Assembly (NCBI RefSeq): GCF_004358095.2
Contig: NZ_SMZJ02000014.1
Span: forward strand, 1 to 50,199
DNA length: 50,199 nucleotides
Direction: 5' to 3'
From: Seonamhaeicola sediminis
GTDB taxonomy: Bacteria > Bacteroidota > Bacteroidia > Flavobacteriales > Flavobacteriaceae
A program made the translations under genes and the position numbers. This document shows, piece by piece, positions 1 through 50,199 of the stretch; position 1 is the stretch's first letter; each line of letters begins with the position of its first letter. A model generated the notes under the pieces. That model did not search any database. It saw nothing but the letters and a program-made list of their open reading frames with translations, and had not been told where the DNA came from.

Positions 1-105
1 GTAGGGCTCTATGCAAGCAAAGATGTGATTCAGAGATATGTTGAAAATCAAGGAAAAGAGAAGGAATATAAAGAAGTTCATTCAGGACAACTCAAATTAT
101 TTTAA
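1..105 (+). CDS. 3' end of an unidentified gene (partial)
   Basis: Frame 1 is open from the window edge to a TAA at 103-105, giving 34 C-terminal residues. I do not recognise the protein. The last residues are SGQLKLF, which resembles the QL(S/D)LF beta-clamp-binding pentapeptide found at the C-terminus of many bacterial DNA replication and repair proteins. That makes a DNA-metabolism protein possible but is only an inference from five residues. The stop codon is followed immediately by a GC-rich palindrome at 106-130. Confidence 0.55.
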   Translation, partial: VGLYASKDVIQRYVENQGKEKEYKEVHSGQLKLF

Positions 106-395
106 TACCTCGTGGGCTTGCCCCGAGGTAGTTTATTTAATTCTTTTTTTGATGTATAAGTATCTTCAAATTCAGAGTCTCTTTGTCTCCAAATCTTTTC
201 ACCGTCTTCAGTTAAAAAATGAGTCCATCTACTAAGCATGTTTCCAAGTAAATGCTTAACGATAATTGAAATAGAATTTGAATTTTTTGAAAACTTCTTT
301 TGCAGTTCTTTAAAATCCAATTGTTCAAAGGTTTTATCACCTAAACTTTTATAATATTTAAACTGTTTAATAACACTTGATAGATAGCTTTCCAT
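102..395 (-). pseudogene. truncated DUF1572 (DinB-like) protein
   Basis: The predicted product is 97 residues. Its first ~87 residues match my recollection of the start of DUF1572 proteins, a DinB-superfamily four-helix-bundle family of roughly 150-180 residues. Conserved stretches seen are SNSISIIVKHLLGNML (about 39-54), SRWTHFLTEDGEKIW (55-69) and RDSEFED. After KKELN the family-like sequence stops and the frame runs through the GC-rich palindrome, adding KLPRGKPTRY before a TAA. The helices that normally carry the later metal-binding histidines are missing, so activity is unlikely. The function of intact family members is poorly defined (thiol- or metal-dependent DinB-like enzymes). The truncation coincides exactly with the palindrome, suggesting a deletion or rearrangement there. 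Confidence 0.65.
106..130. repeat. GC-rich palindromic element
   Basis: TACCTCG (106-112) pairs perfectly with CGAGGTA (124-130), and inside it GGGC (114-117) pairs with GCCC (120-123) around a TT loop with one bulged T. It stands out from the AT-rich surroundings. It begins directly after the stop codon of the plus-strand gene and forms the last codons of the truncated minus-strand gene, which read LPRGKPTR. It could be a REP-like dispersed palindrome or a terminator hairpin. The run of T that follows (about 144-151) is not adjacent to the stem, so the terminator reading is weaker. I noticed no second copy in this window. Confidence 0.6.
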
Positions 396-473
396 ATAAT
401 GTTTAAGATTCTAGTTTAACTAATACAATTCTATAAAACAGTACAAGACTTTACTTAGATTTTAAACTTGTTG

Positions 474-953
474 TTATTTCTGTGGTATGAATTTCAAAGC
501 TACCCCGTTTATACAATGTCTTTTTCCAGTGGTTTCTCTTGGACCATCATTAAACACATGTCCTAAATGACCGCCGCAGGTAGCACAATGTTCTTCAGTT
601 CTAGAATAACCAATTTTATAGTCTGTAGAAAAAGCTACATTGCCTTTAATTTCTCTGTCAAAACTGGGCCACCCAGAGCCTGAGTCATATTTGTGTTCGC
701 TTTTAAATAAAGGGGTTTCACAGGCCTTACATACATAAATACCTTTTTCGTAATTTTTATTGAATGGACTAGAAAAACGTTCCTCTGTACCAGCTTTTCT
801 GAGTACATAGTATTCCAAATCACTTAATTGGGTTTTCCACTCTTCCTCTGTCTTGGTAACTTTATAAGGTTTATTATTTTTATTTTCTTTTTGGGCAGAA
901 CCATTACAACTTAGAAAAATGGAGCATATTATAAAGATGAATATTTTTTTCAT
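474..953 (-). CDS. msrB: peptide-methionine (R)-S-oxide reductase, lipoprotein
   Basis: MsrB reduces the R-epimer of methionine sulfoxide in proteins and so repairs oxidised envelope proteins. The 159-residue product begins with a lipoprotein signal whose lipobox cysteine is C16 (FLSC), so it should be anchored to a periplasm-facing membrane. The MsrB domain fills about residues 35-156. It shows both zinc CxxC pairs (C75/C78 and C123/C126 in CATCGGHLGH), the SGWPSF motif around 93-98, and the catalytic cysteine C147 in RHCING. All key residues are present and the length is normal for a membrane-attached MsrB. It is transcribed alone, divergently from the M48 protease gene. No upstream promoter is clear; a TATTTTCG on the minus strand is one base off consensus. 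Confidence 0.95.
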   Translation of the reverse strand: MKKIFIFIICSIFLSCNGSAQKENKNNKPYKVTKTEEEWKTQLSDLEYYVLRKAGTEERFSSPFNKNYEKGIYVCKACETPLFKSEHKYDSGSGWPSFDREIKGNVAFSTDYKIGYSRTEEHCATCGGHLGHVFNDGPRETTGKRHCINGVALKFIPQK

Positions 954-1115
954 TTTTAAATAATTTAATGTTTTTTTTATGTCGAAAATAAATGGTTAAC
1001 TTAACGTTATTTAGTGAAAGTCTACAAAATATAGGTGACCAACAAAAAAAGATGGTGTCTTAAAAGTCTCAAGGTACAATTTTTGTACTTTTATCCTTAT
1101 TAAAATATTCAAAAA

Positions 1116-1946
1116 ATGAAATTGAAAAATCTGATTATTATTTTAGGTGTAGTTATTATGGTTATAGCCTGTGCTACTAATCCATTCACAGGAAAAAAAA
1201 CAATGGCTTTGGTGCCTAATTCACAATTATTTCCAACCGCTTTTGCTCAATATAATCAATTTCTATCCGAAAACAAGGTTGTTACTGGAACAAAAGATGC
1301 TGAAATGATAACACGAGTGGGACAACGTATTGCTGTTGCTGCAGAACGTTGGTTAAATGCTAATGGACATCATGGTTATTTAAAAGATTATAAATGGGAA
1401 TATAATTTAGTTAATGATAAAACGGTAAATGCTTGGTGTATGCCTGGAGGGAAGATAGTTTTTTATACAGGAATTCTGCCAGTTGCGGAAAATGAAACAG
1501 GAGTTGCCGCTATCATGGGACATGAAGTGGCTCATGCTTTGGCAAATCATGGACAGCAGCGCATGAGTGCAGCTTATATTCAGGCTGGTGTTGCTATTGC
1601 AGGTAATATTGCTATTAAAGATGAAAAGGATAGAAATGCGTTTAATCAATATTATGGCGTAGGTAGTCAGGTGGGTGTTATGTTACCTTTTAGCAGAAGC
1701 CACGAAACCGAGGCTGATAAAATTGGAGTTTATTTAATGGCCATTGCGGGTTATAACCCTGATGAGGCCTCAAAATTATGGGAGCGTATGAAAGCTAAAA
1801 GTAGTGGGGAAGCACCACCAGAGATTTTAAGTACGCATCCTTCAAATGAGTCACGTATTGCTAATTTGAAAGTATTGGCTCCTAAGGCTAAAGAAGAAGC
1901 AGCTAAGTTTGGAGTAACTTCATTTAGACCATTAGGAAAATATTGA
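1116..1946 (+). CDS. M48 family metalloprotease, lipoprotein
   Basis: This is a zinc metalloprotease of the LoiP/BepA-type M48 family, predicted to cleave misfolded proteins on the periplasmic side of the envelope. The 276-residue product starts with a lipoprotein signal (lipobox VIAC, C19). The catalytic HEVAH lies at 136-140, the third zinc ligand is E197 in the ETEAD motif, and a STHPSNESRI motif at about 239-248 is also typical. There is no TPR domain, so it resembles LoiP in size rather than BepA. A hairpin terminator follows at 1973-1997. The ATG at 1116 fits the signal peptide well. Confidence 0.93.
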   Translation: MKLKNLIIILGVVIMVIACATNPFTGKKTMALVPNSQLFPTAFAQYNQFLSENKVVTGTKDAEMITRVGQRIAVAAERWLNANGHHGYLKDYKWEYNLVNDKTVNAWCMPGGKIVFYTGILPVAENETGVAAIMGHEVAHALANHGQQRMSAAYIQAGVAIAGNIAIKDEKDRNAFNQYYGVGSQVGVMLPFSRSHETEADKIGVYLMAIAGYNPDEASKLWERMKAKSSGEAPPEILSTHPSNESRIANLKVLAPKAKEEAAKFGVTSFRPLGKY

Positions 1947-1972
1947 TATTATAAATATTTGTTCTATTTTAG

Positions 1973-2001
1973 AAGCTGTTCATTAAAAGAGCAGCTTTTT
2001 T
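1973..2001 (+). terminator. Rho-independent terminator after M48 gene
   Basis: AAGCTGTTC (1973-1981) pairs with GAGCAGCTT (1989-1997) with one G-U pair and a 7-base loop, followed by TTTT. Its T-tract ends only three bases before the ATG of the transporter gene at 2005, so that gene either depends on read-through or on a promoter overlapping the hairpin. Confidence 0.75.
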
Positions 2002-2004
2002 ATT

Positions 2005-3330
2005 ATGGCAGTATTAGAAAAAGGAAACAAAAAACTACTCAATGCTTGGGCTTTTTATGATTGGGCAAACTCTGTTTATCCTTTGGTTATTTCATCAGCA
2101 GTTTTTCCGATATTTTATGGTGCTTTAACAATTATTAAAGATGCTGAAGGGAATAAGATTAATGATACGGTTTCTTTTTTGGGTTATGATTTTAATAATG
2201 ATTCCTTAATAAGTTATGTAACTGCGTTAAGTTTTTTAATTGTTTCAATAATTTCACCTATACTTTCAGGTATCTCAGACTATGTTGGGAATAAGGAAAA
2301 TTTCATGAAATTTTTCTGCTATTTAGGATCCCTGTCTTGTATTGGGCTTTATTGGTTTTCTTTAGATAATTTATTTTTTGGATTGTTATGTTACCTGCTA
2401 GCATTAGTAGGTTTTTGGGGAAGTTTAGTGTTTTATAACTCATATTTACCAGACATAGCGTACCCAGAACAGCAAGATAAGGTTAGTGCCAAAGGGTTTT
2501 CTTTAGGGTATATAGGTAGTGTTCTTTTATTGGTGGTTAATTTAGTGATGATTCTCTACTATGATACATTTGGCTTTAAAGATGCAGGACAACCTACGAA
2601 AATATCATTTATTATGGTGGGTATATGGTGGATGGGTTTTGCGCAATATACGTTTAAGTATTTGCCTAAAGGAACTCATGAAGGTAAAAAAGTTACACGT
2701 TCTGTGATTGTTCATGGATACAAAGAATTAAATAAGATTTGGAATGCACTTAAAACAAATAAAGTTTTAAAAAGATATTTAAGCGCTTTTTTTGTCTATA
2801 GTATGGCAGTTCAAACCATCATGATTGCAGCTACTTATTTTGGTGTTGAAGAATTGGATTGGGGAGATCAAGATTCAACTACAGGATTAATAATAAGTAT
2901 TTTATTAATACAATTAATAGCTGTTGTTGGAGCAAATTACACTGCAAAAATGTCTGAAAAGTACGGTAATATAAAAACCCTTATAGTAATTGTTTTTTCT
3001 TGGATTGCAATTTGTGCCTATGCATACTTTGTTGTAACACCTACGCAATTTTATATTACTGCAGCATGTGTAGGTCTGGTTATGGGAGGGGTACAGGCAT
3101 TATCTCGCTCTACCTATAGTAAATTAATTCCTGAGGATTCTGAGGATACAGCTTCTTATTTCAGTTTTTATGATGTTTCAGAAAAAATAGGTATTGTAAT
3201 AGGCATGTTCATGTATGGGTTTGTGGCAGAGTTAACTGGTAGTATGCGATATTCAATATTGTTTCTCATCACCTTTTTTGTAATTGGAGTAATTTTACTT
3301 TACAGAACCAAGAAAGTTTCTCATATATAA
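2005..3330 (+). CDS. UMF1-family MFS transporter (Atg22-like)
   Basis: This 441-residue polytopic membrane protein belongs to the UMF1 (unknown major facilitator) family, related to the fungal vacuole effluxer Atg22. The family signature near the N-terminus is seen as AFYDWANSVYPLVISS (residues ~16-31). Hydrophobic segments are spread over the whole length, consistent with about 12 helices. The second half has the conserved GGVQALSRSTYSKLIP stretch (about 360-375). Substrates of bacterial members are not established; amino-acid efflux is inferred only by analogy. It starts three bases after the terminator of the upstream protease gene and converges on clpC across a shared hairpin. Confidence 0.88.
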   Translation: MAVLEKGNKKLLNAWAFYDWANSVYPLVISSAVFPIFYGALTIIKDAEGNKINDTVSFLGYDFNNDSLISYVTALSFLIVSIISPILSGISDYVGNKENFMKFFCYLGSLSCIGLYWFSLDNLFFGLLCYLLALVGFWGSLVFYNSYLPDIAYPEQQDKVSAKGFSLGYIGSVLLLVVNLVMILYYDTFGFKDAGQPTKISFIMVGIWWMGFAQYTFKYLPKGTHEGKKVTRSVIVHGYKELNKIWNALKTNKVLKRYLSAFFVYSMAVQTIMIAATYFGVEELDWGDQDSTTGLIISILLIQLIAVVGANYTAKMSEKYGNIKTLIVIVFSWIAICAYAYFVVTPTQFYITAACVGLVMGGVQALSRSTYSKLIPEDSEDTASYFSFYDVSEKIGIVIGMFMYGFVAELTGSMRYSILFLITFFVIGVILLYRTKKVSHI

Positions 3331-3364
3331 AAAAATCCCACATTATAAAGAACGTAGGATTTTG
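3331..3364. terminator. bidirectional terminator between MFS gene and clpC
   Basis: AAAATCC (3332-3338) pairs with GGATTTT (3357-3363). A-runs and T-runs on the two sides let it act for both converging genes. The stem is short with an 18-base loop, which may pair further. Confidence 0.6.
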
Positions 3365-3387
3365 TTATTGTTTTGATAGATAAGACT

Positions 3388-5934
3388 CTAAGACTCTGTT
3401 GGTTTTTCAGCTTTTTCAACCGTAATTTTTAATTCATTAGATTTCTTATCTAAGTCTATTTTGATTTTATCACCCTCTTGAACATTGGATGCTACAATTT
3501 CTTCAGCTAGAGCATCTTCAATGTACTTTTGAATGGCTCTTTTTAAAGGCCTTGCACCATATTGCCTGTCAAAGCCTTTATCAGCTATAAAGTCTTTTGC
3601 ACTATTACTAAGTTTCAAGATATAGCCTAAACCTTTAATGCGCGCCAAGAGTTTTTCTAATTCAATATCAATAATTTTATTGATATCTTCCTTCTCCAAA
3701 GCATTGAATATAACCACATCATCAATTCTGTTTAAGAATTCTGGAGCAAATGATTTTTTAAGTGCATTTTCTATAACACTTCTGGCATTATCATCTTCCT
3801 GAGCTTTTTGGGCTGCAGTTCCAAAACCAACTCCAGTACCAAAATCCTTAAGTTTTCTGGCTCCTATATTAGAGGTCATGATGATAATGGTGTTTCTGAA
3901 ATCAATTTTTCTTCCAAGACTATCCGTTAAATAGCCATCATCAAGTACTTGAAGAAGCATATTAAATACGTCTGGGTGTGCTTTTTCAATCTCGTCTAAA
4001 AGAATAACAGCATAAGGTTTACGTCTTACTTTCTCAGTTAACTGACCACCCTCTTCATAACCAACATAACCCGGAGGTGCTCCAATTAATCTTGAAATGG
4101 CAAACTTCTCCATGTATTCACTCATATCAATTCTAACAAGTGCATCTTCACTATCAAATAACTCTTTAGATAATATTTTAGCCAATTGAGTTTTTCCAAC
4201 ACCTGTTTGCCCTAAAAAGATAAAAGAACCAATAGGTTTGTTAGGGTCTTTTAATCCAGCACGATTACGCTGAATAGCTTTTACAACCTTTGAAACTGCT
4301 TCATCTTGACCAATAACTTTGCCTTTAATTAGATTAGGCAATTCAGCTAATTTATTAATCTCGGTTTGCGCTATTTTGTTTACCGGAACCCCCGTCATCA
4401 TGGAGATAACGTCAGCAACGTTGTCTTCTGTTACAACTTCACGATGTTGTTTGGTGTCTTCTTCCCATTTTTCCTGCGCTACAGACAATTCTTTTTCTAA
4501 ACGTTTCTCATCGTCTCGTAATTTAGCAGCCTCTTCGTATTTCTGTTTTCTAACAACGGCGTTCTTAGTTTCTTTAATCTCCTCAAGTTGTTTTTCTAAC
4601 TCAATAATTTGTTTAGGAACGTCAATATTTGTGATATGAACTCTAGAACCAGCTTCATCTAAAGCATCTATAGCTTTGTCTGGCAAGAACCGTTCTGTCA
4701 TATATCTGTTTGTTAGTTTTACACAAGCTTCAATGGCCTCAGGTGTATAATCAACATTGTGATGCTCTTCATACTTAGCTTTAATATTGTTGAGAATTTC
4801 TATAGTTTCTTCAACACTTGTTGGTTCTACAATAACCTTTTGAAAACGTCGTTCTAGTGCACCATCTTTCTCTATATATTGTCTGTATTCGTCTAGGGTA
4901 GTAGCACCAATACATTGAATTTCACCTCTTGCCAATGCTGGTTTAAACATGTTAGAAGCGTCTAGACTACCCGTCGCACCACCAGCACCTACAATAGTAT
5001 GTATTTCATCAATGAACAAAATAACATCGTCGTTTTTCTCAAGCTCGTTCATAACGGCTTTCATACGTTCTTCAAATTGACCACGGTATTTGGTGCCAGC
5101 AACTAAGCTTGCTAAATCTAAAGTAACAACCCTTTTGTTAAAAAGAATTCTTGATACTTTTCGTTTTACAATTCTCAGAGCTAATCCTTCAGCAATGGCC
5201 GATTTACCTACACCAGGCTCACCAATTAAAAGCGGATTGTTTTTCTTTCGCCTACTTAAAATTTGTGAAACGCGCTGTATTTCTTTTTCTCTACCAACAA
5301 CGGGGTCTAACTTGCCTTCTTCAGCTAAAACCGTTAAATCACGTCCAAAATTATCCAGAACAGGGGTTTTAGACTTCTTATTTGATTTGCTTGTTGGTGA
5401 ATTAAAAATATCTTTTGAAGATTCTTCTTCAGGGTTTGGGCTATCATCCTGAAAAGATTCCGATTTAGGTTCTATATAATCGCTATCGTTTGTAATCATA
5501 AGTTTAAACTGTTCTTTAACATTGTCGTAATCTACTTTCAGCTTATTTAAAAGCTTGGTAGTGGGGTCGTTTTCATTTCTTAATATACACAATAATAAAT
5601 GAGCTGTATTTATGGATGAGCTCTGAAATAATTTGGCTTCTAAAAACGTAGTTTTAAGGGCACGTTCAGCTTGCCTTGTAAGGTGTAGATTTTTCTTTTG
5701 GTTAGACCCTACAGTTATGTTAGGGTTAGCAGGACTTAGTATTTCTACTTTTCGTCTTAAATGATTTAAATCTATATCTAAGGCATTTAATATATTAATA
5801 GCTTTACCGTTTCCATCACGCAATAGCCCGAGCATTAGGTGTTCAGTACCAATAAAATCATGACCTAAGCGCAATGCTTCTTCTTTACTATATGCAATAA
5901 CATCTTTTACTCTTGGCGAAAAATTATCATCCAT
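3388..5934 (-). CDS. clpC: ATP-dependent Clp protease ATP-binding subunit ClpC
   Basis: ClpC is an AAA+ unfoldase that feeds proteins to ClpP in the cytoplasm. The product is 848 residues from the ATG at 5934. A second in-frame ATG at 5952 would add MQKEFV. I prefer 5934 because the family normally begins MDDNFSPRV. In order: a double Clp N-domain (about 1-145), an acidic/serine-rich linker (155-185), AAA-1 with Walker A GEPGVGKS (K244), a UVR-type coiled middle segment with KQKYEEAAKLRDDEKRLEKE (about 420-460), AAA-2 with Walker A GQTGVGKT (K581), and the C-terminal D2-small domain. All catalytic motifs are intact. It is divergent from gyrA across a 258-base intergenic region. Confidence 0.97.
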   Translation of the reverse strand: MDDNFSPRVKDVIAYSKEEALRLGHDFIGTEHLMLGLLRDGNGKAINILNALDIDLNHLRRKVEILSPANPNITVGSNQKKNLHLTRQAERALKTTFLEAKLFQSSSINTAHLLLCILRNENDPTTKLLNKLKVDYDNVKEQFKLMITNDSDYIEPKSESFQDDSPNPEEESSKDIFNSPTSKSNKKSKTPVLDNFGRDLTVLAEEGKLDPVVGREKEIQRVSQILSRRKKNNPLLIGEPGVGKSAIAEGLALRIVKRKVSRILFNKRVVTLDLASLVAGTKYRGQFEERMKAVMNELEKNDDVILFIDEIHTIVGAGGATGSLDASNMFKPALARGEIQCIGATTLDEYRQYIEKDGALERRFQKVIVEPTSVEETIEILNNIKAKYEEHHNVDYTPEAIEACVKLTNRYMTERFLPDKAIDALDEAGSRVHITNIDVPKQIIELEKQLEEIKETKNAVVRKQKYEEAAKLRDDEKRLEKELSVAQEKWEEDTKQHREVVTEDNVADVISMMTGVPVNKIAQTEINKLAELPNLIKGKVIGQDEAVSKVVKAIQRNRAGLKDPNKPIGSFIFLGQTGVGKTQLAKILSKELFDSEDALVRIDMSEYMEKFAISRLIGAPPGYVGYEEGGQLTEKVRRKPYAVILLDEIEKAHPDVFNMLLQVLDDGYLTDSLGRKIDFRNTIIIMTSNIGARKLKDFGTGVGFGTAAQKAQEDDNARSVIENALKKSFAPEFLNRIDDVVIFNALEKEDINKIIDIELEKLLARIKGLGYILKLSNSAKDFIADKGFDRQYGARPLKRAIQKYIEDALAEEIVASNVQEGDKIKIDLDKKSNELKITVEKAEKPTES

Positions 5935-6192
5935 AACAAACTCTTTCTGCATTAAAAATAATAATAATAGTTGACTAAAGGCAAAAACTATACCTTAAAT
6001 TAACTGTCAGTTGCTAATTGACGAAAAAATCTTTATAAAATCAAAATTTTAAGGTGTATACTTATTAACTAAAAACGCGTTAAAAATTGTTAATAAAAAG
6101 TACCAAAAAACTAACGTAAGTCAGTTATTAGCACTCATGAAATACTTATATTAGCATGTTTTGAAAAACTCTTAAAATTAATTGATTTACTT

Positions 6193-8754
6193 ATGGCAGA
6201 AGGAGAAAAATTGATCCCTATTAACATTGAAGATGAAATGAAATCAGCCTACATTGATTACTCAATGTCGGTCATTGTGTCACGTGCTTTACCAGATGTA
6301 AGAGACGGGTTAAAACCTGTTCATAGGCGTGTGCTTTACGGTATGCATGAATTGGGTGTGAGAGCTAATTCCGCTCATAAAAAATCTGCAAGAATAGTAG
6401 GAGAGGTTTTAGGTAAATATCACCCACATGGAGATACGTCGGTTTATGATACTATGGTTCGTATGGCGCAAGAGTGGAGTCTTCGTTATTTGTTAGTTGA
6501 CGGTCAGGGAAATTTTGGTTCTATTGACGGCGATAGTCCTGCGGCAATGCGATACACAGAAGCGCGCATGCAGAAGATTTCTGAAGATATGTTAGCTGAT
6601 ATTGAAAAGGAAACCGTAGATCATAAATTGAATTTTGATGATACACTTCAAGAGCCAACCGTTTTACCTACAAGAATACCAAACCTCTTAGTAAATGGTG
6701 CCTCTGGTATTGCAGTTGGTATGGCAACAAATATGCCACCGCATAACTTAACAGAGGTTGTTGATGGTACTATTGCTTATATAAACGACAACAATATTGA
6801 AGTTGATGAATTAATCAAATATGTTAAGGCGCCAGATTTTCCAACGGGAGGAACTATATATGGGTATGATGGGGTTAAGGAAGCGTTCCAAACAGGACGA
6901 GGAAGAATTGTTATTAGAGGAAAAGCCAATATAGAAGAAGTTCAAGGAAGAGAGTCTATTGTTGTTACAGAGATTCCTTATCAAGTTAATAAAGCTGATA
7001 TGATTAAGAAAACAGCTGATTTGATAAATGAGAAAAAGCTTGATGGTATTTCTACTATTAGAGATGAGTCTGATAGAAAAGGAATGCGCGTAGTTTATGT
7101 TTTAAAACGTGATGCTATTCCTAATATTGTTCTAAATAAACTTTACAAGTACACAGCGTTACAATCATCTTTTAGCGTTAATAATATCGCACTTGTTAAT
7201 GGTCGTCCTCAGCTGTTAAATTTAAAAGATTTAATACATTATTTTGTTGAGCATAGGCATGAAGTAGTAGTTAGAAGAACCAAGTATGAACTTCGTAAAG
7301 CAGAAGAGCGTGCACATATACTTGAAGGTTTAATTATTGCGTCTGATAATATAGATGAGGTAATTGCTTTGATTAGAGCTTCAGCCAATGCAGATGAAGC
7401 AAGAGAGAAGTTAATGGAACGTTTTAAATTAACAGAAATTCAAGCTAAAGCAATAGTTGAAATGAGACTGCGTCAGCTTACTGGTTTAGAGCAAGATAAG
7501 TTGCGAGATGAATATGACGAATTATTAAAAACTATTGAAGACCTAAAAGATATTCTAGACAAAAAAGATCGTAGAATGGATATCATAAAAGAGGAGTTGG
7601 AAGTTGTTAAAGATAAGTTTGGAGATGAGCGTAGATCGACTATAGAATATGCTGGTGGCGACTTAAGTATTGAGGACATGATTCCAAATGAAAAAGTAGT
7701 CATCACAATTTCACATGCTGGTTATATTAAGCGCACCTCATTAACAGAATATAAAACTCAAAATAGAGGAGGTGTAGGCCAAAAAGCATCAACTACTAGA
7801 AATGAAGATTTTCTTGAACACTTATTTGTAGGTACTAATCATCAATACATGTTATTCTTCACTCAAAAAGGTAAGTGTTTCTGGATGCGTGTTTATGAAA
7901 TACCAGAGGGAAGTAAAACTTCAAAAGGGCGTGCTATTCAAAACCTTATCAATATAGAACAAGATGATAAAGTTAAAGCCTTTATATGTACCCAAGATTT
8001 AAAAGATGATGATTACATAAATAGTCATTATGTAATTATGGCCACTAAGAACGGTCAAGTTAAAAAGACGTCTTTAGAGCAGTATTCTCGTCCTAGAACC
8101 AATGGTATTAATGCTATTACCATTAAAGAAGGTGATGAGCTTCTAGAGGCTAAATTAACCACTGGAGATAGTCAAGTGATGTTAGCGCTTAAATCTGGTA
8201 AAGCCATCAGATTTGAAGAAGCTAAAACAAGACCTATGGGGCGTAGTGCATCAGGAGTTAGAGGTATTACTTTGGCTGGAGCAAATGATGAGGTCATTGG
8301 TATGGTAACAGTTGAAAATCCTATGGAACAGACCGTGCTAGTCGTTTCTGAAAACGGTTATGGCAAACGAACTTTTATTGATGACCCTGAAGATGGAGAA
8401 GCCGTTTACAGAATAACCAATAGAGGCGGGAAAGGAGTTAAAACCATTTCTATTACTGAAAAAACAGGAAATTTAGTGGCTATTAAAACGGTAACTGATA
8501 ATGATGATTTAATGATTATAAATAAATCTGGAATTGCAATTAGGTTAGAAGTTGCTAATTTAAGAACCATGGGTAGAGCTACTCAAGGAGTTAAATTGAT
8601 AAATCTTAAAAATTCAGATTCCATTGCTGCAGTTGCCAAAGTAATGCGTGATGAGGATGATGTTGAAGAAGTTGAAGATGTTGAAAATACTGATGCTTCC
8701 GAAGATGGCACAACTCTTGATAATGATATAAACAAAGATAACACTGATAATTAA
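6193..8754 (+). CDS. gyrA: DNA gyrase subunit A
   Basis: GyrA is the DNA-cleaving subunit of gyrase, which introduces negative supercoils together with GyrB. The product is 853 residues. The winged-helix breakage domain carries the catalytic tyrosine Y121 in [10 protein letters not shown]. The quinolone-resistance region reads [11 protein letters not shown] (77-87), so the position equivalent to E. coli Ser83 is Thr82 and the Asp87 equivalent is Asp86. The GyrA-box in the C-terminal pinwheel is QNRGGVGQ (523-530), close to the QRRGGKG consensus. That box separates gyrase from ParC. The tail after ~817 is strongly acidic. The next gene begins 17 bases downstream, probably on the same transcript. 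Confidence 0.97.
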
Positions 8755-8771
8755 TTTAATAGAATTTAAAA

Positions 8772-10028
8772 ATGAAGAAACAAATTATTATAGCTTTAAC
8801 ACTAGCGATATGCAGCTTTTCATTTGCCCAAAAGAAAGAACTGAAAGCTGTTGAAAAAGCTATTAAAGGGACTAACTATTCTGAAGCTAAGGCAGCTTTA
8901 GCGCAAGCGGAAGCTTTGCTTGATGCCATGGACGAAAAGACAAAGGACAAATATTATTATTTAAAAGCTCAAGCCTTTTATTCTGGAGGCGCTGGTAGTC
9001 TAAAAGATTATGATATAGCTCTTGAAAGTTTAAGTAATGTACAGTCTTTATATACTAATGAGATAACTGAATTAAAACAGGGTATGACTAATGCGCTTCT
9101 AACAAAGGGAAACAAAGCTTACGAAGGAAAAGACTTTTCTAAAGCGTCAAAATACTTTGAAAAAGCGTATGGAGTATCAAAAAAAGATACAGTGTATCTA
9201 TACTACGCTGCAGCAACTGCTGTTAATGTACAAGAGTTTGATAGAGCGCTAAAATTTTATGAAGAACTAAAAAAAGTGGGATACACTGGTATAACTACCG
9301 AATACTGTGCTATTGATGTAACTACTCAAAAAGAAGAGATTTTCCCTAATAAACAAATGAGGGATATTTCAATTAAGACAAAAACTCATAAAGATCCTTT
9401 TGAGAAGAATACAGATTCTAAAAAGCCTGAAATTGTAAAGAATGTTGCCTTAATATATGTGAGTCAAGGTAATAATGAGAAGGCAATTGAGGCCATGAAA
9501 GATGCAAGAGCAGAGACTCCTGATGATGTAAATTTATTGCTTACGGAAGCCAATATTTACTTTAAAATGGGTAATACAGAGAAGTTCAAGAGTTTGTTAG
9601 AGGAGGCAACTAAAATGGATCCTAAAAATCCAGAATTACAATATAACTTGGGTGTAATTTCGGCTGACTCTGGAGAAGATGCTCAAGCTAGAGCGTATTA
9701 TGAAAAAGCAATAGAATTAGATCCAAACTATATTAATGCTTATATCAATTTATCAGCTTTAATTTTAGGTAAAGAAGAGTCTATTATTAAAGAAATGAAT
9801 GGCTTAGGAACATCTGCTGCAGATGATAGGCGTTATGAAGAATTAAGAGAGGAGAGACAAGCTATATATAGAAAAGCAGTACCTTACCTTTCAAAAGCAC
9901 TTAGTATAGATCCAGAAAGCATCAGTGCGGCTAAAACCTTAATGAATATTTATAGTATTTTAGGAGAAACAGATAAATATAAAGAAATGAAAGAAGTTGT
10001 TGAAGCTCTTGAAGCATCAGCAAACTAG
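8772..10028 (+). CDS. secreted tetratricopeptide repeat protein
   Basis: The 418-residue product begins with a Sec signal peptide (MKKQIIIALTLAICSFSFAQ), probably cut before Q20, so it should be periplasmic. The rest is helical TPR-type sequence. Clear repeat units include KASKYFEKAYGVSK (about 124-137), NPELQYNLGVISADSGEDA (~285-303) and ARAYYEKAIELDPNYINAY (~304-322). TPR proteins scaffold protein complexes; no enzymatic motif is present and the partner is unknown. It follows gyrA by 17 bases and ends at a strong bidirectional terminator. Genes of this kind directly after gyrA are usual in Flavobacteriaceae as far as I recall, but the function is not established. Confidence 0.85.
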   Translation: MKKQIIIALTLAICSFSFAQKKELKAVEKAIKGTNYSEAKAALAQAEALLDAMDEKTKDKYYYLKAQAFYSGGAGSLKDYDIALESLSNVQSLYTNEITELKQGMTNALLTKGNKAYEGKDFSKASKYFEKAYGVSKKDTVYLYYAAATAVNVQEFDRALKFYEELKKVGYTGITTEYCAIDVTTQKEEIFPNKQMRDISIKTKTHKDPFEKNTDSKKPEIVKNVALIYVSQGNNEKAIEAMKDARAETPDDVNLLLTEANIYFKMGNTEKFKSLLEEATKMDPKNPELQYNLGVISADSGEDAQARAYYEKAIELDPNYINAYINLSALILGKEESIIKEMNGLGTSAADDRRYEELREERQAIYRKAVPYLSKALSIDPESISAAKTLMNIYSILGETDKYKEMKEVVEALEASAN

Positions 10029-10046
10029 ACTTATACTTCTTAAGAA

Positions 10047-10084
10047 AATAAAAAATCCACTTTTTAAAAAGTGGATTTTTTATT
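10047..10084. terminator. bidirectional terminator, perfect 15-bp inverted repeat
   Basis: AAAAATCCACTTTTT (10051-10065) is followed directly by its exact reverse complement (10066-10080). It lies between the converging TPR and NlpC/P60 genes and provides a T-run in both directions. Confidence 0.85.
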
Positions 10085-10833
10085 TATATTATTTTTTTTA
10101 TGACCCTTAGTTTGTGGGTGTGGGTTCTCTTGTCAACGTTGTATATTCCAGAGTGGTCCAGTCTATCAATTCTCACTTTTCCATGTGCATGAATAATGTA
10201 GTTATCTTTCATGATGATTCCAACATGGGTAATCATCCCTTCGTTATTATCAAAAAAAGCTAAATCACCTGGTTCACTTTCTTCAATAAAACTTAAAGCT
10301 TCTCCTTGTGTAGCTTGTTGTGAAGCGTCTCTTAGTAATTTATAACCATTAAGCTTATAGACCATTTGAGTAAATCCAGAGCAATCTATTCCAAAGGGTG
10401 TTTTACCTCCCCATAAATATGGTGTTCCTAAATACAAAAAAGCTGTTTTTATAATATTTCCCTTATCAATTTTCCCTTCAATTATATTGCCATCATGAGA
10501 ATGGTTTAAAAGAGATAATCCGTTTAAGGATGACCCAATTAAAATAGGGTGTAATTGACCATCAGAATTTTGAATAAACTCCACTAAATCATGAGAAAGT
10601 TTAGGTGTTTCCTTATTTAAAGCATTATAGTTGTCTTCAGGGATTTCTAGGTACTGCTTGTTGTCTATCCAACCTTCATACTTATCAAAAGCCATCCTAA
10701 TTTTACTCCAATGCTTACGCTGTTCTAATACTTTAAAAAAATCGCCATATAACACTTGAGAGACAAGTTCGCTAGTATCAGCAGGTTCATTTCTTAATGG
10801 TACAACACTTAAATTACAAATTCCGTACTGCAT
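10084..10833 (-). CDS. SH3-NlpC/P60 cell-wall peptidase
   Basis: The 249-residue product combines bacterial SH3-like domains (about 1-125) with an NlpC/P60 cysteine peptidase domain (about 128-249). This is the layout of gamma-D-glutamyl-L-diamino acid endopeptidases such as YkfC, which cut peptidoglycan peptides. The catalytic triad is visible as C151 in GIDCSGF, H203 in THVGII and H215 in YIIHAHG. PYLWGG ahead of the cysteine is also typical. No signal peptide is present, so it may act in the cytoplasm on recycled muropeptides; that location is an inference. It starts 9 bases after the stop of the thiolase gene, so the two are probably cotranscribed. Confidence 0.9.
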   Translation of the reverse strand: MQYGICNLSVVPLRNEPADTSELVSQVLYGDFFKVLEQRKHWSKIRMAFDKYEGWIDNKQYLEIPEDNYNALNKETPKLSHDLVEFIQNSDGQLHPILIGSSLNGLSLLNHSHDGNIIEGKIDKGNIIKTAFLYLGTPYLWGGKTPFGIDCSGFTQMVYKLNGYKLLRDASQQATQGEALSFIEESEPGDLAFFDNNEGMITHVGIIMKDNYIIHAHGKVRIDRLDHSGIYNVDKRTHTHKLRVIKKII

Positions 10834-10842
10834 TAAATCAAC

Positions 10843-12021
10843 TTAATTTCTTTCTAAAATAATTGCTGATGCTCCACCGCCTCCGTTGCATATAGTTGCT
10901 GCACCAATTTTAGCATTTTTCTGTTCCAAAACGTTTACTAGGGTTACAATAATTCTAGCTCCAGAACAACCTAGAGGATGTCCTAAAGACACGGCACCAC
11001 CATTAACATTTACTTTAGAACCATCAATTCCCAGTATTTTCATATTAGCTAACCCAACCACAGAAAAAGCTTCATTGAACTCAAAAAAGTCAACATCTTC
11101 TATTGTGATATCTGCTTTTGCCAAGGCTTTTGGTAGCGCTTTTGCGGGAGCGGTTGTAAACCATTTTGGTTCTTGTGCAGCATCGGCGTAACTTTTTATT
11201 GTTGCAAGTGGTTTTAATCCTAATTCTTGTGCCTTTTCCTTACTCATTAAAACCATAGCAGCTGCACCATCATTTATTGTTGATGCGTTGGCAGCCGTTA
11301 CGGTTCCTTCTTTTGTGAAAGCGGGACGCAAGCTTGGAATTTTATCTATTTTAATATTAGTAAACTCCTCATCTTGTTTAACTAAAATAGGCTCACCACG
11401 TCTTTGAGGAACTTCAACTGGAATAACTTCATTATTGAATTTACCAGTTTCCCAAGCTTTGGCAGATTTATTATAAGATTCAATAGCAAAAGCATCTTGG
11501 TCTTCTCTAGAAAAATTATATTCTTTAGCACAAGCATCTGCGTAAACACCCATGGCATTCTGATCATAAGCATCTACTAAACCATCTTTTTGCATACCAT
11601 CAATTAATGTAGCAGAACCAAATTTAGTTCCTGTTCTGGCATGTAAATAATGTGGTATTAAGCTCATGTTTTCCATTCCTCCAGCAACAATAATTTCAGT
11701 ATCTCCTAAAGCAATACTTTGGGTAGCTTGAATAACAGTTTTCATACCAGAAGCACACACTTTATTTATGGTTGTGCAGGGTACTGAATTTGGTATCCCT
11801 GCGTAAATTGCAGCTTGTCTTGCGGGCGCTTGACCTGTTCCTGCTTGTACCACATTACCCATTAAAACTTCATCAACTAATTCTGGTTTCAAATTAATTT
11901 TGTCTAAAGCACCTTTAATAGCTATGGCTCCTAATTTTGGAGCAGAAATAGTAGATAATGAACCAAGAAAACTACCAATTGGTGTTCTCGCAGCAGAAAC
12001 AATAACTACATCTTTAATCAT
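10843..12021 (-). CDS. acetyl-CoA C-acetyltransferase (thiolase)
   Basis: Thiolase II joins two acetyl-CoA to acetoacetyl-CoA, or cleaves it in the reverse direction, in short-chain acyl and ketone metabolism. The 392-residue length is standard. The nucleophile is C89 in NKVCASGMK. The catalytic H348 lies in GHPLGCSGAR and C378 in ICNGGGGAS. Both thiolase halves are complete. It is the first gene of a two-gene unit with the NlpC/P60 peptidase and is divergent from the HD-domain gene. Substrate chain length cannot be read from the sequence, so atoB/phaA-type naming is left open. Confidence 0.93.
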   Translation of the reverse strand: MIKDVVIVSAARTPIGSFLGSLSTISAPKLGAIAIKGALDKINLKPELVDEVLMGNVVQAGTGQAPARQAAIYAGIPNSVPCTTINKVCASGMKTVIQATQSIALGDTEIIVAGGMENMSLIPHYLHARTGTKFGSATLIDGMQKDGLVDAYDQNAMGVYADACAKEYNFSREDQDAFAIESYNKSAKAWETGKFNNEVIPVEVPQRRGEPILVKQDEEFTNIKIDKIPSLRPAFTKEGTVTAANASTINDGAAAMVLMSKEKAQELGLKPLATIKSYADAAQEPKWFTTAPAKALPKALAKADITIEDVDFFEFNEAFSVVGLANMKILGIDGSKVNVNGGAVSLGHPLGCSGARIIVTLVNVLEQKNAKIGAATICNGGGGASAIILERN

Positions 12022-12119
12022 TTTTTAAGCGTTTGAATGACCTGCAACGAAAATAATGATTTTAAAGGAATTTAGAATGATTCTTGTACAGATAAAAAAC
12101 TTAAAACCCGAGAATTTAC

Positions 12120-12127
12120 TACATTTG
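12120..12127 (+). promoter_or_regulatory. Bacteroidota -7 promoter element for the HD-domain gene
   Basis: TACATTTG matches TAnnTTTG exactly, 18 bases before the ATG at 12146. I see no TTG at the usual -33 spacing, so only half of the promoter is supported. Confidence 0.4.
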
Positions 12128-12145
12128 AAAACATTAACTTATTAG

Positions 12146-14194
12146 ATGAAAGACTTTGTAAATAAACTATACAGAAACCATTCGCTAATTTATAAAGCAC
12201 TATTATTTGTATCAACAACATTTTTGATTGTTTATCTTTTTCCTAAAAGCGGAAAGTTTAAGTATAATTTTGAGAAGGGGAAGCCTTGGCAATCTGAGAA
12301 TTTGTTGGCACCATTTGACTTTGCTATTAAAAAAACAGATGATGAGATTAACGCCGAAAAGCAAGCTATAACAGAAGAGGCAGTTCTTTATTTTATTGTT
12401 GATAGTATTGTAAAACCTAGAGTGAAAAATAACTTTGAAAATTCTTTTTCAGAGGTATTTTCAGATTCAATCCCCGCAAAAAAAATAAGTCATTTACAAC
12501 ACGTTGGTAATGATATATTAAATGAATTATATCTATTTGGAATATTAAATGAAGATTATAATTTTTCTGAGAAAAGAACAGTAGCTATTTTAAAAGAGCG
12601 TACCAAAATACAGGATGCACTTTTCTCAAATTTAGTAAAGCAAATTCAAGTGTCCTCCGTTATCGATAAGGTTTTAAATAGGAATAATTTAATTAATTAT
12701 AAAGCTGATTTTACTTCGTTATTTTTCGATTTGGTTGAACCAAATTTAAACTATGATAAATCGTTTACAGATAAAGTCATTCAAGAGGAATTAGACAAGA
12801 TATCATACACCAGAGGTAGTGTAGCAAAGGGAACACTCATAATATCAAAAGGTGAAGTTGTTGAAGGCGATAAGTACCAAAAATTAGAATCGTTACGATC
12901 TGAATATGAATCACAAGTATGGAATGAATCAAATTATAATTGGGTTTTATTTGCTTATGCACTATTGGTGGCATTAGCAATGTTAATGTTGCTATTGTTT
13001 TTAAGAAAGTACAGAAGTGAAGTTTATGAAAACAATACTAAAGTAACGTTTATTTTCTTTAATATTTTACTACTCATTTTTTTAACCACATTTGTTGTTA
13101 ACTACAATTCTAAATACATATATATAGTTCCCATTTGTGTATTGCCATTAGTTTTAAAAGCTTTTTTTGATGCTAGATTGGGGTTGTTTACTCATGTGCT
13201 AACAGTATTGCTTTTAGGGTTTATAGTTCCTAATAGTTATGAGTATATGTTTCTACAAATTATTGCAGGAATAGTAACTATTTTAACAGTTTCAGAACTT
13301 TATAAACGAGCCAATTTGTTTATCTCTGTTGGGCAGATTACACTTATATACATCATTGCTTATTTTGCTTTTTTTGTAATTCATGAAGGCAGTGTAGAGA
13401 CTTTAAAATGGGAAACTTTTATTTGGTTTGTACTTTGTGGGTTGGCTACACTTTTTGTACAGCCACTTATTTATGCTTATGAAAAGTTATTTGGATTGGT
13501 TTCTGATGTTTCTCTTTTAGAGCTTTCAGATACAAATTCTAAATTACTTAAAGAACTTTCAGATAAGGCGCCCGGTACATTTCATCATTCATTAAATGTG
13601 GCAAATTTAGCTGAAGCATCTGCGAACGAAATTGGTGCTAATGCTATGTTGGTTAGGGTAGGCGCGTTGTACCATGATATTGGTAAAATGAAGAATCCAA
13701 CCTATTTTACAGAGAATCAATCTACAGGGATAAATCCTCATGATGAATTATCTTCAAAAGAAAGTGCTCAAATTATTATTGACCATGTTATTAATGGTAT
13801 TGAAATTGCCAAAAAAAATAATTTACCAGATAGGGTTATAGATTTTATTAGAACTCACCACGGAACCAGTGTGGTTTATTATTTCTATCAGCAAGAACAG
13901 CAAGATTATGACGATGTTGATAAGACTGATTTTAGTTATCCTGGACCTAAACCCTTTAGTAAAGAAACGGCTATTTTAATGATGTGTGATAGTATAGAAG
14001 CGGCATCAAAAAGTTTAAAAGAACCAACGTCTACAAAAATTGATGCTTTTGTTGAAAGTATTATAGATAGGCAAATAGAAGAGGGTCAATTCTTAAATGC
14101 TAATATTACCTTTAAAGAGATTCAATCTATTAAAAAAGTGCTTAAAAATAAGTTGGCTAATATTTACCATTTACGTATTGAGTATCCAGAATAA
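12146..14194 (+). CDS. 7TM-HD cyclic-di-nucleotide phosphodiesterase (PgpH-like)
   Basis: This 682-residue membrane protein has the 7TMR-HDED plus HD layout of PgpH, which hydrolyses c-di-AMP. There is one N-terminal helix (about 16-33), a ~220-residue extracytoplasmic domain (35-260), a block of membrane helices (about 262-455), and a cytoplasmic HD domain (about 485-660). HD residues are seen in GTFHHSLNVA, YHDIGKM (H510, D511) and RTHHG (H571, H572). The usual name in Bacteroidota is HDIG domain-containing protein. c-di-AMP as substrate is inferred from the family. It is transcribed alone, just upstream of the tRNA cluster. Confidence 0.9.
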   Translation: MKDFVNKLYRNHSLIYKALLFVSTTFLIVYLFPKSGKFKYNFEKGKPWQSENLLAPFDFAIKKTDDEINAEKQAITEEAVLYFIVDSIVKPRVKNNFENSFSEVFSDSIPAKKISHLQHVGNDILNELYLFGILNEDYNFSEKRTVAILKERTKIQDALFSNLVKQIQVSSVIDKVLNRNNLINYKADFTSLFFDLVEPNLNYDKSFTDKVIQEELDKISYTRGSVAKGTLIISKGEVVEGDKYQKLESLRSEYESQVWNESNYNWVLFAYALLVALAMLMLLLFLRKYRSEVYENNTKVTFIFFNILLLIFLTTFVVNYNSKYIYIVPICVLPLVLKAFFDARLGLFTHVLTVLLLGFIVPNSYEYMFLQIIAGIVTILTVSELYKRANLFISVGQITLIYIIAYFAFFVIHEGSVETLKWETFIWFVLCGLATLFVQPLIYAYEKLFGLVSDVSLLELSDTNSKLLKELSDKAPGTFHHSLNVANLAEASANEIGANAMLVRVGALYHDIGKMKNPTYFTENQSTGINPHDELSSKESAQIIIDHVINGIEIAKKNNLPDRVIDFIRTHHGTSVVYYFYQQEQQDYDDVDKTDFSYPGPKPFSKETAILMMCDSIEAASKSLKEPTSTKIDAFVESIIDRQIEEGQFLNANITFKEIQSIKKVLKNKLANIYHLRIEYPE

Positions 14195-14220
14195 ATTTTA
14201 CAAAAAAATAAATAAAATAG

Positions 14221-14251
14221 TTGCGTTCTTTTAAAGGATGAATTACATTTG
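14221..14251 (+). promoter_or_regulatory. promoter of the tRNA cluster
   Basis: TTG (14221-14223), a 20-base spacer and TACATTTG (14244-14251) match the Bacteroidota housekeeping promoter TTG-N~20-TAnnTTTG. Transcription should begin around 14255, about 60 bases before tRNA-Ser. A small hairpin, TGCAAT-TTTT-ATTGCA (14281-14296), lies in the leader and may be removed during tRNA maturation. Confidence 0.75.
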
Positions 14252-14315
14252 CACCCGCCTGAACAATTAAGGTTTAGGAGTGCAATTTTTATTGCAAAGG
14301 TTCTTAAAGAAAATA

Positions 14316-14399
14316 GGAGAGGTGCCAGAGTGGTAATGGAGCAGATTGCTAATCTGTCAGCGCGTAAGTGCTGCCCGGGTTCGAATCCCGGTCTCTCCG
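14316..14399 (+). tRNA. tRNA-Ser (GCU)
   Basis: GGAGAGG at the 5' end pairs with TCTCTCC at 14392-14398, with one G-U pair. The anticodon loop TTGCTAA sits between CAGAT and ATCTG and gives GCU, which reads AGC/AGU. A long variable arm marks a class II tRNA, and the discriminator base is G, as expected for serine. CCA is not encoded; the following bases are CA then T. Confidence 0.95.
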
Positions 14400-14413
14400 C
14401 ATTTTTAACCTAT

Positions 14414-14488
14414 CGGGGTGTAGCGTAGCCCGGTCATCGCGCCTGCTTTGGGAGCAGGAGGTCGCAGGTTCGAATCCTGCCACCCCGA
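14414..14488 (+). tRNA. tRNA-Pro (UGG)
   Basis: The acceptor CGGGGTG pairs perfectly with CACCCCG (14481-14487). The anticodon loop TTTGGGA between CCTGC and GCAGG gives UGG, reading CCN proline codons. The GGTTCGAATCC T-arm is intact. CCA is not encoded. Confidence 0.95.
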
Positions 14489-14502
14489 CACTATGAATTA
14501 CT

Positions 14503-14576
14503 GGTCGCGTAGCTCAGCTGGATAGAGCATCTGCCTTCTAAGCAGACGGTCACAGGTTCGAATCCTGTCGCGATCA
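14503..14576 (+). tRNA. tRNA-Arg (UCU)
   Basis: The acceptor GGTCGCG pairs with CGCGATC (14569-14575) with one G-U pair. The anticodon loop CTTCTAA within TCTGC/GCAGA gives UCU, reading AGA/AGG, the main arginine codons of AT-rich genomes. CCA is not encoded. It is the last gene of the cluster, before a hairpin terminator. Confidence 0.95.
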
Positions 14577-14580
14577 CTTC

Positions 14581-14612
14581 AATCCTCACTAGAATTAGTG
14601 GGGATTTGTTGT
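14581..14612 (+). terminator. terminator of the tRNA cluster
   Basis: AATCCTCACTA (14581-14591) pairs with TAGTGGGGATT (14596-14606) through one G-U pair and a GAAT loop. A T-rich run follows. Its 3' arm overlaps the TTTG (14605-14608) that may be the -33 element of the next gene. Confidence 0.75.
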
Positions 14613-14634
14613 TTTTAAATGTTTCATATTTTTG
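14605..14634 (+). promoter_or_regulatory. promoter of the SpoU methylase gene, leaderless arrangement
   Basis: TTTG (14605-14608), an 18-base spacer and TATTTTTG (14627-14634) fit the Bacteroidota consensus. The ATG at 14639 lies only four bases after the -7 element, so the predicted transcript start falls at or next to the start codon. Confidence 0.5.
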
Positions 14635-14638
14635 CATT

Positions 14639-15097
14639 ATGAATGACAATTTTGTAAACGAATTTTTTGGAATAGGTATTCAAAATGGAAAAACACCTGA
14701 AAATCTTGGGGTTTTATGGCGATCTGCTCAGAATTTAGGTGCTAGTTTTATTTTTACTATTGGAAACCGTTATGCTAAACAGGCTTGTGATACTCACAAT
14801 GCTGTAAAGTCAATGCCTTATTTTCATTATGAAACGTTTGATGAGTTTTTTATTAATTTACCTAAAGGCGCACGATTAGTAGGGGTAGAACTTACCAATG
14901 ATGCTGAATCTTTGGAAACCTTTCATCACCCTAGACGTTGTGTGTATCTGTTAGGAGCCGAAGATCATGGCTTATCAAAACAAGCCATTGAAAAATCACA
15001 TTTTTTGGTAAAATTTAAATCCAAATTAAGTTTAAATGTGTCTGTTGCAGGTAGTATAGTCATGTACGATAGGGGTATAGATAAGCCAAGGTCTTAA
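14639..15097 (+). CDS. SpoU/TrmH-family RNA methyltransferase
   Basis: This is a small SPOUT enzyme that transfers a methyl group from S-adenosylmethionine to RNA, probably to a ribose 2'-OH as in TrmH relatives. The product is 152 residues, a minimal SpoU domain with no extra RNA-binding domain. Motif 1 shows N22 and R28 (ENLGVLWRSAQNLGA), motif 2 is YLLGAEDHGLS (103-113), and motif 3 is SLNVSVAGSI (131-140). The frame is open upstream to a TTG at 14606, but that lies inside the tRNA terminator, so I chose the ATG at 14639. Its TAA shares the bases TTAA (15094-15097) with the stop of the convergent gene. The target RNA is unknown. Confidence 0.9.
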   Translation: MNDNFVNEFFGIGIQNGKTPENLGVLWRSAQNLGASFIFTIGNRYAKQACDTHNAVKSMPYFHYETFDEFFINLPKGARLVGVELTNDAESLETFHHPRRCVYLLGAEDHGLSKQAIEKSHFLVKFKSKLSLNVSVAGSIVMYDRGIDKPRS

Positions 15098-15450
15098 TTT
15101 AAATCTTTATTTTCTTTAACTCTATAGCAACGTTCAGTTCCAATAAAATTTGGGTCTCCATGTTTCTCAGACCAAAATCCTTCAAGTAAATCTTTAGAAA
15201 GACATTTATATACAGCCACTCCTTTAAATACACTGTTATCATCTCCTTTATAGTTAAAGTTTATAACAAGAATATTATCTTTAAAAAAACCATAACCCAA
15301 TTGTTCTTGCCAATCATTTATAAGCCATTTAGCTCTAATTCTGTAATAATCATCAAGGATTAATGTTAGTATGCCTTTATATGTGTTTGCGTCTGCAGTT
15401 TGATTACTCCCAACAACCGTATATTCACCTTCTAGTTCTTGCGCTGTCAT
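15094..15450 (-). CDS. small uncharacterised protein (118 aa)
   Basis: I do not recognise a family. The 118-residue product has no signal peptide and no membrane helix. It alternates beta-like stretches (EGEYTVVGSN, YKGILTLILDDYYRIRAKWLI, NILVINFNYKG, FKGVAVYKCL) and ends FIGTERCYRVKENKDLN, suggesting a small beta-barrel or lipocalin-like fold; that is a guess from pattern only. It starts two bases after the stop of the methyltransferase gene, so it is very likely translated from the same mRNA. Its stop codon overlaps that of the convergent SpoU gene. Confidence 0.75.
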   Translation of the reverse strand: MTAQELEGEYTVVGSNQTADANTYKGILTLILDDYYRIRAKWLINDWQEQLGYGFFKDNILVINFNYKGDDNSVFKGVAVYKCLSKDLLEGFWSEKHGDPNFIGTERCYRVKENKDLN

Positions 15451-15452
15451 TT

Positions 15453-16631
15453 TTATTTAAGCTTTTTGCAAATAATAACTATTTTTTTGTTCTTTAAATC
15501 TGTTGTGAAAAATATATATGTATCACCACCATCCTTTATGTTAAGTTTTTTTCTGATATGCTGCACGGTTTCAGGGAAATTACGTGTGGTTACATTAGCT
15601 TTAGCTATACCTAACTTTTTAAAATCTTTTTTGTTAAAGTTGATGATTTTCTCAATTTTAAATGACCTTCCTGGGAAATCTATTGGTGCGTGTGAGGTGT
15701 ATAAATGTGAATGTTGGTGCAGTTTGAAAATATTCAACTGAGTTGAAACTTCGTTAAAACCACCAGATTTTAAAATAGCGGCATTAGGTTCAAATAGATA
15801 AGAAAGTGGTTTGCTAAATTGAACTTCATTTTGATTTTTATTTAATATAAATTTAAAATGTACTTCTAAGTTGTTTTTAATGTTAACGGTTTCTACTGCA
15901 ATCTCATCACCAAACCCTTTTTCTAAAACCCATAACACTTCTTTTACTTCGTTATTAATAGCAATAACATGAATGGTTTTTACAGATTGCAATTCATTTA
16001 TACCTACAGAAACATCTAACAGAGGTGATGTTTTTATTAATATATTTTTTGATTTTTCAAAGATTAAATTAAGATGTTTAGGCACATTTGGTAAACAGTC
16101 CTTTAGGAAAAAGACTTTTCCTTTAATATCATGCCTTCGAGAGGGGTCTATGTATATCCAATCGAACTTCTTTTTATTCGATTTTAAATACGAAATACCA
16201 TCAATATGTAATGTTTCAATATTATTTACAGAAAGTTGCTGGTAATTGAGGGAAACAATTTTTGATAGGTTTTCATTGATTTCGCAATGTATTACGTGGT
16301 TAAAATTTTTTGCAAAATAATAACTGTCTACTCCAAAACCACCAGTTAAATCTATAATAGAATTACCAGAAATTAATTGAGATTTGTATCTAGCCGTAAC
16401 TTCTGAAGAAGTCTGTTCGATATTTAGTTTATTAGGAAAATAGATGTTTTTAGCATTGAACCAGGAAGGAAGTTTGTCTTTACATCGCTTTTTGGCTTCA
16501 ATTTGTTCAACAATTTTTTTGGTTTCAACGGCTTCAAAAGGGCTGCCTTTCAGCAATATTGAGGCAATATCTGTATTCAAATTAGCCGAAATAAAGTCTT
16601 GAATTTCAGTATTTAAAAGTGATAAATTCAA
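15453..16631 (-). CDS. class I SAM-dependent methyltransferase, PG_1098-like with THUMP-like domain
   Basis: The 392-residue product has an N-terminal helical part (1-85), a Rossmann methyltransferase core with motif I DLTGGFGVD (94-102) and the motif IV region IDPSRRHD (161-168), and a C-terminal region (about 310-392) that matches the ferredoxin-like/THUMP-like tail of Bacteroidota proteins such as P. gingivalis PG_1098. DPSRR replaces the DPPY/NPPY seen in many RNA and DNA N-methylases, so the target atom is not obvious. RNA modification is inferred from the THUMP-like tail and the neighbours. It follows the AI-2E permease gene by 6 bases and precedes a small gene by 2 bases. Confidence 0.82.
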   Translation of the reverse strand: MNLSLLNTEIQDFISANLNTDIASILLKGSPFEAVETKKIVEQIEAKKRCKDKLPSWFNAKNIYFPNKLNIEQTSSEVTARYKSQLISGNSIIDLTGGFGVDSYYFAKNFNHVIHCEINENLSKIVSLNYQQLSVNNIETLHIDGISYLKSNKKKFDWIYIDPSRRHDIKGKVFFLKDCLPNVPKHLNLIFEKSKNILIKTSPLLDVSVGINELQSVKTIHVIAINNEVKEVLWVLEKGFGDEIAVETVNIKNNLEVHFKFILNKNQNEVQFSKPLSYLFEPNAAILKSGGFNEVSTQLNIFKLHQHSHLYTSHAPIDFPGRSFKIEKIINFNKKDFKKLGIAKANVTTRNFPETVQHIRKKLNIKDGGDTYIFFTTDLKNKKIVIICKKLK

Positions 16632-16637
16632 AAGCTA

Positions 16638-17726
16638 TTATAAATCTTTAGTGAGTTTCTTAACTATTTTATTTTCTGACAAGAACTCCTTTAAAATAAC
16701 TTTAATAGCCGTGTAAGATGGTATAGCAATAATAAGTCCTAGTACGCCAAATAAGATACCTGCAATGAGAATTACCAAAAATATTTCTAGCGGGTGTGAC
16801 TTTACACTTTTTGAAAAAATAATAGGTTGGCTACCAAAATTATCAACCAATTGCCCAATAGCAATCACTAAAAGTACCCATAATGTTTTGGGCATAATAA
16901 CCTCAGAGAAACTTTGTCCTAAATTACTTGTCATTGTCAAGGTAATCATTAAAAAGGCACCAATGAGTGGTCCAACGTAGGGAATTAGATTTAATAGCGC
17001 ACATAAAAAGGCAATAACCACCGCGTTGTCAACCCCAATTATTAACAGCCCTGTCATATAAATTAAAAAGAGAATAAATATTTGGAAGATAAGGCCAACA
17101 AAGTAGCGCGATAACAAATCTTTAATTTTTTCTGAAGAGGCTTTCCATCTAGTTTCTTTGTTGTCTGGGATTATAGTAAGGATGCTATTTTCAAATAATT
17201 TGCTGTCTTTTAAAAAGAAAAAAGAAATAAATAATACTGAGAACAATCCGATGCTAAAACTACCCAAACCGCTAATTATGGAGTTTAAAAAGTTAGGAAT
17301 AAATGAAAAATCGAGTTTTGAAAACAGGTTGGAGTCCTTCAAAGATTGCTCTACATCTATTTGGTGTAAGTCAAAATAATTGACAATTTCGGTATATAAA
17401 TTTTCAATATTTTCCTGAAGTTCAGAAGTACTTAATAATGATAATTTTTGACCTTGATCTAGTAATAAAGGTATAAAAAGACTTACCAAACCAGCAATAA
17501 TTGCTAATAGTAAAACCATAGTAATTACAACAGCAAACGTGTTTTTAAACTTCAACTTTCGTCTTAAAAATAATACTATAGGCCTCCCTATTAAAGAGAT
17601 AACCGCGGCAATGGCTATATAACCAATTACAGATTGTATTTGGTATAAAAAATAAAGAACCACTATGATACCACAAATGATAGCTATAGCTCTTAAAATA
17701 CCGTTGGAAATTATTTTGGAATTCAT
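16638..17726 (-). CDS. AI-2E family (TqsA/PerM-like) permease
   Basis: This 362-residue polytopic membrane protein belongs to the AI-2E transporter family (formerly UPF0118). Hydrophobic helices lie near the N-terminus (about 9-50 and 63-92), around 150-172, and in a C-terminal block (about 205-345). The conserved LLNLIPYVGPLIGAFLM motif is seen at roughly 244-260. Family members have been linked to autoinducer-2 export and to Na+/H+ antiport; the substrate here is unknown. It lies 78 bases after the SpoU gene and 6 bases before the methyltransferase gene. Confidence 0.88.
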   Translation of the reverse strand: MNSKIISNGILRAIAIICGIIVVLYFLYQIQSVIGYIAIAAVISLIGRPIVLFLRRKLKFKNTFAVVITMVLLLAIIAGLVSLFIPLLLDQGQKLSLLSTSELQENIENLYTEIVNYFDLHQIDVEQSLKDSNLFSKLDFSFIPNFLNSIISGLGSFSIGLFSVLFISFFFLKDSKLFENSILTIIPDNKETRWKASSEKIKDLLSRYFVGLIFQIFILFLIYMTGLLIIGVDNAVVIAFLCALLNLIPYVGPLIGAFLMITLTMTSNLGQSFSEVIMPKTLWVLLVIAIGQLVDNFGSQPIIFSKSVKSHPLEIFLVILIAGILFGVLGLIIAIPSYTAIKVILKEFLSENKIVKKLTKDL

Positions 17727-17804
17727 TTAGTAAATATAAAAACTATTTGTTGTCAATCCGAACAAAGTGTAGTAATCTCATTAATAGACATAACAACAAT
17801 TACT

Positions 17805-18305
17805 TTACAACAATTGTTTTGTAATTTCATAGAGTGCAATATTGGTAGCTTGTACTACATTCATGCTACTGTTTTGACCATACATATCTATATGGATAAT
17901 AGTATCAGATAGATATAAAATGCTTTTAGAAACACCAAAGTTTTCATCTCCAACCACCAATGCAATAGGACTTTTTTTAGAAAATTTGTACGTATGAAGA
18001 GGGCGACTATTTTCAGTAATTTCTAATGAGATGATTTGATACCCTTTAGATTTTAAAATTTCAATAGCTGATAATGCTGACTCTTGAACTTCAAAAATAA
18101 CAGCTTTTTCGGTTGCTCTAGAGGTTTTTGTCATTTTTCTTCCTAACGAAATATGACTGCCACAAAGTATTAATTTTTCAACGCCGAAGGCATCACAAAT
18201 TCTGAACAAACTACCAATGTTGGGCGCATTGTTAATATTGTTACTTATAACCGTAATAGGGAATGTTTGTTTTGTAAAGTTGCTATTGTAATGAGTAAGT
18301 TGCAA
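17805..18305 (-). CDS. SpoU/TrmH-family RNA methyltransferase
   Basis: A second minimal SPOUT methylase, 166 residues, clearly different in sequence from the one at 14639. Motif 1 contains N29 and R35 (NIGSLFRICDAFG), motif 2 is VVGDENFGVS (117-126), and motif 3 is SSMNVVQATNIALYE (146-160). These hold the SAM-binding trefoil knot. It probably 2'-O-methylates a tRNA or rRNA; the site cannot be read from sequence. It follows a 51-residue membrane protein gene by 15 bases. Confidence 0.9.
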   Translation of the reverse strand: MQLTHYNSNFTKQTFPITVISNNINNAPNIGSLFRICDAFGVEKLILCGSHISLGRKMTKTSRATEKAVIFEVQESALSAIEILKSKGYQIISLEITENSRPLHTYKFSKKSPIALVVGDENFGVSKSILYLSDTIIHIDMYGQNSSMNVVQATNIALYEITKQLL

Positions 18306-18320
18306 TTGATCGACGATATT

Positions 18321-18476
18321 TTAATTAGAAATAGAAACAGTCTCTCTTGTGTTTAACAGTAAATATAAAACCACAATAAATATTAAAACAAATATTAGAA
18401 ATTTTATTACCAATTTGATAAAGCCCTTAAAACTACTTATGTCTTTTTGACTTTCAAAAAACCATTCAACAATCAT
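18321..18476 (-). CDS. small single-pass membrane protein (51 aa)
   Basis: A short frame from ATG 18476 to TAA 18321 encodes MIVEWFFESQKDISS, a basic linker (FKGFIKLVIK), a strongly hydrophobic helix (about 25-42) and a polar tail ending VSISN. An in-frame TTG at 18494 would prepend MKEFLI. The gene sits in a tight same-strand row: 12-30 bases after the stop of the zinc-ribbon membrane protein and 15 bases before the SpoU gene. The amphipathic start followed by one helix, and the intact spacing on both sides, support a real gene. I do not recognise a named family. Confidence 0.6.
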   Translation of the reverse strand: MIVEWFFESQKDISSFKGFIKLVIKFLIFVLIFIVVLYLLLNTRETVSISN

Positions 18477-18506
18477 AATTAAAAATTCTTTCAAAATGAT
18501 TGTGAA

Positions 18507-18845
18507 TTAATCTCTAATCATAATCTTATTAAAAGCACTAGCTCTTTTTTCTTCATTCATCCAAATGGCTATGGGTATAGTTCCTGTTAATGTTGAAACA
18601 AAACCTAAATCCCAAATTAAGATTGTTATAATAGCTGCCAGAACAACGCCTCCTATAATTATAAAGTAATTTAGAGAAGCATGTAATCTATTAATATGTC
18701 TTTTGGTATGGTGACTACAATGTTTACATCGATCATTTATTTCCAATCCAATTTCTTGTTTTAGGTCATATCTGTTGGTAGATTTAACTTTTATAGCATT
18801 TAGTTTTTTGCAAGAAGGATTGCTGCAGTAATAATGTAATTTCAT
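18507..18845 (-). CDS. small zinc-ribbon membrane protein (112 aa)
   Basis: I do not recognise a named family. The 112-residue product has four cysteines in two pairs near the N-terminus (C7 and C12 in YCSNPSCKK; C40 and C43 in DRCKHCSHH), a likely zinc ribbon. Two hydrophobic helices follow (about 58-78 and 81-96), and the tail NEEKRASAFNKIMIRD is charged. No enzyme motif is visible. It lies in the minus-strand run between DUF4159 (47-base gap) and the 51-residue membrane protein, and may form a small membrane complex with the latter; that is inference from adjacency. Confidence 0.75.
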   Translation of the reverse strand: MKLHYYCSNPSCKKLNAIKVKSTNRYDLKQEIGLEINDRCKHCSHHTKRHINRLHASLNYFIIIGGVVLAAIITILIWDLGFVSTLTGTIPIAIWMNEEKRASAFNKIMIRD

Positions 18846-18892
18846 TTGTATTGGTTTACTTTGTGTCTTTAAAGTATTATTGATATAAACTA

Positions 18893-19546
18893 TCAGTTTT
18901 CAAAGGCATATTTAATGATATTAGCTCCCATTTTTAAGGCTTTTTCTCTAACATTGGGAGGATCGTTATGCACAGATTCGTCTTCCCAACCATCGCCTAA
19001 ATCGCTTTCGTAAGTAAACAATAAAACCAATCTATCTTCATGAAAAAGACCAAAGGCTTGTGGTGTTTTCCCATCGTGTTCATGTATTTTTGGTAGTCCG
19101 TTAGGAAAGTTAAATGCTACATTAAAAATTTTATGGTTTGTTGGTAGTTCAATCAATTCTTTCTCAGGGAATACTTTTTTTAGTTCTTCGGTAATAAAAG
19201 GCTCCATACCATAATTATCATCAATATGTAAAAAACCTCCAGATAAAAGGTAATTCCTTAAGTTTTCGGCATCTTCATCACTAAAAAACACATTGCCATG
19301 GCCAGTCATGTGCAAAAAAGGGTATTGAAAAATCTCTACACTATTAACTTCAACCGTTTGCGGGTTGGTTTCTATTTTAGTATTGATGGTTTCGTTACAA
19401 AATTTAATGAGGTTGGGTAATGCGGTGGGATTGCTGTACCAATCGCCTCCACCTTTGTATTTTAGAACAGCAAGCTCTTGAGCAGAAATAGTTAAAAGTG
19501 ATAAGCTAAAAACTAAAATTAAAACGGCTTTTTTCATATTACTCAT
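18893..19546 (-). CDS. DUF4159 domain-containing secreted protein
   Basis: The 217-residue product has a Sec signal peptide (ISAQ cleavage region; hydrophobic core about 7-20 from the second Met) and a DUF4159 domain over the rest. The domain often resembles a ThuA/glutamine-amidotransferase-like fold. Conserved-looking stretches are GGGDWYSNPTALPNL (32-46), GFLHIDDNYGME (104-115) and DLGDGWEDESVHND (about 182-195). Its function is unknown. The ATG at 19546 overlaps the rsmE stop by 8 bases, so translation is probably coupled. The ATG at 19537 (MKKAVL) is an equally plausible start. Confidence 0.85.
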   Translation of the reverse strand: MSNMKKAVLILVFSLSLLTISAQELAVLKYKGGGDWYSNPTALPNLIKFCNETINTKIETNPQTVEVNSVEIFQYPFLHMTGHGNVFFSDEDAENLRNYLLSGGFLHIDDNYGMEPFITEELKKVFPEKELIELPTNHKIFNVAFNFPNGLPKIHEHDGKTPQAFGLFHEDRLVLLFTYESDLGDGWEDESVHNDPPNVREKALKMGANIIKYAFEN

Positions 19547-20243
19547 TGATAAATGCTACAGAATGGCACGCTACAATAGCTGCGGTTTCCGTTCTTAATC
19601 TAGTATTTCCCAAAGTTACAGGAATAAACTTCTTAGCAATAGCTATATTAATTTCTTCGGAACTAAAATCGCCTTCAGGTCCAATTAAAATGATAACCTC
19701 TGATTTAGGTTTTAATAATTGTTTTAAAGATTTTCTGTCTGTTTCCTCACAATGGGCAATAAACAAATGACCACTAAAATCTTGTTTTATAAAATCTTTA
19801 AAAGCTAAAGCTTTATTTAACTTAGGCTTATAACAGTTTAAAGATTGTTTCATAGCCGATTGTAAGATGCGTTCAAAACGTTCTGTTTTAATTGTTTTAC
19901 GTTCGCTATGGTCACAAATAATAGGGGTTATGGTATCTATACCTATTTCGGTTGATTTTTCCAGAAACCATTCGTAACGGTCATTCATTTTAGTTGGAGC
20001 CACGGCTAAATGTAACTTATAATTTCGTTTTGGTTGCTTTTCTATTGATTTTATTTTTACCAAACACTTATTAATGTTGGGTAGTGTTATTTCGGCTTTA
20101 AACAACAAACCGTTGCCATTAGTAATGTAGAGTATATCTCCAGTATTTTTACGAAGTACTTTTATAATATGTCTGCTTTCATCTTTTGGGAAAGAGAATT
20201 CTTCTGTGCTATCTGTTATGTCTGGATTGTAAAAGAGTTGCAT
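19539..20243 (-). CDS. rsmE: 16S rRNA (uracil(1498)-N(3))-methyltransferase
   Basis: RsmE methylates N3 of U1498 in 16S rRNA of the 30S subunit. The product is 234 residues, the usual length. An N-terminal PUA-like domain (about 1-70) is followed by the SPOUT knot. Seen motifs are VAPTKMNDRYEWFLEKSTEIG (81-101; 21-residue region whose key part is K85-E101), GPEGDFS (188-194) and LGNTRLRTETA (211-221). It lies 56 bases after tsaD and overlaps the DUF4159 gene, so it probably belongs to the same transcript. Confidence 0.95.
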   Translation of the reverse strand: MQLFYNPDITDSTEEFSFPKDESRHIIKVLRKNTGDILYITNGNGLLFKAEITLPNINKCLVKIKSIEKQPKRNYKLHLAVAPTKMNDRYEWFLEKSTEIGIDTITPIICDHSERKTIKTERFERILQSAMKQSLNCYKPKLNKALAFKDFIKQDFSGHLFIAHCEETDRKSLKQLLKPKSEVIILIGPEGDFSSEEINIAIAKKFIPVTLGNTRLRTETAAIVACHSVAFINE

Positions 20244-20299
20244 TTAGCTAAGATAAAAAGATTTAGGGTTTTAGATTTGTTAGTGAACTGCAAATGTTG

Positions 20300-21322
20300 C
20301 TATATCTTCAACCTAGCAGAGGCCATTACATTTTGTTTGCTGAAATCACTCTCTAGATATTTTAAATAGCCTACTATGGCAATCATGGCAGCATTATCTG
20401 TGGTATACTCAAATTTTGGAATATATGTAGTCCATCCAAATTTTTGTTCACCATCTTTTAGCGCTTGTCTAATCCCAGAATTTGCAGAAACCCCACCACC
20501 AATAGCAATATGTTTTATGCCTGTTTCTTTAGATGCTTTCTTTAATTTGTCAATTAATATACCAATAATGGTATGTTGAATAGAAGCGCAAATATCATTA
20601 AGGTTTTCTTCAACAAAATTAGGATTAGCCTTTGTTTCTCGTTGTACAAAATATAAAATAGCAGTTTTTAAGCCAGAGAAACTAAAATTTAATGCGTCAA
20701 CCTTGGGTTTAGTAAATTTAAAAGCTTTTGGGTTTCCTAATTTAGACCGTTTATCAATTTCTGGTCCCGCAGGGTATCCTAAACCAAGAATCTTTCCACT
20801 CTTATCAAAAGCTTCACCAACAGCATCGTCAATGGTTTCACCAATAACTTTCATATCAAAATAGTGGTTCACTTTTACAATTTGAGTGTGCCCTCCAGAA
20901 ATAGTCATAGCCAAAAAAGGAAATGGTGGTTTCTTAAAGCCAGCTTCATCAATATAATGTGCCAATATATGCGCTTGCATGTGGTTAACATCAATTAAAG
21001 GAATATTTAAACCGTAGGCCAAAGATTTTGCAAATGAAGTGCCAACAAGTAAGCTTCCCATCAAGCCAGGGCCTCTGGTAAAAGACACAGCGTTTAAATC
21101 TTCTTTGGTAATACCAGCTTCTTTAATGGCTTGGTGTACTACCGGAACTATATTTTGCTGATGTGCCCTAGACGCTAATTCTGGTACTACACCACCGTAT
21201 GCTTCATGTATTTTTTGATTAGCAACAACATTACTTAAAATTCTCCCATTATGTATCACAGAAGCTGCAGTATCATCGCAAGAAGATTCAATACCAAGAA
21301 TGAAAATATTTTGTGAATTCAT
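20300..21322 (-). CDS. tsaD: tRNA threonylcarbamoyladenosine biosynthesis protein TsaD
   Basis: TsaD transfers the threonylcarbamoyl group to A37 of ANN-decoding tRNAs, working with TsaB and TsaE. The 340-residue product is full length. The N-terminal phosphate loop region is GIESSCDDTA (10-19). Metal-binding histidines H114 and H118 lie in NHMQAH, and the later GGHTQI and TDNAAMIA motifs of the ASKHA fold are present. It is the first gene of the minus-strand run and is divergent from tamB. The tRNA-Arg(UCU) and tRNA-Ser(GCU) in this window read ANN codons and should be substrates. Confidence 0.96.
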   Translation of the reverse strand: MNSQNIFILGIESSCDDTAASVIHNGRILSNVVANQKIHEAYGGVVPELASRAHQQNIVPVVHQAIKEAGITKEDLNAVSFTRGPGLMGSLLVGTSFAKSLAYGLNIPLIDVNHMQAHILAHYIDEAGFKKPPFPFLAMTISGGHTQIVKVNHYFDMKVIGETIDDAVGEAFDKSGKILGLGYPAGPEIDKRSKLGNPKAFKFTKPKVDALNFSFSGLKTAILYFVQRETKANPNFVEENLNDICASIQHTIIGILIDKLKKASKETGIKHIAIGGGVSANSGIRQALKDGEQKFGWTTYIPKFEYTTDNAAMIAIVGYLKYLESDFSKQNVMASARLKI

Positions 21323-21398
21323 TAATTATATTTAGGCACAATAATTGTTAATTTTGGTTGTGAATAAACGTCTGAAAAGATGCCATTATTCGTAATTA

Positions 21399-21406
21399 CA
21401 AAATTA
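21399..21406 (-). promoter_or_regulatory. possible -7 element upstream of tsaD
   Basis: On the minus strand TAATTTTG matches TAnnTTTG exactly, 76 bases upstream of the tsaD ATG. I find no TTG at the normal -33 spacing, so this is weak. Confidence 0.3.
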
Positions 21407-21482
21407 CTCATTTATTTTTTTAATGAAATGTAGAAATAGGTATTGAGTAGTTTACCTAAGACCTAAATTTCTAAATATAGAA

Positions 21483-24400
21483 TTGCTAAGGAAATGTAGT
21501 TTATTCTTAATAATATCAATAATTTTACAGCGTATCAAAAAAGGACTCAAAATAGCATCAAAAATAGCAGGTATTTTACTGCTACTCTTCATCATTTTGG
21601 TGTTGGTACTTTCTATCCCTTCGGTTCAAACTGGTTTAGGGAATTATGCTACAAACAAGCTTAACGAAGAATTTGGAACTAATATTAATATTGAAAAAGT
21701 TGGACTTCAGTTTAACGGTGATATTGAGTTTAAAAATATTTTTATTGAAGATTATAAAAAAGATACCTTAATCAATATAGTAGAGTTAAATACCTCTGTA
21801 TTAAGTTTTAGGAATTTTTTTAATAATAAAATGACATTTGGTGATATTGATGTCTTCAATTTATTTCTAAATATAAAAACCTATAAAGATACCTCTGAAA
21901 CCAACCTTGATATTTTTGTTAGAAAGATTGAAGGTGAAAACCCCAAAAAAGGCGATGGTAGTTTTTTGTTGTCATCAAGTGATGTGTCTATTTATGATGG
22001 CCTTTTTAAACTCATAGACGAAAACAGAGAAACCTCTAAGCGCTTAGATTTAAGAGATTTAAATATTAATGCTACCAACTTTTTAATAAAAGGAAGTGAT
22101 GTAAGTGCCAGAATAAATAAACTTTCTTTTAAGGATAGTAGAGGTCTAACCATGAAAAACATGATGACCGATTTTAAGTACACACTTACCGGCATGACTT
22201 TTAATAATCTGGATATAAAAACACCAGAGTCGGTTTTAAAAGGAAACTTGAAATTCACCTACAAAAGAGAAGATTTACTGTATTTCACAGATAAGGTTTT
22301 GGTGGACGCTAAATTTGAAAATTCAGATGTACTGCTAGATGAACTCAACATTATTTATAATGAGTTTGGGGTTAATCAACGTGCTAAGTTTAGCGTGAAT
22401 ATGTCTGGAACTTTAAACAATTTAACTGCCACTAATTTAAATCTTAGAACCAATACAAAAACCAGAATAATTGGGGACGTTAATTTTAAAAATTTGTTTA
22501 ATAAAGAAGAGCATAATTTTTATATGAATGGGCGGTTTTCAAATGTAACCTCTACTTATAACGATTTAAAAGCCTTGTTACCCAATGTTTTAGGAGAAGC
22601 TATACCTTCATCTTTTGAGCGTTTAGGAAATTTTACCATTCAAGGTAATACACAGATAACTTCAAGGACCATTAATGCAGATGTTGAAATAGATACAGAA
22701 ATAGGGTTTATTGATTCTAATTTAGAAATAACTAAGGTTGATGATATTGATAATGCTACCTATAAGGGAAAAGTAGTTTTTGAAAAGTTTGATTTTGGCG
22801 TGTTTTTAAACGACCCTAAAACAGGTGTTGGTTCACTAAATTTTGATGTTGATGGTAATGGATTTTTAACAGATAATCTAGATACTAAGGTAAAAGGAGA
22901 GATTTACGAGATTCTTTATAATGATTATAATTATAGTGGTATAAAAGTAGCTGGGAATGTAAGAAATAAGATTTTTGATGGAAACTTAATTGTAAATGAC
23001 AGGAACTTGCAATTTAATTTTAATGGTCTTGTTGATTTCTCTGAAAAAGTTAAAAAATACGATTTTGAAGCAAATGTTGATTATGCTAACTTAAGAACTC
23101 TGAATTTTGTTAAAAAAGACAGTATTTCCATTTTAAAGAGTAGAGTTAAAATGAATATGAATAGTAGCAATTTAGATGACGCCTATGGAAAAATATCATT
23201 TAATAATACTACTTATACAAATGAGCATGACGCATATTATTTTGACCAGTTTGATATTTCATCAAGATTTGATGAAGGTATAAGGCAAGTTGAGTTTAAA
23301 TCGCCAGATATCATAGAAGGCAACCTTAAGGGGCGTTTTGTGTTTAGAGATTTAAAAAAACTTTTTGAAAATTCTATTGGGCACATATATACTAATTATA
23401 TTCCACATGATATAAGTGCTACTCAGAGTATAGATTTTAATTTTAAAATCTATAATAAAATTGCCGAAGTTATCTTTCCAGATATTGAATTAGGAAAAAA
23501 CACCTACATACGAGGAAGGGTAGAGAGTGATGAAACTAAGTTTAAGTTAACATTTAAATCACCGCAAATAAAAGTTCATAATTATTTTGCAAATAATATT
23601 GAGTTACAAGTAGACAATAGTAATCCACTTTTCAATACTTATGTAGAGGTAGATAGTCTAAACACCAAGTTCTACAACGTGTCTAACTTTAATTTAATTA
23701 ACGTTACGGTTAATGATACTTTATTTATGCGTTCTGAGTTTAAAGGCGGAAAACGAAATAAAGACATTTATAATTTAAGTTTTTATCATACAATTAATGA
23801 AGCTAAGGAATCTGTTGTAGGCTTTAAAAAATCAGATTTTACAATAAAGGATAGAAAATGGTTTGTAAATGAAAAAAATGATACACTCAACAAAATGTCT
23901 TTTGATAAGGCACTTACCAAGTTTAATCTAGATAACTTTAAGATTACTCATAAAAATGAAGAAATTAAACTTTCTGGGTTTTTGAAAGATTCTACCCAAA
24001 AAGATATCAAATTAAATTTTAAAAATGTAAATCTAGCTAAAATAACACCTGTAATTGATAGCCTCTCTTTAGCGGGAAAGGTTAATGGTAAGTTAGATGT
24101 TTTGCAGAAAAACGGAAGTTATTTACCAAATTCAACGATTATAATCAATGATTTTATGGTTAATAAATTTCCTTTAGGAGACTTTGATGCTAATATTACA
24201 GGAAATGAAGATTTAACAAAATATGAGGTTGATGCAACTATTAAAAATGATAAAGCAAATTCATTTGCTGCAAAAGGAGATATTAGTGTTCTTGGTAAAA
24301 ACTCAACAATAAATGTAGATCTTACTTTTGATCATTTCATTTTAGAGCCACTCAATCCGTTATTGCAAGATGTGCTTTCTAATATAAGAGGTGCTGTAAC

Positions 24401-25973
24401 AGGAGAAGCCAATATTGTAGGTAATCTTAAAAGACCAGATATTGAGGGAAAACTGAGAGTAATAAATGGTGGCTTTGGTATTCCTTATTTAAATGTTGAT
24501 TATAATTTTAATAATAATGCTTCCGTATCACTTAGTAATCAAAGTTTCATTTTTAATGATATACAACTAACCGATACCAAATTTAAATCAAGAGGAATGC
24601 TTAATGGTTCTTTAAGCCATGTGAATCTATCAAAATGGCGTTTAGATTTAGATGTCGATACTAAAAATTTATTGATTTTAGATACTGAAGAATCTGAAGA
24701 GGCACTTTATTATGGTAGGGGTTTTATGGGAGGTGAAGCTAAAATTCAAGGACCCACAGAGCAATTAACAATAAGTGTTGTAGCAGAAACTAAACCAGGC
24801 ACTGTTTTTAAAATTCCACTTAATGATACCGAATCTTTTGGTGATAATTCATTCATAAGAATTCTATCTAAAACCGAAAAAGAAGCAAGAGATAAAGGTA
24901 AGGAAATTGCTTTTCAAGATATTCAAGGATTAGAATTGGATTTTGAGGTAGATGTGACAGAAGATGCCGAAGTTGAAATAATTATAGATAAAAGTACAGG
25001 GCATTCCTTAAAAGGACGCGGTAGAGGTGGTATGCTTGTTGAAATAAATACTAACGGTAAGTTTAATATGTGGGGTGATTTCTCGGTATTCGAAGGAGTT
25101 TACAATTTTGCGTATGGGGGCTTAGTACAAAAGGAGTTCATAGTACAACCTGGTGGAACCATCAATTGGGAAGGAGACCCGTTAAAAGCTCAAATAGACA
25201 TGTTAGCTATTTATAAAACAACCGCCAACCCATCTCCTTTATTAGATGACCCTATAAACAGAAGTATTCCAGTAGAGTTAAACATTGCGTTAACAGGTGA
25301 TTTAGAGCAACCAACGCCTGCATTTAATTTTGAATTTCCTAATATTCATTCGTCTATAAAATCTGAGTTACAATATAGATTGGAATCACCAGACGATAGA
25401 CAAAATCAGGCTCTGTACTTAATCTCAACGGGTTCATTTTCTAGAGGGATAAATGAACTTAATTTTTCAGGAACCATAGCAGAGAGACTTAATGGTATTA
25501 TTAATGGTATTTTTTCTGGTGGTGATGGTAAACTTAGTCTTGGCGTTAATTATGAGGCAGGGCAAAACAGACCAGATTATCAAACAAATGATAGGGTAGG
25601 TGTTACGCTTCAAACCCAAATTAGCGATAGAGTACTCATAAATGGTAAAGTTGGGGTGCCAATTGGTGGAGCAGATGCTGCCAATACAGTTGTGGCTGGA
25701 GATGTACAGATAGATTTTCTTTTAAATGAAGAAGGAACACTAATAGCTAAAGTATTTAACAGAGAAAATAGTATCCGAAATTTTGGAGAAGCCATTGGTT
25801 ATACGCAGGGTTTAGGGGTGTCTTACAATGTAGATTTTGACACCTTTAAAGAACTTATTCAGAGCTTGTTCAAGAAAAAAGCAGACCAATCAATCTTAGA
25901 TGAACAATCAAATATTGAAGATACTAATGCTACCCCCAGCTTCATAAATCAGCGTCCATCTTCACAAAAGTAA
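21483..25973 (+). CDS. tamB: translocation/assembly module TamB
   Basis: TamB is an inner-membrane-anchored, periplasm-spanning protein of the AsmA/VPS13-like group, involved in outer-membrane protein assembly and lipid transport. The 1496-residue product has an N-terminal helix (about 28-48), then long beta-rich repeats typical of a hydrophobic groove (50-1000), then the TamB (DUF490) domain in the last ~450 residues, ending in a Ser/Gln-rich tail. The frame has no ATG near its start. A TTG at 21483 is the only standard start between the upstream in-frame TGA (21444-21446) and the helix, so the start is less certain than the rest. It is transcribed alone, divergent from tsaD, with a terminator behind it. 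Confidence 0.92.
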   Translation: MLRKCSLFLIISIILQRIKKGLKIASKIAGILLLLFIILVLVLSIPSVQTGLGNYATNKLNEEFGTNINIEKVGLQFNGDIEFKNIFIEDYKKDTLINIVELNTSVLSFRNFFNNKMTFGDIDVFNLFLNIKTYKDTSETNLDIFVRKIEGENPKKGDGSFLLSSSDVSIYDGLFKLIDENRETSKRLDLRDLNINATNFLIKGSDVSARINKLSFKDSRGLTMKNMMTDFKYTLTGMTFNNLDIKTPESVLKGNLKFTYKREDLLYFTDKVLVDAKFENSDVLLDELNIIYNEFGVNQRAKFSVNMSGTLNNLTATNLNLRTNTKTRIIGDVNFKNLFNKEEHNFYMNGRFSNVTSTYNDLKALLPNVLGEAIPSSFERLGNFTIQGNTQITSRTINADVEIDTEIGFIDSNLEITKVDDIDNATYKGKVVFEKFDFGVFLNDPKTGVGSLNFDVDGNGFLTDNLDTKVKGEIYEILYNDYNYSGIKVAGNVRNKIFDGNLIVNDRNLQFNFNGLVDFSEKVKKYDFEANVDYANLRTLNFVKKDSISILKSRVKMNMNSSNLDDAYGKISFNNTTYTNEHDAYYFDQFDISSRFDEGIRQVEFKSPDIIEGNLKGRFVFRDLKKLFENSIGHIYTNYIPHDISATQSIDFNFKIYNKIAEVIFPDIELGKNTYIRGRVESDETKFKLTFKSPQIKVHNYFANNIELQVDNSNPLFNTYVEVDSLNTKFYNVSNFNLINVTVNDTLFMRSEFKGGKRNKDIYNLSFYHTINEAKESVVGFKKSDFTIKDRKWFVNEKNDTLNKMSFDKALTKFNLDNFKITHKNEEIKLSGFLKDSTQKDIKLNFKNVNLAKITPVIDSLSLAGKVNGKLDVLQKNGSYLPNSTIIINDFMVNKFPLGDFDANITGNEDLTKYEVDATIKNDKANSFAAKGDISVLGKNSTINVDLTFDHFILEPLNPLLQDVLSNIRGAVTGEANIVGNLKRPDIEGKLRVINGGFGIPYLNVDYNFNNNASVSLSNQSFIFNDIQLTDTKFKSRGMLNGSLSHVNLSKWRLDLDVDTKNLLILDTEESEEALYYGRGFMGGEAKIQGPTEQLTISVVAETKPGTVFKIPLNDTESFGDNSFIRILSKTEKEARDKGKEIAFQDIQGLELDFEVDVTEDAEVEIIIDKSTGHSLKGRGRGGMLVEINTNGKFNMWGDFSVFEGVYNFAYGGLVQKEFIVQPGGTINWEGDPLKAQIDMLAIYKTTANPSPLLDDPINRSIPVELNIALTGDLEQPTPAFNFEFPNIHSSIKSELQYRLESPDDRQNQALYLISTGSFSRGINELNFSGTIAERLNGIINGIFSGGDGKLSLGVNYEAGQNRPDYQTNDRVGVTLQTQISDRVLINGKVGVPIGGADAANTVVAGDVQIDFLLNEEGTLIAKVFNRENSIRNFGEAIGYTQGLGVSYNVDFDTFKELIQSLFKKKADQSILDEQSNIEDTNATPSFINQRPSSQK

Positions 25974-26010
25974 ACAGCTTTTATTTTTGTTAAAATTTCA
26001 AGCTGTTTTT
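25972..26010 (+). terminator. terminator after tamB
   Basis: AAACAGCTT (25972-25980) pairs with AAGCTGTTT (26000-26008) over a 19-base loop, followed by more T. The left arm overlaps the tamB stop codon region. Confidence 0.65.
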
Positions 26011-26127
26011 ATCGAAATAATAAACCATAATTTACTAAAACGTTATAGTGTTAAGTATGCATTAAAAAGCCCTAAATGCTATGATTATATTGTTTTTGTT
26101 TAGTAATTTTACCAGCAAATTTAATAT

Positions 26128-27114
26128 ATGCCTAATAAAATTAAAAAAATAGCCGTTTTAACTTCAGGGGGCGATGCTCCAGGAATGAATGCCGCGGTTC
26201 GTGCGGTGGTTAGAACATGTGCCTATCATGGTGTTGAATGTATTGGTGTATATCGAGGTTACGAAGGGTTGATTGATGGGGATTTTAAATCTATGAATGC
26301 CCGTAGTGTAAGAGGTATCATCAACAAAGGTGGAACCATTTTAAAATCTGCTCGTTCAAAAGAATTCAGAACCAAAGAAGGTAGAGAGAAAGCGTTTCAA
26401 AATATAATAAAGGAGGGCGTTGAAGGTTTAGTTGTTATTGGTGGAGATGGTTCTTTTACTGGGGCATTAGTTTTCAATCAAGAGTTTGGGTTTCCAGTAA
26501 TGGGTATACCAGGAACCATTGATAATGATATTTTTGGAACTACCCACACGTTAGGTTTTGATACCGCTTTGAATACAGTAGTAGATGCCATTGATAAGAT
26601 TAGAGATACAGCGAGTTCCCATAACAGATTATTTTTTATTGAGGTGATGGGACGTGATGTGGGTCATATTGCTTTAAATACTGGTATTGCTGGTGGAGCA
26701 GAAGAAATCCTCATTCCAGAAGAAGATTTAGGATTAGATAGATTGAAAGAATCTTTAAATAAGAGTAGAAAAACTGGAAAAACTTCTAGTATTGTTGTTG
26801 TTGCCGAAGGTGATAAAATTGGTAAAAATATTTTTGAGCTAAAAGAATATGTAGATGAAAATATGGAAGGGTATGATGTTCGCGTATCGGTTTTAGGCCA
26901 TATGCAACGCGGAGGAGCTCCATCTTGTTTTGATAGAGTTTTAGCCAGTAGAATGGGGGTGAAAGCTGTAGAAACCTTACTAGAAGGAGAAACTAATTAT
27001 ATGGTAGGGTTAAAAAACAACAAAATGGAATTAACCCCATTAGATAAAGCCATTAAAGGAAAAACAAAAATAAATTTAGAATTATTACGTGTCTCAGATA
27101 TCATGAGCACATAA
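26128..27114 (+). CDS. pfkA: ATP-dependent 6-phosphofructokinase
   Basis: PfkA phosphorylates fructose 6-phosphate with ATP in glycolysis. The 328-residue product has the bacterial length. Seen motifs are TSGGDAPGMNAAVR (12-25), GGDGSFTGA (105-113) and the catalytic PGTIDND (128-134, with D132 the likely base). Glycine at 108 in GGDGS is the ATP-type residue; PPi-dependent enzymes carry aspartate there. gapA starts 18 bases downstream, so the two glycolytic genes probably form an operon. Confidence 0.96.
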   Translation: MPNKIKKIAVLTSGGDAPGMNAAVRAVVRTCAYHGVECIGVYRGYEGLIDGDFKSMNARSVRGIINKGGTILKSARSKEFRTKEGREKAFQNIIKEGVEGLVVIGGDGSFTGALVFNQEFGFPVMGIPGTIDNDIFGTTHTLGFDTALNTVVDAIDKIRDTASSHNRLFFIEVMGRDVGHIALNTGIAGGAEEILIPEEDLGLDRLKESLNKSRKTGKTSSIVVVAEGDKIGKNIFELKEYVDENMEGYDVRVSVLGHMQRGGAPSCFDRVLASRMGVKAVETLLEGETNYMVGLKNNKMELTPLDKAIKGKTKINLELLRVSDIMST

Positions 27115-27120
27115 CACTAA

Positions 27121-28140
<1,020 letters not shown>

Positions 28141-28160
28141 TATAACTTATAATTTACAAC

Positions 28161-28211
28161 ACTCCACAGTGTGTTAAGTGTACATGCATTTAATTACTGT
28201 GGAGTTTTTTT
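28161..28211 (+). terminator. terminator after gapA
   Basis: ACTCCACAGT (28161-28170) pairs perfectly with ACTGTGGAGT (28196-28205) over a 25-base loop, followed by seven T. The T-run abuts the -7 element of the next gene. Confidence 0.8.
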
Positions 28212-28218
28212 ATCTTTG
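28211..28218 (+). promoter_or_regulatory. -7 promoter element of the GlcNAc-kinase-like gene
   Basis: TATCTTTG matches TAnnTTTG exactly and ends five bases before the ATG at 28224, directly after the gapA terminator. The predicted transcript would start within about two bases of the ATG. No clear TTG is present at the -33 position. Confidence 0.5.
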
Positions 28219-28223
28219 AACTT

Positions 28224-29084
28224 ATGATATTAATTGTTGATAGTGGTTCTACCAAATCAGATTGGTTAGCCGTAGATAAAGATGGTAACAAAATAATGGA
28301 AAAGATTAGAACCAAAGGTCTTAATCCAGCCATTTTAACTGAAAAGAAGCTTTATAAAACCATCAAGGAAAGTGATTCCTTAATTGATAATAAAGATATT
28401 GTCTCTCATGTGTTCTTTTATGGTGCAGGTTGTGGTACAGAGAACCCAAGAAAAATGTTAAAAGGTGTATTAGAGGATATTTTTTCTAAGGCTCAAGTTT
28501 CTGTCAACGAAGATACCTTGGCAGCCGTATATTCAACAATTAATCATCCCAAAGAAGCTGCTGTAGTTTGTATCATGGGAACAGGTTCTAACTGTAGTTA
28601 TTATGATGGTGAAAAACTTCATCAACGTGTACTTTCATTGGGGTATACGCTTATGGATGATGCTTCTGGTAATTACTACGGAAAACAATTAATTAGGGAT
28701 TATTATTTTAATCACATGCCAGAAAATGTTAAAGTGGCATTTGGAGCTAAATATAATTTAGAATCAGATTTTATTAAGTATAATCTTTACAAACAACCCA
28801 ACCCCAATGCTTATTTAGCAAGTTTTGCTGAGTTTATGTTTTTACATAAAGATTCTGAATATACAATCAATCTTATAAAAAACGGTATCAGATTATTTGC
28901 TAAAAATATGATAATGCAATTTAAGGAAGAGTTAAAAACGGTTCCTGTTCATTTTGCAGGGTCTATAGCCTTCTTTTCTCAAAATGAAATAAGAGAAGTT
29001 GCAGACGAAATGGGCTTCAAAGTAGGGAACTTTGTAAGAAGACCTATTGATGGGTTGGTTCCTTTTCACATAAGTAACTTGTAA
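28224..29084 (+). CDS. BadF/BadG-type ATPase, N-acetylglucosamine kinase-like
   Basis: The 286-residue product belongs to the BadF/BadG/BcrA/BcrD ATPase group of the ASKHA superfamily. In this size class members are mostly annotated as N-acetylglucosamine kinases. The first phosphate loop is VDSGSTKSDW (5-14), the second is MGTGSNCSYYDG (about 118-129), and the adenosine motif region is HFAGSIAFF (about 245-253). The fold and ATP-dependence are well supported; the sugar substrate is inferred. It sits directly after pfkA-gapA but has its own promoter and terminator. The GH20 hexosaminidase at 48 kb would release the matching sugar. Confidence 0.82.
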   Translation: MILIVDSGSTKSDWLAVDKDGNKIMEKIRTKGLNPAILTEKKLYKTIKESDSLIDNKDIVSHVFFYGAGCGTENPRKMLKGVLEDIFSKAQVSVNEDTLAAVYSTINHPKEAAVVCIMGTGSNCSYYDGEKLHQRVLSLGYTLMDDASGNYYGKQLIRDYYFNHMPENVKVAFGAKYNLESDFIKYNLYKQPNPNAYLASFAEFMFLHKDSEYTINLIKNGIRLFAKNMIMQFKEELKTVPVHFAGSIAFFSQNEIREVADEMGFKVGNFVRRPIDGLVPFHISNL

Positions 29085-29113
29085 TATAATTAGGTTTTTA
29101 TAAAATACAGAAG

Positions 29114-29137
29114 AGAGGGTTTATCCCTCTTTTTTTA
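29114..29137 (+). terminator. terminator after the GlcNAc-kinase-like gene
   Basis: AGAGGG (29114-29119), loop TTTAT, CCCTCT (29125-29130), then seven more T including the stem end. Compact and typical. Confidence 0.8.
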
Positions 29138-29163
29138 TATTTAGACAAAAAATCGACTATAAA

Positions 29164-30387
29164 TTGAAAAAGCACATTGCCATTTATGTTTCCAATAAAG
29201 ATGATAAAAAATCATTAATTAAAAATATTTTATCTGGAAACCTTATTGAAAGTTTAAATGGTTTAAATGGGGCACTTTTTTCTGAAATAACCATTAATAA
29301 GTTTATTGAAGAAGAAAAGCGTCATGGACGTTTTGATATTGCCACAAAGAACAAACATAGCTTAATGAAATCTTCTGAGGGAGAACGAAAAAAAGCATTG
29401 CTTAAGCATTTAATAGCCAGCAAACCTGAATATTTGGTAGCAGATAATGTATTCGGAAATTTAGATGTTCAATCTCAAGAGGAAATAGCGCTTACACTTG
29501 AAGAGCTGAGTAAATCAATTCCTGTTATTCAAATTTCTAATAGAAAGAAAGATGTGCTTCCTTTTATTAGTAAAGTATATAGATTTGAAGGCAAACAGAT
29601 TATCCCATTTGAAAATTTTGACAATCCAACGCCAAAATTAAAACACTATTTCATTCAAGATTTACCAAAGCCCCTTGAGCAAGTTTCAGTTGAAAGTCCT
29701 TCTTTGGTAAAGTTTCAAAACGTATCAGTTTCTTATCTAGAAAAACCAATAATAAAAAATATTTGTTGGGAGATTAAAACTGGAGAATTTTGGCATTTAA
29801 TTGGGCCAAATGGTTCCGGTAAGAGTACCATTCTATCATTAATTTCAGGTGATAACCCTAAAGCTTTTAATCAGGATATATATCTTTTCGGGATTAAAAA
29901 AGGTAGTGGAGAAAGTGTTTGGGATATTAAGAAAAAAATAGGGTATTTCACTTCAGAAATGTTGCAAGGTTTCAAACGATCAGATACTATTGAAAGAATG
30001 ATAATTTCTGGATTTTATGATTCTGTTGGTCTTTACAAATACCCCAATGAAGGTCAAATTTTAAAAGCACATGAATGGCTGAAATTATTAAATATGTTCG
30101 ATATTAAAAATCAAAATTTCCAAACACTTTCTCAAGGACACAAGCGCTTGGTTTTAATTGTTCGAGCTATGGTAAAACATCCACCATTGCTTATTTTAGA
30201 TGAACCTACCAATGGATTAGATGATTTAGATACCATTATATTTTCTGAGTTGATTAATAAAATTTCCAAAGAGAGTCATACGGCTATTTTGTATGTTTCA
30301 CATCGTCATGAAATTGGGCTAGCACCAGACTATATTTATGAGCTTATTCCTAATGATAAAGGTTCTATAGGAAGAGTTCTGAAATAA
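29164..30387 (+). CDS. ModF-like ABC ATP-binding protein with a degenerate first half
   Basis: The 407-residue product is a soluble tandem ABC ATPase with no membrane segment, the layout of ModF. The second half (about 180-407) is complete: Walker A GPNGSGKST (214-222), signature LSQGHKR (322-328), Walker B LLILDEP (342-348) and H380 in the switch. The first half (1-165) keeps a signature-like SSEGERKK (70-77) and a Walker-B-like LVADNVFGNLD (91-101), but the Walker A position reads VSNKDDKKSLIKNI, without GxxGxGK[ST]. The start is TTG (29164); I see no ATG upstream in frame. The role is unknown; molybdate-linked function for ModF is not proven. Confidence 0.85.
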   Translation: MKKHIAIYVSNKDDKKSLIKNILSGNLIESLNGLNGALFSEITINKFIEEEKRHGRFDIATKNKHSLMKSSEGERKKALLKHLIASKPEYLVADNVFGNLDVQSQEEIALTLEELSKSIPVIQISNRKKDVLPFISKVYRFEGKQIIPFENFDNPTPKLKHYFIQDLPKPLEQVSVESPSLVKFQNVSVSYLEKPIIKNICWEIKTGEFWHLIGPNGSGKSTILSLISGDNPKAFNQDIYLFGIKKGSGESVWDIKKKIGYFTSEMLQGFKRSDTIERMIISGFYDSVGLYKYPNEGQILKAHEWLKLLNMFDIKNQNFQTLSQGHKRLVLIVRAMVKHPPLLILDEPTNGLDDLDTIIFSELINKISKESHTAILYVSHRHEIGLAPDYIYELIPNDKGSIGRVLK

Positions 30388-30437
30388 AAGTTTGGGATTC
30401 ACTATATTTAGAGTATAAAACACTTGAAAACCAACCT

Positions 30438-32546
30438 ATGCGCAGTGCTTTTTACTTAGCTGCTTTTTTAGCTTTCCTTCTTATTTTTAACTGTCAACAA
30501 AATTCTAGTTATAAGCCTAAAGATTATTCAACTTGGAGATCATACCAAGGTGGACCAGATAGAAATCAGTATTCTACATTATCAGAAATCACATTAGATA
30601 ATGTTACTAAGTTAAAAGTAGCTTGGACCTACGAGTCACCAGATTATGGACAAATGCAAATGAATCCCATTGTCATTGATACTATTCTGTATGGTGTTAC
30701 TTCAAGACTTAGAGCCATTGCTTTGCACTCTGCAACAGGAAAGGAAATTTGGAGATTTGGTGATTCGTTAAATTTAAGAGCCTCAACCAGCAGAGGAGTT
30801 TCTTATTGGGAGAAAGGATATGATAAACGCATATTATATACTTCTGGACCGTATTTATATGCACTTGATGCCTTAACAGGAAGGTCTATTGAAAGCTTTG
30901 GCGATAACGGAAAAGTAAACCTAAGTAGTGGTTTAGGTGAAATTACCACGGGTAGTTTTCTTGTCTCCAATACACCAGGTACCGTATACAAGGATATTAT
31001 TGTCATGCCTATTCGTGTTCCTGAAGATATTGGGGCTCTGCCAGGAAATATTATGGCGTTTAATATTATTACAGGTAAGTTGGAATGGGTTTTTAATACA
31101 ATTCCACTTCCATACCAAGAAGGTATTGAAACTTGGGAAGACAAAAATCCCCATTCAAACCCTTTGATTGGCGCAGGTAATAATTGGAGCGGTATGGCTT
31201 TAGATGAAAAACGCGGTATTATTTACATTCCAACAGGTTCGGCTTCCCCTGATTTTTATGGCGGTGTTCGCAAAGGAGACAATTTATTTACAGATTGCCT
31301 GCTAGCTTTGGATGTTAATACTGGAAAGAGACTTTGGCATTTTCAAATGGTACATCATGATTTATGGGATAGAGATCCTCCAACACCACCCAATTTAATT
31401 ACGATTACTAGAGAAGGTAAAAAGATACCCGCAGTTTCTCAATCAACAAAACAGGGATATGTTTATGTCTTTAATCGAGTTACTGGAGAGCCTCTATTTG
31501 ATATTGAAGAAATACCAGTGCCTGTTTCAACTTTAGATGGTGAAGAGGCCTCAAAAACACAACCCATTCCTGTAAAGCCAAAACCTTTTGCAAGACAGTC
31601 AACGGAACTAACAGATGAAGATATAAGTCCGTATGCCGATAACAGAGAAGAACTTTTAGAGCTTTTGAAACATTCGGATAGAAGATTATATGCGCCACCG
31701 AGTTTAGACCCCATGATTCTGTTCCCTGGATTGGATGGTGCTGCAGAGTGGGGCGGAACTGCTGCAGATCCCGAAGAAGGTGTTATTTACATAAACTCTC
31801 AAGAAGCACCATGGGTTATTCAAATGAAGGAGAATGATAACTCAGTGAAAAACTTTCCCTTAGGGAAACAAACCTATATGCAATACTGTGTTACTTGTCA
31901 TCAAGAAGATAAAAGCGGGGTGGTTCAAAGTGGTTATCCCTCTTTAATAAATTTAAAAAGTAAAACATCAAAAAACGAAGTAGCTCAGTTAATAAAAACA
32001 GGTAAGGGTATGATGACCGGATTTCCTCATATTCCAGCCAAAGAAAAGGAAGCTTTAATGCATTTCTTGTTTAATGAACCAGATACTATTATGCCTAAGA
32101 ATCCAAAAATTACGTATCCTTTGGCTTATAAATACGCTGGTTATAAGCGTTTTTTAGATAGCAAGGGAAGACCTGCTATTTCACCACCTTGGGGCACTAT
32201 GCACTCCATAGACTTAAATACAGGTAATTTCAAATGGTCAATTGTATTAGGAGATACACCAGAACTAAAGGCAAAAGGATATCCACAAACGGGATGTGAG
32301 AATTATGGAGGCCCCATAGTTACTCAAAACGGGTTACTCTTTATTGGAGCGACAAAGGATGGCTATTTCAGGGCATTTAATAAGTTTACAGGTGAATTGT
32401 TGTGGGAGTACAAATTACCCGCAGCTGCTTTTGCTACCCCGGCTATGTATCAAGTTAATGGCAAGCAGTATATAGCAATAGCCTGTGGAGGCGAAAAACT
32501 AGGAACACCAATTGGTAATAAAATAGTAGCATTTTCATTAAATTAA
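30438..32546 (+). CDS. PQQ-dependent dehydrogenase with internal cytochrome c domain
   Basis: This is a quinoprotein of the membrane-bound glucose/alcohol dehydrogenase propeller group, which oxidises a sugar or alcohol outside the cytoplasm using PQQ. The 702-residue product starts with a lipoprotein-like signal ending at C19 (LLIFNC). The propeller carries the family motif MVHHDLWDRD with H306, H307, D308. A c-type haem site CVTCH (C484, C487, H488) lies inside the propeller sequence, with M525/M526 as candidate sixth ligand. The last blades follow it. Haem would pass electrons to the respiratory chain. No PQQ biosynthesis gene is in the window. The substrate is unknown. Confidence 0.9.
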   Translation: MRSAFYLAAFLAFLLIFNCQQNSSYKPKDYSTWRSYQGGPDRNQYSTLSEITLDNVTKLKVAWTYESPDYGQMQMNPIVIDTILYGVTSRLRAIALHSATGKEIWRFGDSLNLRASTSRGVSYWEKGYDKRILYTSGPYLYALDALTGRSIESFGDNGKVNLSSGLGEITTGSFLVSNTPGTVYKDIIVMPIRVPEDIGALPGNIMAFNIITGKLEWVFNTIPLPYQEGIETWEDKNPHSNPLIGAGNNWSGMALDEKRGIIYIPTGSASPDFYGGVRKGDNLFTDCLLALDVNTGKRLWHFQMVHHDLWDRDPPTPPNLITITREGKKIPAVSQSTKQGYVYVFNRVTGEPLFDIEEIPVPVSTLDGEEASKTQPIPVKPKPFARQSTELTDEDISPYADNREELLELLKHSDRRLYAPPSLDPMILFPGLDGAAEWGGTAADPEEGVIYINSQEAPWVIQMKENDNSVKNFPLGKQTYMQYCVTCHQEDKSGVVQSGYPSLINLKSKTSKNEVAQLIKTGKGMMTGFPHIPAKEKEALMHFLFNEPDTIMPKNPKITYPLAYKYAGYKRFLDSKGRPAISPPWGTMHSIDLNTGNFKWSIVLGDTPELKAKGYPQTGCENYGGPIVTQNGLLFIGATKDGYFRAFNKFTGELLWEYKLPAAAFATPAMYQVNGKQYIAIACGGEKLGTPIGNKIVAFSLN

Positions 32547-32596
32547 ATCAGTTAACAAACAATAAAACGGGTAGAAATATTACTAACGATGAGATA

Positions 32597-33487
32597 TTAA
32601 ATCACAGGTCTTATATCTACAGCTACTTTCATCTTATTTTTCCCCGTACTGTAAATAACACCTTTTAATGGCGGAACATCATAATAATCTCTACCATGAG
32701 AAATTATTATGTGTTGATTTGAAGGTATCTGGTTATTAGTTGGGTCAAAATCCACCCATCCAAAATAGGGTATAAACATAGAAAACCAAGCATGAGAAGC
32801 ATCTGTACCAATAAGTTTTTCTTTACCAGGCGGTGGTAGTGTTTCAATATAACCACTTACATAACGGGCAGGTAAACCAACAGAGCGCACACAGGCAATG
32901 GCTATTTGCGCAAAGTCTTGGCAAACGCCTTTTTTAAGTTTCATAACATCATGAATGGGTGTGGCTACATTTGTAACTTCAGCATTAAATTCAAAATCGG
33001 TATAAATACGCTGCATTAATTCAAACGCCGCTTCAAAAATTGATCTATTTGGTTGAAAAGAAACTTCAGCATAAGCTTTGATATTTGATGTAATATTAGC
33101 AACCAAAACAGATTCTAAGCAAAACTGTTTTACATGAAGTATTTCAGTTGAATTACTTTTTAATTCCAACAAGGCTTGTTGCAAAGTAATTTGTTGAGCA
33201 GCTGGGTTATTATAAATACTGGATACTGTACTAACCTCTTTTAAAATTTTACTACTGGCGATTACCTTTAATTTTGAATGTTGTTTTTGAATAGAAAATC
33301 TTGTGACAGTGTTTCCAAAAAAATCAATTTTCTCTGAAATTTCTTCGGGAATAGGTGTAATGTCTAAATGATAATCTAATAATGTTTGACCTGCAACTTC
33401 CTTAGGCTTAAGAGTGGCTATATTATGACAAAATGATACACCATGCTCGTAATTATAGGTAGTAGTATGTGAAACTTGATAAATCAT
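32597..33487 (-). CDS. transglutaminase-like protein with beta-sandwich N-terminal domain
   Basis: The 296-residue product has the N-terminal bacterial transglutaminase-like domain (about 1-85) and a transglutaminase/protease core (about 150-260). The triad is complete: C189 in KGVCQDFA, H232 in DASHAWF and D248 in WVDFDPT. There is no signal peptide, so it is probably cytoplasmic. In this family the enzyme is predicted to hydrolyse or form amide bonds in peptides. It is the last gene of the operon. Its ATG directly abuts the TAA of the ATP-grasp/alpha-E gene with no base between, implying coupled translation. Confidence 0.9.
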   Translation of the reverse strand: MIYQVSHTTTYNYEHGVSFCHNIATLKPKEVAGQTLLDYHLDITPIPEEISEKIDFFGNTVTRFSIQKQHSKLKVIASSKILKEVSTVSSIYNNPAAQQITLQQALLELKSNSTEILHVKQFCLESVLVANITSNIKAYAEVSFQPNRSIFEAAFELMQRIYTDFEFNAEVTNVATPIHDVMKLKKGVCQDFAQIAIACVRSVGLPARYVSGYIETLPPPGKEKLIGTDASHAWFSMFIPYFGWVDFDPTNNQIPSNQHIIISHGRDYYDVPPLKGVIYSTGKNKMKVAVDIRPVI

Positions 33488-36046
33488 TTATGCCAATGGA
33501 AAGTTTTGATTAACCAATTGTTTTTGTTGGTAGGCATGATTAAAATAAGTATCAGAAAGAGTAATACTACTTTTGTGTAATAAATTGCTAAGTTCCGATA
33601 AGACATCATCAAGATTTTGACGTAGAGTTTTTGTATTGTTTAGCTCTAGTAAATTAGTAATATCTAGGTTTTCTATAATTTTTATAGACTCAGAAATATG
33701 TAAACTATAATAGTTATTCCCTGAATTAGTTTCAGATTGTGGAAGTTTACGTATGTCTTTTTGAATACGTTTAAATTGGTAATGGAGTGATTTTGCGTAT
33801 TCTGTATCAAGCATAACTAAACGAATAACGTTTTCTACACTTAAATAAGAGCGATAACTGTACCTGTAAATATTTAGACTTTCATGACTTGTTAAAAACG
33901 ATTCCAGAATTTCATATTGCAATTGCTCAGAGTAATTAAAAACCAACAGAGCTCTTAGTTTTGCAATATGCATCATAGCTTGTTCTGTTTGTAAACCAAT
34001 AAAGTATAATAAAAGCCCTTGACTTACTAATATACTCTCTTCTATAAGCCCCATAAAAGCTATAAGCCTTGTTATGATACGATCTAATAATTTGGAAAGT
34101 TCAGAAATAGAATGTGTTTCGTTCTCTTTAAATTTATTCCATAATTTCTTTATGCTATCAAAAACACGCCACATGTCTCTAGACCATAAGTTACGTAATG
34201 AATAGTAAGCGTGGTTAAAACTAGAAAGTGTTTGTGCAAAACTACCTATACGGTTTTCATCTAAGAGCAAAGACAAAATTTCTTTTAGTGGGTCTTGTAA
34301 CGTTTTTTCAGAATTTTTACCTACAAATCCTGGAAATGTTGAAGTAATATTAGTTACAGATTTATATAGATAAACTAAACTGCGTGATTCTGAATTTTGA
34401 TTGTTATATTGTTCATTATTCATTCGGTTTAAAACCATCCGTAGGTAACGAGCAGTTGTAAGTGCTCTACCTAAATATCTTCCAGACCAATATAAGTTTT
34501 CGGCTGTGTTACTTGGTAAATCATTTACATTTGACAGCGATATTTTATTATTATTGTTCCAGGAATAACTCTGAATACTGTTTTGAAATTCATCTGAGAT
34601 AATCCAAAAATCTTTACTTATGCCACCACGTTGATTAGATACAAACAGGTTTTCTCTTTCTGCAGCTACCCTTACCAAACCACCTGGCATAACGTTGTAT
34701 GAGTGCTTATTTGCAATAGCAAATGTTCTACACATAACCTTTCTGGGTTCTAAAGTACCATTAAAAAAATCTGGAGCTGTAGAAAACGAAATTTTTTCTT
34801 GTGCTACAAACTTATAGGGGTTTAATAGTATTTCAGCTCTTAAATTATTGAGAGACAAATCATCTAAAAATTCACAAAAATGAAGGTATTCTCTATTGGA
34901 GCGGTCAATGTTTTTTATTACAAATTCTCGCATATTATTGAGCACATAGTTACGTTCTCTTTCTTGTCCGCACCACCAAGAAGCAATTTGTGGTAATATC
35001 AAATCTTCATTAAAGAAGTAATTGCAAATGCCATTCATAAAAGGTATTAAACCAGAGTTTTCTAGTACGCCAGCGCCAATAGGGTTAACAATAACAACTT
35101 GATTATTTCTTACTACTTCTAGTAAACCTGCAACTCCTAAATAGGAATCTTCTCTTAATTCTAGAGGATCCATAAAGGCATCGTCAACACGTTTTATAAT
35201 AACATCAACTTGCTTAAGCGCTTTTAGGGTTTTCATCCATACTTTTCCGTTTCTAACTACAAGGTCATTTCCGGTAACTAATGGATATCCCAGAAAAGAT
35301 GCCATATAGGCATGGTCAAAATATGTTTCGTTTAAGGGGCCCGGTGTTAAAATAACAATATTGGGGTTTGTTACGTTATTTGGCGCCGAATCAATTAACA
35401 TTTGATTAAACTCATCAAAAAATTGTGTGGGTTGTTTAACATTGATGTCTTTGAACAGATCAGGCATCATTCTGCTAAGTGAATACCTGTTTTCTAAGGC
35501 ATATCCCATTCCAGAAGGAGCTTGAGTTCTATCATTAACTACCCACATACGTCCGTCGGGTCCACGTGCTAAGTCAGCAGAATATATTAATAAATGTTTT
35601 GATGTATTATACTGAATTTGATCACATTGTCTTAAAAAACCTCTATGTCCATAAATAACTTCGGGAGGAACAATGCCACTAGAGACAAGTTCTCTTTTAC
35701 CATAAACATCTTTTAAAACAAGATTTAGTAATTCAGATCTTTGAGTAATACCACGTTCTATAGTTGCCCATTCATTTTGGTGAATTAAAAAAGGTACGAT
35801 GTTTAATCGCCAAGAGCGATGCATTCCTTTAGGGTCGTTATACACATTATATGTAACCCCATTTTCTTCTAAAAGCCAATTTATTTCGTTTTGCTTCTCT
35901 ATTAATATCTGGTTTCCGTATTGGGTTAAATTTTTTAGTAATTTTTCCCAATTAGGATTAATAGATAAATCAGATTTCAAAACTTCATCGTAATTTTTGA
36001 AATCGGAAAAATAATTTTGAAATAGTATGTTGGAATGCATTGGCAT
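33488..36046 (-). CDS. circularly permuted ATP-grasp / alpha-E fusion protein
   Basis: The 852-residue product joins two proteins that are often separate genes. Residues ~60-485 are a circularly permuted type 2 ATP-grasp (DUF404/DUF407), with the motifs ARGPDGRMWVVNDRTQAP (160-177), PGPLNETYFDHAYMA (235-249), VIIKRVDDAFMDPLEL (282-297) and NPIGAGVLENSGLIPF (321-336). Residues ~510-835 are an alpha-E domain (DUF403), starting LPSNTAENLYWSGRYLGRA, all helical. ATP-grasp enzymes form amide bonds using ATP, so a peptide-ligase role is predicted; the substrates are unknown. It starts 3 bases after the DUF2126 gene and abuts the second transglutaminase. Confidence 0.92.
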   Translation of the reverse strand: MPMHSNILFQNYFSDFKNYDEVLKSDLSINPNWEKLLKNLTQYGNQILIEKQNEINWLLEENGVTYNVYNDPKGMHRSWRLNIVPFLIHQNEWATIERGITQRSELLNLVLKDVYGKRELVSSGIVPPEVIYGHRGFLRQCDQIQYNTSKHLLIYSADLARGPDGRMWVVNDRTQAPSGMGYALENRYSLSRMMPDLFKDINVKQPTQFFDEFNQMLIDSAPNNVTNPNIVILTPGPLNETYFDHAYMASFLGYPLVTGNDLVVRNGKVWMKTLKALKQVDVIIKRVDDAFMDPLELREDSYLGVAGLLEVVRNNQVVIVNPIGAGVLENSGLIPFMNGICNYFFNEDLILPQIASWWCGQERERNYVLNNMREFVIKNIDRSNREYLHFCEFLDDLSLNNLRAEILLNPYKFVAQEKISFSTAPDFFNGTLEPRKVMCRTFAIANKHSYNVMPGGLVRVAAERENLFVSNQRGGISKDFWIISDEFQNSIQSYSWNNNNKISLSNVNDLPSNTAENLYWSGRYLGRALTTARYLRMVLNRMNNEQYNNQNSESRSLVYLYKSVTNITSTFPGFVGKNSEKTLQDPLKEILSLLLDENRIGSFAQTLSSFNHAYYSLRNLWSRDMWRVFDSIKKLWNKFKENETHSISELSKLLDRIITRLIAFMGLIEESILVSQGLLLYFIGLQTEQAMMHIAKLRALLVFNYSEQLQYEILESFLTSHESLNIYRYSYRSYLSVENVIRLVMLDTEYAKSLHYQFKRIQKDIRKLPQSETNSGNNYYSLHISESIKIIENLDITNLLELNNTKTLRQNLDDVLSELSNLLHKSSITLSDTYFNHAYQQKQLVNQNFPLA

Positions 36047-36049
36047 TGT

Positions 36050-39000
36050 CTACTTCTTTCTTAAATCTAAAGTAATAGGAAATTCATTATTAATCTTCAA
36101 TTCTTTGTATTTAAATTGCTTTGGATTAATTTGTTTTTTAATGTTTTTAAATTCCTCTTTACTTATCATGTCATTTTTATCTGGGGCAATATCACCTTGT
36201 GTATGATTAAAATTCCAAAAACGATTTATTCTTCTGGATTCGGCCTCTAAACTATTAATAGGAAAGGACTCATATGAACGTCCTCCCGGATGTGCTACAA
36301 AATAAGTACATCCTCCAATAGAGCACCTGTTCCAAGTATCAACAACATCAAAAACTAAAGGCGCATCTACGCCTATTGTAGGATGCAAAGCAGAATAAGG
36401 GTTCCAGGCTTTATAACGGATACCGGCAACAAATTCACCTTTAACATCGGTTGGTTTTAAAGGTATTTTTACACCATTACAAGTTACAATATATCTTTCG
36501 TTAGTAAAATTAGAAACTTTAATTTGAATGCGTTCCAGAGATGAATCTACATATCTGGCAGTACCACCACCGCTCATTTCTTCACCTAAAACATTCCAAG
36601 GTTCTATAGCTGCGCGCAGTTCTATATGAATATCATTTATAGTGACCATACCGTGTAGTGGAAACCTGAATTCGAAAAATGGATTAAACCAGTCTTCTTT
36701 GAAAGGGTACCCTGCTTTATTAAGTTTGTTTACAACATCATTTATGTCTTTTCTAACAAAGTGTTCTATTAAAAATTTATCATGTAACTCTGTTCCCCAA
36801 CGCACTAAATCATGTTCGTAAGGCTTTTTCCAAAACCAAGCTACAAGTGTACGGACTAGTAAATTTTGCATTAAACTCATTTGAGCATGCGGTGGCATAT
36901 CAAAAGCACGTAATTCTAGAATTCCCAGTCTGCCTGAAGCGGAATCTGGTGAGTATAACTTGTCTATACAGAATTCAGCTCTATGAGTGTTTCCTGTTAA
37001 ATCGGTTAATAAATGTCTAAATAACCTATCAGTTAACCAAAAAGGTACCTCACCATTCTTTGGTATTTTGCTAAAGGCTATTTCTAGTTCGTAAAGGTTT
37101 TCCATACGAGCTTCGTCTATTCGAGGGGCTTGACTTGTGGCTCCTACAAAAGCTCCTGAAAAGAGGTATGATAACCCCGGATGATGTTGCCAAAACGTTA
37201 GTAAACTACGCAATAAACTTGGTTTTCTAAGAAGCGGGCTATCAGCAGGAGTAATACCTCCAATAGTAACATGATTCCCGCCACCAGTACCTGTATGTTT
37301 ACCATCAATCATAAATTTTTCAGTACCTAAACGTGATAACTTAGCATGTTTATAGAGTGCTAAGGTGTTATAGGTTAATTCACTCCAGTTCTCTGTAGGT
37401 TGAACATTAACTTCAATTACACCAGGGTCTGGAGTAATTTTTAGTGATTGTAAGCGATTATCAAAAGGTGGATTGTAGCCTTCAAAAACAACAGGAATAT
37501 CTAAAGCTTTTGAAGTAGCCTCAATAGCAGTTACCAAATCTAAGTAATATTCTATAGCATCTAATGGCGGTAAAAAGATATGAAGTTTATCATCCCTAAT
37601 TTCAATGCACAAGGCGGTACGTATAAAATAATTAACTTTTGAAGGTTTTTTTTGCTGTGTAAAACGTTTTTCAACTGTTTCAAAATAGGTTGGTAATTTG
37701 TCTTGTTTCGAAAATTGATCTGGTTGATAAACGGGGAATTCTTTCTGTTTAGGCTTTTGAATTAGTGAATTTAGAGGTAATCGTAAACCAACAGGGGAGT
37801 TCCCTGGTAATAGAAACAAATGTTCTCTTCTAAATGTCCATTCACAACTATGCCATGTACCTTTAGAGTTGTTAAGTGGCAACACATAACCTACAGGTTT
37901 TGTGGTCCCTTCTTTTAAAATATTTTTAAGTTTGTCTTTTACCAATAAGTTACCATCTTCCTTTGTGGGGTCTATATCAATAGGCATTTGACCTTCTTGC
38001 CACAAGAAGTAAAAGCTATCCTCATAGGTGGGTTTTATATATTTTTCTGAAACACCTAAATATTTGGTTAATGTTTTAAGAAACTTTTTATCAGCATCTT
38101 TTGGTAATTTTTTAGCTTCCGAAAAAAGCGATAGCAGCTTTTTGTTTTGCCAAATAGGCTTACCATCTTTTCGCCAACAAATCTCAATAGACCAACGGGG
38201 TAGTGGTTCACCAGGATACCATTTACCTTGTGCTTGATGCAAAACACCACCTTTGCCAAATTCATCATATAATCTAGCTGAAAAATTTTTAGCAAGCTCT
38301 CGTTTGTGAGGGCCATCGGCATCTGTATTCCATTGTGCAGACTCCATATCATCAATAGATACAAACGTAGGTTCACCTCCCATGGTTAATCTTACATCGC
38401 CTTTTTCTAATTCTTCATCAACTTTAAAACCAAGATTGTAAATAGCGTTCCACTGTTCTTCGGTATAGGGTTTGGTAACTCTTGGCGATTCAAAAATGCG
38501 CTTTACTGTATTTTCATAGAAGAATTCTGTTTCGCAAATATCAGTCATTCCGGTTACAGGCGCAGCACTTTCAAAGGATGGTGTACAAGCTAATGGAATA
38601 TGGCCTTCACCAGCCAAAAGTCCAGAGGTGGCATCAAAACCAATCCATCCAGCTCCTGGAACGTAAACTTCAGCCCAAGCATGTAAATCTGTAAAATCTT
38701 CTTCAGGACCTGATGGACCATCTAACGATTTTTCATCAGATTTTAATTGCACCAAATAGCCAGAAACAAATCTTGCTCCAAATCCTAAATGCCTCATTAC
38801 TTGTACAAATAACCAAGCGTAATCTCTACAAGATCCAACTTTAGAACTGAGTGTTTCTTCACAGGTTTGAACGCCTGGGTCTAAACGAATACTGTAATTT
38901 AAGAATTCATTTATTTTTCGATTAATGTCTATTAGGAAAAAAATAGTTTTTCTAGGAGAAAGATCAACAGTTTTTAGAAATGCTTTTAAAAGAGGTCCGT

Positions 39001-39367
39001 GGTCTGTTATTTCTAAATATGGTAACAGTTCTTTTTTTACAGTATCTGTGTACTGAAACGGAAAATCTTCGGCGTATTTTTCAACAAAAAAATCAAACGG
39101 ATTAATAGTTTTTAAATCGGCTATAATTTCAACATCAACACTAAGCTCTTTCGTTTTTTCAGGAAATGTTAATCGTGCCAAATAGTTTCCAAAAGGGTCT
39201 TGCTGCCAATTAAAAAAATGATTTTCTGGCTTTATTTTAATTGAGTAGGCTTCAATGGGAGTTCTGCTGTGGGGAGCAGGTCTTAATCTAAATATATGAG
39301 GAGATAGAGAAACAAGTCTATCATACTTGTATTTTGTTTTATGAGAAATAACAATTTTCAATGCCAT
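36050..39367 (-). CDS. transglutaminase-DUF2126 fusion protein
   Basis: The 1105-residue product, the usual family length, starts with a transglutaminase unit: beta N-domain (1-85) and core with C180 in VGSCRDYAW, H229 in LHAWAE and D245 in IGFDATSG. The remaining ~800 residues are DUF2126, which comparative genomics links to glutamate-cysteine-ligase-like (GCS2) amidoligases. Candidate active-site stretches are IEVNVQPTENW (E652, N654), GTGGGNHVTIGG (H699) and ILELRAFDMPPH (E818, R820). No signal peptide is seen. It is the first gene of a three-gene operon. The product pathway is not experimentally defined, to my knowledge. Confidence 0.92.
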   Translation of the reverse strand: MALKIVISHKTKYKYDRLVSLSPHIFRLRPAPHSRTPIEAYSIKIKPENHFFNWQQDPFGNYLARLTFPEKTKELSVDVEIIADLKTINPFDFFVEKYAEDFPFQYTDTVKKELLPYLEITDHGPLLKAFLKTVDLSPRKTIFFLIDINRKINEFLNYSIRLDPGVQTCEETLSSKVGSCRDYAWLFVQVMRHLGFGARFVSGYLVQLKSDEKSLDGPSGPEEDFTDLHAWAEVYVPGAGWIGFDATSGLLAGEGHIPLACTPSFESAAPVTGMTDICETEFFYENTVKRIFESPRVTKPYTEEQWNAIYNLGFKVDEELEKGDVRLTMGGEPTFVSIDDMESAQWNTDADGPHKRELAKNFSARLYDEFGKGGVLHQAQGKWYPGEPLPRWSIEICWRKDGKPIWQNKKLLSLFSEAKKLPKDADKKFLKTLTKYLGVSEKYIKPTYEDSFYFLWQEGQMPIDIDPTKEDGNLLVKDKLKNILKEGTTKPVGYVLPLNNSKGTWHSCEWTFRREHLFLLPGNSPVGLRLPLNSLIQKPKQKEFPVYQPDQFSKQDKLPTYFETVEKRFTQQKKPSKVNYFIRTALCIEIRDDKLHIFLPPLDAIEYYLDLVTAIEATSKALDIPVVFEGYNPPFDNRLQSLKITPDPGVIEVNVQPTENWSELTYNTLALYKHAKLSRLGTEKFMIDGKHTGTGGGNHVTIGGITPADSPLLRKPSLLRSLLTFWQHHPGLSYLFSGAFVGATSQAPRIDEARMENLYELEIAFSKIPKNGEVPFWLTDRLFRHLLTDLTGNTHRAEFCIDKLYSPDSASGRLGILELRAFDMPPHAQMSLMQNLLVRTLVAWFWKKPYEHDLVRWGTELHDKFLIEHFVRKDINDVVNKLNKAGYPFKEDWFNPFFEFRFPLHGMVTINDIHIELRAAIEPWNVLGEEMSGGGTARYVDSSLERIQIKVSNFTNERYIVTCNGVKIPLKPTDVKGEFVAGIRYKAWNPYSALHPTIGVDAPLVFDVVDTWNRCSIGGCTYFVAHPGGRSYESFPINSLEAESRRINRFWNFNHTQGDIAPDKNDMISKEEFKNIKKQINPKQFKYKELKINNEFPITLDLRKK

Positions 39368-39671
39368 ATAACGGGTTGTTTTTTAACCTATTTTTTATTT
39401 GAAAAGTACTAATAATAAACTGTTAAGACTAAATTGAATAGTATTATTCTCATCAAAATTTTAATAATTATGATTTTGCAAATAAACAGAAACCTTGAAT
39501 ATGAAATTATTAAATATTAGATTTTATATTTAAAACTTACCAACATTTTTCAATAGAAAATATGAATATGCCTTATTGATTATAGACTTGATTTTCTTGC
39601 TCCGCAACCCTAATAAAAGTTGTACGTTTGGTAAGTTCTGGGTGTTTAGTTTTGAATAATTTCAATTTAAA
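39368..39671. other. 304-base intergenic region upstream of the amidoligase operon
   Basis: AT-rich. On the minus strand TACTTTTC (39401-39408) is one base off the -7 consensus and could serve the operon, but I see no -33 partner. A short coding-like minus-strand segment at 39573-39665 is listed separately. No RNA gene or terminator hairpin is evident. Confidence 0.4.
39573..39665 (-). pseudogene. possible gene remnant or very small ORF
   Basis: On the minus strand a TTG (39663-39665) opens a 30-codon frame ending TAA (39573-39575). Its composition, including HPELTKRTTFIRVAEQENQV, looks more like real protein than the flanking DNA. There is an in-frame TAG two codons upstream of the TTG. I do not recognise the family. 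It could be the C-terminal stub of a decayed gene, or chance. Confidence 0.2.
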
Positions 39672-40166
39672 CTAAATACTCAAATAAAAAGAGTAAAGAC
39701 TACCGAGCCCTGGCCTACATCCTAGGTAAAAATTTTCAGGAATACCATTATGAAAATCTACTTTGGTAATGGAGTAACTACAGTTTGTACATTCTACAGG
39801 CTTAAAAATAAGTTGATTATCTACTATTTGTGTTGGCAATTCACACTTAGTGTTCAAATAATAATTTCCAAGAAAATTGTGGTTTCTATCAAAGACTAAA
39901 ATTTTATTTGTAATTTTCTTAGTTGGTCCCCAATACCGACTAGAAGTCATTATCTTGTATTTAGTAGCATCACTAGTTTCTATGTCTCCTAAATAATTTA
40001 AATGAATCTCTGATTGATTATCGCTAGGATTCCATTCACCAAAAATATAAGTTTGTTCTTTAATGTTATATTTCAATACAGTAATCATGAAATCTTCATT
40101 TTGAGACTGGCTAGAACAGGGTAAATAGAAGCATAGACAAAATAATGCTATTATTAGTTGTTTCAT
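39672..40166 (-). CDS. small secreted protein of unknown function
   Basis: I do not recognise a family. From the ATG at 40166 the product is 164 residues and starts with a good signal peptide (MKQLIIALFCLCFYLPCSS), so it should be exported. An upstream in-frame start at 40217 would put 17 residues ahead of the signal and is less likely. The mature part has a CTNC pair (around residue 120) and looks beta-rich, with stretches such as QTYIFGEWNPSDNQSEIHL. The cysteine near the cleavage site does not fit a lipobox well. It stands alone between the amidoligase operon and the RluA gene. Confidence 0.65.
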   Translation of the reverse strand: MKQLIIALFCLCFYLPCSSQSQNEDFMITVLKYNIKEQTYIFGEWNPSDNQSEIHLNYLGDIETSDATKYKIMTSSRYWGPTKKITNKILVFDRNHNFLGNYYLNTKCELPTQIVDNQLIFKPVECTNCSYSITKVDFHNGIPENFYLGCRPGLGSLYSFYLSI

Positions 40167-40430
40167 AGGGATTAATAAAAAGTCAGACTTCGAAAATAGT
40201 AAAAAATATATTAACAATTAATTTTTTATTAAACTACTGATTGTTATGTGTATACAGTGTTTTTTATTTAGTAAGAGTTTAATTTATAAAGCTAAAGTAA
40301 TACTTTAAATCAGTTAATTTATCTATATTTATTTTAAAATTGATAGTTTATAAGTACATAAATAACCCAATATCTATACTTCATATTAATATATATAATT
40401 TCGTTCCTTTGCCACTCTTTTGAATTTAAT

Positions 40431-42116
40431 ATGAGTAATTTTAAAAACGTTTTATTTCACCCAATAAATCAGCCTAAAGAATTGTCTTTACCAAAGCAAT
40501 TCACATTTCCTTTTTATTATGAACCGCATGAATTAAGTGTTTTGGCGGCAAAAGATTTGCAAAACTATCTTGAAAATCAGACTGATTTCACTCATAATTT
40601 TGGATTAAACCCAGAAGGTCAAGGATTGATTATAGGTAAAATGTTTGGTATTATGGTAGTTCAAAAAAATAATCGAACTATTGGGTATTTGGCGGCATTT
40701 TCAGGAAAATTAGCTGAACGAAACGATTTAAAGGGGTTTGTGCCTACTGTTTATGATACCTTAGATCCCAGAGGATTTTATAAAATTGGTGAACGAGAAC
40801 TAAATGAGCTCAATAGAAAAATTGAAAAATTAGAAGCATCTCAGGAGTATCTCATTGCTAAAAAGAACTTGCAGTGTAGTATAGAAGATTATCATACTGA
40901 GTTAAGGACTTTAAAAGCTACTATTAAACAAAAAAAAGGGGAGCGTAAAGAACTCAGAGAGTCTAATAAAACAAATTTATCTAAAGAGGCTTATGAAAAC
41001 TTGCTTGAGGATTTAAAAAAGCAAAGTATTCATTATCATTTTAGATTAAAAGATTTAAAAGAGGCTTGGAGAAAACGAATAGCATTAGCAGAATCAAATT
41101 TGAAAGAAATTCAAATTTCTATTGATGCGCTTAAAGAAAAGCGGCGTTTACAGTCTGCTTCATTACAAAGGCGTTTGCATGAGCAATATGCCTTTTTAAA
41201 TGCCAACGGAGAGGCAAAAGATTTGTTGGAGATTTTTAAACAAACCACGATTCGTATTCCTCCGGCAGGTGCCGGCGAGTGCGCTGCTCCTAAACTATTC
41301 CAATATGCTTATGAAAATGGCTTAAAACCGATTACCATGGCTGAATTTTGGTGGGGAGCTTCGCCTAAATCTGAAGTAAGAAAGCATAAGCAATTTTATC
41401 CATCATGTAGAAGTAAGTGCGAACCAATTTTAGGACATATGATGCAGGGTTTAGATGTTGAGGATAATCCTATTTTAGAGTTTAATAGTAAAAGTGAACC
41501 ACTAGAAATTGTTTATGAAGACGATTATTTGCTCATAGTAAATAAGCCAAATGAGTTTTTATCAGTACCGGGAAAAACCATCATAGATTCAGTACAAACT
41601 AAAATGCAGCAATATTTACAACATAGTTCGGGACCATTGTTGGTTCATAGATTAGACATGTCTACTTCTGGGTTAATACTGGTTGCAAAAAATGAAAAGA
41701 CGCATAAGAACCTTCAAAAACAATTTATAAAGCGTAGTATAAAAAAACGTTATGTTGCTCTGTTAGATGGGGTAATTGAGCAACAACAGGGTGAGATTGA
41801 TTTACCCTTAAGGGTTGACTTAGACAATAGACCCCGGCAACTAGTTTGCTATGAGCATGGTAAACCTGCTAAAACAAAATATACAGTTATTGGCGTTGAA
41901 AATGGAAAAACTAGAGTTTATTTTTATCCAATTACGGGTAGAACGCATCAACTAAGGGTTCATGCGGCTCATCAAGATGGATTGAATACACCTATTTTTG
42001 GAGATGATTTGTATGGAACAAAAGGAGCGCGCTTGCACTTACACGCTGAATATATAAAGTTTGAGCATCCTGTTACTCAAGAGATGTTGGAGGTAGTTAG
42101 TAAGGCTCCTTTTTAA
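40431..42116 (+). CDS. RluA-family pseudouridine synthase with long N-terminal extension
   Basis: The enzyme isomerises uridine to pseudouridine in RNA. The C-terminal ~205 residues (about 357-561) are an RluA catalytic domain with catalytic D409 in VHRLDMSTSG, and RTHQLRVH near the end. Ahead of it lies an extension of ~350 residues: a globular part (25-115, with GKMFGIMVV and GYLAAFSGKL), a long charged coiled coil (about 120-255), and a cysteine-bearing part with GAGECAAPKLF (C284) and FYPSCRSKC (C326, C330). This architecture occurs in other Bacteroidota and in Vibrio-type proteins as I recall. No S4 domain is seen. The target nucleotide is unknown. Confidence 0.88.
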   Translation: MSNFKNVLFHPINQPKELSLPKQFTFPFYYEPHELSVLAAKDLQNYLENQTDFTHNFGLNPEGQGLIIGKMFGIMVVQKNNRTIGYLAAFSGKLAERNDLKGFVPTVYDTLDPRGFYKIGERELNELNRKIEKLEASQEYLIAKKNLQCSIEDYHTELRTLKATIKQKKGERKELRESNKTNLSKEAYENLLEDLKKQSIHYHFRLKDLKEAWRKRIALAESNLKEIQISIDALKEKRRLQSASLQRRLHEQYAFLNANGEAKDLLEIFKQTTIRIPPAGAGECAAPKLFQYAYENGLKPITMAEFWWGASPKSEVRKHKQFYPSCRSKCEPILGHMMQGLDVEDNPILEFNSKSEPLEIVYEDDYLLIVNKPNEFLSVPGKTIIDSVQTKMQQYLQHSSGPLLVHRLDMSTSGLILVAKNEKTHKNLQKQFIKRSIKKRYVALLDGVIEQQQGEIDLPLRVDLDNRPRQLVCYEHGKPAKTKYTVIGVENGKTRVYFYPITGRTHQLRVHAAHQDGLNTPIFGDDLYGTKGARLHLHAEYIKFEHPVTQEMLEVVSKAPF

Positions 42117-42211
42117 TTTATGTTTTTAATATTACAGACTCATACTGATAAGACTCCAGAATGAGATATGAGTTAAGAATTTGCCAGAAATTCACTTCAG
42201 TGTCATAGTTT

Positions 42212-42246
42212 AAAAAAACTCCCAAATTAATTTGGGAGTTTTTTAT
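42212..42246. terminator. bidirectional terminator, perfect 16-bp inverted repeat
   Basis: AAAAAACTCCCAAATT (42213-42228) is followed at once by its exact reverse complement (42229-42244). It lies between the converging RluA and lipoprotein genes, giving T-runs in both directions. Confidence 0.85.
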
Positions 42247-42247
42247 T

Positions 42248-43435
42248 TTAAATTCCTGCTATGGAAGCAGAATATGAATTAATAATTTGCTTTAATTGTA
42301 TTTTTAAATCTTCACCTGTATCGTATATCATTTGTTCTGCTGTAGGGAAGGGAACAGCACGACGCTCTAAAAATGGAATTAGGTTTGTTTCTAAAGCCCT
42401 TCTGTCACCTCTGGACGTAGCGTAAATATGTTCAAAAATAAATTCGCTATTTATCGGAAAGGTATCAATTAATTGATTGTTTTGAAAATCAATATACTCC
42501 ACATTTCCAGTGATTTGAGAGGCTTTAAATTGAGTAAATTCATAATACTCACAACGTACAGTTTTCATCTTATCAACTTGAATGGCATTACCTAAACTGT
42601 CTTTAACTACTTTTCCATTTTCTATCAAGTTTTCTTTGCCATCAGCAATTTGCTTTTCTTTAATGATGTGACGTTCCTTGATTTGTTCTGGTGAGATGTT
42701 AATACCTCTAAAGTTTACTTTCATATTGAAATCATAATTCAAATTTTCAACAGGGTTACTGTGAAATTGTAACCAAAAACTATTGATACCATAACTACTG
42801 AAATTCAACAGATCGTTTTCTAAGCGTGCTGGTATTATAATCCCAGAATCGTTGATCATATCAACAAGTACAAAATCAGTACCTTTTTGGTGAGCAACTT
42901 CCATTAAAGTTCTAATATCTTTGTAGTTAGGATTTATACTTTCAATTTCTCTTAACTGATTATAGGCCGCTCTTATATCAAATTTGTTATTTGAGTTAAG
43001 TAACGCTACCGCACTGTTATAAAGTTGCAATGACGCGCTATTTTTGTAGGTAATTAGCTCATCACTATAGTCATTGAAATTAAAATCAACCTCGCTTCCT
43101 TTAATATAAAGGGGGAGTAGTGGTTTAATGGCTTCTTGGCGATTATCTAAACTAATGTAGGCATCAAAAATGCGTAAATAGTTTTCTGGATTGTTATCTT
43201 TTTTTAGAAAGCTAATATTTTCTAAATCTCTAGAAACTGCTTTATAAAAAGCATCCTCCAAAAGTTCAATGATATCTGCTTTTCCTCTTCGGTCTTTATT
43301 GATTTTTAGTTTACCGATAGCATCGTTAATAGCACGATCGTAATTTCCATAACTGATAGTTTTTTCCATTTGTCTTCTAGTGCTACAAGACAAAATTAGA
43401 GTTATAACAAGAGAGATAAGTAGTGTTTTTTTCAT
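42248..43435 (-). CDS. TPR-like lipoprotein of unknown function
   Basis: The 395-residue product starts with a lipoprotein signal (lipobox LILSC, C17) and an RRQMEK sequence behind it. Residues ~20-190 are helical and repeat-like (YGNYDRAINDAIGKL, NRQEAIKPLLPLYIKG, AAYNQLREIESINPNYKD), resembling TPRs. The C-terminal half (200-395) is a mixed alpha/beta domain that I do not recognise. No enzymatic motif is visible. It is transcribed alone and converges on the RluA gene. Confidence 0.8.
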   Translation of the reverse strand: MKKTLLISLVITLILSCSTRRQMEKTISYGNYDRAINDAIGKLKINKDRRGKADIIELLEDAFYKAVSRDLENISFLKKDNNPENYLRIFDAYISLDNRQEAIKPLLPLYIKGSEVDFNFNDYSDELITYKNSASLQLYNSAVALLNSNNKFDIRAAYNQLREIESINPNYKDIRTLMEVAHQKGTDFVLVDMINDSGIIIPARLENDLLNFSSYGINSFWLQFHSNPVENLNYDFNMKVNFRGINISPEQIKERHIIKEKQIADGKENLIENGKVVKDSLGNAIQVDKMKTVRCEYYEFTQFKASQITGNVEYIDFQNNQLIDTFPINSEFIFEHIYATSRGDRRALETNLIPFLERRAVPFPTAEQMIYDTGEDLKIQLKQIINSYSASIAGI

Positions 43436-43557
43436 GGGTCGTAATTTAAAGGTTTTGGATACCTATTCAATTGTAGTGCCAAAATACTAAATTAATCCAT
43501 GAAATACGAATAAATCAGTTGAAATGTTTAAATATGTAATTTTTTGAAAGTTTTAGA

Positions 43558-44841
43558 CTACTTTTTAATAAATATAGGAAGCAATTGTGTTTTAACTTCT
43601 CCAAAGCCAATACGGGTACCATCATTTTCACAATGACCTCTCATGATAACGGTATCATAATCGTTAATGAATTTGCGTTCGGTACCGTCTTTCATTTTTA
43701 TAGGCTTTTCTCCTTTCCAAGTTAGTTCTAGCATAGAGCCATAGCTGTCTTCGGTAGGTCCGGAAATGGTTCCACTACCCATCATATCTCCAGAATTTAC
43801 TGGACATCCATTAATTGTATGGTGTGCTAGCTGCTGTGCTATATTCCAATACATGTATTTGAAATTAGATTGAGATACAACGGTTTCCTTGGCGCCTTTA
43901 GGTTGAATGGATACTTCTAAATTGATGTCGAAACTCTTTTTGCCTTTGTAATGCAAATACTCTAGTTGAGGTTTGAGAGGTTTAGGTCCTTGAACTCGAT
44001 AAGGTTCTAAAGCATCTAAAGTTACAATCCATGGTGAAATAGAAGACGCAAAATTTTTAGCTAAAAATGGTCCTAAAGGTTGGTATTCCCATTTTTGAAT
44101 ATCTCTTGCGCTCCAATCGTTTAGTAATACTAACCCAAAAATATATTCCTCAGCTTCTTCAATAGGAATAGGTTCACCTAAATCATTAGCGTCTGTTGTA
44201 ATAAAAGCCATTTCTAATTCAAAATCAACCAATCTGCTAGGTCCAAAAACAGGTTCTGTTGCTCCGTTTGGAAGTGTTTGTCCTTGAGGCCTGTGAACTG
44301 GAATTCCTGATGGAATGATAGAGGAACTTCTTCCATGATATCCAACCGGAATGTGTAACCAGTTTGGTAACAGTGCATTATCAGGGTCTCTAAACATGCT
44401 TCCTACGTTGGTGGCATGTTCTAAACTTGAGTAAAAATCAGTATAATCACCAATTTCTACAGGTAATTGCATTTCAATTTCATCTAAGCGGAATAGAACA
44501 ATTTCTTTGTGCTTTACATTATTCTTTAAAGTATTATTTTCAGCATCAAATATGTGAGCTATTCTATTCCTTACAGCGCGCCATGTTTTTCTCCCGTCTG
44601 CAATAAAATCGTTCAAAGTATCTTGTAGAAAAATATCATCTGTTAAAGCTATACCATCAAAATATCCTAGTTGGTGTAACGCTCCTAAATCAATAGCAGT
44701 ATCACCTATACGTGTACCAATGGTAATAATATCATCACGCGTTAAGAATACCCCAAAAGGAATGTTCTGAATTGGGAAATCTGAATTTTTATCTACGTGT
44801 AACCACGACTTTCTATCTGGGTTGTTAGCTGATAATGGCAT
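43558..44841 (-). CDS. fahA: fumarylacetoacetase
   Basis: Fumarylacetoacetase hydrolyses 4-fumarylacetoacetate to fumarate and acetoacetate, the last step of tyrosine and phenylalanine breakdown. The 427-residue product matches the eukaryote-type enzyme length. The N-terminal SH3-like domain spans about 1-115. The metal and catalytic residues known from the mouse enzyme are seen as D135 and H142 in DYTDFYSSLEHATNVG, with PVGYHGRSSS (165-174), FELEMAF and NDWSARDIQKWEY following. No other tyrosine-catabolism gene is next to it. It is divergent from glyA. Confidence 0.96.
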   Translation of the reverse strand: MPLSANNPDRKSWLHVDKNSDFPIQNIPFGVFLTRDDIITIGTRIGDTAIDLGALHQLGYFDGIALTDDIFLQDTLNDFIADGRKTWRAVRNRIAHIFDAENNTLKNNVKHKEIVLFRLDEIEMQLPVEIGDYTDFYSSLEHATNVGSMFRDPDNALLPNWLHIPVGYHGRSSSIIPSGIPVHRPQGQTLPNGATEPVFGPSRLVDFELEMAFITTDANDLGEPIPIEEAEEYIFGLVLLNDWSARDIQKWEYQPLGPFLAKNFASSISPWIVTLDALEPYRVQGPKPLKPQLEYLHYKGKKSFDINLEVSIQPKGAKETVVSQSNFKYMYWNIAQQLAHHTINGCPVNSGDMMGSGTISGPTEDSYGSMLELTWKGEKPIKMKDGTERKFINDYDTVIMRGHCENDGTRIGFGEVKTQLLPIFIKK

Positions 44842-44877
44842 AACTATTTTATTGGTTAATGATTATTGAATTCTATT

Positions 44878-44885
44878 CAAACGTA
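44878..44885 (-). promoter_or_regulatory. possible -7 element of fahA
   Basis: On the minus strand TACGTTTG matches TAnnTTTG exactly, 36 bases upstream of the fahA ATG. No TTG is visible at the -33 spacing. Confidence 0.35.
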
Positions 44886-44992
44886 CACATTTTTTTTTAG
44901 TTTCATATAAAAAATGCTTTAAATCCATTAAAATTTAAAATTTGTCAAGTAGTTAATAAAACCGTTTAAAACTTATGTGTAATTCTGTGTTT

Positions 44993-45027
44993 TTTGGTGT
45001 TTAAAACTATTCAATTTCCTATTTTTG
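44993..45027 (+). promoter_or_regulatory. promoter of glyA
   Basis: TTTG (44993-44996) and TATTTTTG (45020-45027) match the Bacteroidota promoter, with a 23-base spacer at the long end of the usual range. The leader to the ATG at 45055 would be about 24 bases. Confidence 0.5.
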
Positions 45028-45054
45028 CCGGATAATTAACCATAATTTAATTTT

Positions 45055-46329
45055 ATGCAACGCGACGAACAAATTTTTGAATTAATTGAAGCTGAAAAAG
45101 AGCGTCAATTACACGGTATAGAACTTATAGCATCAGAGAATTTTGTAAGCGAACAAGTAATGGAAGCTGCTGGTTCTGTTTTAACCAATAAATATGCAGA
45201 GGGGTACCCTGGTAAGCGTTATTACGGTGGTTGTGAAGTAGTTGATGAAATTGAGCAGTTGGCTATAGATAGAGCCAAAGCTTTATTTGGAGCAGAATAT
45301 GTTAACGTACAGCCACACTCTGGAAGTCAAGCCAATACGGCTGTTTTTGCTGCTTGTTTAAAACCAGGGGATAAGATTTTAGGATTTGATTTGTCTCATG
45401 GCGGGCATTTAACACATGGTTCTCCAGTAAACTTTTCTGGTAAATTATACAATCCAGTATTTTATGGAGTAGAAGAGGCGACAGGAGTTTTAAATTATGA
45501 TAAAATTCAAGAGATTGCAAGCAAGGAGCAACCAAAATTAATCATAGCAGGCGCTTCGGCTTATTCTCGTGATATTGATTTTAAGCGTTTTAGAGAAATA
45601 GCTGATAGCGTTGGCGCTATTTTATTGGCAGATATCTCACATCCTGCTGGATTGATAGCCAAAGGAATATTAAACGATCCGCTACCTCATTGTCATATTG
45701 TTACTACTACTACCCACAAGACATTAAGAGGTCCTAGAGGTGGTTTGATTATGATGGGTAAAGATTTTGAGAATCCTTTTGGAATTTCATTAAAGAGTGG
45801 GAAGTTACGTAAAATGTCATCATTATTAGACTCTGCGGTGTTTCCTGGAAATCAAGGTGGTCCATTAGAACATATTATTGCTGCTAAAGCCATTGCTTTT
45901 GGTGAGGCGCTTACAGACGATTTTTTACACTATCAATTACAAGTTAAAAAGAATGCTGCGGCTCTAGCACAAGCCTTGGTAGATAAAGAGTATAAAATTA
46001 TTTCTGGTGGTACAGATAACCATTGTATGTTAATTGATTTACGCAATAAGAATGTGTCTGGCAAAGAGGCTGAGGAAGCTTTGGTGAAAGCGGATATTAC
46101 GGTTAACAAGAATATGGTACCATTTGATGATAAATCACCGTTTGTAACCTCAGGTATTCGATTAGGCGTTGCTGCAGTAACCACACGTGGATTAAAAGAA
46201 GACGATATGGTAGCTATTGCTAATTTGGTTGATGAAGTGGTAACTAATCATGAAGATGAAGCACTGTTAGAAGCTACCAAAGAAAAAGTAAATGCTATGA
46301 TGGCGGGTAGACCGTTATTTGTGGTATAG
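45055..46329 (+). CDS. glyA: serine hydroxymethyltransferase
   Basis: GlyA interconverts serine and glycine with tetrahydrofolate and supplies one-carbon units. The 424-residue product is of normal bacterial length. Visible motifs are the N-terminal [10 protein letters not shown] (23-32), [13 protein letters not shown] (47-59), the PLP aspartate region LADISHPAG (191-199), and the PLP-binding lysine K222 in [14 protein letters not shown]. It is transcribed alone with its own promoter and a hairpin terminator behind it. Confidence 0.97.
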
Positions 46330-46395
46330 TGTGTACCCTAGACTTGTTTCTAGGTTTCATACAGTTTGATACATTCAACATGACGTGAAAAAACC

Positions 46396-46424
46396 AAGCC
46401 TGAAAATACATTTCAGGCTTTTTA
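46396..46424. terminator. terminator after glyA
   Basis: AAGCCTGAAA (46396-46405) pairs perfectly with TTTCAGGCTT (46411-46420) around a 5-base loop, followed by TTT. It lies between glyA and the convergent beta-helix gene. Confidence 0.8.
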
Positions 46425-46460
46425 ATGTTCTTTATTTTTTTAATTATACTGACTGAGTTA

Positions 46461-48026
46461 TCAATCTTCTTCAGGAAACACAATATGCTGATAAGCTCCT
46501 AAATCTGGAGAGGTTGTTCTATTTACTCCTAAAATATCGGTAGGTACTTGAGTTGCAAAGTTTGTTAAACCTTTATTTATGGCTGCAGACTCCTCCCCAA
46601 TTATAAGCATATTCAAATCAGGGTCTTTAAAATCTGGATTCTGATTAAAAATATTTCCCTCGTAATGAGTAGCATCATTAAAGTCGTAATTAGGTCCACT
46701 AAAATTATTGTTATTATCTTCAAACCTAATAAGACAATTAGTGAATTTAAAATTAAAGTCAATGGAGGTGTCTTCAACCTCGTCAAGAAGAATTTCTGGA
46801 TTATCGTTCCCGTAAATGATACAGTTATTAAAACTAGCCTCACTTAAATCAGTTACAACCGCATTATTATCGTCATCCAAAATAAAATTATTCAGTAATA
46901 CGGATGGAAATTGTCTAAATCCGTTATTCCAATAATTAGCAATAGTACAGTGGGTTAAATTGTATTTTCCGCCAAAAGTACCTGCAAAAGATGATAACCC
47001 GGTGTTGTTTATGACTGTATTTTCAGCATTTATAGAGGTATTTCTGCCTAAAATCCCAAAGTTGCTACTATTGTAAATTTTAGAGTTGGTAATGGTGAGT
47101 TTATCTGTTGGGTCGTTGGCATTTCCATCACATAAAATACCAACCAAAGCATTTTTAATGGTTGTGTAGTTAATGATATTATTTACACTACCATCTAAAA
47201 ACCAAATGGTTCCCCATTGTCCGGGTCTTTCAGAAAAATTAGGTTCTAGCCGGTCTCCTTCTAGAATTACTTCGTTTTCAAGTGTTTCTGGGTTACTACT
47301 TAAACCGCCATTTATTTGTAAAGACGCCCCATTATTTACTATTATACCCGAATTTTCATGAAAGTGTAAACGTGCCCCAGCTTCAATGATTAGTGTTTCA
47401 CCGTTAGGTACTGTAGCAAACCCATAAATAACATAGGGTTTTTCATTAGTCATAGTTAATTCATTGGGTAATAATTCCCTTCCTTGTAATTCGGTCTCTA
47501 TTTGTTCACCACCAATATCTATAGTTAGTGTTTCAATTACTTTTGTAGTATTATCTCTATCAGGGTAAATAAAAATGGCATCTTTTACCAGAGTTACTAA
47601 CTCTACTTTTTGAAGGTTGGAACCAGCATCAAATTCTATTTGATCGGTATACAAGTATTCTCCATTAAGATTGGGTAAATTATTAATATCTATTGTGGTT
47701 TCAACAAATATGTAAAGACTATCCTTAGCTAAAAGTTCTATGTTATCAAACACTTTCCCAGCCATACCATCAATACTTAACCTGTAATTAGAAGCTTCCC
47801 CTAAAGCCAATCTTACCGAGGGAATAGATATATCATTATTACCTCTATTATAGACCTTTAAGTTGTATGTGCTGGAGCCAATGTTTGTAAAAACGGTGTC
47901 TAAGTAAACAGTATCTTTAGAAAAGCCAAGGTTGCCATTACTTGGTGAGAATTCAAAATCTTTACGGCAAGAGCTCCAAATGGTTAAAAATAGTAAGGTT
48001 AAGACAAAATATAGGTAACGGTTCAT
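46461..48026 (-). CDS. right-handed beta-helix lipoprotein
   Basis: The 521-residue product begins with a lipoprotein signal (lipobox WSSC, C20). Residues ~25-160 form a beta-rich N-terminal domain. From about 195 the sequence is repeats in short turns with many N and I residues (GIIVNNGASLQINGG, TIKNALVGILCDGNAND, NSSNFGILGRNTSINAENT, YGNDNPEILLDE), typical of a right-handed parallel beta-helix. Such folds bind or cut polysaccharides or serve as surface proteins; no catalytic signature is recognised. It ends with NRTTSPDLGAYQH, a common ending of these proteins. It is transcribed alone. Confidence 0.85.
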   Translation of the reverse strand: MNRYLYFVLTLLFLTIWSSCRKDFEFSPSNGNLGFSKDTVYLDTVFTNIGSSTYNLKVYNRGNNDISIPSVRLALGEASNYRLSIDGMAGKVFDNIELLAKDSLYIFVETTIDINNLPNLNGEYLYTDQIEFDAGSNLQKVELVTLVKDAIFIYPDRDNTTKVIETLTIDIGGEQIETELQGRELLPNELTMTNEKPYVIYGFATVPNGETLIIEAGARLHFHENSGIIVNNGASLQINGGLSSNPETLENEVILEGDRLEPNFSERPGQWGTIWFLDGSVNNIINYTTIKNALVGILCDGNANDPTDKLTITNSKIYNSSNFGILGRNTSINAENTVINNTGLSSFAGTFGGKYNLTHCTIANYWNNGFRQFPSVLLNNFILDDDNNAVVTDLSEASFNNCIIYGNDNPEILLDEVEDTSIDFNFKFTNCLIRFEDNNNNFSGPNYDFNDATHYEGNIFNQNPDFKDPDLNMLIIGEESAAINKGLTNFATQVPTDILGVNRTTSPDLGAYQHIVFPEED

Positions 48027-48349
48027 TATTAAAAATAATTTATGCTAAAATATAACTTTTGAAATAATGAATTAGTATGAACTTATAAGTATTTAGGTGT
48101 ACTATTTACTAAATTATTTTAATAAAGAAAGAAAGGTTATTGGATTGTCTCGAATCAGATTTCAGAATAGACCTAATACCTAATATACTTCTGTAATTTA
48201 AGGACTATTTACAACCTCGTTATTTATAATGCAACAAAGATTAGTTTTTTCTAAAAAATTTCACTTACTTATAAAGTTTTAATAAGATACCAATTAAGAG
48301 GTAGTCTATATAAAAAGATGTCTAGATTATTAACATTAAGTAAATTGAA
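48027..48349. other. 323-base intergenic region between beta-helix gene and GH20 gene
   Basis: AT-rich divergent intergenic region. I see no exact TAnnTTTG element, no RNA gene and no convincing hairpin. It must hold the promoters of both flanking genes, but they cannot be placed by eye. Confidence 0.5.
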
Positions 48350-50041
48350 ATGAAGTATTTAATTTTATCACTGGTATTTTTTATGAATTTTTCTTGCACT
48401 AACAAATATAAGGAGATCAAGAATACTGCAAATGATTATGATATTATTCCTAAACCAACAAGTTTGCAATTTATGGATGGAAAGTTTTTGGTTAATTCAA
48501 AAACTAAAATTGTTGTAGATTCTATATTAGAGAATGAGGGAGTATATCTTGCTGAAATACTTAATCGATTAAGTAGTTATGATATTAGTTCTCAAACAGA
48601 AGGTTCCGGAAACATAGAGCTTAGATTAGACGATTCCATTAAAAATGAAGAAGGTTACACCCTTTCTGTAACACATAAAAAAATTGTTATTTCAGGCAAA
48701 TCTTCTAAAGGTGTTTTTTATGGTATTCAGTCCTTGCTACAGTTATTATCTCCTTCAAAAGACTCAAATAACTATGCACAAAATGAAATCACCATACCTG
48801 CAGTTGAAATTATTGACAGTCCAAGATATGTTTACAGAGGTATGCACTTAGATGTAGCCAGACATATGTTTCCTGTGAGTTTTATTAAAAAATACATTGA
48901 TTTAATCGCCTTACACAAAATGAATACATTTCATTGGCATTTAACGGATGATCAAGGGTGGAGAATTGAAATTAAAAAATATCCTAAGCTAACTGAAATA
49001 GGATCTTGGAGAAACGGAACTATAATTGGACATTTTCCAGGAATGGCAAATGATAATAAAAAGTATGGAGGTTTTTATTCTCAAGAAGAAATAATAGATA
49101 TTGTAGCTTATGCAGCAAAAAGACATATAACAGTAATTCCAGAAATAGAATTACCAGGCCATAGTAGTGCTGCCATTGCAGCTTACCCACATTTAAGTTG
49201 TTTTCCAGATGAGCCTACAACTGTTGTAAACAATATGATGTCAAATGCCAGCAAAGAAGCTCAGGCTAAAGAAACAGTAAAACTTGTACAAGAAACCTGG
49301 GGTGTTTTTCCTGATGTTTATTGTGCTGGAAAAGAAGATACATTTATTTTCTTGAAGAATGTACTTGATGAGGTGATTCAATTATTTCCCTCTAAATATA
49401 TTCATATAGGAGGCGATGAATGCCCAAAAGATAATTGGGAAAAGTGTGTAAACTGTCAGTCTAGAATTAAAACAGAAAACTTAAGCGATGAGCACCAATT
49501 ACAAAGCTATTTTATACAAAGAATTGAAAGGTATTTAAATTCAAAAGAAAAGCAAATTATTGGCTGGGATGAAATCTTAGAAGGTGGTTTAGCTCCTAAT
49601 GCAACTATTATGTCTTGGAGGGGAACTAAAGGAGGTATTGAAGCTGCTAAACAAGGTCATGACGTTATAATGACACCTTACCAGTCTGTTTATTTTGATT
49701 ATTATCAGCATGATAATAAAGACAATGAACCTCTTGCTATAGGAGGATTAACTACTGTTGAAGATGTGTACTCTTATAATCCCACGCCAGAAGAATTGTC
49801 GGAAGAAGAAGGGCATTATATTTTAGGAGCTCAAGCTAATCTTTGGACGGAATATATTAGTACGCCAAATTATGTAGAATATATGGTTTTACCAAGAATG
49901 ACAGCGTTATCCGAAGTGGTTTGGTCTAAACAAGAAGATAGAAATTGGACTGATTTTAGCACTAGACTAATAACTTTCAGAGAACAACTTGATGCTTTAA
50001 AGTTACACTATGCTAAGCATGTTTATGAAAGTAAGGATTAA
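48350..50041 (+). CDS. GH20 beta-N-acetylhexosaminidase, lipoprotein
   Basis: The enzyme releases terminal N-acetylglucosamine or N-acetylgalactosamine from glycans such as chitin oligomers, by substrate-assisted catalysis. The 563-residue product has a lipoprotein-like signal with C16 (NFSC, not a perfect lipobox). A GH20b N-terminal domain (about 30-155) precedes the GH20 barrel. The barrel shows YRGMHLDVARH (about 162-172), FHWHLTDDQGWRIEI (193-207) and the catalytic pair D356-E357 in HIGGDECPK. It is transcribed alone and followed by a terminator. It fits functionally with the GlcNAc-kinase-like gene at 28 kb. Confidence 0.95.
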   Translation: MKYLILSLVFFMNFSCTNKYKEIKNTANDYDIIPKPTSLQFMDGKFLVNSKTKIVVDSILENEGVYLAEILNRLSSYDISSQTEGSGNIELRLDDSIKNEEGYTLSVTHKKIVISGKSSKGVFYGIQSLLQLLSPSKDSNNYAQNEITIPAVEIIDSPRYVYRGMHLDVARHMFPVSFIKKYIDLIALHKMNTFHWHLTDDQGWRIEIKKYPKLTEIGSWRNGTIIGHFPGMANDNKKYGGFYSQEEIIDIVAYAAKRHITVIPEIELPGHSSAAIAAYPHLSCFPDEPTTVVNNMMSNASKEAQAKETVKLVQETWGVFPDVYCAGKEDTFIFLKNVLDEVIQLFPSKYIHIGGDECPKDNWEKCVNCQSRIKTENLSDEHQLQSYFIQRIERYLNSKEKQIIGWDEILEGGLAPNATIMSWRGTKGGIEAAKQGHDVIMTPYQSVYFDYYQHDNKDNEPLAIGGLTTVEDVYSYNPTPEELSEEEGHYILGAQANLWTEYISTPNYVEYMVLPRMTALSEVVWSKQEDRNWTDFSTRLITFREQLDALKLHYAKHVYESKD

Positions 50042-50115
50042 ATTATTTATCAGTAACTATGAGTCGTCCTAAAATAGGTTGACCGATTATTGAATAAAAT
50101 TAGTATTAATATTTG

Positions 50116-50147
50116 AACCATCAAAAGCTAGCTTTTGATGGTTTTTC
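50116..50147 (+). terminator. terminator after the GH20 gene
   Basis: AACCATCAAAAGCT (50116-50129) is followed by its exact reverse complement (50130-50143), then TTT. The centre is a GCTAGC palindrome, so the effective loop is formed by opening the central bases. Confidence 0.8.
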
Positions 50148-50199
50148 TTTGTCCATTTTTTAAGTTTTATGTTCTGCTGTTTATGTGCTTGACTAGGAG

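Follow-up and report, generated by a model that had tools for sequence, protein, structure and literature searches.

Iyer et al. reportedly predicted in 2009 a system consisting of a circularly permuted ATP-grasp enzyme, a ligase resembling glutamine synthetase (GS), an alpha-E protein and an NTN hydrolase. The genome of Seonamhaeicola sediminis shares the circularly permuted ATP-grasp, alpha-E, transglutaminase and DUF2126 with this predicted system, but differs in that no Anbu match was found, the genes are distributed over two contigs, and the ATP-grasp of the operon described here appears degenerate. A literature search for Rv2566, Rv2567 and Rv2569c, which we take to be the tuberculosis homologues, yielded nothing relevant. 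The predictions of amidoligase-type clusters by Iyer, Aravind and colleagues are cited in three papers (PMC5666114, PMC6376114, PMC3597751), and our locus is one of these clusters, as the sequence-only reading of this DNA had proposed.

Two described gene clusters are particularly close. The Anbu operon of Y. bercovieri and P. putida (PP_2685-2688) is equalled, minus Anbu, by a set of ATP-grasp, alpha-E and transglutaminase genes elsewhere in our genome, on contig C23, whereas the operon in the window adds DUF2126 and a fused ATP-grasp/alpha-E protein that is predicted to be a pseudo-ligase. The ATP-grasp of the separate-type operon in Y. bercovieri is reported to release phosphate from ATP (PMC6376114). 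The cluster I35_5080-5083 of Burkholderia cenocepacia H111 contains DUF404/407 (ATP-grasp), DUF403 (alpha-E), a transglutaminase and a 'large protein containing transglutaminase-like domain', as here, but its genes lie side by side, whereas they are split in our genome.

The window, which is the whole analysed stretch of 50,199 nucleotides, carries three minus-strand genes with gaps of 3 and 0 bases, and the open reading frames of 1105, 852 and 296 aa bear out this earlier description. The first gene (36050..39367) encodes a putative amidoligase of 1105 aa, identified as an open reading frame with Pfam matches to Bact_transglu_N, Transglut_core and DUF2126 (E = 0, 1277 bits), which shares 51-81% identity with the 50 other proteins of its alignment (A5). 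Its transglutaminase-like part (aa 7-246, 38630..39349) matches 3isr in Foldseek (E 6e-14), and the DUF2126 domain (PF09899, E=0) covers aa 276-1103 (36059..38542). The second gene (33488..36046, minus strand) encodes 852 aa with Pfam matches to CP_ATPgrasp_2 (482 bits) and Alpha-E (170 bits), confirming the fusion of a circularly permuted ATP-grasp to alpha-E. The third gene (32597..33487, minus strand) encodes a second transglutaminase-like protein of 296 aa with Bact_transglu_N and Transglut_core. Both transglutaminase triads are intact at the positions claimed, C180/H229/D245 in the product of the first gene and C189/H232/D248 in that of the third. In related loci, the Cys-His-Asp triad is present in 56/56 separate transglutaminases and 85/87 DUF2126-fused ones, the remaining two having gaps at the triad columns, in an alignment of proteins cut at 300 aa beforehand and called by longest ORF, which misses GC-rich genes. 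A search of the operon proteins against NCBIfam gave no match, and a Bacteroidetes promoter motif had no match upstream of the operon. Hydropathy revealed no hydrophobic N-terminus in any of the three proteins, which supports the view that they lack a signal peptide and are probably cytoplasmic. With its combination of DUF2126, circularly permuted ATP-grasp, alpha-E and transglutaminase, the cluster belongs to a known kind that is widespread and functionally predicted only; the feature of membership, a DUF2126 protein with an N-terminal transglutaminase, is present in the window.

The fused protein departs from what had been assumed. In the tree, its ATP-grasp falls into a paralogous clade of fused proteins (support 1.0). 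The GGYG loop, the Asp of the DLR motif and the Glu and Asn predicted to bind metal are kept in 43/43 separate-type enzymes and in 0/54 fused ones, comprising 49 fused proteins from DUF2126 loci and five from outside such loci. By position, the metal Glu is found in 42/42 separate versus 0/49 fused proteins, the metal Asn likewise (42/42 versus 0/49, with Arg there in 47/49 fused), the D-L-R Asp in 42/42 versus 0/49, and GGYG in 0/49 fused; these counts, like those for alpha-E below, use genes from the longest-ORF caller. The nucleotide-loop sequence varies even between fused proteins. In the window protein, N171-D172-R173 (35528..35536) stands in place of E-D-N, of which E and N are the predicted metal ligands, S383-N384-R385-E386-Y387 (34886..34900) in place of S-G-G-Y-G, and M438 (34733..34735) in place of the DLR Asp, all on the minus strand. 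The metal-ligand roles are presumably those of D318/E330/N332 in GspS, letters that were confirmed in the E. coli gss sequence; the correspondence with the window protein is based on motif reading, Foldseek (2io7) and the ligand numbers of GspS, and the loss of the ligands was called by alignment. An hhalign comparison of the fused or separate ATP-grasp set with the single E. coli GspS sequence gave no usable result. With the predicted metal-binding pair, the glycine-rich loop and the DLR Asp all lost, the window ATP-grasp is predicted to be a pseudo-ligase, and the idea of two working ligase domains in the operon is not sustained.

The model of the fused protein (pLDDT 84) predicts a glutathione-synthetase-like fold, which its ATP-grasp part shares with 3n6x, a 'putative glutathionylspermidine synthase' of Methylobacillus flagellatus (Foldseek E 6e-30). 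In contrast to the window protein, 3n6x keeps the separate-type residues, and it has no alpha-E. The alpha-E domain of the window protein (aa 510-835, 33542..34519, minus strand) passes the Pfam cut-off and was filed as a degenerate alpha-E, with Gly-Arg (526-527) in place of the ER motif. This motif occurs in 40/40 separate alpha-E proteins. Of the 49 fused ones aligned, 47 have a residue at the position of its Glu, which is Glu in 37 cases and Gly in 8. Other residues could stand in for the lost metal ligands of the fused ATP-grasp.

An intact ATP-grasp was found elsewhere in the same genome. Contig C23 carries it together with alpha-E and a third transglutaminase, and its conserved residues read D-E-N-K-GGYG-D-R. 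The residues are thus intact, and we infer that the C23 ATP-grasp is the active ligase and belongs to the same pathway as the window operon. That the two halves lie on different contigs is a point against this, but the window cluster is probably one half of a split system whose other half was overlooked in the sequence-only reading. Its proposal that two ligases make an amide-linked product stands as far as the amidoligase-type cluster is concerned, but not in placing two competent ligases in the operon, and it missed the C23 half. We therefore favor, with a probability of roughly 0.6, a reading in which amide bonds are made in the cytoplasm by a system of two parts, the operon being the accessory one (DUF2126) and C23 supplying the working ATP-grasp.

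The distribution of these genes in other genomes is consistent with this. All sampled DUF2126 genomes carry alpha-E. This holds for 9/9 in a sample of 198 Bacteroidota (p 1.5e-4, hypergeometric test) and for 63/63 in one of 200 Pseudomonadota (p 2e-21), with p values that ignore kinship between genomes. At least two alpha-E genes are present in 57/63 DUF2126 genomes of Pseudomonadota versus 6/137 others, and a single one in the six remaining DUF2126 genomes. The idea of a private three-gene system was rejected on the basis of such co-occurrence. In the Bacteroidota sample, the fused gene was found six times, always in DUF2126 genomes, and a long open frame in genome G090 carries a separate-type gene. 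The rule that the fused gene occurs only with DUF2126 is nevertheless broken by six of the 200 Pseudomonadota genomes, which have no DUF2126 match, so that the fused protein does not partner DUF2126 exclusively.

Relatives often carry both halves joined. A six-frame recount of 88 DUF2126 loci found the fused gene in 52, the separate set in 42, both in 26 and Anbu in 20, all of which are lower bounds due to contig ends. This recount replaced the tallies of the longest-ORF caller, which had returned no DUF2126 in L061 and L088 and none of the system's genes in L162. B. cenocepacia CMCC(B)23006 carries a separate ATP-grasp followed by alpha-E, transglutaminase, TG-DUF2126, the fused gene and another transglutaminase, and an Enterobacter plasmid carries a five-gene cassette that joins both halves and is flanked by IS elements. 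Among 72,556 plasmid records, the DUF2126 protein was found in 168, a good part of which are megareplicons. Carriage by phages was rejected, as 50,697 phage records contained no match to it (E 1e-10).

The conserved E/N/H/R stretches noted earlier in DUF2126 were borne out by the alignment of 51 proteins, in which E332, E652, N654, N698, H699, R749, E752, N793, H795, R796, E798, E818 and R820 are invariant. The expected relationship to GCS2 and GS folds fared differently with structure and with profiles. Foldseek matched the TG-DUF2126 model weakly to glutamine synthetases (E about 0.02 to 0.1, probability 0.77-0.99), with several GS chains ranking beneath transglutaminase matches among the matches listed. 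By contrast, hhalign scores of DUF2126 versus GCS2 and GlnA were no better than those of controls, even after the alignment was doubled for a possible permutation, and Pfam matches of 30 DUF2126 members (E up to 10) included no GS/GCS family. The weak structural matches suggest that DUF2126 may adopt a GS-like fold. Neither DUF2126 by name nor any biochemistry on it or on a fused ATP-grasp was found in the literature searched.

In the proposed mechanism, the ATP-grasp step would be done by the separate, intact C23 enzyme with its alpha-E partner. Judging from its glutathione-synthetase/GspS-like fold, this enzyme would convert a carboxylate to an acyl phosphate and then form the first amide bond. 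DUF2126, as a probable GS-like ligase with invariant residues and a weakly matched fold, would form a second. The fused protein may have been kept for binding, because its catalytic residues are lost while 43 other positions are invariant among 38 fused proteins; it would hold the substrate or product, or act on DUF2126 and the working ATP-grasp as a scaffold or regulator. Cutting or transfer of the amide-linked product would fall to the cysteine enzymes of both loci, the three transglutaminase-like proteins.

The purpose of the system is suggested by expression data, all of which come from Proteobacteria. In B. cenocepacia H111, the core genes (I35_5080-5083) are NtrC-dependent, beside urea transporters, glnA and glnB (PMC5491218). 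In P. putida, they are induced by nitrogen limitation together with urea transporter genes (PMC7801951), and a second data set also shows this induction (PMC3325844). Dependence on sigma54 is not general, because induction persists (14- to 20-fold) in a P. putida rpoN mutant, and the assignment to NtrB/NtrC is putative in that paper (PMC7801951). Since Proteobacteria induce the core when nitrogen is limiting, the likeliest purpose would be a nitrogen-economy modification or a storage or scavenging peptide, free or protein-attached. The same data also fit a role in small-molecule nitrogen metabolism. Here the ligases would join an amine or amino acid in a gamma-glutamyl-type amide, as GmaS does, and the cysteine enzymes would open it again, for nitrogen storage or scavenging. 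The presence of gamma-glutamylmethylamide synthetase among the Foldseek matches of TG-DUF2126 also fits. However, three transglutaminase-like enzymes and a proteasome-like partner elsewhere suggest a peptide-sized substrate, and no amine oxidase or transporter was found among the annotated neighbor families (six of 29 recurring families). This explanation can be given about one chance in three.

A somewhat more doubtful explanation is protein tagging. A short peptide, made non-ribosomally by the ATP-grasp, would be coupled to proteins by DUF2126 and later taken off or broken down by transglutaminase, Anbu or Peptidase_Mx. This explanation follows hypotheses published for the Anbu operon (PMC6376114, PMC5666114). 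Anbu occurs in 20 of the 88 DUF2126 loci, and among 200 Pseudomonadota genomes, 63 with DUF2126 and 68 with Anbu, both are found in 34 (p 6e-5, again ignoring kinship). On the other hand, no tagged protein is known, and Y. bercovieri Anbu reportedly cleaved none of the peptidase substrates tested and did not bind its operon partners specifically (PMC6376114). Furthermore, the window genome has no match to an Anbu model that finds Anbu in 15/198 and 68/200 genomes, 29/63 DUF2126 genomes of Pseudomonadota likewise have none, and Peptidase_Mx was not found in the window genome. A narrower version is considered improbable: under nitrogen starvation, a GS-fold DUF2126 and the separate ATP-grasp/alpha-E would place a non-ribosomal peptide on proteins, the pseudo-ligase fusion would bind the tag or position the acceptor, and transglutaminase-like enzymes or, where present, Anbu/Peptidase_Mx would remove it. 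This would parallel pupylation (a protein tag, a GS-fold ligase and proteasome-like degradation) with an unrelated origin, an analogy only, given the missing Anbu match.

The neighborhood of the loci did not provide a ribosomal substrate. Among 727 neighbors of at least 70 aa, a clustering whose counts run low since it rests on the longest-ORF caller, no family recurring in at least three loci had a representative below 127 aa, and the 1.5 kb preceding the operon, in the window and in seven relatives, showed no conserved short ORF. The linked small peptide gene that had been suggested as a check thus did not emerge, and a RiPP or graspetide pathway was rejected for want of a precursor gene in these eight upstream regions and the neighbors of at least 70 aa. 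The earlier remark that no dedicated substrate or transporter gene is linked agrees with the six annotated of the 29 recurring neighbor families, none of which is of this kind. A role in anti-phage defense was also rejected, as PADLOC models matched none of the six proteins (6/6).

It is unlikely that the fused ATP-grasp has remained catalytic with a different chemistry, Arg173 and further conserved residues having taken over from the metal site. The equivalent of Lys378 is kept in 43/49 fused proteins, Arg440 in 49/49 and Asp158 in 41/49, and the predicted fold and the 43 invariant columns are compatible with an enzyme. Against this, the predicted metal Glu/Asn, GGYG loop and DLR Asp are found in 0/54, the loop is variable, and the Lys is gone in the five fused proteins outside DUF2126 loci (43/54 in total). 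That the three genes suffice by themselves and have nothing to do with those on C23, as the sequence-only reading implied, is very improbable: the fused gene lacks a separate set nearby in 26/88 loci and the window genome keeps the halves apart, but separate-type alpha-E is present in 28/32 chosen DUF2126 genomes, the four without a clear one being MAGs, and in 9/9 sampled Bacteroidota ones.

With DUF2126 in 63/200 sampled Pseudomonadota and 9/198 Bacteroidota genomes, the favored two-part reading concerns a widespread family. Distinguishing the predicted pseudo-ligase from its working counterpart would show which protein to assay or delete, under nitrogen limitation, and a long-standing prediction would become testable.

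The minus-strand operon of the window comprises a gene for a transglutaminase-like domain fused to DUF2126 (36050-39367), a gene for a circularly permuted ATP-grasp fused to alpha-E (33488-36046) and a gene for a further transglutaminase (32597-33487), as delimited by open reading frames and Pfam matches and spaced by 3 and 0 bases. This is the arrangement that the sequence-only reading had described, and both catalytic triads lie where it had placed them; its observation is correct, far beyond chance. In related loci, all 56 separate transglutaminases retain the Cys-His-Asp triad, as do 85 of 87 that are fused to DUF2126; the remaining two have gaps at the triad columns in an alignment of proteins trimmed to 300 aa. 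The nearest DUF2126 proteins among the named loci are those of Confluentibacter citreus (81% identity), Aestuariibaculum marinum (79%) and Algibacter lectus (78%), which suggests a flavobacterial genome. At 30438-32546, convergent with the operon, a gene encodes a PQQ beta-propeller dehydrogenase into which a cytochrome c domain is inserted. An ORF of 78 aa that precedes DUF2126 in the related locus L030, and is 88% identical to its counterparts in L021 and L022, is matched at 86% by a 21-residue stretch upstream of the window operon (39576-39638), perhaps a remnant of this neighbour gene.

The expectation that the ATP-grasp of the operon is a working ligase was not supported. Fused and separate ATP-grasp proteins were aligned (49 and 42, later 54 and 43), with residues recounted in both alignments. 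In the numbering of the separate protein on C23, another contig of the same genome, Asp156, Glu169, Asn171, Lys374, Gly380, Gly381, Tyr382, Gly383 and Asp434 are present in 43/43 separate proteins. None of the 54 fused proteins has Glu169, Asn171, Gly380, Tyr382 or Asp434, and the Asn171 position is Arg in 47 of 49; Gly381 (19/54), Asp156 (44/54) and Lys374 (43/54) are retained in part. The window protein carries D158, N171, R173, K378, N384-R385-E386-Y387 and M438. By motif match, with the GspS letters confirmed, Asp156, Glu169 and Asn171 of the separate type correspond to Asp318, Glu330 and Asn332 of E. coli glutathionylspermidine synthase (GspS), which we take to be metal binders. The predicted fold (pLDDT 84) matches the PDB structure 3n6x (E 6e-30), eukaryotic glutathione synthetases (E 1e-10 and weaker) and GspS 2io7 (E 1.5e-5). 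The alpha-E half of the fused protein no longer has the R-E-N-x-R motif seen in the separate type; in the window protein the Glu of the ER motif is gone as well. The fused proteins group as a single clade, set apart from the 43 separate ones with support 1.0; five of these 54 fused proteins do not come from DUF2126 loci. The 43 columns that are invariant among 38 fused proteins show that the fused protein is conserved, presumably in a role apart from canonical catalysis. The ATP-grasp of the Anbu operon of Y. bercovieri (Anbu being a proteasome-like NTN-hydrolase) releases phosphate from ATP (PMC6376114); by contrast, that of the window looks dead and is probably a pseudo-ligase.

A counterpart that appears intact from its residues sits elsewhere in the genome. 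On C23 lie genes for a 480-aa separate ATP-grasp, a second alpha-E (308 aa, Glu-Arg motif present) and a 322-aa transglutaminase that shares 33% identity with the 296-aa protein of the window; Anbu has no match beside this set or anywhere in the genome. The window operon is probably half of a system. A fused gene can be seen in 52 of 88 DUF2126 loci (80 named, 8 unnamed) and the separate set in 42; 26 loci have both, 68 at least one of the two, and 20 contain Anbu. These counts are lower bounds, as many contigs end nearby. The order separate ATP-grasp, alpha-E, transglutaminase-DUF2126, fused gene, transglutaminase recurs in Gammaproteobacteria (e.g. L071, L084, L090) and is also found in Desulforhopalus (L095) and in a MAG of the Poribacteria (L064), and the two halves are adjacent in two Flavobacteriaceae (L023, L025) and in Reichenbachiella (L054). 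The same five genes lie in order on an Enterobacter roggenkampii IncFII plasmid (NZ_CP116251.1, L163:7603-16794), flanked on both sides by IS elements and with arsC upstream; the cassette is therefore probably mobile as a whole. No near copy was found in other plasmids or E. coli genomes.

In five Bacteroidota loci (L017, L018, L019, L087, L100), transglutaminase-DUF2126 is divergent from a separate ATP-grasp, alpha-E and Anbu, and the fused gene is not seen nearby. L017, L018 and L019 come from genomes with just one alpha-E gene each, and therefore DUF2126 can occur without the pseudo-ligase. The other four Anbu proteins are 62-66% identical to that of L019, the aligned proteobacterial ones 22-29%; judged by these identities, Anbu comprises two subtypes.

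Co-occurrence was counted with kinship ignored in the p values. Among 198 sampled Bacteroidota, DUF2126 occurs in 9, Anbu in 15 and alpha-E in 77 above cut-off (78 at E <= 0.001); alpha-E is present in all 9 DUF2126 genomes (hypergeometric p 1.5e-4), as the separate type in each, and in all 15 Anbu genomes. Among 200 Pseudomonadota, the counts are 63 for DUF2126, 112 for alpha-E and 68 for Anbu, with alpha-E in 63/63 DUF2126 genomes (p 2e-21) and 67/68 Anbu genomes, and DUF2126 and Anbu together in 34 (p 6e-5). At least two alpha-E genes occur in 57/63 DUF2126 genomes versus 6/137 others, and these six have the fused gene and no DUF2126 match. In 32 DUF2126 genomes hand-picked among the named loci, alpha-E is found in 32, the separate type in 28 and the fused type in 29; the four genomes lacking a clear separate type are MAGs. 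In Pseudomonadota genomes with no DUF2126 match, a fused pseudo-ATP-grasp/alpha-E gene accompanies a transglutaminase in L122:10889-14174, L124:8557-11906, L125:2033-5322 and L126 (genome G253), and L122 also has a separate ATP-grasp/alpha-E pair.

DUF2126 was compared with GCS2 and glutamine synthetase folds by structure and by profile. Its E/N/H/R residues are invariant across 51 aligned proteins. The model of the whole protein (pLDDT 80) best matches the transglutaminase 3isr (E 6e-14), followed by other transglutaminases, and several glutamine synthetases and GmaS appear weakly (E 0.02 to 0.1) among the 50 structural matches listed. The DUF2126 profile scored no better than controls against GCS2 and GlnA, even with the alignment duplicated to accommodate a circular permutation. 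PDB sequences gave no convincing match to the domain. A glutamine synthetase-like fold is likely for DUF2126, though weakly supported and unproven.

As had been noted, no dedicated substrate gene was found beside the operon: neither clustering of neighbours of at least 70 aa nor 1.5 kb upstream of the operon and seven relatives yielded a small linked gene. A candidate further component is Peptidase_Mx (PF15887), a zinc-ribbon metallopeptidase found within seven genes of DUF2126 in seven clustered loci, a count too low for GC-rich loci. With its HExGH motif intact (L032:13359-14414, L033:13590-14675, L038:5175-6233, L091:15227-16282, L092:6467-7561, L098:6477-7529, L099:6040-7095), it lies inside or near DUF2126 or separate ATP-grasp/alpha-E genes of Bacteroidota and Proteobacteria. 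It occurs in 29/200 Pseudomonadota genomes and in 6/198 Bacteroidota at E <= 0.001, three above cut-off and two full length, both in DUF2126 genomes; the window genome has no match. A protein of 410-441 aa, which Pfam does not match and which shares 66-74% identity with the copy in L066, lies near or adjoins system genes in eight proteobacterial loci, immediately before DUF2126 in six (L036:2692-3999, L039:8463-9785, L044:8710-9966, L049:8575-9879, L066:18648-19886, L072:16817-18055) and between alpha-E and DUF2126 in two (L065:8767-9996, L080:6656-7906).

The name DUF2126 is absent from the searched literature. Relatives of the system respond to nitrogen. In B. cenocepacia H111, mutation of ntrC lowers I35_5080-5083, described as DUF404/407, DUF403, a transglutaminase and a large transglutaminase protein, by 8.2-, 9.4-, 9.4- and 6.0-fold (PMC5491218). 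This large protein very probably corresponds to transglutaminase-DUF2126, because the order in another B. cenocepacia strain is separate ATP-grasp, alpha-E, transglutaminase, transglutaminase-DUF2126, fused gene, transglutaminase. PMC7801951 reports that nitrogen limitation raised PP_2686, PP_2687 and PP_2688 of wild-type P. putida 12.6-, 11.0- and 14.7-fold and the Anbu-like gene PP_2685 only 1.12-fold; its authors considered NtrB/NtrC control likely, but the rise was equally large (14- to 20-fold) in an rpoN mutant. PP_2686 is a transglutaminase, and PP_2687 and PP_2688 would be alpha-E and ATP-grasp. In another study, PP2685-2687 were 6.6- to 11.1-fold up in the first of two columns, which its table note suggests is nitrogen versus carbon limitation (PMC3325844). 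PMC5666114 notes that Anbu was induced by nitrogen limitation and not by various other conditions.

The window operon belongs to a widespread system that has been little studied and whose pathway chemistry and product we infer. The useful correction is that the ATP-grasp of the operon is probably a pseudo-ligase, with what looks like its intact counterpart elsewhere in the genome.
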